Assembly: GCF_030345695.1 (NCBI RefSeq)
Contig: NZ_JAUASV010000006.1
Span: 1 to 64,000 of the forward strand
Origin: Galbitalea sp. SE-J8
GTDB taxonomy: Bacteria; Actinomycetota; Actinomycetes; Actinomycetales; Microbacteriaceae
Length of the DNA: 64,000 nucleotides
Direction: 5' to 3'
Shown: positions 1 to 64,000 of the stretch, piece after piece
Layout: the number at the start of each line of letters is the position of its first letter
Position numbering within the stretch: the first letter of the stretch is position 1
Notes under the pieces: model-generated
Told to the model about the DNA's origin: nothing
What the model saw: the letters and a program-made list of their open reading frames with translations, nothing else
Databases searched by the model: none
Made by a program: the position numbers and the translations under genes

Positions 1-187
1 TCAACGACTCCGAAGAGCCGACGAGGATAATTTGGCATATGACATAGTGCACGCTGTTGAGTTCTCAAGGATCGGACACACCCGCCCCCACACGTCACCG
101 CGCAGGCCCTCGGGGCTGATCTCTTCGCTGCCGCGCTTTCGCACCGGGCAACTTCACTACCCTAGCACTCTCGATCGCTCCGTGTGC
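1..187 (-). promoter_or_regulatory. rRNA operon promoter and leader (16S gene off the left edge)
   Basis: Read on the minus strand, positions 68-49 are TTGAGAACTCAACAGCGTGC, the BoxA-like antitermination motif that recurs in rRNA leaders and spacers of Microbacteriaceae (recalled from the family, not searched). A possible sigA -10 (TAGGGT, 164-159) lies 17 bp from a poor -35 (GCACAC, 187-182). Transcription would run out of the window to the left, where a 16S gene is expected. No rRNA sequence itself is visible here. Confidence 0.6.
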
Positions 188-477
188 ACCGCGTTGCGCG
201 GGGCTGGAACGCTCTCGGTCCGGAAGGACTTCGGCTGAGGTTCACACCCCGGATGTGAGGCGCTCGTCTCGGATCGAGACGGGGCCGTGTGACCGGGGTG
301 CCGGTCGCTGCTTCGCCCGGGCTCTCGCTCCGGTCGTCGCGGCGACGGGTGTCTACGTTACGGCCAGGTTTCGGCGCTCGCAAGCGCGCTGCACCCCGGG
401 CGTGTCGCGGCGCGCGGGCCGGACCGCGCGCGATCGCGCCCGCCGGCATCCGTCACGAGCCGCACACGGGCGCGAGC
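188..477. other. intergenic, no gene seen
   Basis: Between the rRNA promoter and the terminator of the HtaA-like gene there is no reading frame with a ribosome binding site or a recognisable product. Frames open here only because GC-rich sequence has few stop codons. A short palindrome GTCTC-N5-GAGAC lies near 270-284. Confidence 0.5.
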
Positions 478-512
478 GGGCGTCGGCGACGCTGTGCGCG
501 TCGCCGACGCCC
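478..512 (-). terminator. hairpin terminator after the HtaA/Ig-like gene
   Basis: A perfect 14-bp inverted repeat, GGGCGTCGGCGACG (478-491) and its complement (499-512) with a 7-nt loop, lies 35 nt past the stop codon of the gene ending at 547. There is no clear U-tract, as is common for actinobacterial terminators. Confidence 0.65.
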
Positions 513-546
513 CCTCGACATCGCGGGTCCGGAACCTCGCCGTTGG

Positions 547-2541
547 TCACGTGGCGGTGAGCGTGACCTTCTTCGAGACGCTCGAGGTCGCGATCGTGTT
601 GCCCCCGAACTTGGCCGTCACCGTGATCGACTTCGCGTACTTCTTCGGCAGCGTGACCGTGACGACGCCCCTCGCGGATCTCTTCAGCTTCGCCAGCTTC
701 ACGCTCTTGCCGTTCACGTAGAGGCGCACGTTCCCGGTCGCGTACGTGCCGCTCGCGAGCCTGGCGACCTTGACGGTCACCTTCGGCTTGCTCCTCTTCG
801 CGAAGGTCGACGTCGTCACGGTCGTCGCGGAGACGGCCTTGGTCACCCGCGCCAGGACGGTCGCGGCGGAGCCCTCGACGGTGTCGGACCCGCCGTATGC
901 CGCCACGATGGCGTGCTTTCCGACGGCGAGCTTCGGCGACAGCGTGGCGCGACCCGCGCTGAACGTCGCGCTTCCCAGGACGACGCCTCCCTCGCTGAAG
1001 GTGACCGAGCCCGTCGAAGCGCCCGTCACGGTCGCAGTGATCGTGGTCCCCTTGCCATAGCTCGCCGAGGTCGCGACGAGCGCGATCGACGAAGCGCTCT
1101 TCGCGGCCGCCGGCGCGCCGTCGCCCGCGGGGGCACCGTCGCCCGCGGTGATGACGAGCGCGGCAGCGGCCGAGGCGGCCGCGTCGAGGAACAGGTCGCC
1201 CGAGTACGCCGCCGTGATGCTGTGCGTGCCGACGGCGAGCGTCGACACGGTGACCGCCGCCGAGCCGTCGGCTACGGCCGACGTGCCGAGCGAGTCGGTC
1301 CCGTCGAAGAACTCGACGGTGCCGACCGCGCCCGTGGGAACGGATGCGGACAGCGTCACGGGAGCGCTGGCGGTCGCGGACGTCGCAACCGTCAGCGCGA
1401 CGAGGGTCGGTTCGGTCGGGACGACGAGCGGCGTCTCGGTGTCCTGCGAGGTGTTCGAGTGCGCGTGCGCCTGCCAGGTGTACACGGAGTAGCGCTCGGC
1501 GCGATCGAGCTTGCTCGCCTGAGCTCTCAGCGTCGCCGAGAACGATCCCGTCGTGAGCTGCGCTGCGGGAACGTACGACGCGGCGGCGAACAGCGCGATG
1601 TTGGCCGCGCTGCTCACGTCGGGCAGACCGCCCGAGGGCGCGATGCCCACGTAGATGCCGGCGTCCCCCGCGTTCGTGACGCCGCGGAAGCCGTCTCCCG
1701 CGACCGCGACCGACAACCCGGCCGTGGCGTCCCCGGTCACTCGAGCGTCGACGCTGGGCGCGACGACCGTGCCTGCCGAGAGCGTGAGCGGGAGCGGCGC
1801 CTTCGCGTCGTTGCCCGCCGTGTTGCCCGTGCGGTGGAAGTAGACGTTGATGTCCTGGCTGTTGAGCTTCGGGAGCAGGAGGTCGTTGAGCTCGGCCGGC
1901 CAGGCATCCGAGTAGCCCGCCGCGTACGTGCCGACCGGTACGGCCGCCGTCCAATCGGGCGACGCGCTCACCACCCGCACGCCTCCGGTCGCGTCGAACG
2001 ACGCGATGTCGAAGGCGGCGATCTCGACCCGCGTCGGCGTGGCCAGGTTCGCGCCGTTCGACTTGTGCCAGTCGACGACGGCGGTCAGGCTGCCGCGCGT
2101 CGTGGAGGCCGCGACGTACTGGAAGTCCGCGAACGAGATCCACGGCTGGTCCGCGACGAGTGATCCGTAGCTCCACTGCGGGAAGTACCGGACGCTGCTC
2201 GGGAAGTCGATCTCGCCGACGCCGGTGGAGGCGTTGAGCGATCCCGACCCGCCCTGGAGCGTGAAGCCCTGCGAGGTCGTGAACGCATCGAGCGGGGCGC
2301 CCGTGATGCTCGTCGACGCCGTGGTCGGATCGATGGGGCTCGCGCCGGTGGTCTCGATGCGCCAGCCGTCGGCGCCGGTCTGGAAGCCCCATTCCAGGGT
2401 CGCGTCGGCGACCGCGCCGGTGACGGTCGCGGATGCGGGGGCGGATGCCGCCAGGGTCAGGCCACCGGCGGCGAGCGCCGCGGCGGTGAGGACGGCGAGC
2501 GGCCGGAAACGGCTGGCTCGCGACGAGGCCGTGTGTGACAC
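547..2541 (-). CDS. secreted HtaA-like heme/iron-associated protein with Ig-like repeats
   Basis: Predicted exported protein of 664 aa. Residues 1-38 form a Sec signal peptide (arginine-rich start, hydrophobic core, cleavage after ASAPASA). Residues about 48-215 resemble the HtaA domain of corynebacterial heme-binding surface proteins: LEWGFQ near the start, a PWISF block and an LTAVVDW strand. The C-terminal half holds two Ig-like (Big_3-type) repeats with the pattern GTVEFFDGT ... LAVGTHSITAAYSGD and a third lysine-rich repeat. There is no LPXTG motif or C-terminal membrane segment, so it is probably released or bound non-covalently. I chose the GTG at 2541 because AAGGAG lies just upstream; an in-frame start at 2619 has no such support. 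Two DtxR/IdeR-like boxes overlap its promoter region, so iron limitation probably induces it. No hmuTUV or htaB gene is adjacent. Confidence 0.72.
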   Translation of the reverse strand: MSHTASSRASRFRPLAVLTAAALAAGGLTLAASAPASATVTGAVADATLEWGFQTGADGWRIETTGASPIDPTTASTSITGAPLDAFTTSQGFTLQGGSGSLNASTGVGEIDFPSSVRYFPQWSYGSLVADQPWISFADFQYVAASTTRGSLTAVVDWHKSNGANLATPTRVEIAAFDIASFDATGGVRVVSASPDWTAAVPVGTYAAGYSDAWPAELNDLLLPKLNSQDINVYFHRTGNTAGNDAKAPLPLTLSAGTVVAPSVDARVTGDATAGLSVAVAGDGFRGVTNAGDAGIYVGIAPSGGLPDVSSAANIALFAAASYVPAAQLTTGSFSATLRAQASKLDRAERYSVYTWQAHAHSNTSQDTETPLVVPTEPTLVALTVATSATASAPVTLSASVPTGAVGTVEFFDGTDSLGTSAVADGSAAVTVSTLAVGTHSITAAYSGDLFLDAAASAAAALVITAGDGAPAGDGAPAAAKSASSIALVATSASYGKGTTITATVTGASTGSVTFSEGGVVLGSATFSAGRATLSPKLAVGKHAIVAAYGGSDTVEGSAATVLARVTKAVSATTVTTSTFAKRSKPKVTVKVARLASGTYATGNVRLYVNGKSVKLAKLKRSARGVVTVTLPKKYAKSITVTAKFGGNTIATSSVSKKVTLTAT

Positions 2542-2624
2542 GAAGGCTCCTTGTCGATCGGGGATGGTGGTGCCGACGAGAGGAGCTCGTCCGCTCGTCC
2601 GGCGAGGGAAAGCTAGCACGGCTT

Positions 2625-2640
2625 GTAAGGGTTGCCTTAC
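2625..2640 (-). promoter_or_regulatory. DtxR/IdeR-type iron box 1
   Basis: GTAAGG-N4-CCTTAC is a perfect inverted repeat resembling the actinobacterial iron box (TTAGGTTAGSCTAACCTAA). It lies just upstream of a possible -10 (TAGCTT, minus strand, 2615-2610) for the HtaA-like gene, so repressor binding should block RNA polymerase. Confidence 0.68.
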
Positions 2641-2644
2641 CTCA

Positions 2645-2660
2645 TTTAGGCTTGCCTTAC
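2645..2660 (-). promoter_or_regulatory. DtxR/IdeR-type iron box 2
   Basis: TTTAGG-N4-CCTTAC has the same architecture as the neighbouring box. The two centres are 20 bp apart, about two helical turns, which would put two bound dimers on the same face of the DNA. Confidence 0.65.
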
Positions 2661-2772
2661 ACGCACGGCATCCCGGCGGATGGCGGCCTTCGACGACGCC
2701 GGAAACGCGCCGCGCGCTGCTCCGGGTGACGCGATTGTTACGCGCGACGACCGGCCCGGTGAGTCGTCCTGG

Positions 2773-4074
2773 TCAGGAGGCGACGACGCCGGCGAGGGTC
2801 TTCTTGCCGCGCCGGAGCACGGCGAGCCCGCCCGCGAGCAGGTGCGCGCCGATCGTCTCGTCGTCGCTCGTGACGCGCACGTTGTTGACGGAGACGCCGC
2901 CCTCCGCGATCGCGCGGCGTGCCGCGGTGAGGCTCGGCGTGAGTCCCGTGTCGACGAGCAGCTGGGCGACCGCGGCATCCGCGGACGCCGACACGTGCGG
3001 CAGCGAGTCGATCGCCGAACGCAGCGTCGCGGTGTCGAGCGCGGCGAGGTCTCCCCCGGTGAACAGCGCGTCCGCGGCGGCGATGACGGCATCCGTCGCC
3101 TCCGTGCCGTGCACGAGCTCCGTGACGAGTCGGGCGAGCGAGCGCTGGCCCTCGCGCTTGAACGGAGCCTCGGCGTGGCGCGCCGCGAGCTCCTCGATCT
3201 CTGCCCGCGACAGGAACGTGAAGACCTTGAAGCGGTCGACGATGTCGGCGTCTTCGGTGTTGAGCCAGTACTGGTACATCGCGTACGGGCTCGTGAGGTC
3301 GGGATCGAGCCAGATCGCGTTGCCCTCGCTCTTGCCGAACTTGCGGCCGCTCGAGTCGGTGACGAGTGGGGTGCCGAGCGCGTGCACGTTCACGCCGTCG
3401 CTGCGCTTGATGAGATCGACGCCGCTCGTGAGATTGCCCCACTGATCGCTGCCGCCGGTCTGGAGCACACAGCCGTACTGCCGATGGAGCTCGCGGAAGT
3501 CGAGCCCCTGCAGGATCTGATAGCTGAACTCCGTGTAGCTGATGCCCTCATCCGAGTTGAGGCGCGTACTCACGGTGTCCTTCTTGAGCATCGTGCCCAC
3601 GCGGTAGTGCTTGCCGACCTCGCGCAGGAAGTCGATCGCGCTCATCGGCGCGGTCCAGTCGAGATTGTTCACGAGCACCATGCCGTTCTCACCGTCGGTG
3701 CTGAGGAACCGGCTCACCTGCGCCTGCAGGTAGCCGACCCATTCCGCGACCACGCTCGCCTCGTTGAGCTGCCGCTCCGCGTTGGGCTTCGGGTCACCGA
3801 TGAGGCCCGTCGAGCCGCCGACGAGGCCGAGCGGGCGGTGGCCCGCGAGTTGGATGCGCCGCATGGTCAGCAGTTGCACCAGGTTTCCGAGGTGCAGGCT
3901 GCGGGCGGTGGGGTCGAAACCGCAGTAGTAGGTGATCGGCGGGCCCGCCAGGACTGCCTTCAGCGCCGCCTCATCCGTCGACACGTGGACGAGGCCTCGC
4001 CACCGGAGCTCCTCCCAGACGTCGTCGAACGAGTCGTCGTTGCGCTGGGTGTCGAGGACGGATGTTGCGGGCAC
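2773..4074 (-). CDS. tyrS: tyrosyl-tRNA synthetase
   Basis: Charges tRNA-Tyr with tyrosine in the cytoplasm. It is a class I synthetase of 433 aa, normal for the bacterial TyrRS family. The HIGH-type motif is HLGN at residues 61-64 and the KMSKS-type loop is KFGKS at 245-249. The tyrosine pocket block YYCGFDPTARSLH lies at 49-61. An S4-like RNA-binding domain occupies about 365-430. The start is a GTG. It is transcribed alone toward the HtaA-like gene and divergently from the SatD-like gene, so its promoter shares the 102-bp spacer that holds three operators. Confidence 0.97.
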   Translation of the reverse strand: MPATSVLDTQRNDDSFDDVWEELRWRGLVHVSTDEAALKAVLAGPPITYYCGFDPTARSLHLGNLVQLLTMRRIQLAGHRPLGLVGGSTGLIGDPKPNAERQLNEASVVAEWVGYLQAQVSRFLSTDGENGMVLVNNLDWTAPMSAIDFLREVGKHYRVGTMLKKDTVSTRLNSDEGISYTEFSYQILQGLDFRELHRQYGCVLQTGGSDQWGNLTSGVDLIKRSDGVNVHALGTPLVTDSSGRKFGKSEGNAIWLDPDLTSPYAMYQYWLNTEDADIVDRFKVFTFLSRAEIEELAARHAEAPFKREGQRSLARLVTELVHGTEATDAVIAAADALFTGGDLAALDTATLRSAIDSLPHVSASADAAVAQLLVDTGLTPSLTAARRAIAEGGVSVNNVRVTSDDETIGAHLLAGGLAVLRRGKKTLAGVVAS

Positions 4075-4098
4075 GACGTTCAGGCTAGCAGCGGCGCG

Positions 4099-4116
4099 TC
4101 AAGCCCTCCGGCTTGA
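4099..4116 (+). promoter_or_regulatory. operator O1 of the SatD-like gene
   Basis: TCAAGC-N6-GCTTGA, a perfect 18-bp inverted repeat. It is the outermost of three similar sites between tyrS and the SatD-like gene. Confidence 0.7.
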
Positions 4117-4127
4117 TGAACCACAAA

Positions 4128-4145
4128 TCAAGTCGCTGGGATTGA
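4128..4145 (+). promoter_or_regulatory. operator O2 (degenerate) of the SatD-like gene
   Basis: TCAAGT-N6-GATTGA has the same half-site spacing as O1 and O3 with mismatched inner bases. Its centre is 29 bp from O1 and 28 bp from O3. Confidence 0.6.
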
Positions 4146-4155
4146 TTTGTCCATA

Positions 4156-4173
4156 TCAAGCTGTCAGGCTTGA
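4156..4173 (+). promoter_or_regulatory. operator O3 overlapping the start region of the SatD-like gene
   Basis: TCAAGC-N6-GCTTGA, perfect, ending 3 nt before the ATG at 4177. There is no Shine-Dalgarno sequence. CAGGCT (4165-4170), 6 nt before the ATG, can serve as a -10, so the transcript is probably leaderless and a bound regulator would cover the -10. Confidence 0.7.
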
Positions 4174-4176
4174 TGC

Positions 4177-4782
4177 ATGTTCGTCCTCACCGTCGACCAG
4201 ATCGGCAGCCGATCGCACGCCGATGCCGTTCGATCGGGCATCGGGATGACCCTCTCGGCGCTCGGCGATCCCGTGATCGAGCCCGAGCGCACGGCCGGTG
4301 ACGAGTTCCAGGCCATCACCCCCGACGCGGAGCGCGCCCTCGACGCGCTCCTCGCCCTCGCACGCGACGGCGGCTGGAGCGTCGGGCTCGGTGTCGGCGG
4401 TGTCGTCGATCCTCTTCCCATGAGCATCCGCGAGGCGACCGGCGACGCGTTCCTCGGCGCGCGCACCGCCGTCGACCGGGCGAAGCGGAAGCAGACCCGC
4501 AGCGCCATCGCGGCACCGGCCGCGGCATCCGTCGCCGAACGCTGCGAGGCGCTCGTCGACGTGCTCGTCGCGCTGCGGGCGCGTCGGAGCCCCGAGGGCT
4601 GGGAGCTCGCCGACCTGCTCGAGGCGGGGATGACGCAGGCCGCCGCCGCCGCACGGCTCGGCATCACGCCGCAGGCCGTGAGCCGTCGGGCACTCGCCGC
4701 CGATCTGCGCGTCGATGCCGCGGCTCGCGCCGCGCTCGTCGACCTGCTGCGCGAGCTCGACGAGACGGCGGGGCGGGCCTGA
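4177..4782 (+). CDS. SatD-family DNA-binding regulator
   Basis: Protein of 201 aa. The N-terminal part (VDQIGSRS at 6-13, then a GDEFQ block at 41-45) resembles SatD-family proteins. A helix-turn-helix lies at about 150-175 (MTQAAAAARLGITPQAVSRR). The combination suggests a regulator acting on its own promoter through the three TCAAGC-type operators upstream; that link is an inference from position and from the HTH. It is followed after 1 nt by a membrane protein gene, so the two are almost certainly co-transcribed. The ligand or signal is unknown. Confidence 0.6.
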   Translation: MFVLTVDQIGSRSHADAVRSGIGMTLSALGDPVIEPERTAGDEFQAITPDAERALDALLALARDGGWSVGLGVGGVVDPLPMSIREATGDAFLGARTAVDRAKRKQTRSAIAAPAAASVAERCEALVDVLVALRARRSPEGWELADLLEAGMTQAAAAARLGITPQAVSRRALAADLRVDAAARAALVDLLRELDETAGRA

Positions 4783-4783
4783 C

Positions 4784-5359
4784 GTGGCACTGCTCGTGGC
4801 CGCCCTGCTCGCCGTAGCCGTCGGCATCGCCGGAACGGTCGTCGCGCTCCTACTGGGACGGCCGATCTGGAGCATCGCCGCCGTCGCCGCCGCACTCCTG
4901 CTCGCGGTGCCGCGCGTGCCCTGGCCCGGCGCCGGCACCGTCGACCTGCCCCAGCCCTGGGGGCCGGTCGTCGCGCTCGGCGTCGGCGCGCTCGGCATCG
5001 CGTCCGGGTCGCCGCTCGTGACCCTCGTGCTCGCGTGGGCATCCCCGGCGACGCGCGTGGCGCCGCGGTCGCACGGCGGCATCCTCGTGCCCGACCTCCG
5101 CTCGCCGGCGCCCGAGCGCGCCGGCGAGCGCACGGTGCTGCGCGGCGGCTCGACGATCGGGCTGCTCGAGCGCGCTGCGGTCATCGGCTCGATCGCCGTC
5201 GGTCAGCCCGGCGCCGTCGCCATCGTCATCGCGGTGAAGGGCCTCGGCCGGTTCTCCGAGCTCGACAGCGCCGAGGCGCGCGAACGGTTCATCATCGGCA
5301 CCCTCGCGAGCCTCATCTGGTCGGCGGGGTGCGCGCTCGTCGCCCGCGCGTGGTGGTGA
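4784..5359 (+). CDS. membrane protein co-transcribed with the SatD-like regulator
   Basis: Protein of 191 aa starting at a GTG one nucleotide after the preceding stop, hence translationally coupled. It has hydrophobic segments at about 2-20, 24-42, 60-85 and 125-150. The C-terminal block GRFSELDSAEARERFIIGTLASL resembles a block I associate with small actinobacterial membrane proteins encoded beside SatD-like regulators. No catalytic motif is visible. Its role is unknown; being the only partner of the regulator, it is probably the main regulated output. Confidence 0.55.
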   Translation: MALLVAALLAVAVGIAGTVVALLLGRPIWSIAAVAAALLLAVPRVPWPGAGTVDLPQPWGPVVALGVGALGIASGSPLVTLVLAWASPATRVAPRSHGGILVPDLRSPAPERAGERTVLRGGSTIGLLERAAVIGSIAVGQPGAVAIVIAVKGLGRFSELDSAEARERFIIGTLASLIWSAGCALVARAWW

Positions 5360-5502
5360 GCTGCGAATCGGGCGGCAGGAACTCGACGAGGACGCCGCGG
5401 ATGCCGGTCGCCGGCGCGCGGGCGAGCGAATGCCGGGTCGCCCGCGAGCGCGGTGCGCGAGGTCGTCGAAGCCCCGCTCGGTGCGGGTGAAGCGGGATCG
5501 GC

Positions 5503-6111
5503 TCACGCGCGGCGCTTCGGGACGTGCGCCTTGTACGACGAGACGGTCGTGTCGCCCGGGATCCAGAACCGCCACGGGAAACGGATGCTGCCGCCATCGC
5601 CCGAGACACCCGTGCGGGGGCCGGTCGCCGCGGCCGGCACCGGGCGGGCGGCGTCGCCCGGTTCGAGACGCAGCTCGCCGCCCGCGAGCAGGTCGGCGCC
5701 GTTCGCCGCGAGCGGGATGCCGAGGGCCGTCGCGAGGCGGGCCGGACCGCGGGCGAGGTCGGCATCCGTTCTGCTGGCCGGTCGGCGCGACCGCGCGAGC
5801 TCGAGCCCGTCGACGACCTCGCCGGCGCGCAGCAGCACCGCGGAGGCCGTGCCGACGGGCGAGCACACCACGTTGACGCAGGTGTGCATGCCGTAGGTGA
5901 AGTAGGCGTACAGGTGGCCGGGCTCGCCGAACATGACCGCGTTGCGCGGCGTGCGGCCGCGGAACGCGTGGCTGCCCGGGTCGAGCTCGCCGAGGTAGGC
6001 CTCGACCTCGGTGAGCCGCACCCGCACGTCGCCGTGCACGAGGTGCGCGCCGAGCAGGCCGGGCGCGACCTCGAGCGAGGAGCGCCCGAGCGCCGCCCGG
6101 TCGATGCTCAG
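5503..6111 (-). CDS. mpg: DNA-3-methyladenine glycosylase (AAG/Mpg family)
   Basis: Removes alkylated purines such as 3-methyladenine from DNA to start base excision repair. The protein, 202 aa, matches the AAG/MPG family: [15 protein letters not shown] at the start, then [19 protein letters not shown] and [16 protein letters not shown]. An ATG/GTG-only reading would begin at the GTG at 6039 and lose about 24 conserved residues. The only plausible initiator upstream of these is CTG at 6111, whose last two bases overlap the TGA of the small membrane protein (CTGA), an analogue of the common ATGA coupling. ATC at 6105 is a weaker alternative. It is the last gene of the arg cluster. Confidence 0.85.
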
Positions 6112-6254
6112 AACAGCGACCCGCCCGACGCGACCACGTAGACGACCCCGGCGACGATGACGATCACGGCCACCGTGACCACGATCGTCGTGAGCCGGCG
6201 GCTCATCGGGGCGTACCAGTCGTGTTTCGGACGCCGGGGCTTCGACTCGGTCAT
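6108..6254 (-). CDS. 48-aa single-span membrane protein
   Basis: Small protein with a basic N-terminus (residues 1-20, rich in Lys/Arg) followed by one strongly hydrophobic helix at about 21-42 and a short tail. It lies between argH and the glycosylase gene, 37 nt after argH, and its stop codon overlaps the presumed CTG start of the glycosylase. Function unknown. Its length, the ATG start and the clean membrane helix argue that it is real. Confidence 0.6.
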
Positions 6255-6291
6255 GAGGCCATCATCCCAGCATCGGACGAGCGGCGAGCGC

Positions 6292-8743
<2,452 letters not shown>

Positions 8744-8747
<4 letters not shown>

Positions 8748-9979
8748 GCGGCATCCTTCAGGGCTGCGGAGAACAGGGCGGTGAACTCGGCGATCTCGGC
8801 GTCGCCGATCGTGAGCGGCGGCGCGAGACGGATGGTGGAGTCGTTGGCGGCGTTGACGATGAGTCCGCGGGCGAGCGCCGCGGTCGCGACGCGCTGCGCG
8901 ACGGGCGCGGTGAGCGCGACGCCGACGAGCAGCCCCGCGCCCCGGGTTCCCTCGACGAGCGGCGAGCCGATGCCCTCGATCGCGGCGCGCAGCTCGGCGC
9001 CGCGGCGGGCCGCGTTCGCCGGCAGATCGGCACGCTCGATCTCGCCCATGACCGCGTTGCCGACGGCCGTCGCGAGCGGGTTCCCGGCGTAGGTCGAGCC
9101 GTGCTGGCCCGCGGTGAACAGGTCGGATGCCGCCCCGAACGTCACGAGCGCACCGAGCGGGAAGCCGCCCGCGATGCCCTTCGCGACGGCGACGGCGTCG
9201 GGCAGGATGCCGTGCTGCTGGTACTCGAACCAGGTGCCCGTGCGGCCCATGCCGGTCTGGATCTCGTCGACGATGAGCAGCGCGCCGTGCTGCGCGGTGA
9301 GCTCCCGCGCCCGCTCCAGGAAGCCCGCGGGCAGCGGCAGCACGCCCGCCTCGCCCTTGATCGGCTCGAGGACGAGCGCCGCAGTCTGCCCGGTGATCGC
9401 CCTCTCGAGGGCGGCGATCGTCGAGTCGATGTGCACGACGCCCGGCACCATCGGCTCGAACGGACCCTGCAGCGCGGGCTTGCCGGTGAGCGCGAGCGCG
9501 CCCATCGTGCGGCCGTGGAACGCCTGGTGCAGAGCGACGATCGTGCCGTGCTGGCGGTTGCGCCGCGCGAGCTTGAACGCCGCCTCCATCGCCTCGGCGC
9601 CCGAGTTGCAGAAGTATACCCGGCCGGCGTCCCCCGCGCCCGTGACGCGTTTGAGCCGCTCGGCGAGCTCGACCTGCGGCGCCGACGCGAAGTAGTTCGA
9701 GATGTGCGCGAGCTTCGCGGCCTGCGTCGCGACGGCACCCACGAACACCGGATGCGCGTGGCCGAGCGCGTTGACCGCGATGCCCCCGAGGAAGTCGAGA
9801 TAGCGCTTGCCGTCGACATCCCAGACCTCGGCCCCGAGGCCGTGGTCGAGCTGGGTGAGCGGGGCGGGCGTGCTCTTCATGAGCGAGGCGGCGAAGCGGT
9901 CGCGCCACGACTCGGATTCTGGGGCCGGGTTTCGAGACGCTCCTTCGTCGCTCCTCAACCAGCGGGATTCCGCGTTCAT
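8744..9979 (-). CDS. argD: acetylornithine aminotransferase with repeat-encoded N-terminus
   Basis: PLP-dependent transamination of N-acetylglutamate semialdehyde. It has 411 aa. The PLP lysine is K267 (VAVAKGIAGGFPLGA), with DEIQTGMGRTG at 239-248. The start is the ATG overlapping the argB stop (ATGA). Residues about 6-17 (RWLRSDEGASRN) are encoded by a dispersed repeat element read in frame; the family-like sequence begins at about residue 25 (WRDRFAASLM). A later ATG (residue 34) would delete part of the conserved N-terminus, so I keep the coupled start. Part of argCJBDF. Confidence 0.93.
9928..9965. repeat. dispersed palindromic repeat, copy 2, inside argD
   Basis: GGTTTCGAGACGC ... CGCTCCTCAACCAGCGG, the same element as at 7741-7788 with a shorter middle. 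It lies wholly within the argD reading frame, a few codons after the ATG, and its 38 bp plus junctions preserve the frame. Confidence 0.72.
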
Positions 9980-10866
9980 GCGGGCACCACCTCCGTGCCG
10001 ATGCCCTCGGTCGTGAAGACCTCGAGCAGGATGCTGTGCGGCTGCCGTCCGTCGATGATCGCGGCCTTCGCGACGCCGCCCTGCACGGCATCGAGGCACG
10101 CGGTCATCTTCGGGATCATGCCGCTCTCCAGACCGGGCAGCATCCGCATGAGCTGCTCCGTGTCGATGACCGAGACGAGCGAGTCGCGGTTCGGCCAGTC
10201 GCTGTACAGCCCGGCCACGTCCGTCAGCACGACGAGCTTCGCGGCACCGAGCGCCGTCGCGAGCGCGGCCGCCGCGGCATCCGCATTGACGTTGAGGAAG
10301 CCGTCCGGACCGCGTGCGACGCTCGACACGACCGGGATGCGGCCCTCGTCGAGCGCGCGGACGATCGCGCGCGTGTCGGCCTCGACCGCGTCGCCGACGA
10401 GCCCGAGGTCGACCTCGACGCCGTCGACGATCGCGCCGCGCCTCTCGCCGCGGAACACCGTCTCGCCCGGGATGACCTCGGCGAGCCCGGGTGCACGTGG
10501 GCCGACGCGGTGCTCGTCGAGGTACCCGCCGAGCCGGGCGCTGATCGTGCCCGAGAGCACGTCGCGGATGACGTCGATCGTCTCGGCGGTCGTCACGCGA
10601 TAGCCGCCGCGGAACTCGCTCCCGATGCCGAGCTGGGCGAGGCGCGCCGAGATCTGCGGGCCGCCGCCGTGCACGACGACCGGGCGCACGCCCGCGTAGC
10701 GCAGGTAGACCATGTCGGCCGCGAAGTCGCGCTGCAGCTGCTCGTCGACCATGGCGTTGCCGCCGAACTTCACGACGATCGTCTCGCCGTGGAAACGCTG
10801 CAGCCAGGGCAGGCTCTCGACCAGCACGGCCGCCTTCTGCGCCGCCTGCTCGGCTGTCACGGTCAT
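9976..10866 (-). CDS. argB: acetylglutamate kinase
   Basis: Phosphorylates N-acetylglutamate, usually the feedback-inhibited step of the cyclic pathway. It has 296 aa. The amino-acid kinase fold is visible: VVKFGGNAM near residue 32, VVVHGGGPQ near 64, and FLNVNADAAAAALA. It starts 13 nt after argJ and its stop overlaps the argD start by 4 nt. An N-terminal helix before VVKFGG (residues 1-28) fits the arginine-sensitive, hexameric type. Confidence 0.97.
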   Translation of the reverse strand: MTVTAEQAAQKAAVLVESLPWLQRFHGETIVVKFGGNAMVDEQLQRDFAADMVYLRYAGVRPVVVHGGGPQISARLAQLGIGSEFRGGYRVTTAETIDVIRDVLSGTISARLGGYLDEHRVGPRAPGLAEVIPGETVFRGERRGAIVDGVEVDLGLVGDAVEADTRAIVRALDEGRIPVVSSVARGPDGFLNVNADAAAAALATALGAAKLVVLTDVAGLYSDWPNRDSLVSVIDTEQLMRMLPGLESGMIPKMTACLDAVQGGVAKAAIIDGRQPHSILLEVFTTEGIGTEVVPA

Positions 10867-10879
10867 GAGTCGGCTCCGT

Positions 10880-12037
10880 TCATGAGCTGTAGGCCGAGTT
10901 CTCGTGCACGTAGTCGTGCGTGAGGTCGTTCGTGCGGATCGTCGCCTCGTGCACGCCGGCCTTGAGGTCGATGAGCACGTGCGTCGTGCGCGGCGTGAGG
11001 TCGACCGCCTCGGCCGGCCGGTCGGGCTCGCCCGCCGCGCACACCCGCACGCCGTTCATCGTCACGTCGACCCGGTACGGATCGAAGTCCGCGTCCGTCG
11101 TGCCGATCGCGGCGAGCACGCGACCCCAGTTCGGGTCGTTGCCGAACACGGCCGCCTTGAACAGGTTGTTGCGGGCGACGCTGCGGCCGACCTCGACGGC
11201 GTCGTCCTCGCTCGCGGCGTGGATCACCTCGATCGCGATGTCGTGGCTCGCGCCCTCGGCATCCGCCTGCAGCTGACGGGCGAGGTCGTCGCACACCGCC
11301 GTGAGCGCGGCGGTCAGCGCGCTTCGCGTCGGCGTCACACCGGATGACCCGCTCGCGAGCAGCGTGACCTGGTCGTTCGTCGACATGCAGCCGTCGGAGT
11401 CGAGCCGGTCGAACGTCACGCGGGTCGCTGCGCGCAGGGCGGCGTCGAGGTCCGCGGATGCCGCCACCGCATCCGTCGTGATGACGACGAGCATGGTGGC
11501 GAGTCCGGGGGCGAGCATGCCCGCGCCCTTCGCCATCGCACCGACCTTCCAGCCGTCCCCGTCGAACGTCGAGCGCTTCGGCGTCGAGTCGGTGGTCATG
11601 ATGGCCTCGGATGCCGCCTCGCCCCCGTCGGCGCTCAGCGCGGACGCCGCCCGATCGACGCCGGCGAGCACGCCGTCCCGGAACTCCTCGCGGCCGTAGC
11701 CGATGAGGCCCGTCGAGCACACGAGCACGTCGCCCGCCGCGATGCCGAGCCGCTCGGCGACCCGCTCGGCGGTCAGGTGCGTTGTCTGGAAGCCGTAGGC
11801 GCCGGTGAAGCAGTTCGCGCCGCCGGAGTTGAGCACGACGGCATCCGCGCGGCCGTCGGCGATGGCCTGCCTCGACCAGATGATCGGATGCGCCTGGGCG
11901 CGATTGCTCGTGAAGACCGCTGCCGCGCTGCGCTGCGGGCCCACGTTCTGCACGAGCGCGACATCCTTGTTGCCGGTCTTCTTGAGGCCCGCGGCGACGC
12001 CCGCCGCCACGAAGCCCTCGGCGTACGTCACGCTCAC
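10880..12037 (-). CDS. argJ: bifunctional ornithine acetyltransferase / N-acetylglutamate synthase
   Basis: Recycles the acetyl group from acetylornithine to glutamate. It has 385 aa and is a self-cleaving Ntn-like enzyme: the precursor should split at the Ala180-Thr181 bond in [14 protein letters not shown], leaving Thr181 as nucleophile. The C-terminal VHENSAYSS block is the family signature. The GTG start overlaps the argC stop (GTGA). Its presence shows the organism uses the cyclic acetyl route and does not need ArgE. Confidence 0.97.
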
Positions 12038-13080
12038 GGCGCCACCCCGTTCACGCTGAGCCCGGCGGTCTCGTCGAGGCCGAGGGCGATGTTGGTCGAC
12101 TGGATCGCGGCGCCCGCGGTGCCCTTGACGAGGTTGTCGAGGGCCGTGACCGTCACGAGCCTCCCGGCGGTCTCGTCGATCGCGAGCCCGACGAGCGCGG
12201 TGTTCGCGCCGATCGTGTCGGCGACGCGCGGGTATTGCCCGGCCGGCGTCACGTGCACGAACGGCTCGTCGCCGTAGACGGCGTCGTACGCGGCCCTCAC
12301 GCTCTCGAGCGTGCTGCCGGGCGCGAGCCGCGCGGTCGCGGTGGCGAGGATGCCGCGGCTCATCGGCACGAGCATGGGCGTGAAGCTCACGGTCGTGCCC
12401 GTGCCGCCCGCGAGGGTCAGGTTCTGCACGATCTCGGGCGTGTGCCGGTGCGTGCCGCCGACACCGTACGCGTACGCGCTGCCGAGCACCTCGCTCGCGA
12501 GCAGGTTGGTGCGCAGGCTCTTGCCGGCGCCAGAGGGACCGACCGCGAGGATCGCGACGAGGTCCTCGGCGCTCACGAGCCCCGCCTGCACGGCGGGGGC
12601 GAGGCCGATGCTGATCGCCGTCACGTTGCATCCGGGCACCGCGATGCGGTTGACGCCCGCGAGGTGGTCGCGCTGCTTCGACCCGTCGGCGTGCACGAGC
12701 TCCGGCAGGCCGTAGGCCCACGCGCCGTGGTACTCGCCGCCGTAGAAGCGGGCCCAGGCGTCCGCATCCGTCAGCCGGTGGTCGGCGCCGCAGTCGACGA
12801 CCACGGTGCCGCCGCCGAGTTCGGCGGCGATCGCACCGGATGCGCCGTGCGGCAGCGCGAGGAAGACGATGTCGTGACCGGCGAGATTCGCGGCCGTGGT
12901 CTCGACGAGGGTCAGGTGCGCGAGTGAGCGCAGGTGGGGCTGGACGGCGATGAGCGGCTGACCGGCGTTCGAATGGGCGGTCACGGTCGTGACCTCGAAC
13001 TCGGGGTGGGCGGCCAGCAGCCGCAGCAGTTCGCCTCCCGCGTAGCCGGAGGCCCCGGCTACCGCGACGGAATAAGGCAT
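12034..13080 (-). CDS. argC: N-acetyl-gamma-glutamyl-phosphate reductase
   Basis: NADPH-dependent reduction in arginine synthesis. It has 348 aa. The nucleotide-binding [14 protein letters not shown] is at 9-22, the catalytic cysteine is C151 in VPGCNVTA, and a HRHTPE block matches the active-site histidine region. It is the first enzyme gene of the operon. The upstream region carries a leader peptide and hairpin. Only a weak ribosome binding site (GGTAGAGAG) precedes the ATG. Confidence 0.97.
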
Positions 13081-13123
13081 CTCTCTACCTTAGAAGGGGG
13101 ATCGGGACAGGAACGTCGGAGGC

Positions 13124-13171
13124 GGCGACATCCCTCGTCCGGGCACGACGGCCCGCATCCGGAGTGTCGCC
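13124..13171 (-). promoter_or_regulatory. putative attenuator hairpin before argC
   Basis: GGCGACA (13124-13130) pairs perfectly with TGTCGCC (13165-13171). Inside, CCGG/CCGG and GGGC/GCCC can extend the rod, giving a long stem between the leader-peptide stop and argC. It touches the leader stop codon, so a ribosome stalled on the arginine codons just upstream could change its folding. There is no U-run after it. Confidence 0.5.
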
Positions 13172-13236
13172 TAGCTTCGGCGCGCACGACGGACGCGGCG
13201 GCGCAGTGCGCTCTGCCGGGTCGTGCGGATGTCCAT
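13171..13236 (-). CDS. arginine-rich leader peptide of the arg operon
   Basis: A 21-codon frame starting at ATG 13236 and ending in TAG, 90 nt before argC. Nine of its 21 residues are arginine, including Arg12-14, Arg16-17 and Arg19-20 close to the stop. A -10 (TACGGT, 13248-13243) lies exactly 6 nt before the ATG, so the transcript would begin at the start codon, as in many actinobacterial leader peptides. A strong hairpin follows immediately. This is the classic layout of amino-acid attenuation (as for trp, his, leu leaders), here with the codons of the pathway product. No argR gene lies in the cluster, although many actinobacteria keep it beside argF. Confidence 0.62.
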   Translation of the reverse strand: MDIRTTRQSALRRRVRRARRS

Positions 13237-13242
13237 GGCCCT

Positions 13243-13289
13243 ACCGTAGCGCGCGACAGATCATTGCGCCAAACGGCGGATCATTGCGC
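13243..13289 (-). promoter_or_regulatory. promoter of the arg operon with paired upstream repeat
   Basis: The -10 is TACGGT (13248-13243); TTGGCG 18 bp upstream is a possible -35. Two copies of GATCATTGCGC (13259-13269 and 13279-13289) lie exactly 20 bp apart across the -35 region and could be an operator. They do not match the usual palindromic ARG box. Confidence 0.45.
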
Positions 13290-13345
13290 GTCCGGGTCGG
13301 TGTGCGAGCGGCGGCGCCGCGAGCTCGCCGCGAGGCAGCGGTTGG

Positions 13346-13400
13346 CGTTTCGCTTGGTGGAGTTCGTGCACCCGGTGCACGAACTCCACCAAGCGAAACG
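13346..13400. repeat. perfect 27-bp inverted repeat with 1-nt loop
   Basis: The arms 13346-13372 and 13374-13400 are exact complements (beginning CGTTTCGCTTGGTGGAGTTC). Shorter matches continue outside (GGCAGC-type blocks at about 13334 and 13410) with small insertions. It lies between the end of pheT (13467) and the arg promoter. It may end pheT transcription, or be a mobile palindromic element. Confidence 0.75.
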
Positions 13401-13466
13401 GGAACGGTGCTGCCGCTCGGACGCTGCGCGCGCGGCTGTTCGCGTCCCTCAGCGCGACAACCTTGG

Positions 13467-16001
13467 TCAGTCGCGGATCGCGGCCCCCGTGCGCTCGGTG
13501 GCGACGGCGACACCCGCGAGCTTCGCCGCGGTCGCCTCCTCGGCCGTGAGCGTGCGGTCGTCCGCGCGGAAACGCAGCGCGAACGTCAGCGAGACCGAGC
13601 CCTCGGGCACGCCCTGGCCGCGATACGCGTCCACGAGACGGATGCTCTCGAGCAGCGCGCCCGCCCCCTCGGCGACGGCGGCGGCGACGCCGGCCGCGGC
13701 GGTCGCATCCGTCACGACGAGCGAGAGGTCCTGGGTCGCGGCCGGGTAGCCGGAGATCGGGGACGCCGCGACGAGCTCCGGCGCGGCCGCGATGACCTGG
13801 TCGAGGTCGAGCTCGAGCACGCCCACGACGCGCGGCAGGTTCGCCTCGAGCGCGATCGCGGGCAGCAGCTCGCCCGCGTACCCGACGCGCCTCGCCCCGG
13901 CGAACAGGGCGGCCGAGCGGCCCGGGTGCAGGGCGTGGTGCGCGGCCTTCTCGACCCGCAGCTCGAGGCCGACGGATGCCGCGACCACGCGGGCGGCGTC
14001 GAGCGCATCCGCGATGCCCGCGGGCACGGCGGCGAGGCCCGGCTGGCGCGGCACCGTGTCACCGACGAACAGGGCGCTCACGAGCCGCGGCTGCGGCGGG
14101 ACGCTCGCGAACAGCGCCGCGAGCTCGTCCCCCGAGGGCCGCGACATGGCGTCCGGGAGTGCCCCGGCGACGCCGTACTCCGCGCCCGCCTCCGGACGTG
14201 CGACGCTGCCGACCTCGAACAGCGCGAGGTCGCCGAGACCGCGCGCGAGGTTGCGGTGCGCGGTCGCGATGAGTCCGGGGACGAGCGATGTCCGGATGTT
14301 CGCGGCGGTCGCGTCGAGCGGGTTCGCGATCACGACGGTGGGCACGGTCGCGCCAGCAGGATCCGCGAACAGCTGCGCCTGCGCATCCGTCGCGAACGGA
14401 TCGGTGAGCACCTCCGTCAGACCGGCCGCGGCGAGCGAGGCGGCCACCTGGCGGCGCAGCAGCTGCGCTCGGGTCAGCCCTCGCCCGGGCGGGGCGACCG
14501 GCAGCACCGAGCCGATGCGGTCGTAGCCTGTGATGCGCGCGACCTCCTCGACGAGCGAGGCGTCGTCGACGAGGTCGGGGCGCCAGCTCGGCGGCGTGAC
14601 GGCGAGGCCGCCGTCGACGGCCTCGACGCTCGCGCCGATCGCCTCGATGGCGCCGCGCACCTCGTCGGCCGTGTAGTCGACGCCGATGAGGCTCGCGGCG
14701 CGGCCGTCGCGCAGCAGAATCGACGGGGTCGGCGCGACGTCCGCGAAGACGGCACCGAGCTCGTCGATCGTGCCGCCCGCGAGCCCGACGAGCAGCTCGG
14801 CGGCACGCGCCGCGGCGACCGCCGCGACGGCGGGGTCGACGCCGCGCTCGAAGCGTCGCGAGGCCTCGCTCGGCAGCTTGTGGCGGCGAGCCGTGCGCGC
14901 GATCGACACCCGGTCGAATCCGGCGGCCTCGATGAGCACGTCGGTCGTGACGGCCGTGATCTCGGTCGCAGCTCCGCCCATGACGCCCGCGAGGCCGATC
15001 GGGCCGGAGTCGTCGGTGATCACGAGGTCCTCGGGGTCGAGCGCGCGCACGACGCCGTCGAGGGTCTCGAGCGTCTCGCCCGCGCGCGCGCGACGCACTG
15101 TGATGCCGCCCGCGAGGGTGCCGAGGTCGTAGCCGTGCAGCGGCTGGCCGAGCTCGATCATGACGTAGTTCGTGATGTCCACGGGCAGCGAGATCGATCG
15201 GATGCCGGCGAGCTTCAGCCGCGAGATCATCCAGGCCGGCGTCGGACGCGTCGGGTCGATGCCGCGCACGACGCGCGCGACGAAACCGTGGCATCCGGCG
15301 TTCCCGCGGATCGGGGCGTCGTCGGCGACCGTCACGGGGAAGCCCGCCGGCTCCGGGAGCGCTTCGAGAGCATCGGCGAGCGAGACGGCCGGGTCGCGGA
15401 ACTCGGCGCCCGTCGACAGCGCGTACTCGCGGGCGAGGCCGCGGATCGAGAGCGCGTAGCCGCGGTCGGGCGTCACGTTCACGTCGACCGCGAAGTCGTC
15501 CAGGCCGAGCAGGGCGATCGCATCCGCGCCGACGGGCGCGTCGCCGAGTCCGATCTCGGCCAGACGCAGGATGCCCGCGTGGTCCTCTCCGAGGCCGAGT
15601 TCCCGCGCCGAGGCGATCATGCCGTCGGAGACGTGGCCGTAGGTCGTGCGCGCCGCGATCGGGAACGGACCGGGCAGCACGGCGCCCGGGAGCGTCACCA
15701 CGACCTTGTCGCCGACCCCGAAGTTGTGGGCGCCGCAGACGATCCCTCGAATGTCTCGCGCGTGTCCTGGGCCCGTCGAGGGGCCGACGTCGACGGAGCA
15801 CCAGTTGATCGTCTTGCCGTTCGACTGCGGCTCGGGCTCGAGCGACAGCACCCGGCCGACGACGACGGGGCCGGAGATGCCGGTCGCGATGACCTCCTCC
15901 TCCTCGAAGCCGACCCGCACGAGGGCGGCGTGCAGGTGCTCGGCGGAGACGTCCTCGGGCAGGCCGACGTACTCGCCGAGCCACGACGCGGGCACGCGCA
16001 T
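13467..16001 (-). CDS. pheT: phenylalanyl-tRNA synthetase beta subunit
   Basis: Large subunit of the alpha2-beta2 enzyme; it recognises tRNA-Phe and edits mischarged tyrosine. It has 844 aa, standard for bacteria. The N-terminal SWLGEYV, the EMAP/tRNA-binding-like domain at about 40-150, the B3/B4 editing region (GIDPTRPTPAWM, LGQPLHGYDL) and the C-terminal ferredoxin-fold anticodon-binding domain (about 750-844, ending near TLTAEEATAAKLAGV) are all present. The ATG overlaps the pheS stop by one base (TGATG). Confidence 0.97.
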   Translation of the reverse strand: MRVPASWLGEYVGLPEDVSAEHLHAALVRVGFEEEEVIATGISGPVVVGRVLSLEPEPQSNGKTINWCSVDVGPSTGPGHARDIRGIVCGAHNFGVGDKVVVTLPGAVLPGPFPIAARTTYGHVSDGMIASARELGLGEDHAGILRLAEIGLGDAPVGADAIALLGLDDFAVDVNVTPDRGYALSIRGLAREYALSTGAEFRDPAVSLADALEALPEPAGFPVTVADDAPIRGNAGCHGFVARVVRGIDPTRPTPAWMISRLKLAGIRSISLPVDITNYVMIELGQPLHGYDLGTLAGGITVRRARAGETLETLDGVVRALDPEDLVITDDSGPIGLAGVMGGAATEITAVTTDVLIEAAGFDRVSIARTARRHKLPSEASRRFERGVDPAVAAVAAARAAELLVGLAGGTIDELGAVFADVAPTPSILLRDGRAASLIGVDYTADEVRGAIEAIGASVEAVDGGLAVTPPSWRPDLVDDASLVEEVARITGYDRIGSVLPVAPPGRGLTRAQLLRRQVAASLAAAGLTEVLTDPFATDAQAQLFADPAGATVPTVVIANPLDATAANIRTSLVPGLIATAHRNLARGLGDLALFEVGSVARPEAGAEYGVAGALPDAMSRPSGDELAALFASVPPQPRLVSALFVGDTVPRQPGLAAVPAGIADALDAARVVAASVGLELRVEKAAHHALHPGRSAALFAGARRVGYAGELLPAIALEANLPRVVGVLELDLDQVIAAAPELVAASPISGYPAATQDLSLVVTDATAAAGVAAAVAEGAGALLESIRLVDAYRGQGVPEGSVSLTFALRFRADDRTLTAEEATAAKLAGVAVATERTGAAIRD

Positions 16002-17041
16002 CAGATCACCATCCCGAACTGCTGGCTGAAGCGGATGTCGCCCTCGGCGAAGTCGCGCATGTCGTTGAGGTCGTTGCGGAACTGCAGCGTGCGCTCGATG
16101 CCGAGCCCGAACGCGAAGCCCTGGTACTCGTCGGGGTCGACGCCCGCGGCCCGCAGCACGTTCGGGTTGACCATGCCGCATCCGCCCCACTCGACCCAGC
16201 GGGCGCCGCCCTTCGCGTTCGGCTGCCAGACGTCCATCTCGGCGGAGGGCTCGGTGAACGGGAAGTAGTTCGGGCGCAGCCGGATCTGTGCGCCCGCGCC
16301 GAACATCGCGCGGGCCAGGTGCTCGAGCGTGCCCCGCAGGTGCGCCATCGTCAGGCCGCGGTCGATCGCGATGCCCTCGATCTGGTGGAAGACGGGCAGG
16401 TGCGTGGCATCCAGTTCGTCCTTGCGGAAGGTCTTGCCGGGCGAGACGACGTACACCGGCAGCTCGCGCCCGAGCAGCGAGCGGATCTGCACGGGGCTCG
16501 TCTGCGTGCGCAGCAGCAGGTGACGCTCCTCGGGGGCGAGGTAGAACGTGTCCTGGTCGCTGCGGGCGGGGTGGTCGGCGTCCATGTTGAGGGCGTCGAA
16601 GTTGAACCACTCGTTCTCGACCTCCGGGCCCTCGCCGATCTCCCACCCCATGCCGATGAAGATGTCGCCCATGCGCTCCATGAGGATCGAGAGCGGATGC
16701 CGCGACCCGACCCGGGCACGCGAGGGCACCGCGGTCACGTCGAGCGCCTCGGCCGCGAGACGCGCGGCCTCCTCGGCGACGGCGAGCTCGGCCTCCCGGT
16801 CGGCGATCGCGGCGTTCACCCGGCCGCGGGCCTGGCCGACGAGCTTGCCGAGCGCGGCCTTCTGGTCGTTCGGCACGGAGCGCAGGCCCTGGTTGAAGCG
16901 CGCGAGCGGCGACCCCTCCCCCGCGTGCGCGGACCGGGCCTGCTTGAGCTCGCTCACCGTGGCGGCCTCGGCGACGGCCGCGAGGGCCTCGCTCACCGCC
17001 TGCTCGACCCCCTCGGGCGTGATCGGGGTGGGTTCTGACAC
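16001..17041 (-). CDS. pheS: phenylalanyl-tRNA synthetase alpha subunit
   Basis: Catalytic subunit, class II. It has 346 aa. An N-terminal coiled coil (about 10-85) is followed by motif 2 (FHQIEGIAID) and motif 3 (GFAFGLGIERTLQFRNDLNDMRDF). GTG 17041 is chosen because the protein then matches the family length; an ATG 96 nt upstream would read through a tandem repeat (17071-17141) that is clearly not coding. Operon partner pheT follows directly. Confidence 0.96.
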   Translation of the reverse strand: MSEPTPITPEGVEQAVSEALAAVAEAATVSELKQARSAHAGEGSPLARFNQGLRSVPNDQKAALGKLVGQARGRVNAAIADREAELAVAEEAARLAAEALDVTAVPSRARVGSRHPLSILMERMGDIFIGMGWEIGEGPEVENEWFNFDALNMDADHPARSDQDTFYLAPEERHLLLRTQTSPVQIRSLLGRELPVYVVSPGKTFRKDELDATHLPVFHQIEGIAIDRGLTMAHLRGTLEHLARAMFGAGAQIRLRPNYFPFTEPSAEMDVWQPNAKGGARWVEWGGCGMVNPNVLRAAGVDPDEYQGFAFGLGIERTLQFRNDLNDMRDFAEGDIRFSQQFGMVI

Positions 17042-17070
17042 GAGAGACGAGTCTAGTTGCGAGCACCCGA

Positions 17071-17212
17071 CAACGGATTTCACGGATCTGGCGGCGACAC
17101 CGGATTTCACGGATGTGGCAGGGACAACGGATTTCACGGATCAGATGCGGTCTATCCCCACAGCAGGCGGGACGCCGGGGGCGGAGCGGCGCAGCATCCG
17201 TGAAATCCGTTG
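17071..17212. repeat. 88-bp palindromic element, locus A, with two extra tandem end copies
   Basis: Three direct copies of CAACGGATTTCACGGAT begin at 17071, 17098 (one mismatch) and 17125, an exact 27-bp period. One inverted copy (ATCCGTGAAATCCGTTG) ends at 17212. From the third copy to the inverted copy is 88 bp, the same length as three other elements at 53-55.5 kb. The interior has no similarity to theirs. It lies between pheS and the SpoU methyltransferase gene. Confidence 0.85.
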
Positions 17213-17223
17213 TGGGCGGGAGG

Positions 17224-18024
17224 TCAGGGGCGCAGGGCGAACGCGCTCTCGTAGAGGCAGACGGATGCCGCGGTCGCGAGGTTCATCGACTCGGCCCGGC
17301 CGTAGATCGGCACCGTGATCGCGCGCTCCGCGAGCGCGCGGGCCTCGTCGGTGAGGCCCCGGGCCTCGTTGCCGAACAGCCACGCGGTCGGCGAGTCCAG
17401 CACGCCCGCGCGGCGGGCGGCGAGCAGATCCTCGCCGCGGATGTCCGCCGCGATCACCCGCACGCCGGCCTCGCGGGCGCGGTCGACGACATCCGCGAGC
17501 TCGACGCCCGTCGTGACCGGCACGTGGAACAGCGAGCCGGTCGTCGAGCGCACCACCTTGGGGTTGAACGGGTCGACGCTGCGGCCGGAGAGGATGACGG
17601 CGTCCGCCCCCGCGGCGTCCGCGGCACGGATGATCGTGCCCGCGTTGCCGGGATCGCGCACCTCCTCGAGGATCGCGACGAGGCGTGGTGCCGCGCCGAA
17701 CACGTCCTTGAGGGCGGTGGGGAACATCCGGCAGACCGCGATGACACCCTGCGGGGTGACCGTGTCCGCCATCGCGTCGAGCACCTGATCGGTGACGTAC
17801 TCGACGTCGATGTCCGCGCCGCGCGCGGCCGAGGCGAGCGCCGGGTGCCGATCGAGCGCGACGGGCGTCGCGAACAGGTCGACGACGAGGTCCGGACGCC
17901 ACGCGAGCGCCTCGCCGACCGACTGCGGCCCCTCGACGAGGAACAGTCCCGTGTCGGCACGGTGGTCGCGCTTGGCGAGCTTCGCGACCGCACGCACGCG
18001 CGGCGAGCGCGGGTTGTCGATCAT
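17224..18024 (-). CDS. SpoU/TrmH-family 2'-O-ribose RNA methyltransferase
   Basis: SAM-dependent RNA methyltransferase with the SPOUT knot: EEVRDPGNAGTIIRAADAAG (motif 1), WLFGNEARGL (motif 2) and PIYGRAESMNLATAASVCLYE (motif 3). An N-terminal L30e-like substrate-binding domain covers about residues 1-100. The ATG at 18024 is preceded at 7 nt by a -10 (TAGCAT, 18037-18032), which indicates a leaderless message; a further in-frame ATG at 18051 lies upstream of that -10. The rplT-spoU-pheS order is widespread in actinobacteria. The target is probably 23S rRNA, but TsnR/RlmB-like specificity cannot be read from sequence. Confidence 0.9.
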   Translation of the reverse strand: MIDNPRSPRVRAVAKLAKRDHRADTGLFLVEGPQSVGEALAWRPDLVVDLFATPVALDRHPALASAARGADIDVEYVTDQVLDAMADTVTPQGVIAVCRMFPTALKDVFGAAPRLVAILEEVRDPGNAGTIIRAADAAGADAVILSGRSVDPFNPKVVRSTTGSLFHVPVTTGVELADVVDRAREAGVRVIAADIRGEDLLAARRAGVLDSPTAWLFGNEARGLTDEARALAERAITVPIYGRAESMNLATAASVCLYESAFALRP

Positions 18025-18131
18025 GGTGCCGATGCTAGCCACGCCCGCCATACGGTCGGGGTGAGCCGCGCCGCGCGCTGGAGCTACGAGCGACGCGCCG
18101 AGGTCATCCGAGCGGCGCCGGGAACGACGAA

Positions 18132-18161
18132 GGCGCGCCGCCCGCGATGCGGGGGCGCGCC
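18132..18161 (-). terminator. terminator of the infC-rpmI-rplT operon
   Basis: GGCGCGCC followed by GCCCGC, a 3-nt loop, and the complement with one bulged base. It begins 16 nt past the rplT stop and lies upstream of the spoU promoter. Confidence 0.7.
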
Positions 18162-18177
18162 ATCGGCGGGATGCTGC

Positions 18178-18564
18178 CTAGGCCGAGACCTTGGGCGCGT
18201 TGACGTCGCTCGGCAGCGCGGCCTTCGCGGTCGCGACGATCGCGGCGAACGTGGCCGGGTCGTTGACGGCGAGGTCGGCGAGGATGCGACGGTCGACACC
18301 GACACCCGCGAGGCCGAGGCCCTGGATGAAGCGGTTGTACGTGATGCCGTTCGCGCGGGCCGCGGCGTTGATGCGCTGGATCCACAGGCGACGGAAGTCG
18401 CCCTTGCGCGCACGACGGTCGCGGTACGCGTAGACGAGGGAGTGGGTGACCTGCTCCTTCGCCTTGCGGTAGAGGCGCGAGCGCTGTCCGCGGTAGCCGG
18501 ACGCGCGCTCGAGGATAACGCGGCGCTTCTTGTGGGCGTTGACCGCCCGCTTCACACGTGCCAT
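18178..18564 (-). CDS. rplT: 50S ribosomal protein L20
   Basis: Binds 23S rRNA early in large-subunit assembly. It has 128 aa and begins [18 protein letters not shown], with the typical basic N-terminal half and the [10 protein letters not shown]-type globular region ([20 protein letters not shown]). It is 12 nt after rpmI in the infC-rpmI-rplT operon. Confidence 0.99.
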
Positions 18565-18576
18565 TGCTCTGGTTCC

Positions 18577-18771
18577 TTACTTGCCGAGGAGGCGCTTGAT
18601 GCCCTTGACGTCAGCCGGGGCGATAACCGAATCGAGGTTGAGGTCGCGCTTCTTCTTGCCGCTCTTGACCTCGAGGTTGTGGCGCATTCCCGCCTGCTGC
18701 TTCTTGATCTTTCCGCTGCCGGTGACCTTGAAGCGCTTCTTCGTACCCGAGTGGGTCTTCTGCTTGGGCAT
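18577..18771 (-). CDS. rpmI: 50S ribosomal protein L35
   Basis: 64 aa, highly basic. [20 protein letters not shown] and the internal H-N-L-E-x-K block match bL35. It lies between infC and rplT in the conserved operon order. Confidence 0.99.
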
Positions 18772-18827
18772 TGCTGCTCTCTTTTCTGGGGAGGTTTCGC
18801 GACCGGGGCGCCGGCGGCGAAGGATTC

Positions 18828-19868
<1,041 letters not shown>

Positions 19869-20072
19869 CGTGTGCTCGGGGCTACGACCTCGGCGGGAGC
19901 CGGCGACGCACGAAAGGAGGCTGATCGGCGCGTTCTCACGCGCCCGCACACGCTGCGCGCCCGGCGGGCGGCCGTCGGGGGACGGAGTGCGGTGCGGCTG
20001 ACCCGGTAACCTTGAACCTGCGAAGCGGGCCTCGCAGGCGGTCGACGGGTGGGAGCGAGCTCCTCTTTCGTA

Positions 20073-20127
20073 CCGGGGCGTGCCCCGGAGCCTCGGCAAT
20101 GCTAGCAGAACCACCCCGCGCCGGTAA
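20073..20127 (-). promoter_or_regulatory. promoter and leader hairpin of infC
   Basis: A -10 TAGCAT (20104-20099) is spaced 17 bp from TTACCG (20127-20122). The transcript would begin near 20092 and immediately contain the hairpin CCGGGGC-GT-GCCCCGG (20073-20088), followed by a leader of about 200 nt before infC. L20-type autoregulation of such operons is known in other bacteria, but I cannot recognise the L20 binding fold here. Confidence 0.45.
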
Positions 20128-20148
20128 GGCCGAGCGCAAAGGAGCGAG

Positions 20149-20511
20149 ATGACCGACCCAGAGCCCACCGCGAACACCGATGTCGACGAGGAGATCCGCG
20201 ACATCTCCGAGGTGCCGGCGGTCGAGGTCATCAACACCGTCGCGATCCACCTGCTGAGCGCCGCGGCGGTCAAGCTCGGGCTCGCCGACGAACCGGATGC
20301 CGCGGCCGACGTCGACCTGGACGAGGCGCGGAAGCTCATCGAGGCGCTCGCCGGGCTCGTCACGGCGGCCGCCCCGTCGCTCGGAGACCACCATGCGCTC
20401 GCCCTGCGCGACGGGCTGCGCACGGTGCAGCTGGCCTTCCGCGAGGCCTCGCCCTACCCGGACGCGCCCGGCAAGGGACCGGGCGAGAGACTCACGGGGC
20501 CGGTGAACTGA
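20149..20511 (+). CDS. DUF1844 family protein
   Basis: 120 aa, soluble, acidic. It has the DUF1844 pattern: [28 protein letters not shown] at 18-45, [16 protein letters not shown] at 56-71 and [19 protein letters not shown] near the C-terminus. AAAGGAGCGAG precedes the ATG. It is divergent from infC, a common actinobacterial neighbourhood. The function of the family is not established. Confidence 0.92.
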
Positions 20512-20534
20512 GGGTCGCGTCGCCGGACCGTCGG

Positions 20535-21173
20535 TCAGCGTGCGAGGAGGCGTCCCTGGTCGAACTCGTAGACCTGGTCGGCGAGCGCCTCCACGTCGAG
20601 CGGGTTGTGGCTCGTGAAGACGATCGTTCGCCCCTCGTCGCGCAGCTCGGAGAGAGCCCGCCGCGCGAGTTCCTGACCGCTGCGGTCGAGCCCGTTGAAC
20701 GGCTCGTCGAGCACGAGCACCCGCTGACCCTCGAACGTTGCCTGCGCGAGCGCCAGGCGCTGCTTCATCCCCAGCGAGAACGAGCGCACCCTCTGCGACC
20801 CGGTGTGGGCGATCTCGAACCGCTCCAGCGCCGCACGGATGTCGCCGGGACCCGCGATCCGGCGGATCTCCGCCAGTCGTTCCAGGTTGCCCGAGGCGCT
20901 CAGTCCCCCGAGATAACCGGGCGGATCGAGCGTCAGACCCACGTCCGCTGGAAAGCCGTCACCGGGGTTCGAGAACCCGCTCGCGTGCCGCACCGTGCCC
21001 CGATCGGGTCGCAGGAACCCCACGATGATCTTCAAGAGCACCGACTTGCCCGACCCGTTCGGGCCGAGTACCGCGTGCGCCGCCCCCGCGGCGAACTGCG
21101 CCGATGCATCCACGATGACCGTCCGCCCACGGAACGACTTCACCACACCGTCGAGCTCGATCGCCGTCGTCAT
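20535..21173 (-). CDS. ABC transporter ATP-binding protein
   Basis: Single ABC domain of about 212 aa. Walker A is GPNGSGKSVLLK, the signature is SLGMKQRLALAQ (with M where Q is commoner), and Walker B is VLVLDEPFNGLD. I use ATG 21173 because AAGGAG lies 8 nt upstream of it; an ATG 24 nt further up is in frame. It follows two membrane-protein genes in the same direction, so it probably energises an ABC-2-like exporter. The substrate is unknown. Confidence 0.9.
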   Translation of the reverse strand: MTTAIELDGVVKSFRGRTVIVDASAQFAAGAAHAVLGPNGSGKSVLLKIIVGFLRPDRGTVRHASGFSNPGDGFPADVGLTLDPPGYLGGLSASGNLERLAEIRRIAGPGDIRAALERFEIAHTGSQRVRSFSLGMKQRLALAQATFEGQRVLVLDEPFNGLDRSGQELARRALSELRDEGRTIVFTSHNPLDVEALADQVYEFDQGRLLAR

Positions 21174-21206
21174 ATCCGCATCTCCTTGCCGTTTCATGTT
21201 CCTTCT

Positions 21207-22614
21207 TCACCGGCCGATGGGGAGCCGACGCACCGCCACCACCGCGACCACGGCCGCCGCCGCGAGCCATCCCAACTCGACCGCCGCCGACCCGACAACC
21301 GCATCCCACCGCACGGGAAGTCCCGGCAGGGCAGTGCTGCCGAACGGCAGCACGCCCCCGGCGTACGGGTTCACCCCGCCGAGCAGCGCACCCAGGCCCG
21401 CGACCCCCAGCACGACGCTCTCGTTCTCGGTCAACCAGCCCACCGTGAGCGCCACTGCCACCGCGTCCGCGGACGCGAGCGGCCCCACGACGAGCAGACG
21501 CGCGATCGTCGGCCACAGCGCCGGATCGACCGCCCCGACCCGGCCCCGTGACCGCGACCACCACGAGCACCACGAGCACCACCGCACCGACGTGAAGCGA
21601 GAGCCCCGGGAGCGCGTATCTCAGCCAGAACCGCCAGAACACGCGAGCCCCCGTGCCGCGCCGGATCACGAGATACGGCAACCACGGCCGACCGCGCTCA
21701 CCGAACCGATACGCCGCCACCACCGCCGGTGTCCACGTCACCGCGCTCACCACCAGGAACCCCATCGGGGCGAATCCCCGCCCCGGCGATCCTTCGGAGA
21801 ACAGGGCGTACAGACTGCCGACCACACCACCGCCACTGCCCGCCGCAGCCAGCCCGGCTACCGCGGCCACGGCGGCGAGAACGCCCAGCACGCCGCCTCT
21901 CACCCGCGGCGGAATCCGACCACCCGCGTCGCGCACTCGGACGATCGCGAACGCTACCGCCACCACCACTGCGAGATACAGCACACCCCGCGCCACCTGA
22001 CGCGCCGGAGCGTCGAAGCCGAACGGCGTCGCCGGATCGAGGGTCTCGAGCAGGACGGCATTGGACGAGATGGCCAATGCCGGCGCTGCCGCGCTGAGCG
22101 CGAAGATGACGCCGACGGCGATCAGAGGTGCGAGCGCTGAGGCTGAGAACAGGACCACCGTTCCGAGCACGAGTGATGTGGTGATCGCGGAGAGTGCGAG
22201 GAGCACGATCGCCGCGGCGACGGCGGATGCCCGCTCACCCGTGACGCGGAGTCCGATACCCGTCACCGCGGCGATCGCGAGCAGGATGACGAGACCCGCG
22301 GCGAGTTGCGGTATCGCTTCGACCACCCCGACGCGCCAGAGCCACCACGTTCTCGAGCCGTGTCGCACCACGACCTCTGCACCCGATGCCCGCACTACCC
22401 GGGGCACGGTCACGAGAAACCAGGCGAGCGCGGCCGCGAGTGTGATGACGTAGGGATGGGAGACGACGCCGAGTACGTACGCCGACCACTCACCGCCCGC
22501 TCGCTCGGCGAGGAGCGAGTGACCACCGATGTAGACGGCCGCGACCGTCGCGACCGCGTAGACGGCCGCGGGCGGGGAGACGAGTGAGCGGCCGAATGCC
22601 CGGAGTCCCCTCAC
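21207..22614 (-). pseudogene. frameshifted multi-span membrane protein of the ABC unit
   Basis: It starts at a GTG overlapping the upstream stop (GTGA) and encodes many hydrophobic helices: VYAVATVAAVYIG, YVITLAAALAWFLV, LAAGLVILLAIAAVTGIG and others. After about 355 codons the membrane-like sequence (VGAVVLVVLVVVAVTGP) continues only in another frame (VGAVDPALWPTIARLLVVGPLAS ... LPIGR, stop at 21207). The length, 1408 nt, is one base over a multiple of three, so one extra base is implied, most simply in the CCCC run at 21544-21547 (GGGG on the coding strand). It may be a true mutation or a sequencing error. Apart from this it looks like a permease of about 468 aa paired with the ATPase gene. 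Confidence 0.65.
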
Positions 22615-23402
22615 GCGATCGCGGCGACGAGCGGCTCGCGGCGCGCGCGTAAGACCAATCCTTGCGCCGCAACGATCACCGCGAGCAGCGCGAGCGGCAC
22701 GACGAGCGTGTGATCCGAGGCCGGGGAGACACCGAACTGCTCGAAAGCGAAGTAGAACGTGTAGAGATCCCAGCCCTGACTGAAGAACACGACGGCCTGC
22801 ACGACGAACAACAGCAGCGGGGTGATGATCGCGAGGAATCGCGAGCGCACCAGGAACAGCGTGAGGAACCCGACCGAGGAGAGCAGTGCCCCCGTGAGGC
22901 CGGACGAAACCGCGTAGGCGGTGATGTACAGCGCCGGCGAGATGAGCCACAGGTCGGTCAGCCTCCCGAACTGCTGCATCGACGTGATCGTTCCGCCGTA
23001 CTCGCTCGCCGTCGGGTAGTCCGTGAGCGCGAGCGCGGGATCGACCACGAGGAACCAGATCGCCGGCAGCGCCCCGACCAGGGCGAACACGATGAACACC
23101 GCGATCGCGTTGGCGGCGAACTTGCGCCGCACGTACCGCGAGAACTCGACCCGCGTTGCGGTGAGGCGCACGAACCCGTGTCGCCACTCCGCCAGAAACG
23201 GCGCCACGAACACCAGCATCGCGATGACCGGATACGCGATCACGAGCGGTCCGTTCACCGCATCCGCGAACCGGTAGACCGGCGCCGGCGAGTAGTAGTG
23301 GAACGTCGACGCGTAGAGGAACGGCGACGCCAGGAAGACGAGCGACACGATTGCCCACGGCGACGCGAACGATCGGCGTACATCGGTCAGCACGGCCCTC
23401 AT
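22611..23402 (-). CDS. ABC-2-like membrane protein
   Basis: 263 aa with about six hydrophobic segments (for example SPWAIVSLVFLASPFLYA, VIAYPVIAMLVFVAPFLAEW, IAVFIVFALVGALPAIWFLVV, FLAIITPLLLFVVQAVVFF). The start at ATG 23402 follows GGGGGAGAAGCAG. It is the first gene of a three-gene unit with the second membrane protein and the ATPase. The pattern of an N-terminal span, a short soluble loop and several spans fits ABC-2 exporters; the substrate is unknown. Confidence 0.7.
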   Translation of the reverse strand: MRAVLTDVRRSFASPWAIVSLVFLASPFLYASTFHYYSPAPVYRFADAVNGPLVIAYPVIAMLVFVAPFLAEWRHGFVRLTATRVEFSRYVRRKFAANAIAVFIVFALVGALPAIWFLVVDPALALTDYPTASEYGGTITSMQQFGRLTDLWLISPALYITAYAVSSGLTGALLSSVGFLTLFLVRSRFLAIITPLLLFVVQAVVFFSQGWDLYTFYFAFEQFGVSPASDHTLVVPLALLAVIVAAQGLVLRARREPLVAAIA

Positions 23403-23470
23403 CTGCTTCTCCCCCACGCGTTGTCGGTCGAATCCAGGGCCCGGAGGACCGACTCAAGCGACCTAACGTC

Positions 23471-23476
23471 AGTATA
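23471..23476 (-). promoter_or_regulatory. possible -10 of the ABC unit
   Basis: TATACT (minus strand) lies 68 nt upstream of the first gene, in an AT-richer patch (23455-23515) that stands out in this GC-rich region. No convincing -35 is seen at 16-18 bp. Confidence 0.35.
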
Positions 23477-23604
23477 GGCGCGGTTTCGGGCTATAGCGAA
23501 GCAATAATCAATGTCGTCGCGCGTTTCGACCCGATCAGCCCGTGACGCCCGCCAGAGCCGGAGCCGTCATGAGGCACGCCGTCCCGGCTGTCGGGGCCGT
23601 CGGG

Positions 23605-24648
23605 CTACGGTGCCGACGTCGGGGCCGGGGTCGCCTGCTCGACCGGCGGCTGCTGCTGCGTCGGGTCGGCGGGGGCGAACGGGTCGGTCGGCTGGTCCAG
23701 TCCGAAGTAGCTCACCGCGGCGCGCGCGGCGTCGTAGCCCGAGACCGCGGTCGTCGGCCAGGTGTGCCCGCCGCCGCGGATCGACACGACCTCGAGGCCG
23801 CTGCCGGCGTCGCATCCCGCGTAGATCGCGGTGCGGATGCGGCCGTGCGACGAGCGGTCGGCGCCGCCGCATCCGTCGCGCGACGCCCAGAACGCGGCAG
23901 CCCGGGCGACCGACGCGTTCGTCCAGGTGCCGAGTCGTTTGCGCTGCGCGGAGCCCGGCGGCCCGCCGTCGTACGGCACCGTCCGATCGGCGGTGCCGTG
24001 CACGATGAGCACCGGCAGCGCCTTCGGGGCCGCGCACGAGGACACGTTCAGCGCCCCGCTGACGACCATGATCCCGGCGAGCCGGCCGCCGAGCTCGCAC
24101 GCGAAGCGGTAGGTCATCATGCCGCCGTTCGAGAATCCGGCGAGGTAGACGCGGTCGGGATCGACGTTGTGCTCGGCGATGAGCGTGTCGATGATCGCGG
24201 AGAGGAACGCGACATCCGGCACGTCGCGCGTCACGGGCCGGCCGCAGCATCCCTGCGCGTTCCACGCGTAGCCACCGACCGCGCGCCCGAACGACGTGCC
24301 CCGCGGGTAGGCGACGACGAACCCGTCGCGCTCGGCGAGCGGCGTGAGGCCGCTCGATCGCTCGGTGCGCGTGTTCGAGCCGCTCGCGCCGTGCAGCACG
24401 ATGAGCGCGGGCACGCGCGCGTTCGTGGCCTGCGCGATCGCGCTCGACGTCGTGTCGCGGATGATGACCGAGCGGGCCGCTCCGCCGACGTCGATCGTGG
24501 TCGCCCCGCTGTCGACCTCGGAGACGGCGGGCGCGGTCGCCGCGGGCGCGGGCGCGGGCGTCGAGCACGCCGTGACGGATGCCGCGACGACGACGAGGGC
24601 GGCGAGCGCGCCGAGCAGACGGGCGCCCGGGTTCCGCATGGCCGCCAT
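23605..24648 (-). CDS. lipoprotein esterase of the PHB depolymerase/LpqC family
   Basis: 347 aa. An N-terminal hydrophobic stretch ends in VTAC, a lipobox, so the mature enzyme is probably anchored outside the membrane by a lipid. The alpha/beta-hydrolase features are VLHGASGSN (oxyanion region), a nucleophile elbow GFSNGG, VHGTADRTVPYDGG (acid region) and GGGHTWP (histidine). This matches the secreted polyhydroxybutyrate depolymerase/feruloyl-esterase-like family. A Pro/Gln/Ala-rich tail follows after about residue 320. The natural substrate cannot be inferred. Two in-frame ATGs (24648, 24639) are possible starts. Confidence 0.82.
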   Translation of the reverse strand: MAAMRNPGARLLGALAALVVVAASVTACSTPAPAPAATAPAVSEVDSGATTIDVGGAARSVIIRDTTSSAIAQATNARVPALIVLHGASGSNTRTERSSGLTPLAERDGFVVAYPRGTSFGRAVGGYAWNAQGCCGRPVTRDVPDVAFLSAIIDTLIAEHNVDPDRVYLAGFSNGGMMTYRFACELGGRLAGIMVVSGALNVSSCAAPKALPVLIVHGTADRTVPYDGGPPGSAQRKRLGTWTNASVARAAAFWASRDGCGGADRSSHGRIRTAIYAGCDAGSGLEVVSIRGGGHTWPTTAVSGYDAARAAVSYFGLDQPTDPFAPADPTQQQPPVEQATPAPTSAP

Positions 24649-24689
24649 GATAGGCAGGTCGCCCCGGCGGACGCGGATGCCGGCCACCG

Positions 24690-25457
24690 TCAGGAGCGCG
24701 GGTCGGCCTCGACGCGCACTCCGATCGAGTCGATGCGGGCGCGGATCTCGGGCGCCCAGCGCTCCTGCATGCGTGCGACGAGCGCGTTCACCGCGACGGC
24801 GTCGAGTCCCGCGCGCACGCCGACGAACAGCGCGAGCTCGGGTCCGGCGAGCCGGGCGAGCGGATCGCCCGGCGCGACCACGACGCCCGCGACGTCGGGT
24901 TCGAGCGCCGCGACGCGCTCGAACTCGGCGCGCACCTCCGGGTCGAGGTAGGCGGGCGTCCACGGCGTTCCGGATGCGATCGCCGCGAGCGCGGGACGGC
25001 GCAGCGCGAACTCGGTGTCGCCCGTCGGATCGAGCACGACGAGGTCGGTGCCCTCGCCCGCCGCCGCGAGGGCGACGCGCGGGCCGGGCGTCGGGATCGG
25101 CCGGGCACCGGGGTTCCACGCGGACATCGCGGCGACCGAGGAGAACACCGGGAGCGCCGCCCGGCCGTCGGGCGCGGAGACCGTCACGATCGACAGCTCC
25201 TGGGACTTGTCGATCCTCCGGCCGTGCTCGTCGAACGCGGTGCCGTCGGCGCCGAGCTCCGCGACGAGCGGCACGAGCAGGCGAACGGCGCGCACGGCAT
25301 CCGCGACCTCGGCCTCGCCGACCTCCTGGGCACGGAACCGGCGGATCGCCTCGACCAGCAGCGGCGGCGGCGTGCCGTCGTCGTCACCCCACGCGCTCTC
25401 GTGCGCGTGGAACGACCGTCCCTCCCACGGGACGCCCGCGGAGTCGGTGCCGGTCAT
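24690..25457 (-). CDS. SseB-family protein
   Basis: 255 aa, soluble. The internal pattern LLVPLVAELG ... SIVTVSAPDGRAALPVFSSVAAMSAWNPGARPIP matches the SseB N-terminal domain found in many actinobacterial proteins. It follows hisA by 26 nt in the same direction, a frequent arrangement, but there is no known part for it in histidine synthesis. Confidence 0.8.
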   Translation of the reverse strand: MTGTDSAGVPWEGRSFHAHESAWGDDDGTPPPLLVEAIRRFRAQEVGEAEVADAVRAVRLLVPLVAELGADGTAFDEHGRRIDKSQELSIVTVSAPDGRAALPVFSSVAAMSAWNPGARPIPTPGPRVALAAAGEGTDLVVLDPTGDTEFALRRPALAAIASGTPWTPAYLDPEVRAEFERVAALEPDVAGVVVAPGDPLARLAGPELALFVGVRAGLDAVAVNALVARMQERWAPEIRARIDSIGVRVEADPRS

Positions 25458-25483
25458 GCGGGGCTTCTCCGGAAGTCGCGGCC

Positions 25484-26218
25484 TCAGCGGCCCGCGACCT
25501 CGAGCGCCTCGACGAGGGTGAACGCGCCCGCGTACAGCGCCTTGCCGACGATCGCGCCCTCGACGCCCTCCGACACGAGCGTGCGCAGCGCCGCGAGATC
25601 GTCGAGGCTCGACACCCCGCCCGAGGCGATCACGGGCCTGTCGGTCTTCGCCGCGAGCTCGCGCAGCAGCTCGAGGTTCGGGCCCCGCAGTGTGCCGTCC
25701 TTCGTGACGTCGGTGACGACGTAGCGCGAGCAGCCGGCCGCCTCGAGACGCGCGAGCACATCCCAGAGGTCGCCGCCCTCCCTCGTCCAGCCGCGCGCCG
25801 CGAGCGTCGTGCCGCGCACGTCGAGACCGACCGCGATGCGATCGCCGAACTCCCCGATGACGCGGTCGGCCCAGGCCGGGTCCTCGAGCGCGGCGGTGCC
25901 GAGGTTGACGCGCCGCGCACCCGTGGCGAGCGCCGCCGCGAGGCTCGCGTCGTCACGGATGCCGCCCGACAGCTCGATGTGCACGGTGTCGGGGATCGCG
26001 TCGACGACACGACGGATGACGTCGCGGTTGTCGCCGCGACCGAACGCCGCGTCGAGGTCGACGAGGTGGATCCACTCCGCGCCCTGCGCGACCCACTCCG
26101 CCGCCGCATCCGCCGGGTCGCCGTAGCTCGTCTCGCTGCCGGCCTCGCCCTGGGTGAGCCGGACGGCCTGGCCGTCGGCGACGTCGACGGCGGGCAGGAG
26201 GATGAGCTTGTCGGGCAT
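25484..26218 (-). CDS. priA: HisA/PriA phosphoribosyl isomerase
   Basis: A (beta/alpha)8-barrel of 244 aa that isomerises ProFAR. In actinobacteria the same enzyme usually also does the TrpF reaction (PriA). The first catalytic Asp is in LLPAVDV (residue 11), the second in [15 protein letters not shown], and the phosphate-binding glycines are in SGGIRDD and ASGGVSS. It is the last his gene here. Dual function is inferred from the taxon, not from a diagnostic residue. Confidence 0.92.
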
Positions 26219-26253
26219 GGTGCTTTCCGGTGTCGATGCGCGCGGGCGCGGGG

Positions 26254-26886
26254 TCAGAGGGTGCCGAGCCAGTTCGACAGCAGGCGGATGCCCGCCGGCC
26301 CGGACTTCTCGGGGTGGAACTGGGTCGCGGAGAGCGGCCCGTTCTCGACGGCCGCGAGGAAGCGCTCGCCGTGCTCGGCCCAGGTGAGGCGCGGCTCGGG
26401 GAACGGCGGCTCGACGCGCAGCGACCAGTGCGTCACGCCGAAGGAGTGCACGAAGTAGAAGCGCTCGTCGCGGATGCCCGCGAACAGCGTCGAGCTATCG
26501 GGGGCGTCGATCGTGTTCCAGCCCATGTGCGGCAGAACGGGGGCGTCGAGCTGCTCGACGACGCCCGGCCACTCCCCGAGGCCCGGCGTCGCGTTACCGC
26601 GCTCGACGCCCGACTCGAACATCACCTGCATGCCGACGCAGATGCCGAGCACGGGCCGGCCCCCGGACAGCCGCCGGTCGACGAGCTCGCCGCCGTGCGC
26701 CGCGTCGAGCGCGGTCGCGACGGCGCTGAACGCGCCGACGCCGGGCACGACGAGCCCGTCGGCCGCCAGCGCGCGCTCGCGATCGGCCGTGAGCTCGACC
26801 CGGGCGCCGGCGAGCTCGAGGGCCTTGGCCGCCGAGTGCACGTTGCCCGAGCCGTAGTCGAGGAGGACGACGGATGGCGCTGTCAC
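26254..26886 (-). CDS. hisH: imidazole glycerol phosphate synthase, glutaminase subunit
   Basis: Supplies ammonia from glutamine to HisF. It has 210 aa, a class I glutamine amidotransferase with nucleophile Cys in [16 protein letters not shown] and His/Glu in TQFHPEKSG. The GTG start is 2 nt after hisB. The partner hisF is not in the window; here hisA and an SseB gene follow instead. Confidence 0.95.
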
Positions 26887-26888
26887 GA

Positions 26889-27491
26889 CTACAGCGCGCC
26901 CTTCGTCGACGGGATGCCGATGACGCGCGGGTCGGGCTCGACCGCGGCGCGCAGCGCCCGCGCGAAGGCCTTGAACTCGGCCTCGGCGATGTGGTGCGGG
27001 TCGCGGCCGCCGAGCACGGTCAGGTGCAGGGTGAGCGCGGCGTTGAACGCGATCGCCTCGAAGACGTGGCGCACCATCGACCCGGTGAAGTGGCCGCCGA
27101 TGAGGTGGTGCTCGAAGCCCGCGGGCTCGCCGGTGTGCACGAGATAGGGCCGCCCCGACAGGTCCACGACCGCCGTGGCGATCGCCTCGTCGAGGGGCAC
27201 GGTCGCGTCGCCGTAGCGCGCGATGCCGGCCTTGTCGCCGAGCGCCTGCCTCAGCGCGGTGCCGAGCGCGATCCCGGTGTCCTCGACCGTGTGGTGCACG
27301 TCGATGTCGGTGTCGCCGGTCGCGCGCACGCGCAGGTCGATGAGCGAGTGCTTGCTGAGCGCCGTGAGCAGGTGGTCGAAGAACGGCACACTCGTGCTGA
27401 TCCGGGACGCGCCCGTGCCGTCCAGGTCGAGCTCGAGCTCGATGCTCGACTCGCTCGTGGTGCGCACGATGCGTGCGGTGCGGGGGCTCAC
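26889..27491 (-). CDS. hisB: imidazoleglycerol-phosphate dehydratase
   Basis: Manganese-dependent dehydratase, 200 aa, monofunctional (no phosphatase domain). The signatures [15 protein letters not shown] and [14 protein letters not shown], and later [11 protein letters not shown], supply the metal-binding histidines. The GTG start overlaps the hisC stop (GTGA). Confidence 0.96.
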
Positions 27492-28630
27492 CCGAGGATC
27501 CTATCGACCGGCTCGGACTGCGACGCCCCGAGTGCCGCGAGAGCGTCGAGGAACGCGCTGGTCTCGGCCTCCGTGCCCGCGGTCACCCGCAGGTGGTTCG
27601 GAATGCCGATGTCGCGGATGATGATGCCCTCCCCGAGCAGCGCCTCGAACACCGCTCGCGGGTCGCGCACGCCCCCGAACAGCACGAAGTTCGCCCAGCT
27701 GTCGTGCGCGGAGTAGCCGAGCGCCGGGAGCTCGCGCAGCATCCGGTCGCGCTGGGAGCGGATGTCGTCGACCATCGCGAGCATCTCCGGCGCGTGCCGC
27801 AGCGCGGCGACCGCGGCGGCCTGGGTGAGCGCGGAGAGGTGGTACGGCAGCCGCACGAGCCGCAGCGCGTCGGCGACCGCCGGATCGGCCGCGAGGTAGC
27901 CGAGCCGGGCGCCGGCGAACGCGAACGCCTTGCTCATCGTGCGGCTCACGATGAGCCGCTCGCGGCCGGGCAGGAGCGTCGTCGCGCGGGGCGCGTCGTC
28001 GGGCATGAACTCGGCGTACGCCTCGTCGACGACGACCATGCCCCGGGACGCGGCGTACGCGGCCTCGATCACGTCGAGGCCGAGCGGCGTGCCCGTCGGG
28101 TTGTTCGGCGCGCACAGGAAGACGAGATCGGGCTCGGTCCGCTCGATCCAGTCGGTCACGATGCCGGGCGTGAGGGCGTAGTCGTCGCCGCGCTCCCCCG
28201 CGATCCAGCGCGTGCCGGTGCCCGCCGCGATGATCGAGTGCATCGAGTAGGTGGGCGGGAAGCCGAGCACGCTACGGCCCGGACCGCCGAACGCCTGCAG
28301 GATCTGCTGCAGGATCTCGTTCGAGCCGTTCGCCGCCCAGACCTGCTCGGCCGTGATCGTCTGCGTGCTCCCGGTGCGCTCGGGCGCGACGTCGGCGGCG
28401 AGGTAGCCGGCGAGGCTCTCGCGCAGCTCGGTGAACTCGCGATCCGGGTAGCGGTTCATGCCGAGCACGGCTGCCGCGACGCTCTCCACGACGTCGCGGG
28501 CGACGTCCTCCGGGATGCCGTGCGTGTTCTCGTTGACGTTCAACTGGATCGGCACGTGCACCTGGGGCGCGCCGTACGGCGTCAGGCCGCGCAGGTCGTC
28601 ACGGATGGGCAGGTCGGAGAACGCGGTCAC
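27488..28630 (-). CDS. hisC: histidinol-phosphate aminotransferase
   Basis: PLP enzyme, 380 aa from the GTG at 28630. LNVNENTHG is the substrate-binding start, [14 protein letters not shown] and [13 protein letters not shown] surround the cofactor, and the PLP lysine is in [17 protein letters not shown] -10 TACCAT (28643-28638) lies 7 nt before the GTG, so the transcript looks leaderless; an ATG at 28651 would lie upstream of the transcription start. First gene of hisC-B-H-A. hisD is not next to it, so the his genes are split. Confidence 0.94.
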
Positions 28631-28637
28631 TCCCCAC

Positions 28638-28643
28638 ATGGTA
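28638..28643 (-). promoter_or_regulatory. -10 of a leaderless his operon
   Basis: TACCAT with 7 nt to the GTG start codon of hisC. Upstream hexamers are poor matches to -35 (GCGTTC at 16 bp). Confidence 0.5.
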
Positions 28644-28727
28644 CGGAACACGTGGCACGGAACGCGGCCGACGGGCTGGGCTGCCCCATCCGTCCGGAGA
28701 CCGTATCCGTTCGGAAGCCGCGGCCGC

Positions 28728-29081
28728 TCAGTCGCCGTAGGCCGCCGGGATCGCGAGGCGCTCCCCGGCCCGGACGGACTCGTCGGTGAGCCCGTTGGCG
28801 TCGACGATCGCGTCGATGACGTCGCGCGGGTCGGAGCGGGGCGCGAGCTGCTCGGCGATCGACCACAGCGAGTCGCCCGGCAGCACCGTCACGTACTCGA
28901 GCGAGCCGCTCGAGTCGGTCGCCGTCGCGCCGCCTCCGTTGAGCGCGTAGACGAGCGCCGCGACGATGAGCGGCACCGTTGCGAGCACGAGCAGCACGCG
29001 CCGGCCGCGCGTCGTGAGACGCAGCCGCGACCGCGGGGCGCGCGGGGCGGAGTACGCGGTGAAGCCGGTGATCGCGGTCAT
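28728..29081 (-). CDS. YneA/DivS/ChiZ-like LysM protein, probable SOS cell-division inhibitor
   Basis: 117 aa: a basic N-terminus, one membrane helix at about 28-47 and a LysM domain at about 62-113 (VLPGDSLWSIAEQLAP ... NGLTDESVRAGERLAIP). It is divergent from lexA and lies behind LexA boxes. The same genomic position and domain plan are known for YneA (Bacillus), DivS (Corynebacterium) and ChiZ/Rv2719c (Mycobacterium), which delay septation during DNA damage. GAGGGAG precedes the ATG at 29081. The function is inferred from context and domains; sequence similarity among these proteins is low. Confidence 0.8.
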   Translation of the reverse strand: MTAITGFTAYSAPRAPRSRLRLTTRGRRVLLVLATVPLIVAALVYALNGGGATATDSSGSLEYVTVLPGDSLWSIAEQLAPRSDPRDVIDAIVDANGLTDESVRAGERLAIPAAYGD

Positions 29082-29111
29082 GGTCGCTCCCTCGGGGATC
29101 CGGGTGGTGCT

Positions 29112-29150
29112 GTGCTGGTCGGTGCGGTGCTGGTCGGCGCGGTGCTGGGG
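29112..29150. repeat. 15-bp tandem repeat upstream of the LysM gene
   Basis: GTGCTGGTCGGTGCG (29112-29126), a near-identical copy (29127-29141) and a 9-bp partial third unit. It lies in the leader of the LysM gene, so unit number could alter the leader. Confidence 0.65.
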
Positions 29151-29232
29151 AAATCGCATCCGGCCCCCGGACCGAGGGCTCCGGGCCGGTGGAGCGCCGA
29201 TGGCCCGAGGTGCCGGATGCGAAACTGTGTTC

Positions 29233-29246
29233 CGAACATACATTCG
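29233..29246. promoter_or_regulatory. LexA (SOS) box nearer the LysM gene
   Basis: CGAAC-N4-ATTCG, one base from the actinobacterial LexA consensus CGAAC-N4-GTTYG. It lies 152 nt upstream of the LysM gene. Confidence 0.7.
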
Positions 29247-29322
29247 AACTCCTGAGATGACAAGTGCTGACTCGACGGGCGCCGGTTCGCGCGACATCCG
29301 CCTGATTCGTCGCCGACACGCT

Positions 29323-29336
29323 CGAACGGATGTTTG
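29323..29336. promoter_or_regulatory. LexA (SOS) box nearer lexA
   Basis: CGAAC-GGAT-GTTTG, a full match to CGAAC-N4-GTTYG. It lies 90 nt before the lexA ATG, consistent with LexA autorepression. Confidence 0.78.
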
Positions 29337-29425
29337 CCTGCCGTCGATTCGTCGGATACGGTTTCGAATGTCGGGGACAGCCCATCAGCACCCACCGACA
29401 TTCGGACGAGACATTGGAGCGAGCC

Positions 29426-30076
29426 ATGGCCACCACGCGCCGGCGCACGAGCCTGAGCGACAAGCAGCGCGCGATCCTCGAGGTCATCCAGCGCTCGGTC
29501 GCGACCCGCGGCTATCCGCCGAGCATGCGCGAGATCGGCGACGCCGTCGGGCTCGCCTCGCTCTCGAGCGTGACCCACCAGCTCGGCCAGCTCGAGCTCT
29601 CCGGCTACCTGCGGCGCGACCCGAACCGGCCGCGCGCGCTCGAGGTGCTCATCGAGACGCCCGGCCTCGCCGACGCGGTCGAGAACGCGCCGAGCCTCGG
29701 CGACGCGGTCATGGTGCCGCTCGTCGGGCGCATCGCGGCCGGCATCCCGATCACGGCCGAGCAGCAGGTCGAGGAGGTCGTGCCGCTGCCGCGTCAGCTC
29801 ACCGGCACGGGCGAGCTGTTCATGCTGCAGGTCGTCGGCGAGTCGATGATCGACGCGGCGATCTGCGACGGCGACTGGGTCGTGGTGCGCCAGCAGAACA
29901 CGGCGGAGAACGGCGACATCGTCGCCGCGATGCTCGACGGCGAGGCGACGGTCAAGGTCTTCCGTCAGCGCGACGGGCACACCTGGCTGCTGCCGCGCAA
30001 CACCGCGTTCGAGCCGATCCTCGGCGATGAGGCGACCGTGCTGGGCAGGGTCGTCACCGTGCTGCGCAAGCTCTGA
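29426..30076 (+). CDS. lexA: LexA repressor
   Basis: SOS repressor, 216 aa. A winged helix lies at 9-70 ([23 protein letters not shown]). The autocleavage site is Ala105-Gly106 (GRIAAGIP), with Ser140 (VVGESM) and Lys177 (EATVKVF) as the catalytic dyad, so RecA-stimulated self-cleavage should work. ATG 29426 gives the standard length. An SOS box lies upstream. Divergent from the LysM division inhibitor gene. Confidence 0.98.
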
Positions 30077-30104
30077 CCGCGGCGGCGGTGCGGCATCCGG
30101 GCGG

Positions 30105-30803
30105 TCAGACCACCGGTCCCGGCGCGTAGAGCCCGACGAAGTCGATCGGCCGGCGCACCCGGAATCCGAGCGACTGGTAGAGCCGGGTCGCGGCCTCGTT
30201 CTCCGTCGCGACGTGCAGGAACGGCGTCTCGCCCCGGTCGGCGATGCCCGCGGCGACCGCGCGCATCACGCGCGTCGCGAGGCCCTGCCCGCGCGCGGAC
30301 GGATCGGTGCACACGGCGCTGATCTCGGTGAAGCCGGGCGGGTGCATCCGCTCCCCCGCCATCGCGAGCAGCACGCCGTCGCGGATGATGCCGCGGTAGC
30401 CGCCGAGCTCATGGGTGCGCGCCGTGAACGGCCCGGGCTTCGTGCGCTCGACGAGGTCGACCATGGCGTCGACGTGCTCGGCGCCGAGCGGCACCACCTC
30501 GGGATCCTCGCGCGGCTCGAACGCGTCGCCGACGAGCTGCAGGCCCGGCAGGTCGAGCCAGACCCGCCAGCCGGGCGGGGCGGGCAGCGGCGAGCCGGGG
30601 AAGACGGCTACGCCGCCCGGTCCGACGAGGGCCGCGACGTCATCCCAGGCGGCCGTGGCGTCGACCGTGACATCGTCGAGGGCCGTGAACACGGAGATCG
30701 CCGGGTCGAATCGCGCCGCGCGCCCGTGGCGCTCGGCGACGCGGGCGTCGGGGCCGGTGAGCGCCGACCAGGCGGGGTTGTCGAGCGGGCTCTCGTCGTG
30801 CAC
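30105..30803 (-). CDS. GNAT-family N-acetyltransferase
   Basis: 232 aa. The acetyl-CoA site is seen in the second half: EISAVCTDPSARGQGLATRVM (motif A, R-x-x-G-x-G/A) and FLHVATENEAATRLYQSLGFR (motif B). The first half (about 1-110) is a less conserved domain, as in FR47-like GNAT proteins. Substrate unknown. It lies between lexA and metE, separated from both. Confidence 0.85.
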   Translation of the reverse strand: MHDESPLDNPAWSALTGPDARVAERHGRAARFDPAISVFTALDDVTVDATAAWDDVAALVGPGGVAVFPGSPLPAPPGWRVWLDLPGLQLVGDAFEPREDPEVVPLGAEHVDAMVDLVERTKPGPFTARTHELGGYRGIIRDGVLLAMAGERMHPPGFTEISAVCTDPSARGQGLATRVMRAVAAGIADRGETPFLHVATENEAATRLYQSLGFRVRRPIDFVGLYAPGPVV

Positions 30804-30852
30804 GCCCCGACGCTACCCGGCCGCGCCGAGTGGGCCCAATCCGGACCGTTCA

Positions 30853-30888
30853 CCGCCCGAGCGGGCCCGGAGGGGACCACTCGGGCGG
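30853..30888 (-). terminator. terminator of metF-metE
   Basis: CCGCCCGAG (30853-30861) pairs perfectly with CTCGGGCGG (30880-30888). It begins 12 nt beyond the metE stop codon. Confidence 0.65.
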
Positions 30889-30899
30889 CGACACCCGGG

Positions 30900-33218
30900 T
30901 CAGACGCTGACCGCGAGCGACTCCCGCGCCGCGCGCGTCGCCTCGAGGATGTTCGTGAGCGACGCGACCGTCTCGTCGTAGCCGCGCGTCTTCAGGCCGC
31001 AGTCCGGGTTCACCCAGATCTGACGCTGCGGGATCGCGCCGATCGCGATGTCGAGCAGCTCGCCGACCTCCTCGACGCTCGGCACGCGCGGCGAGTGGAT
31101 GTCGTACACGCCCGGGCCGATCCCGCGGCCGAAGCCGCTCGACTCGATGTCGGCGACGACGTCCATGCGCGAGCGCGCGGCCTCGATCGACGTGACGTCC
31201 GCGTCGAGGGCGTTGATCGCGTCGATGACGACCCCGAACTCGGAGTAGCACAGGTGCGTGTGGATCTGCGTGGCATCCGCCGCCCCCGCGGTCGCGAGCT
31301 TGAACGAGCCCACCGACCAGTCGAGGTAGTCGGGCTGGTCGGCGAGCTTGAGCGGCAGCAGCTCGCGCAGCGCCGGCTCGTCGACCTGGATGATGCCGAT
31401 GCCGGCCGCCTCGATGTCGGCGATCTCGTCGCGCAGCGCGAGGGCCACCTGGTTGGCGGTGTCGCGCAGCGGCTGGTCGTCGCGCACGAACGACCAGGCC
31501 AGGATCGTCACGGGACCGGTGAGCATCCCCTTGACGGGCTTCGGCGTGAGCGACTGCGTGTAGGCGCTCCACTCGACGGTGATCGGCGCCGGACGCGACA
31601 CGTCGCCCCACAGGATGCTCGGGCGCGTACAGCGCGAGCCGTAGGACTGCACCCAGCCGTTCTCGGTCACCGCGAAGCCGTCGAGGTGCTCGGCGAAGTA
31701 CTGCACCATGTCGTTGCGCTCGGGCTCGCCGTGCACGATGACGTCGAGGCCGATCGACTCCTGCAGCTCGACGACGCGGGCGATCTCGGCGCGCATCGCG
31801 TCGACGTACTCCTGCTCGCTGATCTCGCCCCTGACGAGACGCGCGCGCTGACGGCGGATGTCGCTGGTCTGCGGGAACGAGCCGATCGTCGTCGTCGGCA
31901 GCGGCGGCAGGTCGAGCGCCGTCTCCTGCGCGGCGAGACGGATGCCGTACTCGGTGCGCGCGAAGTCCGCGTCGGTCAGGGCGGCGGCGCGATCGCGCAC
32001 CGCGCCGTCGCGCACCCCGGCGGCCGTGCGGCGATCCTCGAGCGCGGCGGTCGCCGCGTCGAGCTCGGCGCGCACGGCGTCCGCGCCGCGCTCGAGGGCG
32101 GTCGCCAGGGTGACCACCTGCCGGACCTTCTGGTCGGCGAACGCGAGCCAGCTCGTCAGCCGGGCCGAGAGCTTCGACTCGTCCTCGACGTCGTGCGGCA
32201 CGTGCTGCAGGCTCGTCGAGGTCGACACCGCGACCCGCGGCGACACGGCGCGCAGCGCCTCGAGCTTCGCCCACGCGGCCTCGAGGTCGCCGCGCCAGAT
32301 GTTGTGCCCGTCGATGACCCCGCCGACGAGCACCTTGTCGGTGCTGACGCCCGCGGGCACCTCGCCGCGCACGAGATCGAGGCCGACCGCCTCGACGGGC
32401 GAGTCGAGCAGCACGGGCAGCGCGTCGCCGAGCGAGGCGTACGGCGCCGCGACGAAGATCTGCGGACGCCCCGCGACCGCGCCGAGGCTCGCGTACGTCG
32501 ACCGCGCCGCCTCGAGCACCTCGGCGCGCGGCACCTCGACGTTCTCGGAGACGAGACCGGGCTCGTCGAGCTGCACCCACTCGGCGCCCGCGGCACGCAG
32601 CGCCGCGATGAGCTCCGCGTAGACCGGCACCAGGTCGGCGAGCCGGTCGAAGGGACGGAACCCCTCGGGCGCGCCGTCGGCGGCCTTGCTCAACAGCAGG
32701 AACGTGACCGGGCCGACGACGACGGGACGCGTGCGGAAGCCGGCATCCGCCGCCTCGCGCACCTGTCGCACGAGGCGGTCGGACGCGAGCCGGAAGTCGG
32801 TGTCGGGCGCGATCTCGGGAACGAGGTAGTGGTAGTTGGAGTCGAACCACTTGGTCATCTCGAACGGCGCGTCGGCGCCCTCACCACGGGCGATCGTGAA
32901 GTAGCCGGCGAGGTCGACGGAGCCGTCGTCCGCCTGGAGCCGCCGGAGGCGCGCCGGCACGGCGCCGACCGCGACCGCGGCGTCGAGCACCTGGTCGTAG
33001 AACGAGAACGACTCCGGGATCGACGAGTCGTCGCGGCCGAGGCCCAGCGACGCGAGACGCTCGCGGGTCGCCGCGCGAAGCTCGGCGGCGGTCGCCTCGA
33101 GCTCGTCGGCGGTGATCCGTCCGGCCCAGAACGCCTCGACGGCCTTCTTGAGCTCGCGGCGGCGGCCGATACGCGGGTAGCCGAGGATCGTGCCGGTCGG
33201 GAAAGGGGTGCCGCTCAT
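30900..33218 (-). CDS. metE: cobalamin-independent methionine synthase
   Basis: Transfers a methyl group from 5-methyltetrahydropteroyl-triglutamate to homocysteine. It has 772 aa. Both halves are present: the N-terminal GYPRIGRRRELKKAVEAFW and the C-terminal catalytic barrel with HGEPERNDMVQYF, THLCYSEF (zinc His/Cys) and NPDCGLKTR (zinc Cys). The ATG overlaps the metF stop (ATGA), so substrate-making and substrate-using enzymes are coupled. Confidence 0.97.
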   Translation of the reverse strand: MSGTPFPTGTILGYPRIGRRRELKKAVEAFWAGRITADELEATAAELRAATRERLASLGLGRDDSSIPESFSFYDQVLDAAVAVGAVPARLRRLQADDGSVDLAGYFTIARGEGADAPFEMTKWFDSNYHYLVPEIAPDTDFRLASDRLVRQVREAADAGFRTRPVVVGPVTFLLLSKAADGAPEGFRPFDRLADLVPVYAELIAALRAAGAEWVQLDEPGLVSENVEVPRAEVLEAARSTYASLGAVAGRPQIFVAAPYASLGDALPVLLDSPVEAVGLDLVRGEVPAGVSTDKVLVGGVIDGHNIWRGDLEAAWAKLEALRAVSPRVAVSTSTSLQHVPHDVEDESKLSARLTSWLAFADQKVRQVVTLATALERGADAVRAELDAATAALEDRRTAAGVRDGAVRDRAAALTDADFARTEYGIRLAAQETALDLPPLPTTTIGSFPQTSDIRRQRARLVRGEISEQEYVDAMRAEIARVVELQESIGLDVIVHGEPERNDMVQYFAEHLDGFAVTENGWVQSYGSRCTRPSILWGDVSRPAPITVEWSAYTQSLTPKPVKGMLTGPVTILAWSFVRDDQPLRDTANQVALALRDEIADIEAAGIGIIQVDEPALRELLPLKLADQPDYLDWSVGSFKLATAGAADATQIHTHLCYSEFGVVIDAINALDADVTSIEAARSRMDVVADIESSGFGRGIGPGVYDIHSPRVPSVEEVGELLDIAIGAIPQRQIWVNPDCGLKTRGYDETVASLTNILEATRAARESLAVSV

Positions 33219-34138
33219 GCGTGCTCCTTCGAATCGTGCAGCACGCCGACGCCCTCGAGGACGTCGAGCACTGCCGCATGCTGGTTGAACGTGTAGAGGT
33301 GGAGGCCGCTCGCGCCGCCCGCGAGCAGGTCGGCGCCGAGCGCGGTCGCGTGCTCGATGCCGATCGCGCGCTGCGCCTCCGGATCGTCGGTGCTCGCCAG
33401 GGCGCGACGGAGCGCGATCGGCTCCGCCTCATCCGTGAGCTGCAGGATGCGCGCGAGCCGCTGCGGGCTCAGCACCGGCATGATGCCGGGCAGGATGCGC
33501 ATCGTCACGCCCGCGGCGCGAGCCCGGTCGACGAAGCCGAGGTAGTCGTCCGCGTGGAAGAACAGCTGCGAGATGGCGAGGTTCGCCCCCGCCGCCTCCT
33601 TCGCGAGCAGCGTGTCGAGGTCCTGCTCCACGGAGCGCGAGCGCGGGTGGCCGTTGGGGAACGCCGCGACCGCGATCGTGACCTTCTCGCCGCTCGCGAC
33701 CTTCTTCGCGCCGGGGAAGCCCGGCACATCCGCGAGGGAGAACGGCGACCGTTCCGCCTGCACGCGGTGGATGAGCTGCACGAGCTCGCTCGCGCTGCCG
33801 AGGTCGCCGAGGAACGCGTCCGCCTCCGTCGCGCCGCGCGGCGGGTCGCCGCGCAGCGCGAGGAAGCTCGTCACGCCCGCGTCGAGGAACTCGCGGATGA
33901 GGCGGCTCGCCTCCGCGTACGAGGACCCGACGCAGGTGAGGTGCGCCATGGGCTTCACGTCGGTCGCGAGCAGCTGGCGCAGCACGCCGAGCGACATGCC
34001 GCGCGTCGAGCCGTTGGCCCCGTACGTGACGGAGATGAACTCGGGCCGCGACGCCACCAGGTGCGCGAGCGAGTCCTGCAGCGCGACCTCCGCGGCCGCG
34101 TTGCGCGGCGGGTAGAGCTCGAACGAGAACGTGGTCAC
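33215..34138 (-). CDS. metF: 5,10-methylenetetrahydrofolate reductase
   Basis: FAD enzyme that makes the methyl donor for MetE. It has 307 aa from a GTG preceded by AGAGGGAG. FSFELYPPRN at the start, LTCVGSSYAE and FLALRGDPPRG match the family; LFFHADDY is the flavin-side strand. It is first in the metF-metE operon. I looked for a SAM riboswitch in the 185 nt upstream and did not see one; a -10 TACGAT is possible near 34229. Confidence 0.94.
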   Translation of the reverse strand: MTTFSFELYPPRNAAAEVALQDSLAHLVASRPEFISVTYGANGSTRGMSLGVLRQLLATDVKPMAHLTCVGSSYAEASRLIREFLDAGVTSFLALRGDPPRGATEADAFLGDLGSASELVQLIHRVQAERSPFSLADVPGFPGAKKVASGEKVTIAVAAFPNGHPRSRSVEQDLDTLLAKEAAGANLAISQLFFHADDYLGFVDRARAAGVTMRILPGIMPVLSPQRLARILQLTDEAEPIALRRALASTDDPEAQRAIGIEHATALGADLLAGGASGLHLYTFNQHAAVLDVLEGVGVLHDSKEHA

Positions 34139-34284
34139 GCACTCCCTCTCGCTCGACGACGGTCCGATCGACCCTCGCCGGGCTCGGCTGTTCCTGCAGG
34201 CCGGGCATGCCCCGGCGGATCGATCGTAGGGGCGCGCCCTCGCGCCCGGCGAATCGCGGTTGCGCCGTGTTACGCCCGCCGGCC

Positions 34285-34322
34285 GCCCCGGGCGCGCCCG
34301 GTGCACCCGGTGCGCCCGGGGC
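34285..34322 (-). terminator. terminator of hflX
   Basis: GCCCCGGGCGC (34285-34295) pairs with GCGCCCGGGGC (34312-34322), a perfect 11-bp stem ending directly at the hflX stop codon (34324). A second, smaller palindrome (GGTGCACC) is in the loop. Confidence 0.65.
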
Positions 34323-34323
34323 G

Positions 34324-35853
34324 TCAGGCGCGCGCGGGCGCGTCGACGCGGAACGCCTCCAGGTCGCCGACGCGTGACGGGTGCACGAGGGCGCTCACCC
34401 GGGTGCCCTCGTCGAGGTACTCGGTCTCGAGAACGCGGCCCGAGACGTGCAGGCGCGAGATGATCTCGCCGCGGTCGTACGGCACGAGCAGCTCGACGCG
34501 CACCTCCGGCGACGGCAGCACGGCCGCGATGCGCTCCTGCAGCTCCTCGATGCCCTCACCGGTGCGCGCCGAGACGAACACGGCATCCGGCTCGAGGCCG
34601 CGCAGCACGAGCCGGTCGTCCGGTCCGATCAGGTCGGCCTTGTTGAACACGACGATCTCGGGCAGGTCGCGCGCGCCGACGTCGCCGATCACGTCGCGCA
34701 CGGTGGCGATCTGCGAACCGGGGTCGGGATGCGCGCCGTCGACGACGTGCACGATGACGTCGGACTGGCCGACCTCCTCGAGCGTCGACCGGAACGCCTC
34801 GACGAGCTGGTGCGGCAGGTTGCGCACGAACCCGACCGTGTCGCTGATGGTGTACTCGCGGCCGTCCGCGGTCTGCGTGCGGCGGGTCGTCGCGTCGAGC
34901 GTCGCGAACAGCGCGTTCTCGACGAGCAGGCCCGCCCTGGTCACTCGGTTCACGAGGCTCGACTTGCCCGCGTTCGTGTAGCCGGCGATCGCGACGCTCG
35001 GCACCTCGAAGCGGTGCCGGTTCGCGCGCTTCGCCTCGCGCGCGGGCGCGAAGCCCTTGATCTGCTTGCGCAGTTTCGCCATCCGGGTGTGGATGCGGCG
35101 GCGGTCGAGCTCGATCTTCGTCTCGCCGGGACCGCGCGAGCCCATGCCCGCGCCCGACCCGCCCGCGCCACCGCCCTGGCGGGACAGCGACTCGCCCCAG
35201 CCGCGCAGTCGCGGCAGCAGGTACTCGAGCTGCGCGAGCTCGACCTGCGCCTTGCCCTCGCGGCTCTTCGCGTGCTGGCTGAAGATGTCGAGGATGACGG
35301 CCGTGCGGTCGATGACCTTGACCTTCACGACGTCCTCGAGGGCGCGCCGCTGACTCGGCGCGAGCTCGGTGTCGGCGACGACCGTGTCCGCGCCGACGCT
35401 CGCGACGATAGCGGCGAGCTCCTGCGCCTTGCCCTTGCCGAGGTAGGTCGCGGCATCCGGATGCGGACGGCGCTGCAGCAGGCCGTCCAGCACGACCGCG
35501 CCGGCGGTCTCCGCGAGCGCGGCGAGCTCGCGGAGGGAGTTCTCCGCGTCCTCGGTGTCACGCCCGGAGTACACGCCGACGAGCACGACCTGCTCGAGGC
35601 GCAGCTGCCGGTACTCGACCTCGGTGACGTCCTCGAGCTCGGTGGACAGTCCCGCGACGCGGCGCAGCGCCTCGCGCTCCTCGCGGTCGAGCTGGTCGCC
35701 GTCGCGCGAGTCGTCGTAGGCGGCATCCGCCTGCAGCGCCTGCGCCCCGTCCGCGCCGAACACGCGGACGGATGCCGGCGCCGCGGCCTGGCGCGCGAGC
35801 ACGCGCTCCACGACATCGTCGTCTCGCTCGGTGGTGGTCGCCTCGTCGCTCAT
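34324..35853 (-). CDS. hflX: ribosome-associated GTPase HflX
   Basis: Splits stalled or stressed ribosomes. It has 509 aa. The N-terminal HflX domain (LVGVYSG, GLLQRRPHPDAATYLGKGKAQEL) is followed by a coiled linker with RGPGETKIELDRRRI, then the G domain: GYTNAGKSSLVNR (G1), DTVGFVRNLP (G3), FNKADL (G4). The ATG at 35853 follows AAGGA. An acidic N-terminal extension of about 80 residues is usual in actinobacteria. Divergent from the methyltransferase gene. Confidence 0.95.
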   Translation of the reverse strand: MSDEATTTERDDDVVERVLARQAAAPASVRVFGADGAQALQADAAYDDSRDGDQLDREEREALRRVAGLSTELEDVTEVEYRQLRLEQVVLVGVYSGRDTEDAENSLRELAALAETAGAVVLDGLLQRRPHPDAATYLGKGKAQELAAIVASVGADTVVADTELAPSQRRALEDVVKVKVIDRTAVILDIFSQHAKSREGKAQVELAQLEYLLPRLRGWGESLSRQGGGAGGSGAGMGSRGPGETKIELDRRRIHTRMAKLRKQIKGFAPAREAKRANRHRFEVPSVAIAGYTNAGKSSLVNRVTRAGLLVENALFATLDATTRRTQTADGREYTISDTVGFVRNLPHQLVEAFRSTLEEVGQSDVIVHVVDGAHPDPGSQIATVRDVIGDVGARDLPEIVVFNKADLIGPDDRLVLRGLEPDAVFVSARTGEGIEELQERIAAVLPSPEVRVELLVPYDRGEIISRLHVSGRVLETEYLDEGTRVSALVHPSRVGDLEAFRVDAPARA

Positions 35854-35910
35854 CCGTGTTCCTTCGATCATCGTTAACCCTAGTTCCGCCCGCTCCGCTA
35901 CCGTTTCTCC

Positions 35911-36558
35911 ATGGCTGACGAGCACTACTTCTCGGTTTCCCCGGGGAGCGAGCTCCGTCGCCGCACCATCACGGTGCGCCTGGCCGGTTCGACGTACGCG
36001 CTCGAGACTGCGGCCGGCGTGTTCAGCCCCGACCGGGTGGACACCGGCACGGGCGTGCTGCTCGCCGGCGTGCACGCCCCGCCCCCCGGCGGCCACCTGC
36101 TCGATCTCGGCTGCGGCTGGGGGCCGATCGCGCTCACGCTCGCGCTCGAGTCACCCCGCGCGACCGTGTGGGCCGTCGACGTGAACGAGCGCGCGCTCGA
36201 CCTGGTGCGGGCGAACGCCGAGCGTCTGGGACTCGAGAACGTCAACGCAGTGACCCCCGCGGATGTTCCCGACGACATCCGGTTCATGACGATCTGGTCG
36301 AACCCGCCGATCCGCGTGGGCAAGAACGAGCTGCACGACATGCTCACGCGCTGGCTGCCCCGGCTCGAGCCGGGCAGCGACGCGTGGCTCGTCGTCGCCC
36401 GCAACCTCGGCGCCGACTCGCTGCAGCGCTGGCTGCAGGCGACCCTCCCGGCCGACTTCTCCATCGCGCGCGCCTCGACGAACAAGGGCTTCCGCGTGCT
36501 GCGCACCCGTCGCCGGTCGGGAACGACCGAACCGATCGGCGTGATCCCCGAGCTCTGA
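35911..36558 (+). CDS. class I SAM-dependent methyltransferase (RsmC/RlmG-like)
   Basis: 215 aa. SAM motif I is LLDLGCGWGPIALTLA (about 62-77). The NPP motif SNPPIRVGKNELHDML indicates N-methylation of a base, as in the RsmC family that modifies rRNA guanine. The actinobacterial single-domain form, without the N-terminal pseudo-domain of E. coli RsmC, is common. TACCGT 6 nt before the ATG can serve as -10 of a leaderless message. The exact RNA target is unproven. Confidence 0.85.
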   Translation: MADEHYFSVSPGSELRRRTITVRLAGSTYALETAAGVFSPDRVDTGTGVLLAGVHAPPPGGHLLDLGCGWGPIALTLALESPRATVWAVDVNERALDLVRANAERLGLENVNAVTPADVPDDIRFMTIWSNPPIRVGKNELHDMLTRWLPRLEPGSDAWLVVARNLGADSLQRWLQATLPADFSIARASTNKGFRVLRTRRRSGTTEPIGVIPEL

Positions 36559-36601
36559 CGGGGCCGTTCCGATGGGCCACTCTGCTCGGGCCACGGCGCG
36601 C

Positions 36602-37480
36602 TCAGAGCGCGAGGTCGCCCGTGTAGACGAGCTCGGCCGGGCCGCTCAGCGCGACGTGCTCGCCGTCCTCGGCCGGGAACATCCGCACCCCGACCACGCC
36701 GCCGGGCACCTCGACGCGCCACTGGTCGGGCGCGCCCGCGCCCGCCCAGTGCCGGGTCGCGAGCGCCGCCGCGACCGCGCCCGTGCCGCAGGACAGCGTC
36801 TCGCCGCTGCCCCGCTCGTGCACGCGCATCCGGATGCGGCCCACGCCGTCGACGACGAGCGGATCGGCCGGCACCACGAACTCGACGTTCGCCCCGTCGG
36901 GCGCCTCGGGTTCGAGTACGGGCAGGTAGCCGAGGTCGAGCGCGTCGAGCTCCTCGTCGCTCGCGAGCGCGACGACGACGTGCGGGTTGCCGACTCTGAT
37001 GCCGAGCCCGGGCCGGGCCGCGTGCAGGTTCTTCGCGCGCACGAGCGGCTCGGAGCCGTCGAGACGCCAGCGGCCGAGGTCGGCCTGGAAGCCCGAGCGG
37101 CTCAGCTGCACGTCCTTGACGCCAGCGCGCGTGCCGACCGGCAGGGTCTCGCCGTCGTCGAGCGTCGCGAGCCCCTCCTCGAGCAGGAACCGCGTGAACA
37201 CCCGGATGCCGTTGCCGCACATCTCGGCGATGCTGCCGTCCGCGTTGCGGTAGTCCATGAACCACTCCGCGTCCGGGTCCTCGGCGAGGGCCGCGCCGCC
37301 CTCCGGGATGCTGCGCGAGCGCACGGCGCGCAGCACGCCGTCCCCGCCGACTCCGAGATGCCGGTCCGCGATCGCCGCGACCTGGGCCGGCGTGAGGTCG
37401 AGCTCGCCGTCCGGGTCGGCGAACAGCACGAAGTCGTTGCCCGTGCCGTGGCCCTTGGTGAAACGGATGGCGGTGCTCAC
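36602..37480 (-). CDS. dapF: diaminopimelate epimerase
   Basis: Converts LL- to meso-diaminopimelate for lysine and, where used, peptidoglycan. It has 292 aa, pseudo-symmetric. The two catalytic cysteines are in [10 protein letters not shown] and [12 protein letters not shown]. The start [12 protein letters not shown] is typical. The GTG overlaps the miaA stop (GTGA). It lies at the end of the miaB-miaA-dapF run. Confidence 0.96.
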
Positions 37481-38418
37481 CGCTCGATCGTAGCGATCGC
37501 CGCGGACAGGTGGCCGGGGTCGTCCGCGTCGAGCGGCGTCGCCGCCGGGTAGCGTTTGAACCAGCCGACCTGGCGGCGCGCGTAGCGGCGGGTGAGGGCC
37601 GCGGTCTCGGCGACCGCGGCATCCGTCCCGCTCGTCCCCCGCGCGACGGCGATCGCCTGCGCGTAGCCGATCGCCCGGCTCGCGGTCACGCCCATCGCGT
37701 CGATGCCGAGCGCCTCGACCTCGGCGACGAGACCGTCGGCGAACATCGCGGCGGCGCGGGCGTCGAGACGGCCGACGAGGCGCTCCCGCGGAGTCGTCAT
37801 CGTCAGGATGCGCGTGCGCGGCCACCACAGCGCGTCGTCGTCGGGCAGGCCGGCGCCGAACGGCTCGCCGGTCAGCTCGACGACCTCGAGAGCGCGGACG
37901 AGGCGGCGCGCGTTGTGGGGACCGATCGCCGCCGCGGCGGCCGGGTCCAGGCTCGCGAGGCGGGCGTGCAGGCCGGCCGGGCCGATCGTGACCGCCTCCG
38001 TCTCGAGCCGTTCGCGGATCGCCGGATCGGTGCCCGGGAAGCGGAAGTCGAACAGCACGCTCGACACGTACAGCCCCGACCCGCCGACGAGCACCGGGAC
38101 CGCGCCGCGTGCCGCGATGTCGTCGATCGCGGCGCGCGCCTCGGCCTGGTAGCGGGCGACGGATGCCTCCTCGGCCGGGTCGAGCACGTCGAGCAGGTGG
38201 TGGGGGACGCCGCGGCGCTCGGACGCGGGGAGCTTCGCCGTGCCGATGTCCATGCCGCGATACAGCTGCATGGCGTCGGCGTTGACGACCTCGACGCGCT
38301 CGCCGCGCAGGGCGAGCGCATCCGCGAGGTCGAGGGCGAGCCCGGACTTGCCGGTGCCGGTCGCGCCGACGACCGCGACGAGCGGCGCCGCGCCGCGGGC
38401 GGGTGCGGGTGCGCTCAG
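37477..38418 (-). CDS. miaA: tRNA dimethylallyltransferase
   Basis: Adds an isoprenoid to A37 of UNN-decoding tRNAs, the substrate of MiaB. It has 313 aa when read from CTG 38418. The P-loop is [34 protein letters not shown] and [11 protein letters not shown] are family blocks. Between the last in-frame stop region and the P-loop there is no ATG, GTG or TTG. The only sensible initiator is CTG at 38418, overlapping the TGA of miaB as CTGA. The same arrangement occurs at the glycosylase gene (6111). Confidence 0.9.
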
Positions 38419-40019
38419 CGCTCGCCGTCCGTGACGTCGTAGATCGGGAGCGTGACGACGCCGGCGGGGGCCGCGCCTGCCGCGCCCGAGCCGGACGGGA
38501 AGCCGACGCGCAGGCCGGGCAGCCCGAGGCTCACGGCACCCGGCTTCGCCGCTGTCGCGTGCGCGGGAACCGCGCAGGACTCCGCCTGCGCACGATCCCA
38601 GGCGTCGCCGGCCGTGGTGCGCCGCACCGTCACGGGGTGGCTCGCGTCGGCGACGAGCTGGAACGCGCCCGCGCTCGTGATCGTGACGGTCGCCATGTCG
38701 CCCGGCCGCGGCGCCGGCGTGCCGGCGGGCAGCTCGAAGTGCACGAGGCGCGAGTCGGCGGCACGGCCGGTCATGCGCGCCGCATCCGTCTTGCTCTCCG
38801 TGTGCGTGACGAGCAGCTCGACCGTGCGGCCGACGAGCCTCTCGTTCTCCTCGCGGGAGATGCGGTCCTGCAGCGCGGTGAGGCGGTCGTAGCGCTCCTG
38901 TACGATCGCCTTCGGCACCTGGTCGGGCATCGTCGCGGCGGGGGTTCCGGGACGGATCGAGTACTGGAAGGTGAACGCCGACGCGAAGCGGGCGGCCTCG
39001 ACGACGCGCAGGGTCTCCCGGAAGTCCTCCTCGGTCTCGCCGGGGAAGCCGACGATGATGTCGGTCGAGATCGCCGCGTTCGGGATTCTGGCGCGCACGC
39101 GATCGAGGATGCCGAGGAACCGCTCGCTGCGATAGCTGCGGCGCATCGCCTTGAGGATGCGGTCGGAGCCCGACTGCAGCGGCATGTGGAGCTGCGGCAT
39201 GACGCTCGGCGTCTCGGCCATGGCGTCGATGACGTCGTCGGTGAACGCGGCGGGGTGCGGGCTCGTGAAACGGATGCGCTCGAGCCCCTCGATCGCGCCG
39301 GCCGCGCGGAGCAGCTTCGAGAACGCCTGCCGGTCGCCGAACTCGACGCCGTAGGAGTTGACGTTCTGGCCGAGCAGCGTGACCTCGATCGCGCCGTCGT
39401 CGACGACCGCCTGGATCTCGGCGAGGATGTCGCCCGGCCGGCGGTCCTTCTCCTTGCCGCGCAGGCTCGGGACGATGCAGAACGTGCAGGTGTTGTTGCA
39501 GCCGACCGAGATCGAGACCCACGCGGAGTGACTCGACTCGCGCTTCGTGGGCAGCGTCGACGGGAACACCTCGAGCGACTCGAGGATCTCCAGCTGCGCC
39601 TCGTCGTTGTGGCGGGCGCGCTCGAGCAGGGCGGGGAGCGATCCCATGTTGTGCGTGCCGAACACGACGTCGACCCACGGCGCCCGCTCGAGGATGACGT
39701 TCTTGTCCTTCTGGGCGAGGCATCCGCCGACGGCGATCTGCATGCCCTCGTGCACGCGCTTGCGGCTCGCGAGGTGGCCGAGGGTGCCGTAGAGCTTGTT
39801 GTCGGCGTTCTCCCGCACGGCGCACGTGTTGATGACGACGATGTCGGGCTCGGCGTCGGTCGTCGCGCGCACGTAGCCCGCCGCCTCGAGCGAGCCGGAG
39901 AGCCGTTCCGAGTCGTGCACGTTCATCTGGCAGCCGAAGGTGCGCACCTCGTAGGTGCGGGGACGTGACTGTGCGGGCCGGTCTCCCGCGCTGGTCTCGT
40001 CGATAGCGAGCAGCGTCAT
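38415..40019 (-). CDS. miaB: tRNA-2-methylthio-N6-dimethylallyladenosine synthase
   Basis: Radical-SAM methylthiotransferase, 534 aa. The N-terminal auxiliary cluster cysteines are C30, C66 and C100; the radical SAM CxxxCxxC is C174, C178, C181 (CNNTCTFC). A C-terminal TRAM domain lies at about 390-455, followed by a poorly conserved tail of about 75 residues. A -10 (TACACT) and GAGGGC precede the ATG. It leads the miaB-miaA-dapF group downstream of recA-recX. Confidence 0.96.
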
Positions 40020-40091
40020 AGTGCCCTCAGTGTAGATCGCGGATACGTCCTGGTCGTCTCCCGGATGCCAGCGGCCCGGGGCGCCGGGGCC

Positions 40092-40787
40092 TCACTCGAA
40101 GCGCGGACCGGTGCTCGTGCGGCCGCGGGCGCCGCCGCGGCGCTCGTCGAGGGCCGCGCGGGTCGCGGCGGACACGGTCGAGCCGGAGTAGCCGCGGCGC
40201 TGCAGGTAGCCCGCGAGCCGGCGCCTCGCCGTCTCGTCGTCGTAGCCGCGCAGCTGGGCCGCGCGCTTGAGCGCGACCTCGGTCGCGAGCGCGAGCTCAT
40301 CGTCGCCGTCGAGGGCCTCGAGCGCGGGCCGTGCGAGATCGGCCGGGATGCGGCGGCGCGACAGCTCTGCCGCGATCGCCGATCGCCCGAGCCGTCTGCG
40401 GTCGTGCAGGGTGCGCACGAGCGTCTCCGCGAGCGCCGCGTCGTCGAGCAGACCGGAACCCTCGAGCCGCTCGATCTCGATCTCGATCGCGTCCGCGGGC
40501 AGCTCGCGCTTCTCGAGCAGCGCCCGCATCTCGGCGACCGACATGCCGCGGCGCGCGAGCGCGTTCAGGCCGGTGTGGTGGGCGCGGCGCGCGTCGCGAT
40601 CGTCGGGCCCGGGCTCGTCGGCATCGAGCGGGGTCGCCGGTGTGCCGTCGGGCGCGAGCCCCGGGATCGCCCAGGCGTCGCCGTCGGGCCGCCGGACCGA
40701 CGACGGACGCTCCGGCGCCGGCCCGGACCCGCGACCGAAGAGGTAGGTCACGGGCGCGAGTCGGTCGCCGGAGCGCTCGTCGGTCAT
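40092..40787 (-). CDS. recX: RecX regulatory protein
   Basis: Binds RecA filaments and limits recombination. It has 231 aa. The helical repeats are at about 70-225 (ALARRGMSVAEMRALLEKRELP, GLLDDAALAETLVRTLHDRRRLGRSAI, RRLAGYLQRRGYSGSTVSAA). The N-terminal 65 residues are a loosely conserved extension rich in Pro/Asp. It starts 15 nt after recA, hence co-transcribed and SOS-controlled. Confidence 0.93.
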   Translation of the reverse strand: MTDERSGDRLAPVTYLFGRGSGPAPERPSSVRRPDGDAWAIPGLAPDGTPATPLDADEPGPDDRDARRAHHTGLNALARRGMSVAEMRALLEKRELPADAIEIEIERLEGSGLLDDAALAETLVRTLHDRRRLGRSAIAAELSRRRIPADLARPALEALDGDDELALATEVALKRAAQLRGYDDETARRRLAGYLQRRGYSGSTVSAATRAALDERRGGARGRTSTGPRFE

Positions 40788-40802
40788 CTCGTCGTGCGCC
40801 GG

Positions 40803-41915
40803 TCAGTCGCCGACGGCGGTGAGCAGCTTCGGGCCGGTGGGCTCCTTCGCGGCGGCCTTCGCCGCCTTGGCCTCGGCCTCCGCCTCGACGCGCGCGAGCC
40901 GCTCGTTCTCGGCCTTCGCCTCCGCGCCGATGCCGAGCTTGAGGAAGATCTTGCGCTCGATCTCGTCCGCGATGTCGGCGTTCTGGATCAGGAAGCGACG
41001 CGCGTTCTCCTTGCCCTGCCCGAGCTGGTCGCCGTCGTAGGTGTACCAGGCGCCCGACTTCTTGACGATGCCCTGGTCCACGCCGTAGTCGATGAGGCTG
41101 CCCTCGCGCGAGATGCCGCCGCCGTACAGGATGTCGAACTCCGCCTGCTTGAACGGCGGCGCCATCTTGTTCTTGACGACCTTGACGCGCGTGCGGTTGC
41201 CCACCGCATCCGTGCCCTCCTTGAGGGTCTCGATGCGGCGGATGTCGAGGCGCACGGAGGCGTAGAACTTGAGCGCCTTGCCGCCGGAGGTGGTCTCGGG
41301 GCTGCCGAAGAACACGCCGACCTTCTCGCGCAGCTGGTTGATGAAGATCATCGTCGTGTTCGTCGAGCTCAGCGCGCCCGTGAGCTTGCGGAGCGCCTGC
41401 GACATCAGGCGGGCCTGGAGGCCGACGTGCGCGTCGCCCATCTCGCCCTCGATCTCGGCACGGGGCACGAGCGCTGCGACCGAGTCGATGACGATGAGGT
41501 CGATCGAGCCCGAGCGCACGAGCATGTCGGCGATCTCGAGCGCCTGCTCACCGGTGTCGGGCTGCGACACGAGCAGCGCGTCGATGTCGACGCCGAGCTT
41601 CTTGGCGTACTCCGGGTCGAGCGCGTGCTCCGCGTCGATGAACGCGGCGATGCCGCCGTTCTTCTGGGCGTTCGCGATCGCGTGCAGCGTGAGGGTCGTC
41701 TTGCCCGACGACTCCGGACCGTAGATCTCGATGATGCGGCCGCGCGGGATGCCGCCGATGCCGAGCGCCACGTCGAGCGCCACCGAGCCCGTCGGGATGA
41801 CGGCGACGGGGGCGCGCTCGTCGCTCCCGAGGCGCATGACGGACCCCTTGCCGAACTGTCGGTCGATCTGTGCGAGTGCGGTCTCGAGGGCCTTCTCGCG
41901 GTCGTTGCCTGCCAT
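40803..41915 (-). CDS. recA: RecA recombinase
   Basis: DNA strand exchange and LexA coprotease. It has 370 aa with no intein. Walker A is [11 protein letters not shown] (66-76), [14 protein letters not shown] is the conserved C-half strand, and DNA loop L2 is present ([24 protein letters not shown]). A Lys/Ala/Glu-rich C-terminal tail follows. GAGAGGAA precedes the ATG. A perfect SOS box lies 200 nt upstream. Confidence 0.99.
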
Positions 41916-42070
41916 TGCTGTTCCTCTCAGCGTCGATGTGGCCGCCCATAGGCTGCCGATACTCCGCGGACCGATGGAGCAGGGTCCGCAGCCTCCCGGC
42001 AAAGGCTGTTGGTTGCGTGCGACGCTACGCGCGGCCGCCGACATCGCGTCGGCGCCGCGCGGTTCGTGCG

Positions 42071-42097
42071 CACAACCCGTCTTCGAAAGACGTTGTG
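42071..42097 (-). promoter_or_regulatory. hairpin in the recA leader
   Basis: CACAAC and GTCTT pair with AAGAC and GTTGTG around a CGA loop (two unpaired C on one side). It lies just downstream of the SOS box in a long (about 150-190 nt) recA 5' leader. Could be an attenuator or an RNA stabiliser. Confidence 0.4.
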
Positions 42098-42115
42098 GAG
42101 GAGACTACGCCCGTA

Positions 42116-42131
42116 TCGAACAGATGTTCGA
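42116..42131 (-). promoter_or_regulatory. LexA (SOS) box of recA
   Basis: TCGAAC-AGAT-GTTCGA, a perfect 6+6 palindrome equal to the actinobacterial SOS consensus. A -10-like TAGTCT follows at 42107-42102 in the recA direction. Confidence 0.85.
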
Positions 42132-42222
42132 GCATCACCGGGCTCGGCGTGTCGCCGTGACGCACGGAGCAACGGGGCAACGAGCGCTCTCTTCGGATGT
42201 CGCGTCGATCGACGAGAACGTC

Positions 42223-42450
42223 CTACTCGCTCGGGGGCTTCGGGCGTCCGCGGCCGTGACGGCGGGAGGGCGCGACGCCCTGCGCCTCGCAGATCGCGAG
42301 CCACACGTCGCGCACCGGCACCCCGCCCGCGAGCGCCTCGGTGGCCGTGCGCTCCCCCAGCGCGCGCAGCACGAGGTCGTGCTCGAGCACGCGCGCGTGC
42401 GCCGCGCCGAACTCCTCGTCCATCGCGAACCGGAACTCGCTCAACCGCAT
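42223..42450 (-). CDS. DUF3046 family protein
   Basis: 75 aa. MRLSEFRFAMDEEFG at the start and LAGGVPVRDVWLAICEAQGVAPSRRHGRGR at the end are the DUF3046 pattern. Such genes sit between the ClgR gene and recA in many actinobacteria. Function unknown. It is upstream of recA in the same direction, with the recA SOS box between them. Confidence 0.9.
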   Translation of the reverse strand: MRLSEFRFAMDEEFGAAHARVLEHDLVLRALGERTATEALAGGVPVRDVWLAICEAQGVAPSRRHGRGRPKPPSE

Positions 42451-42552
42451 CCGTCGATCCTACGAAGGCCTCGCCGCGACCGCCGACGCCCGACCCGCCG
42501 GCCGCTCACGCCCGGTCGCCGCGGACCGCCGACGAGACGCCCACGACGAACG

Positions 42553-42589
42553 ACGGATGCCCCGGGCCGCTCGGGCCCGGGGCATCCGT
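42553..42589 (-). terminator. strong hairpin terminator after clgR
   Basis: A perfect 16-bp stem (ACGGATGCCCCGGGCC and complement) with a 5-nt loop, starting 20 nt beyond the clgR stop codon. Both arms contain the heptamer CGGATGC/GCATCCG. Confidence 0.8.
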
Positions 42590-42609
42590 TCCGACGCTCG
42601 TGCGTCCGC

Positions 42610-42924
42610 TCAGCGCGAGACGAGCTCGCTCTCGTCGTCGAACTCGGCCACGAGCTCGTCGGGCAGCGTGTCCGGGATGGGCGAGAGCCCCTCGAGCACG
42701 GCCAGCCGGTCGCCGACCTCGCGCATGATGGTCGAGATGGGCGTGTCGAGCGCGTCGGCGACCGAGGCGAGGATCTCGCTCGACGCCTCCTTCTGACCCC
42801 GCTCGACCTCGCTCAGGTAGCCGAGCGCGACGCTCGCCTTGCTCGCGACCTGGCGCAGCGTGCGACCCTTCTGCAGGCGGACATCACGCAGGACGTCTCC
42901 GATCTCCTGACGTACCAGAACCAT
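42610..42924 (-). CDS. clgR: XRE-type regulator ClgR
   Basis: 104 aa. HTH at about 8-65 (EIGDVLRDVRLQKGRTLRQVASKASVALGYLSEVERGQKEAS), nearly invariant in actinobacterial ClgR, which activates clp protease genes and some repair genes. The ATG follows GGGAGGGATCAC. It lies downstream of pgsA-cinA, the standard place. Unlike Streptomyces ClgR the protein does not end in Ala-Ala, so ClpP degradation by that signal is not evident. Confidence 0.9.
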   Translation of the reverse strand: MVLVRQEIGDVLRDVRLQKGRTLRQVASKASVALGYLSEVERGQKEASSEILASVADALDTPISTIMREVGDRLAVLEGLSPIPDTLPDELVAEFDDESELVSR

Positions 42925-43052
42925 GTGATCCCTCCCTGTCTCATCGTGCGGTACCGAGAACTCTAATTCGATCACCTGCATCGACGTTGTGAACGCACGT
43001 TTCGTAACGAGATGGAAACCGCCGGTATTCCCCCAGCTTGAGCCGGGTCGGC

Positions 43053-43550
43053 TCACGCGCTCTCGAGGGCCTCGGCGAGGCGCGCGAGCGCCGCCGAGAC
43101 GACCGCGGAACGGATGCCGTCCCGGCCGCCGTCGAGGCGCAGCTCGACCGCCGTCACGCGCTCCCCGACCGCGATCCCGACGTAGACGAGGCCCACGGGC
43201 TTGCCGTCCTGCGGGTCGGGACCCGCGACGCCCGTCGTCGCGACGCCGAGGTCCGCGGGCCGCCCGTCGACCGCGAGGGCGACGCGCACGCCGTCCGCCA
43301 TCCGGCGCGCCACCTCGGGGTCGACCGCGCCGCGCTCGGCGAGCAGCGCCGCGTCGACGCCGAGCACGGAGCGCTTGATCGCCGTGTCGTAGGCGACCAC
43401 ACCGCCCGACAGCACGCGGGAGGCGCCGGACGTCGCGACGATCGCGGCCGTGAGCAGCCCGCCGGTGAGCGACTCGGCGACCGCGATGCGAAGGCCGCGC
43501 TCCGCCGCGAGCGCCACGACGCGCGCGCTGAGCGCGGCATCCGTCGTCAT
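43053..43550 (-). CDS. CinA C-terminal domain protein (nicotinamide-nucleotide amidase)
   Basis: 165 aa, only the amidase half of CinA (PncC type): AVAESLTGGLLTAAIVATSGASRVLSGGVVAYD and GVATTGVAGPDPQDGKPVGLVYVG. It would deamidate nicotinamide mononucleotide for NAD recycling. The ATG overlaps the pgsA stop (ATGA). A short GAGCCG-N3-CGGCTC hairpin (43040-43054) covers its stop codon. Confidence 0.92.
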   Translation of the reverse strand: MTTDAALSARVVALAAERGLRIAVAESLTGGLLTAAIVATSGASRVLSGGVVAYDTAIKRSVLGVDAALLAERGAVDPEVARRMADGVRVALAVDGRPADLGVATTGVAGPDPQDGKPVGLVYVGIAVGERVTAVELRLDGGRDGIRSAVVSAALARLAEALESA

Positions 43551-44164
43551 GACCGGTTGCGGCGCCACGCCTGCCACAGGTAGTCGGCGCCCGTGACGAC
43601 GGTGAGCACGAGCGCGGCGCCGAGCAGGATCGCGGCGAGCCAGCCCCACCACGGCAGCGCCGCAGCGAGCGGCATGAGCGCCACCGTGATCGCGACCGAC
43701 TGCACCCAGGTCTTGATCTTGCCGCCCCGCGAGGCCGGGATGACCCGGTCGCGCAGCGCGATGAAGCGGAACACCGTGATGCCGAACTCGCGCACGAGGA
43801 TCACGATCGTCACCCACCACCACAGCTCGCCGAGGATCGACAGGGCGACGAGCGCGCCACCCGTGAGCACCTTGTCGGCGATCGGGTCGAGGATCTTGCC
43901 GATGTCGGTGACGAGGTTGCGGCTGCGGGCGAGGTGGCCGTCGAGCGCATCCGTCGCGATGACGACGACGAAGACGACCGCCGCGACCCAGCGCAGCGCT
44001 CCCCCGGCACCGTCGTCGATGAGCACGAGGGCGATGAACACCGGAGCGAGCAGGATGCGCACGACCGTGATGACGTTCGCGATGTTCGCGGGGCTCGCGG
44101 GCGTCTCGCCGGCGGCGAGGAAGCGCCCCGCGAACCAGTTCGAACGCGCGGGCGCGGAGGTCAC
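43547..44164 (-). CDS. pgsA: CDP-diacylglycerol-glycerol-3-phosphate 3-phosphatidyltransferase
   Basis: Makes phosphatidylglycerol phosphate in the membrane. It has 205 aa. The CDP-alcohol phosphotransferase motif D-x2-D-G-x2-A-R-x8-G-x3-D-x3-D is present as DALDGHLARSRNLVTDIGKILDPIADK. Several membrane helices follow. The GTG start is 1 nt after the ftsK stop. Confidence 0.95.
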   Translation of the reverse strand: MTSAPARSNWFAGRFLAAGETPASPANIANVITVVRILLAPVFIALVLIDDGAGGALRWVAAVVFVVVIATDALDGHLARSRNLVTDIGKILDPIADKVLTGGALVALSILGELWWWVTIVILVREFGITVFRFIALRDRVIPASRGGKIKTWVQSVAITVALMPLAAALPWWGWLAAILLGAALVLTVVTGADYLWQAWRRNRS

Positions 44165-44165
44165 A

Positions 44166-47045
44166 TCAGTCCCGATCGGTCAACTGCCAGGCATCCTCGG
44201 AACCCTCGTCCGAGTCGACCACATCGTAACCGGCGAACTGCGCCTCGACCCGGTCCGCCCCTGCGGCGTTCGGCGAACCCCCCGGTGCAGGGGCGGGAGC
44301 GACGGATGCCGCGGGCGGCTCCTCGCCGCGCAGGCGCGCGAGCACGGCCGGCAGCTCCTCGGGCGTGACGAGCACGTCGCGCGCCTTCGAGCCCTCCGAG
44401 GGGCCGACGATCTCGCGCGACTCGAGCAGGTCCATGAGGCGCCCGGCCTTCGCGAATCCGACGCGGAGCTTGCGCTGGAGCATCGACGTCGAGCCGAACT
44501 GCGTGGAGATGATCTGCTCCGCGGCGGCGAGCAGCAGCTCGAGGTCGTCGCCGATGTCGGCGTCGATCTCCTTCTTCTCCGCGACCGCCTCGACGTCCTG
44601 CCGGTACTCCGGCTGCGCCTGGGCGATGACGTGCTCCACGACCGCGGCGACCTCGCTCTCGTTGACCCACGCGCCCTGCACGCGGATCGCCTTGCTCGAG
44701 CCCATCGGCAGGAACAGCGCGTCGCCCTGGCCGATGAGCTTGTCGGCGCCCGGCTGGTCGAGGATGACGCGGCTGTCAGTCATCGACGACACCGCGAAGG
44801 CGAGGCGCGACGGCACGTTGGCCTTGATGAGGCCCGTGACGACGTCGACCGACGGGCGCTGCGTCGCGAGCACGAGGTGGATGCCCGACGCGCGCGCGAG
44901 CTGGGTGATGCGCACGATCGAGTCCTCCACGTCGCGCGGCGCCACCATCATGAGGTCGGCGAGCTCGTCGACGACGACGAGCAGGTAGGGGTAGGGCTGC
45001 AGCGTGCGCTCGCTGCCCGCCGGGAGCTTGATCTCATCCGCCAGCACCGCGCGGTTGAAGTCGTCGATGTGCCGGAACCCGAACGACGCGAGGTCGTCGT
45101 AGCGCAGGTCCATCTCCTTGACGACCCAGGCGAGCGCCTCGGCCGCCTTCTTCGGGTTCGTGATGATGGGCGTGATGAGGTGCGGCACGCCGGAGTAGAT
45201 CGACAGCTCGACGCGCTTCGGGTCGATGAGCACCATCCGCACCTCGGCGGGCTTGGCCCGCATGAGCACGCTCGTGATCATCGAGTTGACGAAGCTCGAC
45301 TTGCCCGAGCCGGTGGACCCGGCGACGAGCAGGTGGGGCATCTTGGCGAGGTTCGCGACGACGAAGCCGCCCTCGACGTCCTTGCCGAGGCCGATCGTCA
45401 TCGGGTGCTCGCTCTTGGTCGCGGCGTTCGAGCGCAGCACGTCGCCGAGCGAGACGATCTCGCGGTCCTTGTTCGGGATCTCGACACCGATCGCGCTCTT
45501 GCCGGGGATCGGCGAGAGGATGGTGACCTCGTTCGACGCGACCGCGTAGGAGATGTTCTTCGCGAGCGCCGTGACGCGCTCGACCTTGACGCCGGGGCCG
45601 AGCTCGAGCTCGTAGCGCGTCACCGACGGACCGCGGCTGAACCCGGTGACCTTCGCGTCGACGCCGAACTGGTCGAGCACGCTCGTGATCGAGGCGATCA
45701 CCTGGTCGGTGTCGGCGCTGCGGGCCTTCGGCGGGGTGCCCGACGAGAGGGTCGCCGGGTCCGGCAGGCGGTACGGCTTGCGCGCCGACGCGGATGCCGC
45801 GGGCGATGCCGCCCCGACGCCCGGCGCGGGCGCCGCCTCGTCGAACTCGCCCGCCGCGCCCTTCTCCGACGCGGTCGTCGCGAAGCCCGGCAGCACGCCG
45901 CCGGCGTCCTCGCGCACCCCGGTCTGGCCGACCGCGACCTCGCCCGTGAACCGCTTCACGGCGCTCTCCGCACGGTCGAGCTCGTCGAGCAGCGCGATGT
46001 CGAACGCGTCGGGCTCGCGCGGCGGACGGGCGCCGGCGAGCACCTCGGTGAGATCGCCTCCGGTACCCTGGCCGATGACGTCGGTGAGCGCGTCAGCGCC
46101 GACGACGGGCGTGTCGAACGCGGGCTCCTCGGTCTTCTTCGGCTTCGCCCGGCGCCACCACGGCATGCTCTCGGGGTCCTCGGTGTCGAGCCCGAGGTCC
46201 GACAGGGTGCCGATCGGCAGCTCGCCCGTGGCATCCGTCGTCGGCTTCCCGGTCCGCGGCGCGCGCTCGGGCAGCTCCGTGCCGAACAGGTACGCCCAGG
46301 CCTCGCGCACGCGGTCGCCGACGCGGTTCGGCGGCGTCTTCGTGACGATGAACAGCGACAGGATGCCGACCACGATCGACAGCGGCACGGACAGCCAGGC
46401 GGCGCCGAGCGCCACGAACGGCCAGGTCACGATCCAGCCGACCAGTCCGCCCGCCGTGGCGAGCACGGGCATGCCGTCGGACGGACTCGGCGAGCCGCCG
46501 AACACCTGGCACAGCGCGCCGATCGCGCCGATCAGCACGCCGACGCCGATGCCGATCCGCCGGTTGTCGTGCACGCTGCGCGGATGCCGGAACAGCCAGA
46601 CCGCGAACACCAGCATGATCACCGGCAGCGCGGACGCGACCCGGCCGACGAGTCCGCCGAACGTCCACGCGTCGAGGGCGATCGCGACGGGATCGGTCGG
46701 GTTGAACCACTCGACCACGATGCCGGCGACCGCGAGCAGCACGATGAAGAACGGCACGCCGTCGCGGCGCTCCTCCTTCGTGAAGGTCTCCTGCCCGAGC
46801 ACACGGGCCGCTCCGCCCACGACGTGCGCCATCCCGAGCCACGCACTCGTCAGGAGCCCTGGCCGGTCCGGGTCGTAGGCCGACGCGGCGGGCTGCCTCG
46901 GCATCCGCTTCGTCTTCGCGTTGGCGGCGTTCGCGGCCTTCGCATTCGAGGTGCTCAGCTTCGTCGTCGCCTGGGTTCGGGAGCCCGCGGCGCGACCGCG
47001 CGCGGGCGCGGCGGAGCGCGACGACGTACGGCTACTCGTGGGCAT
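44166..47045 (-). CDS. ftsK: DNA translocase FtsK
   Basis: Pumps chromosome dimers to dif at the septum. It has 959 aa. Membrane helices cover about 90-240, then a Pro/Ala-rich linker with PFAP-type acidic stretches, the motor (Walker [17 protein letters not shown] near 575; Walker [14 protein letters not shown]) and a C-terminal gamma winged helix at about 850-915 ([31 protein letters not shown]) that reads KOPS. A -10 TAGCGT (47057-47052) lies 6 nt before the ATG: leaderless. A short tail (about 40 aa) follows gamma. Confidence 0.97.
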
Positions 47046-47051
47046 GCGTCC

Positions 47052-47057
47052 ACGCTA
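47052..47057 (-). promoter_or_regulatory. -10 of leaderless ftsK
   Basis: TAGCGT, 6 nt before the ftsK ATG, with no Shine-Dalgarno sequence between. Confidence 0.45.
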
Positions 47058-47212
47058 ACCGCAGCGGGTCGCGGACCCCGGGAGGCCGAGCGCGTGTCCG
47101 CGGGCGCGCCTCACGCCGCCGATCGGGACCGCGTCGCACTGGCCTCCCGGGAATCCCGGACGATTCGCTTGCCGCATCCGGACCCGATCCGGCACGCAGA
47201 ACGGATTCCGCC

Positions 47213-47878
47213 ATGACCTCCACGACCATCGCCTACCGCACCGCCGGCGCCTCGGCCCTCGTGGCGACCGCCGGCTACATCGCCATCCCCGCGATCCGCG
47301 GGCTCGTCGAGAACGGCGCGGCGACGCTCGACGACTACCCGACTCCGGCACAGGTCGGGGCGAACCTCGGCCTCGGCGTGTTCGGCTACCTCACCTTCGG
47401 CGCGATCGGGGTGGCGGTCGGCGTGCTCACGCTCGCGCTCGCGGGCCTCGGCCGTCCGGGACTCGGCCGGCGACTCGGGTCGGCGGCGGGTGTGGCTGGA
47501 GCCCTCGGCTTCCTGCTCGTCGCCACGGGTTCGCGCGCCATGTACAGCTTCGTCACCGCGAACCTCACGGAGACGGGGGCGGATGAGGGCGCCCAGCGCG
47601 CCGCCGTGTGGGCCATCAACGTGCTCGCGTCGCAGACGCTGACGCTCGGCGCGGTCGGCGTCGCCCTCTGGGCGCTCTGGCTCGTCGCCGCGGGCCGCGA
47701 GGTGCTCCCGCGCGCCGTTGCGATCATCGCGCTCGTGCTCGCGGCCGTCATTGCGCTCGCGACCGGGATTGCCGACTTCCTGCCGAGCCAGTTCCTCTAC
47801 GTGCCGCTCTTCGCGCTCCTCGGGGTGACCGCGCTCGTGCGCGCACGGAAGAGCGGACAATGGGCCCAGGATGCCTGA
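47213..47878 (+). CDS. six-span membrane protein next to a two-component system
   Basis: 221 aa with hydrophobic helices at about 10-28, 52-78, 86-106, 140-160, 168-188 and 192-212. No recognised family motif. Its stop overlaps the histidine kinase start by 8 nt, so it is co-translated with the kinase and may be its sensor partner or target; that is inference from position only. Confidence 0.6.
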   Translation: MTSTTIAYRTAGASALVATAGYIAIPAIRGLVENGAATLDDYPTPAQVGANLGLGVFGYLTFGAIGVAVGVLTLALAGLGRPGLGRRLGSAAGVAGALGFLLVATGSRAMYSFVTANLTETGADEGAQRAAVWAINVLASQTLTLGAVGVALWALWLVAAGREVLPRAVAIIALVLAAVIALATGIADFLPSQFLYVPLFALLGVTALVRARKSGQWAQDA

Positions 47879-49643
47879 CCAGCTGCCGGAGGTGAGCGCG
47901 GCCATCGCAACGGCGATCGCCGCGCCCCTCGCCGCGCTCGTCGTCGTGCGGGTGTGGCGGCATCCGCGCGCGTGGCCCGCGGGCCTCGGGGTCGCCCTGC
48001 TCCTCGCGGGAGCGAGCATCGCGTGGTTCCTCCCGGGTGGCGTCGAAGGCGGGCTGAACGTCGCCGGCTATGCGCTCGTGCTCACGACCTTTCCCGGGGG
48101 CCGGCTCACGTCGCGGTGGCTCGCGGCGCCGCTCGCGCTGTATCTGGCGATCGCGATCGCCTCGGCGCTGCTGCCGCAGCGGGTCACGCTCGGCGGCTGG
48201 TGGCAGCTCGCGGTCGCGCTCGAGATCGCTCTCGTCGCCGTGCTCGTGCATCGCTACCGTCGCCGGCTCTCGACCGAGGAGCGCGAGAGCGTGCGCTGGG
48301 GCGTGCTCGGCGCCCTCGTCACGTTCGGCGGATCGATCCCGTTCCTGCTCGCGACGCGCTTCACCGGGCACGGGACCGTGTACGCGCTCGGGCCGATCCC
48401 GACCGTCGCCTTCGGCCTCGTCGTGCTCGCGATGCCCGTCGCTCTCACGCTCGGACTCGTGCGGCCGCGCCTGCTTCCCGTCGACACGCTGCTCCGCGCG
48501 GTGCTGACCGTCGAGCTCACCGCGGTCGCCGTCGCCGTGCTCGCGGGCGCCGCGACCTGGCTCGCCGCCGCGCTCGGGTCGTCGACGCTCACGGCGGGCG
48601 CCGCGATCGTCGCCGCCGCGGCCGGAGCCATCCCGGCCTGGACCCTGTCGCGCCGTCTCGGCGACCGGCTCGTGCGCGGCGGCCGATCCGGAGCCGCGCG
48701 GGCCGGGCGCATCCTCGCGGATCGGCTCAACGCGTCCGGTGACGCCGGGGACGCCCCGCGCATCCTCGCCGAGGTCGCCGTCGAGGTGCTCGGATCGCCG
48801 ATGGCCGAGGTGGATGGACGCGGCCTCCGCCCGGCGCGGGTGGGCGCCGGCGACGCCGCGCACGACCTCCCCGTGCGGTACCGGGACACGCCGGTCGCGA
48901 CGCTCCGCATCGCGCCGCGCCCCGGCGAGAGCACGCTCACCCCGCGGGACCGCGAGGTGCTGCACGAGCTCGTCCGTCGCGCGGCACCCGCTCTGCACGG
49001 CGCAGCGGTGCTCACCGACCTCGTCGACGCCCGGGCCCGCATCGTCGAGGCCGCCGAGCAGGAGCGGCGACGGCTGCGGCGCGATCTGCACGACGACATC
49101 GCCCCGGCGATCGTAGGGCTCGCGCTGTCCGCGAGCGGGATCGCGCGACGGATGCCGGCCGGCGCGCTCGCGGCGCGCGTCGAGCTGCTCGAGGAGGAGA
49201 TCCGCGCCACGGGGGCGCGCGTGCGGGCGATGGCCTACGGACTCCGGCCGCCCGCGCTCGACGACCGCGGACTCGTCGCGGCGATCCGCGAGTCGATGGG
49301 CCCGGACCGCGGGGCGGCGCCGGCGGTGTCGCTGTCCGCATCCGCGCTCCCGGCGCCGCTCCCGGCGGCCGTCGAGGTCGCGGCGCTGCTCATCGCGCAG
49401 GAGGCCGTCGCGAACGTGCGACGGCACGCCTCGGCGCAGCACTGCGAGGTGCGGCTCGAGGTCGCGGGCGATCCTCCGGCCCTCGTGCTGCGCGTCACCG
49501 ACGACGGCATCGGCCTCGACCCGGGCGGAGCGCCCGGACTGGGCCTCGCCTCCATCCGCGAGCGCGCCGGGGCGGTCGGCGGGCGGGCGTGTCGACCCGG
49601 CCCGGCGGGGGCGTGCTCGTGGAGGCGGTGCTGCCGATCGTGA
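47871..49643 (+). CDS. NarL-type membrane sensor histidine kinase, C-terminus frameshifted
   Basis: 590 aa as read. About seven hydrophobic helices in residues 1-240, a GAF-like middle, then HisKA_3 with the phospho-accepting His near residue 406 (RRRLRRDLHDDIAPAIVGLALSASG) and an HATPase domain (ANVRRHASAQHCEV, TDDGIGLDPGG, GLGLASIRERAGAVGG). After the last block the frame gives CRPGPAGACSWRRCCRS. The next frame gives the usual VSTRPGGGVLVEAVLPIV and ends at 49672, overlapping the regulator start as GTGA. One base therefore seems missing near 49585-49595. The ATP site is complete, so activity may survive. Confidence 0.85.
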   Translation: MPDQLPEVSAAIATAIAAPLAALVVVRVWRHPRAWPAGLGVALLLAGASIAWFLPGGVEGGLNVAGYALVLTTFPGGRLTSRWLAAPLALYLAIAIASALLPQRVTLGGWWQLAVALEIALVAVLVHRYRRRLSTEERESVRWGVLGALVTFGGSIPFLLATRFTGHGTVYALGPIPTVAFGLVVLAMPVALTLGLVRPRLLPVDTLLRAVLTVELTAVAVAVLAGAATWLAAALGSSTLTAGAAIVAAAAGAIPAWTLSRRLGDRLVRGGRSGAARAGRILADRLNASGDAGDAPRILAEVAVEVLGSPMAEVDGRGLRPARVGAGDAAHDLPVRYRDTPVATLRIAPRPGESTLTPRDREVLHELVRRAAPALHGAAVLTDLVDARARIVEAAEQERRRLRRDLHDDIAPAIVGLALSASGIARRMPAGALAARVELLEEEIRATGARVRAMAYGLRPPALDDRGLVAAIRESMGPDRGAAPAVSLSASALPAPLPAAVEVAALLIAQEAVANVRRHASAQHCEVRLEVAGDPPALVLRVTDDGIGLDPGGAPGLGLASIRERAGAVGGRACRPGPAGACSWRRCCRS

Positions 49644-49668
49644 CGGGTCGCCCGGCGGAGGTCCGCCG

Positions 49669-50277
49669 GTGACGCGCGTGCTGCTCGTCGACGACCATCC
49701 GCTGTTCCGGCGCGGGCTCGCCTACCTGCTCAGCGGCGAGGGGTTCGAGATCGTCGGCGAGGCGGCAAGCGGCACCGAGGCGGTGGAGGCTGCGCGCGAG
49801 CTCGCGCCCGACCTGGTCGTGCTCGACCTTGGACTGCCGGAGCTGCACGGCATCCGGGCGATGGGACGGATCCTCGCCGAGTCTCCCGGCGTGCGCGTCG
49901 TGGTGCTCACGATGTTCGACGATGACAGCACGGTGCGCGAGACACTCGACGCCGGCGCGGACGGGTACGTGCTCAAGGACGCACCGCCCAGCGAGATCCT
50001 CGCCGCCCTCCACGCGACCGAGACCGGCGCGCGGCTGATCGGCTCCGGCGTCACGCTGCCCTCTTCCGTCGACCACGGTGCGCCGCGCGAGAGCGACGGC
50101 CTCACCGAGCGGGAGCGGGACGTCGCGGCCCTGCTCACCCACGGACTGGGCAATCGCGCGATCGCCGCTCGGCTGGGGATCTCCGACAAGACGGTCGCGA
50201 ACTACGTCGCCGCGCTCCGGCTCAAGCTCGGCGCCGCGAGCCGGCACGACGCGGCACGGATGCTTCGCGAGCGCTGA
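49669..50277 (+). CDS. NarL/FixJ-family response regulator
   Basis: 202 aa. Receiver domain 1-120 with Asp8/Asp9, phospho-Asp53 (LVVLDLGLPE) and Lys in GYVLKDAPP. A LuxR-type HTH covers about 140-197 (LTERERDVAALLTHGLGNRAIAARLGISDKTVANYV). The GTG start fits the corrected end of the kinase gene. It is the cognate regulator of the upstream kinase; the stimulus and target genes are unknown. Confidence 0.93.
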   Translation: MTRVLLVDDHPLFRRGLAYLLSGEGFEIVGEAASGTEAVEAARELAPDLVVLDLGLPELHGIRAMGRILAESPGVRVVVLTMFDDDSTVRETLDAGADGYVLKDAPPSEILAALHATETGARLIGSGVTLPSSVDHGAPRESDGLTERERDVAALLTHGLGNRAIAARLGISDKTVANYVAALRLKLGAASRHDAARMLRER

Positions 50278-50388
50278 TCCCGCTCTCGAACCGCGCGGCG
50301 AGCACGCCGCCCCGTCACGCGGGGCACGGGCCGCCGTCGCCGCTGCTCGCCCCGATCGCGGCCCGCGGTCACCCCGGATGCCGCCGGG

Positions 50389-52059
50389 TCACGCCTCGAT
50401 GACGACCGGCACGATCATCGGCCGGCGGCGGTGCGTCACGTTGACCCAGCGGCCCACCGTGCGGCGGATCGCCTGCTGGAAGACGTACGTGTCGCGCGTG
50501 CCGTTGGCCGCGGCATCCTCGAGCGCCTTGCGCACCGCCGGCAGCACGCCGTCGAAGACCTTCTCGTCCTCGGCGAAGCCGCGCGCCTGGATCTCCGGAC
50601 CCACGATCACCCGGCCGGTCTGCGCGTCGATCGCCACGAAGATGGAGATGAAGCCCTCCTCGGCGAGGATGCGGCGGTCCTTCAGGTCGGCATCCGTGAT
50701 CTCGCCGACGCTCGAGCCGTCGACGTAGACGTAGCCGAGGTCGAGCTGCCCGACCACGGTCGCCTCGCCGTCGCGCACGTCGACCACGGTGCCGTTCTCG
50801 GCCACGATCGCGTTCGGCACCCCGGACTGCTCGGCGAGAGCCGCGTTCGCGACGAGGTGGCGCACCTCGCCGTGCACGGGCAGCACGTTCTTCGGCTTCA
50901 GGATGTTGTAGCAGTAGAGCAGTTCGCCCGCGGCCGCGTGGCCCGAGACGTGCACCCTCGCGTTGCCCTTGTGCACGACGTTCGCGCCGAGCTTCATGAG
51001 CCCGTTGATCACCCGGTAAACGGCGTTCTCGTTGCCCGGGATGAGGGAGCTTGCGAGGATCACCGTGTCGCCGGGACCGGGCGTGATCTGGTGGTCGAGG
51101 TTCGCCATCCGTGCCAGCACCGCCATCGGCTCGCCCTGGCTGCCGGTCGACATGTAGACGATCTTGTCCTCGGGCACGTCGCCCGCTCTCTTGAGGTCGA
51201 GCAGCACCCCCTCGGGCACCTTGAGATACCCGAGGTCGGCCGCGATGCCCATGTTGCGCACCATCGAGCGGCCCATGAGCACGACCTTGCGGCCGTTCGC
51301 CGCGGCCGCGTCGAGCACCTGCTGCACGCGGTGCACGTGGCTCGAGAAGCTCGCGACGATGACCCGGCGCTTCGCCTTCGCCATCACCGACTCGATCACG
51401 GGACCGATGTCGCGCTCGAGCGGCGTGAACCCCGGGACATCCGCGTTCGTCGAGTCGGGCAGGAACAGGTCGACGCCCTTCTCGCCGATCCTCGCGAACG
51501 CGCGCAGGTCGGTGATGCGGCCGTCGAGCGGCAGCTGGTCCATCTTGAAGTCGCCGGTGTGCAGGGCGCGGCCGGCGGATGTCGTGATCGCGACCGCGAG
51601 CGCATCCGGGATCGAGTGGTTGACGGCCACGAACTCGCACTCGAACGGGCCGAGCTGCTCCACCTGGCCCGCGGCCACGGTGAGCGAGTACGGCGTGATG
51701 CGGTGCTCCTTGAGCTTCGCCTCGACGAGGGCGAGGGTCAGCGTCGACCCGATCAGCGGGATGTCGCGGCGCAGGCGCAGCAGGTAGGGCACGGCGCCGA
51801 TGTGGTCCTCGTGACCGTGCGTGAGCACGATGCCGACGATGTCATCCAGCCGGTCCTTGATCGGCGAGAAGTCGGGCAGGATCAGGTCGACGCCGGGCTG
51901 GGTCTCCTCGGGGAACAGCACGCCGCAGTCGACGACGAGCAGCTTGCCGTCCTGCTCGTACACGGTCATGTTGCGGCCCACCTCCCCGAGACCGCCGAGG
52001 GGCGTGACGCGGAGGGTGCCGGGACGGAGCGGGGCAGGCGTGTAGACGGTGGTGGGCAT
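50389..52059 (-). CDS. rnj: ribonuclease J
   Basis: Metallo-beta-lactamase-fold endo/5'-exoribonuclease for mRNA decay and rRNA processing. It has 556 aa. The metal site HGHEDH is at 81-86; the beta-CASP region (VIVASFSSHVHRVQQVLDAA, STGSQGEPMA, HVSGHA) and C-terminal dimer domain follow. It is 62 nt downstream of dapA in the same direction, a common actinobacterial order. Confidence 0.95.
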   Translation of the reverse strand: MPTTVYTPAPLRPGTLRVTPLGGLGEVGRNMTVYEQDGKLLVVDCGVLFPEETQPGVDLILPDFSPIKDRLDDIVGIVLTHGHEDHIGAVPYLLRLRRDIPLIGSTLTLALVEAKLKEHRITPYSLTVAAGQVEQLGPFECEFVAVNHSIPDALAVAITTSAGRALHTGDFKMDQLPLDGRITDLRAFARIGEKGVDLFLPDSTNADVPGFTPLERDIGPVIESVMAKAKRRVIVASFSSHVHRVQQVLDAAAANGRKVVLMGRSMVRNMGIAADLGYLKVPEGVLLDLKRAGDVPEDKIVYMSTGSQGEPMAVLARMANLDHQITPGPGDTVILASSLIPGNENAVYRVINGLMKLGANVVHKGNARVHVSGHAAAGELLYCYNILKPKNVLPVHGEVRHLVANAALAEQSGVPNAIVAENGTVVDVRDGEATVVGQLDLGYVYVDGSSVGEITDADLKDRRILAEEGFISIFVAIDAQTGRVIVGPEIQARGFAEDEKVFDGVLPAVRKALEDAAANGTRDTYVFQQAIRRTVGRWVNVTHRRRPMIVPVVIEA

Positions 52060-52121
52060 TCGGTCCTTCGGTGTCGGATCCTCGGGGCCGCGAGCCCCCG
52101 GTTCAGGTCTGAGGGGCTGGG

Positions 52122-53099
52122 TCAGCGGGTGGTGCCCGCGACCTTGGGCAGCGCGCCGCCGGCGGCGGCGTTGCGATCCGGGCGGAAGTTCGACAGGTCG
52201 ACCCCGTCGATGGGCCCGACGAGGGCGAACTCGTCCTCGATGACGGCCGCCTCGTGGTCCTCCGGACCGACGAGCGGGAGGCGCACGCGCGGGCTGTCGA
52301 TGCGCCCGAGCCCGTGCAGGATGTACTTCGCCGCGACCGTGCCGGGCACGTGCGTCATCACCGCGCGCACGAGCGGCTCGAGCGCCCGGTGCTCCTTCGT
52401 GGCGGCGTGCAGGTCGCCGCGGTTCACGGCGTCGACGATGCGCCGGTAGGGCGCGCTCGCGATGTTCGCCGTCACGCCGATGAGGCCGACCGCGCCGATC
52501 GCGAGGTGCGGCAGCACGTTGCTGTCGTCGCCCGAGAAGTACATCAGGTCGGTCTGGTTGAGCACGCGGCTCACCTCCGCGAAGTCGCCCTTCGCATCCT
52601 TCACGGCGAGGATGTTGGGGTGCTTCGCGGCGCGCAGGATCGTCTCGTATCGGATCGGCACGCCGGTGCGGCCGGGGATGTCGTAGAGGATCACGGGCAG
52701 GTCGGTGGCATCCGCGATCATCCGGAAGTGCGTCAGGATGCCGGCCTGCGTCGGCTTGTTGTAGTACGGCGTGACGATCATGACGGCGTCGGCGCCGGCC
52801 TTCTCGCTCGCCCTGTAGAGCTCGATCGCGTGCGCGGTCTCGTTCGATCCGCCGCCCGTGATGATCTTCGCGCGGCCGGCGCTCACGCTCTTCGCGACCT
52901 CGACGAGGCGGAGCTTCTCGGCATCCGTCAGCGTGCTCGTCTCACCGGTCGTGCCGGTGACGACGATGCCGTCGGCGCCGTCGCTGATGACGCGGTCGAT
53001 GTGCTTCTCGACGCCGGGCCAGTCGACCTCGCCGTCGGCCGTGAACGGGGTCACGAGCGCGACGAGCACCTGTCCGAACGGGGAGGGCGTCTCAGTCAC
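52122..53099 (-). CDS. dapA: 4-hydroxy-tetrahydrodipicolinate synthase
   Basis: Condenses pyruvate with aspartate semialdehyde, the first committed step to lysine and diaminopimelate. It has 325 aa from a GTG. The Schiff-base lysine is K167 (ILAVKDAKGD), with GTTGE at 49-53 and the tyrosine of LYDIPGR at 139. A C-terminal extension of about 25 residues follows the barrel. In many actinobacteria dapB-thyX-dapA-rnj are adjacent; here an extra gene separates thyX from dapA. Confidence 0.95.
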   Translation of the reverse strand: MTETPSPFGQVLVALVTPFTADGEVDWPGVEKHIDRVISDGADGIVVTGTTGETSTLTDAEKLRLVEVAKSVSAGRAKIITGGGSNETAHAIELYRASEKAGADAVMIVTPYYNKPTQAGILTHFRMIADATDLPVILYDIPGRTGVPIRYETILRAAKHPNILAVKDAKGDFAEVSRVLNQTDLMYFSGDDSNVLPHLAIGAVGLIGVTANIASAPYRRIVDAVNRGDLHAATKEHRALEPLVRAVMTHVPGTVAAKYILHGLGRIDSPRVRLPLVGPEDHEAAVIEDEFALVGPIDGVDLSNFRPDRNAAAGGALPKVAGTTR

Positions 53100-53147
53100 C
53101 CGTTCAGCGTACCGGCGCGCGGCGCGGGCGGGCGCCTGCCCCCGCAG

Positions 53148-53235
53148 CAACGGATTTCACGGAGATTCGCCGGGCGGAGGGGGTGCAGCCCGCCTGGGCT
53201 GTGATCGTGGTGCTGTTTATCCGTGAGATCCGTTG
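53148..53235. repeat. 88-bp palindromic element, locus B
   Basis: CAACGGATTTCACGGA at 53148-53163 and the inverted ATCCGTGAGATCCGTTG at 53219-53235. Total 88 bp. It lies 48 nt upstream of dapA and 34 nt beyond the end of the AbiEi/DUF559 gene. Confidence 0.85.
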
Positions 53236-53269
53236 CGGGGGGCGGGGCCGCCCCGGGTGCTCGCTGCGC

Positions 53270-54124
53270 TCAGGCGCGGTGCTCGTTGCGGGCGATCGCG
53301 GCGAGAAAGGTCGCGACCACGTCGTCGCGTTCGTGCAGCACCATGTCGGAATCGAAATGCAGCACATGCATCCGTGCACGGATGAGGCGGCCGTCCCGGC
53401 GGTTGTCGCGCGCTCGATCGTGGTATGCCCGCCCGTCGATCTCCACCACCAGGCGCTCGCCGACGAGGAAGTCCACCCGGTCGCGCCCGATCCACACCTG
53501 CTGCACGACCTCGAACCCGAGTTCGATCAGGATCAGCGCGAAAGCCGACTCGCCGCCGCTCTCCGACAGCACGCCGGCCACGCCCAGCAGGCGACGGTGT
53601 GACGGAGGCACACGGTCGAGGGAGCGCTCGAGCTCGCCACGGGACAGATTGCCGCGATTGAGGGCGGACTCGGCGACGATGAAGACGAACCAGGGCGGCC
53701 GGCAGTCGCACAGGTCGACGACCATGTCGATGATGTCGACGTGGATGCGGGATCCGGTGCGGCGGGACGTCCAGTGCACGACGACCCGGGCATCCGGGCG
53801 CTCGGAGAGCCGCACGTCGTGCCGATCGTGGCGCCGCAACTGCGTTCGATCGGGCAGCACCGCGACGTGCAGGCGCCCGTCGGTCTCGGGCACCCAGAGC
53901 GCCAGCCGCACCGCGAGCGATTCGCACGTGAGCCGTCCGCCCACGCGTGCCGCTCGCTGAACGTCCGGATGCAGGTGCGGCTCGCAGTACCACCCCTTGC
54001 GGATTCGCGAGATGACGCCGAGCTTGAGCGCCCAGCGGATGCCGCCCTCCGACCACCCCGCAGCGAGCAGCTCGTGGGTGGCGACGATGCCGTGGAACCT
54101 GGTGATCACGTCGTGCAGAGTCAT
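53270..54124 (-). CDS. AbiEi-like N-domain plus DUF559 nuclease-like protein
   Basis: 284 aa. The N-terminus (residues 1-50, GIVATHELLAAGWSEGGIRWALKLGVISRIRKGWYC) is the winged-helix region seen in AbiEi-type antitoxins. The C-terminus (about 195-280) resembles DUF559/VSR-type PD-(D/E)xK nucleases: ESAFALILIELG, then VDFLVGERLVVEIDGRAYH, with Asp and Glu-x-Asp in the expected places. Such fusions are common singletons in actinobacteria, with no proven function. There is no adjacent AbiEii-like toxin. The gene interrupts the dapA-thyX neighbourhood and has an 88-bp element on each side. Confidence 0.72.
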   Translation of the reverse strand: MTLHDVITRFHGIVATHELLAAGWSEGGIRWALKLGVISRIRKGWYCEPHLHPDVQRAARVGGRLTCESLAVRLALWVPETDGRLHVAVLPDRTQLRRHDRHDVRLSERPDARVVVHWTSRRTGSRIHVDIIDMVVDLCDCRPPWFVFIVAESALNRGNLSRGELERSLDRVPPSHRRLLGVAGVLSESGGESAFALILIELGFEVVQQVWIGRDRVDFLVGERLVVEIDGRAYHDRARDNRRDGRLIRARMHVLHFDSDMVLHERDDVVATFLAAIARNEHRA

Positions 54125-54186
54125 GGGCGGCACGGTGCCCGCACCGCGATGCGCGCGTTCCGCGGACGCGACGATCTGTGCGCGAA

Positions 54187-54274
54187 CAACGGATCTCACG
54201 GATGTGGAGGAGCAGCACCCTCGATAGCCCAGTACTCGTGGGGAAAGGTGGCCGGATCTCCGTGAAATCCGTTG
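54187..54274. repeat. 88-bp palindromic element, locus C
   Basis: CAACGGATCTCACGGAT at 54187-54203 and the inverted TCCGTGAAATCCGTTG ending at 54274, 88 bp. It is followed directly by GTGCGG hexamer repeats (54275-54300). It lies between the AbiEi/DUF559 gene start and the thyX stop. Confidence 0.85.
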
Positions 54275-54327
54275 TGTGCGGGTGCGGGTGCGGGTGCGGG
54301 GGTGAGCCGGGGCGGGTGCGGGGCGGG

Positions 54328-55089
54328 CTACGGCGCGACGCGGCCGTTCTTCTCGAACGCCTCGTACGTCAGGGGCATCAGCTCGGCGAAGTGCCGTTCC
54401 ATCTGCTCCGCTACGAGCTCGATCTCCCGCTGCGGGAACGACGGGAAGTGCGACCCCTCCCGCTTCGTGCGCAGTGACAGGAAGTTCATCAGCGAGCGAG
54501 CGTTCATCGTCACGTACATCGAGGAGTACAGCGAGAGCGGCAGAACGATCCGGGCGACCTCGCGCGCGATGCCGGCATCGAGCATCCGCTGGTACGAGGC
54601 GTATGCGGCGGTCGCGATCTCGCGCGCCTCCCACTGCGCGGTCGCGGTCTGCTCGGCGGTGCCGGGCGCGAAGTCGTACGCGCCGGGCTTGCCCTGCTGC
54701 ACGAGGTTGCGCTCCGGACCCGGCACGTAGAACACCGGACGCATCTCGCGGTACCGGCCCGACTCCTCGTTGTACGACGCGATGCGGTGCCGCATGAACT
54801 CGCGGAACACGAAGATCGGCGCCTGCACGTAGAACGTCATCGAGTTGTGCTCGAACGGCGAGCCGTGCCGGTCGCGCATCAGGTAGTTGATGAGCCCACG
54901 GTCGCGGTCGGTCGCACCGGTCCCGGCGGCCGCGGCGTCCAGGGTCTTCTCGCCCTGCGTCGACACGCGCGCCGCGAACAGCACGTCGGAGTCGTGGGCG
55001 CTCGAGCGCACCAGCTCGACGGTCATGTCCGAGCGGAACACGGGCTCGGGAGAAGCGGATGCGGCGGGCGGCACGGCAGCGTCGGTCAC
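54328..55089 (-). CDS. thyX: flavin-dependent thymidylate synthase
   Basis: Makes dTMP from dUMP with FAD and methylene-folate. It has 253 aa. The ThyX motif RHRIASYNEESGRY is at 100-113, and the C-terminal LRTKREGSHFPS.PQREIELVAEQM block matches. The GTG 55089 is used; a block of low-complexity sequence lies upstream. thyA is not in the window. It neighbours dapA and dapB as in other actinobacteria. Confidence 0.96.
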   Translation of the reverse strand: MTDAAVPPAASASPEPVFRSDMTVELVRSSAHDSDVLFAARVSTQGEKTLDAAAAGTGATDRDRGLINYLMRDRHGSPFEHNSMTFYVQAPIFVFREFMRHRIASYNEESGRYREMRPVFYVPGPERNLVQQGKPGAYDFAPGTAEQTATAQWEAREIATAAYASYQRMLDAGIAREVARIVLPLSLYSSMYVTMNARSLMNFLSLRTKREGSHFPSFPQREIELVAEQMERHFAELMPLTYEAFEKNGRVAP

Positions 55090-55280
55090 GGCCCACACGC
55101 TACCGGGCACGGCTGACGCGCGACCCGTGCCGCGCGGCGCACGGGTCGCGCGCGCGTGTGCCGCGGCGCACGGGCGACGTGCGGTCGGCATCCGCGCGGC
55201 GCACGGTCGACGCGCGAGTGTGCCTCCACCGTCGATCCCCGCCCGCCCTCCGCGCCACCCGCCATCCGCCGCCCGCGCTG

Positions 55281-55412
55281 CACCAGCACCAGCACCAGCA
55301 CCAGCACCAGTACCAGCACCCGCTCCAGCATCAGCACCAGCACCAGCACCAGCACCAGCACCAGCACCAGTACCAGTACCAGCACCGGCACCGGCACCGG
55401 CACCGGCACCAG
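55281..55412. repeat. hexanucleotide tandem array, 22 units
   Basis: Uninterrupted phase of CACCAG with variants TACCAG, CACCGG, CACCCG, CTCCAG and CATCAG from 55281 to 55412, ending 2 nt before the 88-bp element D. It lies upstream of thyX (start 55089). Any frame through it is translatable, but the repetitive products show it is not a gene. Confidence 0.85.
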
Positions 55413-55414
55413 CA

Positions 55415-55502
55415 CAACGGATCTCACGGATGGGCGAGGTCCACGTCACACGCTTACGGTGCTCGGAGGGCCATCCGCCGCGCGGATCCGTGAAATCCGT
55501 TG
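55415..55502. repeat. 88-bp palindromic element, locus D
   Basis: CAACGGATCTCACGGAT at 55415-55431 and the inverted ATCCGTGAAATCCGTTG at 55486-55502, 88 bp. It is bounded on the left by the CACCAG array and on the right by a GGGGC-rich run (55511-55545). The rest of 55090-55280 and 55503-55569 holds no supported gene. Confidence 0.85.
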
Positions 55503-55569
55503 CTGGCCGCCGGCGGGGCAGGGCGGGGCGGGGCGGGGCGGGGCACGGGCGGGCGTCATACCTCGTCAC

Positions 55570-56175
55570 ATGTCTTCCCCTGGCCGGGCTGCGCGCCCTA
55601 CCGTGTGGCGCGTGACCGCGCTCGTGACGATCGTCGCGCTCGTCGCCGCGTCGACGGCGATCGGGCTGATCTGGCGCGCTCGGCAGGGCCGGGCGCGCTC
55701 CGCGCGCGGCGAGGCGGCCGAGTTCGCGGCCCCCGGTGCGGACGTGACCCTGCTGCAGCTCTCGACCGAGGTGTGCGCCCCTTGCCGCGTGACGCACGCG
55801 GTGCTCGAGCGCGTCGCCGCCGAGCGCGACGAGGTCGCGCACGTCGATGTCGACGTCACGCACCGGCCGGAGATCGCGAGCCGGTTCCACGTGCTGTCCA
55901 CGCCCACGACTCTCGTACTCGACGAGACCGGCGCCATCCGTGCCCGGATCGTGGGCGCACCTCGCGCGACCGCCGTCTATGCGGCGATCGACAGCATCCG
56001 TCCCGCCCCACCCGCAACCGCCAGCACCCCCGCAACCGCCAGCACCCCCACAACCGCCAGCACCCCCGCAACCGCCAGCACACCCACAACCGCCAGCACC
56101 CCCACAACCGCCAGCACCCCCGCCGCACCCGCAACCCCCGGCACACCCGCCCATCTCGAAGGAGAGGCCGCATGA
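55570..56175 (+). CDS. membrane-anchored thioredoxin-like protein with repetitive tail
   Basis: 201 aa. One helix at about 14-36 anchors a thioredoxin fold; the redox site is CAPC (69-72) and the cis-Pro region is VLSTPTTLVLDETG. The C-terminal 55 residues are (T/A)ATASTP repeats encoded by six 18-bp units (56014-56121). Its stop overlaps the DUF4395 start (ATGA), a frequent thioredoxin/DUF4395 pair in actinobacteria. It probably works outside the membrane in thiol exchange. A GTG at 55603 could be an alternative start. Confidence 0.75.
   Translation: MSSPGRAARPTVWRVTALVTIVALVAASTAIGLIWRARQGRARSARGEAAEFAAPGADVTLLQLSTEVCAPCRVTHAVLERVAAERDEVAHVDVDVTHRPEIASRFHVLSTPTTLVLDETGAIRARIVGAPRATAVYAAIDSIRPAPPATASTPATASTPTTASTPATASTPTTASTPTTASTPAAPATPGTPAHLEGEAA
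56014..56121 (+). repeat. 18-bp tandem repeat within the thioredoxin-like gene
   Basis: Six units of (G/A)CAACCGCCAGCACCCCC encode TASTPA/TASTPT. The period is a multiple of three, so unit gain or loss keeps the reading frame and only changes tail length. Confidence 0.85.
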
Positions 56176-56675
56176 GCACCCCCGCCGCGCCCACCACGAC
56201 CACGTCCGTCCCCGCAACGGGCATCGACCCGCGCGGCCCGCGCTTCGGCGCCGGCATCACCGCGGTCCTCCTGCTCGTGACCATCGCGCTCGAACTCGGC
56301 GGCGCGACGCTCGCCGGCACGATCCTGTTCGCCGCGATCGTCGCCGTCTTCGCGTGGGGCGCGTTCGCCGGCATCCGTCGGCACCCGTACGGCGTGCTCT
56401 TCAAGCGCGTCGTGCGCCCCCGGCTCGCACCGCCGAGCGAGCTCGAGGACCCCGCTCCCCCGACCTTCGCCCAGGGCGTCGGCTTCGTCATCACGATCGT
56501 GGGCCTCGCGCTCGGTCTCGCGTTGCAGGCGCCGACGGCGATCGTCGTCGCGGCGGCGCTCGCGTTCGTCGCGGCATTCCTCAACAGCGTGTTCGCGTTC
56601 TGCCTCGGCTGCCAGATCTACCTGCTGCTCGCGCGCACGGGGCTCATCCGCAGGAACGGTGCGACCACGGCCTGA
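56172..56675 (+). CDS. DUF4395 membrane protein
   Basis: 167 aa. Four hydrophobic helices (about 28-45, 48-66, 100-120 and 122-150) and the family pattern IDPRGPRFGAGITAVLLL at the start and FCLGCQIYLLL near the end, with two cysteines two residues apart in a membrane segment. The genetic pairing with a thioredoxin suggests a role in electron or thiol transfer, but this is not established. Confidence 0.85.
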   Translation: MSTPAAPTTTTSVPATGIDPRGPRFGAGITAVLLLVTIALELGGATLAGTILFAAIVAVFAWGAFAGIRRHPYGVLFKRVVRPRLAPPSELEDPAPPTFAQGVGFVITIVGLALGLALQAPTAIVVAAALAFVAAFLNSVFAFCLGCQIYLLLARTGLIRRNGATTA

Positions 56676-56754
56676 CCCGTCCTAGGGTGAGGGCATCGCC
56701 GCGCGGAAGCGCGGAGCCGCGCGCCGCGCGGAAAGCCCCGACGAAAGGCGCCCC

Positions 56755-57180
56755 ATGGCCATCACGAGCGAAGCCACCACCCTCTGGTTCGGATCCCTCT
56801 TCGAGGGCCACGGCACGACGAGCCTCGACACCTCGGATGCCGCCGAGTTCCCCGTGGACTGGAAGGCGCGCAGCGAGGGCGAGGCCGGCAAGACGAACCC
56901 CGAGGAGCTGCTCGGCGCCGCGCACTCCGCGTGCTACTCGATGGCCTTCTCGAACGCGCTTACGGAGCACGGCACGGCGCCGGAGAGCCTGCAGGTCACC
57001 GCCGCGGTCACGTTCGAGCCCGGCAAGGGCATCACCGGCAGCCACCTGCTCGTGAGCGCGAAGGTCCCCGGGCTCGACGACGCCGCGTTCCAGGCGCTCG
57101 CGGAGGACGCGAAGAAGAACTGCCCGGTGTCGCAGGCGCTCGCCGGCATCCCGATCACCCTGGAGGCGTCGCTCGCCTGA
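56755..57180 (+). CDS. OsmC/Ohr-family peroxiredoxin
   Basis: 141 aa. Reduces organic hydroperoxides with two cysteines: Cys60 (HSACYSM) and Cys123 (KNCPVSQAL). TNPEELLGAAHSACYSMAFS is the family core; the length and position fit OsmC rather than Ohr, though this is not certain. CGAAAGGCGCCCC precedes the ATG, a weak ribosome binding site. It is 12 nt before the epimerase gene. Confidence 0.93.
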   Translation: MAITSEATTLWFGSLFEGHGTTSLDTSDAAEFPVDWKARSEGEAGKTNPEELLGAAHSACYSMAFSNALTEHGTAPESLQVTAAVTFEPGKGITGSHLLVSAKVPGLDDAAFQALAEDAKKNCPVSQALAGIPITLEASLA

Positions 57181-57192
57181 GCGGCGGCGACC

Positions 57193-58092
57193 GTGCACGT
57201 TCTCGTCGCCGGCGCGTCCGGGTTCGTCGGCACGGCGCTCCTCGATGCGCTGACCGCCGCGGGTCACACGCTTACGACGCTCACCCGAGCGGCGCCCTCA
57301 CGTCCGCAGCAGCACCGCTGGGACCCCGCGACGGGCGCGCTCGATCCGCGGCTGATCGACGCGGCCGACGCGGTCGTCAACCTCGCGGGCGCCCCGATCG
57401 CACGGATGCCGTGGACGCCGCGCTACCGGCGCGAGATCCTGCACTCCCGCGTGCACGCGACGACGACCCTGACCCGCGCCATGGCGCGCGCCGCGGCACC
57501 GCCGACCGTGCTCGTCAACGCGTCGGCGGTCGGGTTCTACGGCGACCGGCCCGGCGAGCGGCTCACCGAGGACAGCCCGCGCGGCGAGGGTTTCCTCGCC
57601 GACGTGGTCGACCGCTGGGAGCGCGCCGCGCACGGCGCGCCCGACGGCGTGCGGGTGGTGACGGCGCGCACGGGCGTCGTCGTCGGGCGCGGCGGCGCGT
57701 TCGGCCCGCTCGAGCTGCTCACCCGGTTCGGCCTCGCGGGCCGGCTCGGCCCCGGCACCCAGCACTGGCCGTGGATCGCGCTCGCCGACGAGGCTCGCGC
57801 GCTCGTGCACCTGGTCGCCTCCGACCTGGCCGGGCCGGTGAACCTCGAGGGCCCGACGCCCGCGACGGCGTCCGACGCGACCGACGCGCTCGCGCGCGCG
57901 ATGCACCGGTGGCATCCGTGGGTCGTGCCGTCCGCGCTGCTGCGCGCCGCGCTCGGCGGGGCCGCGCACGAGCTGCTGCTGAGCGACCAGCGGGCGGTGC
58001 CCGAGCGGCTGCTCGCCGACGGGTTCGTGTTCGAGCACTCGACGATCGAGAGCGCGATCAGCGCGACGTGGGGTCCGTCCGCGACAGTCTGA
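57193..58092 (+). CDS. TIGR01777-type NAD-dependent epimerase
   Basis: 299 aa, extended SDR fold. The Rossmann motif is VLVAGASGFVGTALL (3-17), followed by AVVNLAGAPI and the block NASAVGFYGDRPGERLTEDSPRGEGFLADVVDRWE that typifies the TIGR01777/YfcH family. A C-terminal DUF1731-like part follows (HPWVVPSALLRAALGGAAHELLLSDQRAVPERLLADGF). Starts at GTG/ATG after OsmC. The last 35 bp overlap the convergent TPR gene. Substrate unknown. Confidence 0.9.
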   Translation: MHVLVAGASGFVGTALLDALTAAGHTLTTLTRAAPSRPQQHRWDPATGALDPRLIDAADAVVNLAGAPIARMPWTPRYRREILHSRVHATTTLTRAMARAAAPPTVLVNASAVGFYGDRPGERLTEDSPRGEGFLADVVDRWERAAHGAPDGVRVVTARTGVVVGRGGAFGPLELLTRFGLAGRLGPGTQHWPWIALADEARALVHLVASDLAGPVNLEGPTPATASDATDALARAMHRWHPWVVPSALLRAALGGAAHELLLSDQRAVPERLLADGFVFEHSTIESAISATWGPSATV

Positions 58093-58510
58093 GCGCCTCG
58101 CGGGTCGCCCAGCGGGCGCGCCGGCGATCGCCGCTCGCGTCGTACGCGAGACCGAGCCGGTACCACGCGCGCCAGGAGTCCGGATGCTGTTCCGCGTCGT
58201 CGCGGAAAGCGCCGAACGCCGCATCCGCCGCCTCGCGCTCGGGGCGGCCGCTCGCGCGCGCGGGCAGCGCCGCGGGCAGTCCGCCCTCGGCGTCGAGCCG
58301 GCGCGCGAGGCGCTCGGTGCGGATGCCGAAGCGCAGCTCGGCGACGAGCGCCCAGAGGCCGAGGAGCGGCAGCACGAGCAGCGCGACCCCGATGCCGACC
58401 GCGACCGGCGTGCCGACGCGGAGGAACACGGTGCCGTAGTAGATCGCGAACACCAGGTAGAGCAGCAGGAGCAGCGCCATGACGAGCGCCGCCCCGCGCG
58501 ACCGGTTCAC
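58058..58510 (-). CDS. small membrane protein with TPR-like C-terminus
   Basis: 150 aa from a GTG overlapping the dapB stop (GTGA). Two membrane helices (about 6-28 and 34-58), then a soluble part ending in SWRAWYRLGLAYDASGDRRRARWATREALRLSR, a single TPR-type unit. It is downstream of dapB, and the converging epimerase gene overlaps its last 35 bp. The role is unknown. Confidence 0.7.
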   Translation of the reverse strand: MNRSRGAALVMALLLLLYLVFAIYYGTVFLRVGTPVAVGIGVALLVLPLLGLWALVAELRFGIRTERLARRLDAEGGLPAALPARASGRPEREAADAAFGAFRDDAEQHPDSWRAWYRLGLAYDASGDRRRARWATREALRLSRTDPTSR

Positions 58511-59241
58511 GTCCGGAGGTCGATGAGCTTGTCGAGCCCGACGACGATGCCCCGCACGGTCGGCGCGGCGCGCACGGCGACGAGGATGCCCGCCTCGTAC
58601 GCGTCCGACGAGAGGGTCTCGTGCGAGATCGTCAGGGTCTCGCCGGTGCCGCCGAACAGCACGTCCTGCTTGGCGACGACCCCGGCCATCCGCAGGCTGT
58701 GGATCGGGATGCTCCACACCTGCTCGCCGCGGGCGCGCTGGTCGATGTGCGGTGCCGCGACCGGCCCGATGCCGCTGCGCGCCTCGCCGATGAGCTCCGC
58801 GGTGCGCACCGCCGTGCCCGACGGCGAGTCGACCTTGCCGGCGTGGTGCGCCTCGACGATCTCGATCGAGTCGAAGTACCGCGACGCGAGGGCGGCGAAG
58901 CTCGTGGCGAGCACGCTGCCGATCGAGAAGTTGGGGATGACGAGCACCGCGGATGCCGGCTCCTCGCCGAGCAGCGGAGCGAGCGCCGCCACCCGGTCGC
59001 GGCTCCATCCCGAGGTGCCGACGACGATCGGGATGCGCTCGGCGATCGCGCGCTCGACGACGCCCTGCGAGACGTGCGACACCGTGACGTCGACGACGAC
59101 ATCCGCCCCCGCGATCGCGTCGAGGCTGTCGCCGGAGCCGATGAGCGCGTGCGTCTCGAGGTCCTCCGCGGCCTCGATGATGCGGGTGACGAGCCGCCCC
59201 ATCCGACCGTTCGCGCCGACGACGGCTACCCGTGCTGCCAT
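58507..59241 (-). CDS. dapB: 4-hydroxy-tetrahydrodipicolinate reductase
   Basis: Second step after DapA. It has 244 aa. The nucleotide-binding motif is GANGRMGR (9-16), the catalytic block EAHHAGKVDSPSGTA includes His and Lys, and NFSIGS is the hinge region. The -10 TACGAT (59254-59249) lies 7 nt before the ATG at 59241, so I prefer this to an ATG 9 nt upstream, which is inside that spacer. Leaderless. Divergent from a GNAT gene. Confidence 0.96.
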   Translation of the reverse strand: MAARVAVVGANGRMGRLVTRIIEAAEDLETHALIGSGDSLDAIAGADVVVDVTVSHVSQGVVERAIAERIPIVVGTSGWSRDRVAALAPLLGEEPASAVLVIPNFSIGSVLATSFAALASRYFDSIEIVEAHHAGKVDSPSGTAVRTAELIGEARSGIGPVAAPHIDQRARGEQVWSIPIHSLRMAGVVAKQDVLFGGTGETLTISHETLSSDAYEAGILVAVRAAPTVRGIVVGLDKLIDLRT

Positions 59242-59248
59242 GGGCTCC

Positions 59249-59272
59249 ATCGTAGGGTGCCGGGCCTAGGCT
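59249..59272. promoter_or_regulatory. divergent leaderless promoters (dapB and GNAT gene)
   Basis: TACGAT (minus, 59254-59249) is 7 nt from the dapB ATG and TAGGCT (plus, 59267-59272) is 7 nt from the GNAT ATG at 59280. The two -10 elements are only 12 bp apart, so the promoters overlap and may compete. Confidence 0.6.
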
Positions 59273-59279
59273 GGTCCCC

Positions 59280-59807
59280 ATGGTGGAGTTCCGTGCCCGG
59301 CCGGCCGACAGCGCCGAGGTGCTGGAGCTGCTCACCGAGTACTTCCACAGCCGCGAGATCACGTTCGCGCGCGGCAGCTACCGGGTCGTCTTCCCGGATC
59401 CGACGATGTTCGTGCCTCCGGCGGGCGTCTTCCTCGTCGTCGACGACACGGATGCCGGCACTCGCAGGCCGAGCGTGGGATGCGGCGGCGTGCGCCGCAT
59501 CGCCGACGCGCCCGACGGCGCCGTGCGATTCGAGATCAAGCACCTCTTCATGCGCGAGTCGACCCGCGGGCGCGGGCTCGGCCGCGCCCTGCTCGCCGAG
59601 CTCGAACGTCGCGCGATCGGCTTCGGCGCCCGCGAGATCGTGCTCGACACGAACGCGACGCTCGTCGCCGCCGGGTCGCTCTACCGCTCGAGCGGCTACG
59701 CGGACATCGAGCCGTACAACGACAACCCGAACGCGACGCACTGGTTCGCGAAGCGGTTGGAGCGGGCTACGCGCGCCGCTGAGGCTCCGCCTCGAGGTAG
59801 GCCTTGA
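59280..59807 (+). CDS. GNAT-family N-acetyltransferase
   Basis: 175 aa. Acetyl-CoA site FEIKHLFMRESTRGRGLGRALLAELERRA (motif A, R-G-x-G-L-G) and LYRSSGYADIEPYNDNPNATHWFAKRL (motif B and C-terminus, a pattern of small-substrate or amino-acid acetyltransferases). The last 41 bp overlap the convergent SRPBCC gene. Leaderless start. Substrate unknown. Confidence 0.86.
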   Translation: MVEFRARPADSAEVLELLTEYFHSREITFARGSYRVVFPDPTMFVPPAGVFLVVDDTDAGTRRPSVGCGGVRRIADAPDGAVRFEIKHLFMRESTRGRGLGRALLAELERRAIGFGAREIVLDTNATLVAAGSLYRSSGYADIEPYNDNPNATHWFAKRLERATRAAEAPPRGRP

Positions 59808-60093
59808 GTGCGTCGACGATGTGCTGCGAGCCGTCGGCGGTCTCCTGGCCGTAGGCTCCGGTGTGCAGGAGCGTGACCGTGCAGCCGTCCCCGTCTGGCT
59901 CGACCTCCCACGTCCTGCCTGTGATCTGAAGCGCGTCCCCGCGGACGTAGTCGACCGGCGAGCCGACTTCCCACGTCGTGCGGATCTCTGAGTCGAAGTA
60001 CCAGCGCTTCGTCCTCGCCGGCGAGGTGATGGCGGCCCAGGTCAGCTCGGGCGAAGCGGCGATGCGCACGCGGAACACGCGGTTCTCGGTCAT
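59767..60093 (-). CDS. SRPBCC (AHSA1-like) domain protein
   Basis: 108 aa: FRVRIAASPELTWAAITSPARTKRWYFDSEIRTTWEVGSPVDYV ... TLLHTGAYGQETADGS, the START/AHSA1 fold with a ligand cavity. GGAAGGA precedes the ATG, which overlaps the arsR stop (ATGA). ArsR-SRPBCC pairs are widespread; the ligand is usually unknown. Confidence 0.88.
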   Translation of the reverse strand: MTENRVFRVRIAASPELTWAAITSPARTKRWYFDSEIRTTWEVGSPVDYVRGDALQITGRTWEVEPDGDGCTVTLLHTGAYGQETADGSQHIVDALKAYLEAEPQRRA

Positions 60094-60413
60094 GGCTCGG
60101 TTCCTTCCAGTTCTCGTTTCAATGCGGTCAGCCCGGACGCGGCGCGCGCACCGAAGTCGTCGATCCACCGCTCGGCGAGCTGCACTATCGGCACTGCGTT
60201 GAGGTAGCAGCGCCGTTGTCGCCCCGTCTTGCGGGTGACGACGAGCCCAGCGGCCTCGAGGATCCGGATGTGCTTGAGCACGACGTGGCGGCCGAGGGGC
60301 GCGACGCGGTCGGTGAGCGCTGCGATCGGCTGCCCGTCCTCGTCGCGGAGGGCGTCAAGCAGCCGTCGCCGCGTGGGGTCGGCGATTGCCGCGATGACGG
60401 CGTCGGTGCTCAC
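60090..60413 (-). CDS. ArsR-family regulator paired with SRPBCC protein
   Basis: 107 aa. A winged helix fills most of the protein (VIAAIADPTRRRLLDALRDEDGQPIAALTDRVAPLGRHVVLKHIRILEAAGLVVTRKTGRQRRCYLN). It lacks metal-binding cysteines. The GTG 60413 lies 6 nt after TATTCT (60425-60420), a -10: leaderless. A perfect palindrome begins at that -10, so the gene is probably autorepressed. Confidence 0.88.
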   Translation of the reverse strand: MSTDAVIAAIADPTRRRLLDALRDEDGQPIAALTDRVAPLGRHVVLKHIRILEAAGLVVTRKTGRQRRCYLNAVPIVQLAERWIDDFGARAASGLTALKRELEGTEP

Positions 60414-60424
60414 GGCGACAGAAT

Positions 60425-60444
60425 AGGTGACTGATGAGTCACCT
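60425..60444 (-). promoter_or_regulatory. operator of the arsR-SRPBCC pair
   Basis: AGGTGACT-N4-AGTCACCT, a perfect 20-bp inverted repeat directly upstream of and touching the -10 TATTCT. This spot suits repression by the ArsR protein encoded next to it. Confidence 0.7.
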
Positions 60445-60501
60445 GTCAATCGCCACGGCCACGCCGCGACTCCGTCACGCGCTCCTCGACCACCGAGCCC
60501 G

Positions 60502-61104
60502 TCAGTAGGGCTGCTCGACCGGCAGCCCGGTGCGCAGCTCGGGCGGCAGGTGGCCGAGGTCGTTGAAGGTGAGCAGGGCGGACGGCTTCGCGCTGCGCAC
60601 CCGGATGATCGTGAGCGCGGCGTTCGCGACGTTGAGCCCCAGCCAGCGCCAGGCCGGCGCGCCGAGCACCTCGCGCACGAACCAGCCGATCACGAAGTTG
60701 TGCGTGATGAGCAGCTCGTGGCGGTCCCCCGCGGCCGGCGCGAAGAACTCGGCCACGGCATCCGCCATCTGCGCCTCCCCCGCCTCGATCTCAGCGGGCG
60801 TGATGCCGCCGAAGAACGGGTCGAACGCGTGCGGCATGCCGGACGTCGGGCCGGAGGGATAGCAGTCGAACAGCAGCGCGGACGGCTGGGAGGTGAGCGC
60901 CGGCATCCGCTCGGTCATGATGCGCGCGGTCTCCGCGGCGCGCTGCAGCGGCGAGTGCCACGCCGCGTCGAACGGCACCCCGCCGAGCCGGTGCGCGAGC
61001 GCCTGCACCTGCCGCACGCCGCGCGGCGAGAGCGGCCCGTCGGGCAGGCCGTACTCGGCGTCCTGCTGCTCGCCGTGCCGCACCAGGTAGAGATATCGGG
61101 ACAT
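60502..61104 (-). CDS. histidine phosphatase family protein
   Basis: 200 aa. The catalytic RHG is in YLYLVRHGEQQD (residues 9-11), with HSPLQRAAETARIM (second Arg) and LLITHNFVIGWFVRE (second His). This is phosphoglycerate-mutase-like; no bisphosphate specificity can be read. GGAGGA precedes the ATG. It is 53 nt downstream of the M16 protease gene in the same direction. Confidence 0.9.
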   Translation of the reverse strand: MSRYLYLVRHGEQQDAEYGLPDGPLSPRGVRQVQALAHRLGGVPFDAAWHSPLQRAAETARIMTERMPALTSQPSALLFDCYPSGPTSGMPHAFDPFFGGITPAEIEAGEAQMADAVAEFFAPAAGDRHELLITHNFVIGWFVREVLGAPAWRWLGLNVANAALTIIRVRSAKPSALLTFNDLGHLPPELRTGLPVEQPY

Positions 61105-61157
61105 CGTCGTTCCTCCGTACTCGGGCTCCGCACCGGTGGGGTCCCGGGCGGGAAGCC

Positions 61158-62498
61158 TCAGACCGCCGGCACCGCCAGAACACCCGCATCGACGCTACCG
61201 ACGGCGGCGAGGGCGAGCGGACGCGACACGAGGTCGGCGGCGAGTTCACGGACGCCGTCCGGCGTCACCCGGGCGAGCCGTCGCAGCGACTCGTCGAGGT
61301 CGAGGAACTCGCCGACGGTGATCTCGGCCCGGCCGAGCCGCGTCATCCGGGTGTCCGAGTCCTCGAGGGCGAGGGCGGATGCCCCGCCCAGCTGGCCGAG
61401 AGCGCGCGCGACCTCCTCATCCGTCACCCCGTCGCTCGCGAGCGCGCGGAACTGCTCGAGCATGAGGTCGACGACCTGCGGCGCCTTCGCGGGCGAGCAG
61501 CCCGCGTACATCCCGACGAGCCCGGCGTCGCTGTACGACGGCGTGAACGAGTACACCGAGTACGCGAGACCGCGCTTCTCGCGCACCTCCTGGAACAGCC
61601 GGCTCGACATGCCGCCGCCGAGGATCGAGCTCAGCACGGCGAGCGTCGGACGGTCGTCGTCGAGGGCGGTGAGCCCCGTGGTGCCGAGGATGAGGTTGAC
61701 CTGCTCGAGCGGGCGCTCCACGATCACCGGCGCGGATGCCGCGGCGAGCACCGGCGGAAGCGCTATCCGGCGCGCCACCGGAGCGGCGTCGAGCGAGAGG
61801 TCCCAGCCCGCGAGCACGAGCGCGGCCTGGATGCGCGCGACCAGCTCGTCGTGGTCGACGGCGCCCGCGACGGTCACGACGAGGTCCTGCGGACGGTAGT
61901 TCGCCCGGTAGTGCCCGAGCACGGCATCCCGGCTCACGGCGGCGATCGCCTCCGGGCTCCCGCCGATCGGGCGGCCGAGCGGGTGGTCGCCGAGCACGGC
62001 CTCGAAGAACCGCTCGCTCGCCACATCCGCCGGGTCGTCGTCGGCCATCGCGAGCTCCTCGAGGATGACCCCCCGCTCCGTCTCGAACTCCAGCGGGTCG
62101 AGCAGCGACGAGACCACCATGTCGGTGAGCACGTCGACGGCCATCGGCAGATCCTGATCGCGCACCTTCGCGTAGTAGCAGGTGTACTCCTTCGCGGTCA
62201 TCGCGTTGTGCTCGCCGCCGACCGCGTCGAAGCTCACCGCGATGTCGAGCGCGGAGCGTGCGGGGGTGCCCTTGAACAGCAGGTGCTCGAGGAAGTGCGT
62301 GGACCCGTAGGTCTCCGGCTGCTCGTCGCGCGAGCCGACCGCGACCCAGATGCCCGCGGTCGCGCTCGCCGCCCCGGGCACGCGTTCGGTGAGCACGCGC
62401 ACGCCGCTGGGCAGCACGCTGCGGCGCACGAGAGTGCCCCCGGATGCGGTGATCCGCAGATCGGCCTGGTCGAGGGGCAGGGGCACGGCACCGTTCAT
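61158..62498 (-). CDS. M16-family zinc metallopeptidase
   Basis: 446 aa. The inverted zinc motif HFLEH is in GSTHFLEHLLFKGT with the downstream Glu in GGEHNAMTAKEYTCYYAKV. The second, inactive half (about 230-446, PLEQVNLILGTTGL, EVREKRGLAYSVYSF) matches YmxG/PqqL-like processing proteases. Start ATG 62498, 8 nt after a -10 TAGGCT (62512-62507): leaderless. The usual upstream gene pnp is not in the window. Confidence 0.93.
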   Translation of the reverse strand: MNGAVPLPLDQADLRITASGGTLVRRSVLPSGVRVLTERVPGAASATAGIWVAVGSRDEQPETYGSTHFLEHLLFKGTPARSALDIAVSFDAVGGEHNAMTAKEYTCYYAKVRDQDLPMAVDVLTDMVVSSLLDPLEFETERGVILEELAMADDDPADVASERFFEAVLGDHPLGRPIGGSPEAIAAVSRDAVLGHYRANYRPQDLVVTVAGAVDHDELVARIQAALVLAGWDLSLDAAPVARRIALPPVLAAASAPVIVERPLEQVNLILGTTGLTALDDDRPTLAVLSSILGGGMSSRLFQEVREKRGLAYSVYSFTPSYSDAGLVGMYAGCSPAKAPQVVDLMLEQFRALASDGVTDEEVARALGQLGGASALALEDSDTRMTRLGRAEITVGEFLDLDESLRRLARVTPDGVRELAADLVSRPLALAAVGSVDAGVLAVPAV

Positions 62499-62587
62499 CG
62501 CACCCGAGCCTAGGCGGTCCGGCCCCTGGCGACCGCGCGGGGGCGCGTCGCGATGCTTTCCGAGTGGCCCTCCTTTTGGGGAGATGA

Positions 62588-62609
62588 GGACAGACAACTC
62601 TGTCTGTCC
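62588..62609 (+). promoter_or_regulatory. TetR-type operator
   Basis: GGACAGACA-N4-TGTCTGTCC, a perfect 9+9 palindrome that ends 7 bp before a -10 (TAACGT, 62617-62622) and so covers the -35 to -10 spacer. Symmetric CAGACAxxxxxTGTCTG-like sites are usual for TetR-family regulators, and the next gene encodes one. Confidence 0.72.
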
Positions 62610-62629
62610 GCAGTGCTAACGTCATGGGC

Positions 62630-62736
62630 GACACGAGATTCTGGGTGGCACCCGTAAGCCACCCGGAGCCGCGAAACCCGATGAGCGGCATCGCGCCCGG
62701 ACCCGGCCCCCAATAGGGTCCGGGCGCGGTCGTGTC
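62630..62736 (+). ncRNA. structured four-way-junction leader of the tetR gene
   Basis: If transcription starts 7-8 nt after the -10 (62617-62622), the RNA begins with GACACGA (62630-62636), which pairs with TCGTGTC (62730-62736). Inside lie three hairpins: GGGTGGC/GCCACCC (62643-62664), GCCGC/GCGGC (62668-62689) and a perfect 13-bp stem, CGCGCCCGGACCC and complement (62692-62728). The junctions are 6, 3, 2 and 1 nt. Two of the loops contain ACCCG. It ends 16 nt before the ribosome binding site AGGAG. I do not recognise a known riboswitch class. Confidence 0.5.
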
Positions 62737-62764
62737 CTCGGACCAGCTATCCCAGGAGCAGCCG

Positions 62765-63418
62765 ATGACCCTCGCCGACCCGATCAGCACCGACCCGATC
62801 AGCACCGACCCGATCAGCACCGACCCGATCAGTGCCGACCGAAGCATCGCCGCGCAGCGCTCGCCGTGGGCGAAGGTGCGCATCCTCGAGACCGCGAACG
62901 TGCTGTTCTACGAGGACGGCATCCGCACCGTCGGCGTCGACCGGCTGATCAGCGCGTCGTCGGTCACGAAGGCGACCTTCTACAAGCACTACGGCTCGAA
63001 GGACCGCCTCATCCTCGACTACATCGACGGCCGGCACCGGGCGATGGTCAGCCTCGTGTCGTCGACCGTCGAGCTCGCGTCCGGCCCCGAGGACGCGCTG
63101 CGCTCCCTGCTCGCCGTGCTCACGACCGACATCGGCGCCCCGCGCTTCCGCGGCTGCGCGTTCCTCAACGCCGCGGCCGAGTTCCCCGATCCGGCGCACG
63201 AGGTGCGCCGCCGCGTGCAGTCCCACCGCGACTGGCTGACGGATGTGCTGGTCGGCCTCGTCGGCGACCTCGGCCACCGGATGCCGGGCGACGCGGCCGA
63301 CGAGCTCATCCTCGCGATGGACGGCGCGCAGTCCGGTGGCTACGCGGGCGACCCGACCGCGGCATCCGCGGCGCTCTCGCGCGTGTTCGAGCACGTCGTC
63401 GCGGCCGCGAAGGCCTGA
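62765..63418 (+). CDS. TetR-family regulator with DPIST-repeat N-terminus
   Basis: 217 aa from the ATG after CAGGAGCAGCCG. HTH at about 36-82 (AKVRILETANVLFYEDGIRTVGVDRLISASSVTKATFYKHYGSKD). The ligand domain has FRGCAFLNAAAEFPDPAHEVRRRV. The N-terminal residues 5-24 are (DPIST)4, from a 15-bp tandem repeat in the DNA (62777-62836). A further in-frame ATG at 62732 lies inside the leader. The palindrome at 62588-62609 is the likely autoregulatory site. Target genes unknown; the next gene on the right is an aldo/keto reductase on the other strand. Confidence 0.87.
   Translation: MTLADPISTDPISTDPISTDPISADRSIAAQRSPWAKVRILETANVLFYEDGIRTVGVDRLISASSVTKATFYKHYGSKDRLILDYIDGRHRAMVSLVSSTVELASGPEDALRSLLAVLTTDIGAPRFRGCAFLNAAAEFPDPAHEVRRRVQSHRDWLTDVLVGLVGDLGHRMPGDAADELILAMDGAQSGGYAGDPTAASAALSRVFEHVVAAAKA
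62777..62836 (+). repeat. 15-bp tandem repeat in the tetR coding start
   Basis: Four units of GACCCGATCAGCACC (the last with two changes), giving DPIST repeats just after the start codon. A change in unit number keeps the frame. Confidence 0.9.
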
Positions 63419-63446
63419 CGGCCGACCGGGGCTCCCGGCGGAGCGG

Positions 63447-64000
63447 TCAGACCGCGCTGATCCGGTCCAGCTCGGCCACCTGCGCGCGCGTCAGCTGCAC
63501 GGTCGGCGCCTGCAGGAGCGCGGCGACCTGCGAGGGCTGGCTCGCCGACGCGACCGGCGCCACGACGTAGGGCTTGCTCAGCAGCCAGGCGAGGGCGACG
63601 GATGCCACCGGCACCTCGTGCGCGGCCGCGATGTGGTCGAGGGACGCGAGCACGCGCATCCCGCGCTTGGTCAGGTAGCGGGCGACCTCCGTGCCGCGGG
63701 TGCCCTCGTCGAGGTCGGCCCGGGAGCGGTACTTGCCGGTGAGGAACCCGCTCGCGAGGGCGAAGCGCGGCATCACGCCGAGCTCCTGCGAGCGCGCCAC
63801 CCGAGCCAGGTCGCCCTCGTACTCGGCGCGGTGCATGAGGTTGTAGCGGTTCTGCAGCGCGATCATCGGCGCGACGCCGAGCTGGCCGCACGCGATCCGC
63901 GCCTCGATGAGCCGGTCGCCGGTGTGGTCCGAGCCGCCGAAGTAACGCACCTTGCCGGCGCCGATGAGCGCGTCCACGGCGAGCAGCGTCTCGTCGAACG
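63447..64000 (-). CDS. aldo/keto reductase, truncated by the right edge
   Basis: C-terminal 184 codons visible. FDETLLAVDALIGAGKVRYFGGSDHTGDRLIEA, ALQNRYNLMHRAEYEGDLARVARSQELGVMPRFALASGFLTGKYRS and SVALAWLLSKPYVVAPVASASQPSQVAALL are the aldo/keto reductase (YghZ/Mgr-like) pattern, with the nicotinamide-cofactor end PVASASQ. The start and the catalytic Asp/Tyr lie to the right of the window. Substrate unknown. Confidence 0.9.
   Translation of the reverse strand, partial: FDETLLAVDALIGAGKVRYFGGSDHTGDRLIEARIACGQLGVAPMIALQNRYNLMHRAEYEGDLARVARSQELGVMPRFALASGFLTGKYRSRADLDEGTRGTEVARYLTKRGMRVLASLDHIAAAHEVPVASVALAWLLSKPYVVAPVASASQPSQVAALLQAPTVQLTRAQVAELDRISAV

Follow-up and report, generated by a model that had tools for sequence, protein, structure and literature searches.

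A putative ribosome-read arginine leader upstream of argC in Microbacteriaceae, a family in which no ArgR was found

Arginine operons are the standard example of control by the ArgR repressor, and leader-peptide attenuators are known for the trp, his, leu, ilv and thr operons. In Actinobacteria there is a trp leader, together with candidate leu, ilv and cys leaders, and in fungi arginine attenuator peptides sense free arginine through the nascent chain. Upstream of actinobacterial arginine operons, Seliverstov et al. (2005) found no conserved RNA regulatory structure, Leifsonia xyli being among their genomes (PMC1262725). Arginine is sensed by leaders elsewhere: in the orf34-speF leader of Salmonella, consecutive Arg codons of an upstream open reading frame (uORF) respond to arginine via ribosome pausing, with Rho-dependent termination involved (PMC6386406), and in S. 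aureus the Arg-codon leader rbfL senses arginine limitation via tRNA charging (PMC13009471). Salmonella speF and S. aureus rbf are the only bacterial Arg-sensing leaders that we found in the open-access literature, and neither concerns arginine biosynthesis. No published attenuator of arginine biosynthesis of the kind considered here was found in that literature, subscription papers being largely outside its reach.

The locus studied here belongs to Galbitalea sp. SE-J8 and lies in a window of 64,000 nucleotides, the whole stretch of DNA that was analysed (contig NZ_JAUASV010000006.1, positions 1 to 64,000). A short arginine-rich frame, with pheT (13467-16004) sitting upstream of it, precedes the arginine operon, and the features of the region are as follows:

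13270..13275, minus strand: -35-like element CGTTTG of the leader promoter (family consensus GATTNG)
13243..13248, minus strand: -10 element TACGGT of the leader promoter, a TAnnnT ahead of the start codon
13171..13236, minus strand: Arg-rich leader peptide MDIRTTRQSALRRRVRRARRS*, translation from a leaderless mRNA predicted
13177..13179, minus strand: last Arg codon, CGA in nearly every leader, with exactly 5 nt separating it from the hairpin 5' arm
13165..13171, minus strand: hairpin 5' arm GGCGACA, from the comparison of leaders
13124..13130, minus strand: hairpin 3' arm TGTCGCC, from the comparison and from covariation of outer-stem pairs
13092..13123, minus strand: C-rich, G-poor spacer from hairpin to Shine-Dalgarno, from base composition
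13088..13091, minus strand: Shine-Dalgarno AAGG of argC, from conservation
12034..13080, minus strand: argC, first gene of the arginine operon (TIGR01850)
10880-12037, minus strand: argJ (NCBIfam match)
9976-10866, minus strand: argB (NCBIfam match)
8744-9973, minus strand: argD (NCBIfam match)
7806-8747, minus strand: argF (NCBIfam match)
6292-7740, minus strand: argH (NCBIfam match)

The first-pass annotation had placed here a 21-codon frame with nine Arg codons, starting 6 nt after a -10 element and ending at a hairpin, 90 nt before argC, and its coordinates are correct: the 6 nt separate TACGGT (13248-13243) from the leader ATG at 13236-13234 of the minus strand, seven of the nine Arg fall in codons 12-20, and the 90 nt run from the leader stop codon to the argC start (13080). 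The -35-like element begins 27 nt ahead of the -10 hexamer, and the hairpin 5' arm begins at 13171, the final base of the stop codon. The pattern CGCCGA-N5-GGCGAC-N15..45-GTCGCC occurs a single time in the 3.33-Mb genome, at this leader; being unique to the argC locus, it reveals no second leader of this kind in SE-J8. The pathway gene missing from the cluster, argG, is located elsewhere in the genome and is seemingly leaderless, and no Arg-rich leader was found ahead of it. Within the window no match to Rfam, T-box and known leader families included, was obtained at gathering score.

Two repeats were observed around the leader promoter. Direct copies of GATCATTGCGC, two in number and 20 nt apart, flank its -35 element (window 13254-13289); they could be an operator for some unidentified regulator, and no such copies were apparent by eye in the upstream sequences of relatives. 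Between pheT and the leader promoter lies a 32-nt inverted repeat (13341-13405), with arms 94% complementary, 1 nt apart and with core GTTTCGCTTGGTGGAGTTCGTGCAC / GTGCACGAACTCCACCAAGCGAAAC; it may be a small repeat element or serve as the terminator of pheT.

It had also been remarked at the outset that the cluster contains no argR and no recognisable ARG box, and this holds genome-wide. In the window argH comes directly after argF, with no argR between them, and the whole SE-J8 assembly, 96.5% complete, gave no match to PF01316 or PF02863. Every member of the family that was tested lacks argR: PF01316 was found in none of 200 Microbacteriaceae genomes from 85 genera, the control genomes of the same search gave matches, and in the order's other families ArgR is present in 181 of 184 genomes. 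As ArgR is not encoded, SE-J8 cannot be assigned to an ArgR regulon. In the other families (loci L165-L190), argC looks leaderless and carries right on its -10 a palindrome (TGTATAGTTATGCGCATG, TGTATAGTTATGCAC) that we presume to be ARG-box-like from its appearance and general knowledge, without binding data; an argR match lies about 5 kb from argC where both were located. From these counts it is evident that the loss of ArgR coincides with the leader-bearing family, and on this comparative basis the leader system has apparently taken the place of ArgR in Microbacteriaceae.

The conservation of the leader was observed in two partly overlapping sets of 80 loci each, collected as ArgC relatives, the first from named genomes and the second from further genomes of the family. 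When short frames were sought that have TAnnnT 5-8 nt ahead of their start codon, an Arg-rich leader was found at 38 of the 80 loci of the first set, the SE-J8 window being additional, and one further leader (L006) has a -10 spacing of 9 nt. Under a stricter criterion, a leaderless ORF with at least four Arg in 10 residues upstream of argC, leaders were found in 47 of 80 further Microbacteriaceae genomes, versus 0.3 in shuffled sequence; none of 25 genomes from other families of the order had an Arg-rich leader upstream of argC. The search of relatives that had been proposed for this frame thus found the frame, the promoter spacing, the Arg cluster and the hairpin conserved across the family, and the outcome that would have refuted the proposal, a frame not conserved in relatives, did not occur when this search was run.

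Using the in-frame motif CGA-N5-GG(C/A)G, we defined 81 distinct leaders. They are 20-37 codons long and contain 5-10 Arg each (median 8); 42 start with ATG and 39 with GTG, and the gap between -10 and start codon is 6 nt in 61 of them and 7 nt in 18. Their sequences are diverse (for example MDIRGTATSDLRRLDRRARRS, MTGIRTTDDSLELRRVLRRRGTDERR and MSTARPAPTARVLRAVVLRGRRRGERRIQATPAAA) and the layout is common to them. When leader promoters were aligned, the -35-like GATTNG appeared conserved, with T in 68/80 and G in 59/80 at two key positions.

On the ArgC tree, five changes are needed to explain the presence or absence of the leader, and leaders occur on either side of the family's deepest split that is well sampled. 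Because leaders flank this split and the root lies among the other families, parsimony suggests that the leader was probably ancestral in Microbacteriaceae and was then lost several times; the losses so inferred concern Cryobacterium, Frigoribacterium with Curtobacterium, the Rathayibacter-Clavibacter-Herbiconiux-Subtercola group, and Aurantimicrobium. About 40% of the family genomes sampled have neither leader nor ArgR, suggesting that arginine control through the leader is dispensable there. In leader-less Rathayibacter, Clavibacter, Herbiconiux, Subtercola and Cryobacterium (L009, L013, L046, L055, L069 and similar loci), a TAGATTTGA- or TAGGTTTAA-like sequence was observed 6-7 nt before the argC ATG, and neither an Arg leader nor an ARG box is present at those argC starts. 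One locus labelled as an Acidobacteria MAG (L050, JABBOD010000006.1) has the leader, and its ArgC is placed inside Microbacteriaceae; the bin is probably mixed or wrongly labelled.

The Arg codons of the leaders show a bias of their own. Among 304 such codons in the first 40 leaders we counted 66 CGA, 70 CGU, 142 CGC and 26 CGG, and no AGG or AGA; argC of the same loci (n=601) has 17 CGA, 40 CGU, 182 CGG and 37 AGG plus AGA. CGA therefore represents 22% of Arg codons in leaders versus 3% in argC, and the set CGU/CGC/CGA 91% versus 64%. These three codons are read by tRNA-Arg(ICG). Their position is also constrained: CGA-N5-GG is found in nearly all leaders, even in those picked without that criterion, and the CGA-N5-GGCG spacing is fixed across leaders. 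Relative to the conserved CGA, Arg clusters at codons -3 to -8 and never stands at -2, and CGA is frequent again at codon -6. Across the 81 leaders the Arg content is 28.5% in the reading frame versus 13% and 18% in the other two, which supports translation of the leader frame. A leader attenuator in the broad sense calls for a frame rich in codons for the product upstream of the operon; this frame meets that definition, its translation being inferred.

An attenuator also calls for an RNA structure beside the regulatory codons that the position of the ribosome can alter, and the leaders have one, the 5' arm lying 5 nt past CGA. Usual toeprint distances suggest that a ribosome with this codon in its A site would extend over about four to six bases at the start of the arm. 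The SE-J8 transcript from 13070 to 13236 folds better than its shuffles (z -2.5), and its minimum-energy fold differs from the simple 2:3 hairpin; the 2:3 hairpin is established as a comparative prediction, through the relatives. From 5' arm to Shine-Dalgarno, the 81 leaders have a mean z of -2.2 against dinucleotide shuffles, compared with -0.26 for an argC control.

The first four pairs of the stem are practically invariant among leaders. At pairs 5-12, 470 of 648 cells are paired, versus 404 +/- 8 in shuffled sequences, and 100 are doubly changed, versus 58 +/- 6, so that in this first count the covariation of the outer stem exceeds both shuffles and slid controls. Since the arms had been chosen by their pairing, a second test set the 3' arm only by its distance to the AUG and left out near-copies. 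In this repetition 341 of 528 cells are paired (306 +/- 7 in shuffles) and 73 show double changes (47 +/- 5), no shuffle reaching either value. The repeated test is weaker than the first, the slide -2 control tying the double-change count, and it should be noted that none of these figures is a probability, because the leader sequences are related by descent. No useful structure came out of RNAalifold run on a MAFFT alignment, the loop being too variable in length, and the anchored stem count was used instead. The hairpin measures 40-69 nt (median 48), and 38-42 nt separate its end from the argC AUG in the middle half of the loci.

Over the leaders, the spacer that follows the hairpin contains 45.5% C and 19.3% G; in leader-less relatives, as in other families, the corresponding interval has roughly as much C as G. 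It is a possible Rho-loading or unstructured segment, and the C-rich, G-poor stretch downstream of the leader that a Rho-dependent attenuator would need is present. Beyond it, 76 of 81 loci have an AAGG no more than 18 nt ahead of the argC start codon. The surrounding TAAGGT also resembles a -10 element (TAnnnT in 62/81 loci), and therefore part of argC transcription could begin downstream of the leader.

We interpret this region as a ribosome-mediated leader that senses the end product and attenuates the arginine operon, and we give this reading a probability of roughly 70%. RNA polymerase would initiate at or beside the leader ATG, a leaderless start that is inferred, so that the mRNA would open with the leader frame and ribosomes would load without a Shine-Dalgarno. 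If Arg-tRNA, mainly the ICG isoacceptor, is charged, ribosomes would move on through the Arg cluster and across the hairpin foot, and if it is uncharged they would stall within the cluster or at the slow CGA codon. A ribosome stalled with CGA in its A site would have its front edge on the 5' arm, and the single hairpin would be open or closed according to ribosome position. The state of the hairpin would set either the amount of transcript reaching argCJBDFH or the efficiency of argC translation. Sequence comparison by itself demonstrates the conservation, the codon bias, the fixed geometry, the hairpin and the loss of ArgR and ARG box; the direction of the response (low arginine, operon on), and the response of the operon to arginine itself, are inferences. 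Two points stand against the proposal: half of a classical attenuator is missing, and there are no expression data.

What is missing became apparent when sixteen pairings between segments (Arg codons, arms, loop, spacer, Shine-Dalgarno and early argC) were compared. Only 2:3 is clearly above shuffles (z -1.9); the 1:2 pairing has z -0.2, and all 3:x pairings lie between -0.4 and +0.5. Mutually exclusive antiterminator and terminator hairpins are thus not found, there being no 3:4 helix, and the sequences as read have no intrinsic terminator, the hairpin being followed by a C-rich spacer without a U run. Masking of the Shine-Dalgarno as in erm/cat-type systems is not supported by thermodynamic prediction, in which no helix pairing with it is clearly above shuffles. 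Without a competing hairpin, a U-tract or a masking helix, this is not a textbook trp-type attenuator. Of the attenuation layout with end-product codons first proposed, the arrangement gained support from its conservation, but a textbook form, with 3:4 helix, U-tract or Shine-Dalgarno mask, was not supported. A GAUCG/CGAUC pairing of the last leader codons with the sequence before the Shine-Dalgarno, noticed by eye in Glaciihabitans-like loci, was rejected, as it fails in other groups.

A classical trp-type mechanism, with exclusive 1:2, 2:3 and 3:4 hairpins and an intrinsic terminator, therefore appears improbable. The Arg codons do adjoin the hairpin, and leaders having CGC before CGA offer a candidate 1:2 hairpin (CGCC with the GGCG of the 5' arm), but DERR-type leaders lack this option, and the results just given, with 2:3 alone beating shuffles and no U-tract, speak against it. 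The main rival is translational attenuation, in which the stalled ribosome or the hairpin would govern access to the argC Shine-Dalgarno and leave transcription unchanged. The conserved AAGG and the nearly constant distance from hairpin to AUG agree with it, and mycobacteria offer a precedent for leaderless uORFs in their cysteine-rich leaders (PMC4633059). However, the predicted accessibility of the Shine-Dalgarno stays at 0.54-0.56 for all three ribosome positions considered (Arg cluster, CGA and stop codon). We regard this alternative as less likely than not, and as second among the possible readouts. As to the readout of the proposed leader, we favour premature, Rho-dependent termination within the C-rich spacer, because both Rho and translated uORFs are documented in Mycobacterium (PMC12810186) and in the speF leader; this choice is inferred and stays somewhat short of an even chance.

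Two other explanations dispense with tRNA charging or with the leader itself. If the leader were an arrest peptide, free arginine would be sensed via the nascent chain; a poly-basic chain close to a regulatory hairpin would suit this idea, but selection acts on the CGA codon and its distance to the hairpin more than on the peptide, whose residue before CGA varies (Arg, Glu, Val, Gly, His, Asp) and whose remainder varies widely, which leaves the idea with very little in its favour. Alternatively, argC's own promoter, TAAGGT 6-8 nt before the AUG, could be the dominant one, the frame being a chance occurrence or an unrelated small gene. TAnnnT is present there at 62 of the 81 leader loci, as mentioned, and leader-less clades seem to employ such a promoter (TAGATTT..ATG). 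Yet AAGG is more constant than the flanking T's, several loci having AAGG without TAnnnT, and the matching distance upstream is C-rich with no T-rich -35-like block, unlike the leader promoter. This explanation would moreover leave the Arg enrichment, the CGA geometry and the covarying hairpin unaccounted for, and we consider it a poor candidate.

Concerning the origin of the leader, the 3' end of pheT is a possible source. The leader ends GERLGASFPG and GVRFGAPLFG resemble GERFGATLRE, the C-terminus of the upstream pheT (leaders of L042, L048, L062 and L004), and in Frigoribacterium and Curtobacterium the CGA-N5-GGCG motif was observed within the pheT 3' end. Identity between leader and pheT is 49% at the shared register versus 31% at others, a difference due in part to the common motif.

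A more specific formulation, which we offer tentatively, is that Microbacteriaceae swapped ArgR for a minimal leaderless Arg-codon leader, with a single CGA-gated hairpin and a Rho readout; its design would rely on a slow, precisely placed CGA and would do without an alternative hairpin or an intrinsic terminator. If true, it would be the first attenuator of bacterial arginine biosynthesis described, within the literature searched. In a family of more than 80 genera without ArgR, most of the genera sampled carry this apparent ribosome-read arginine sensor. Other families with ArgR, Microbacteriaceae with the leader and Microbacteriaceae with neither are natural comparison groups, and a CGA at fixed distance from a single hairpin is a simple, directly testable model of control by a pausing ribosome in high-G+C bacteria, for which U-tract terminators are described as scarce (PMC12810186, for M. 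tuberculosis).

Like the amino-acid attenuators, the arg leader is short, clusters codons for the end product beside a hairpin and stands upstream of a biosynthetic operon; it differs from them in responding, as proposed, to arginine, in being apparently leaderless and in having no detected competing hairpin or U-tract terminator. The mycobacterial cysteine uORFs (PMC4633059) are similar in their place at the head of the operon, in their clustered product codons and in the absence of the classical parts, to which the arg leader adds a conserved hairpin and a fixed distance from CGA to that hairpin. It resembles orf34-speF (PMC6386406) in that uORF Arg codons would serve as its arginine sensor, but that system targets an ornithine decarboxylase, with only two adjacent Arg codons, an unrelated peptide and a leader of about 516 nt. 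The rbfL leader (PMC13009471) instead overlaps the ribosome binding site of a biofilm regulator, low arginine lowers translation there, and no hairpin switch is involved. ArgR/ARG-box repression has the same target operon and the same end product but works through a DNA-binding repressor. The Microbacteriaceae leader is a clear example in which cis-acting translational sensing has apparently supplanted a transcription factor.
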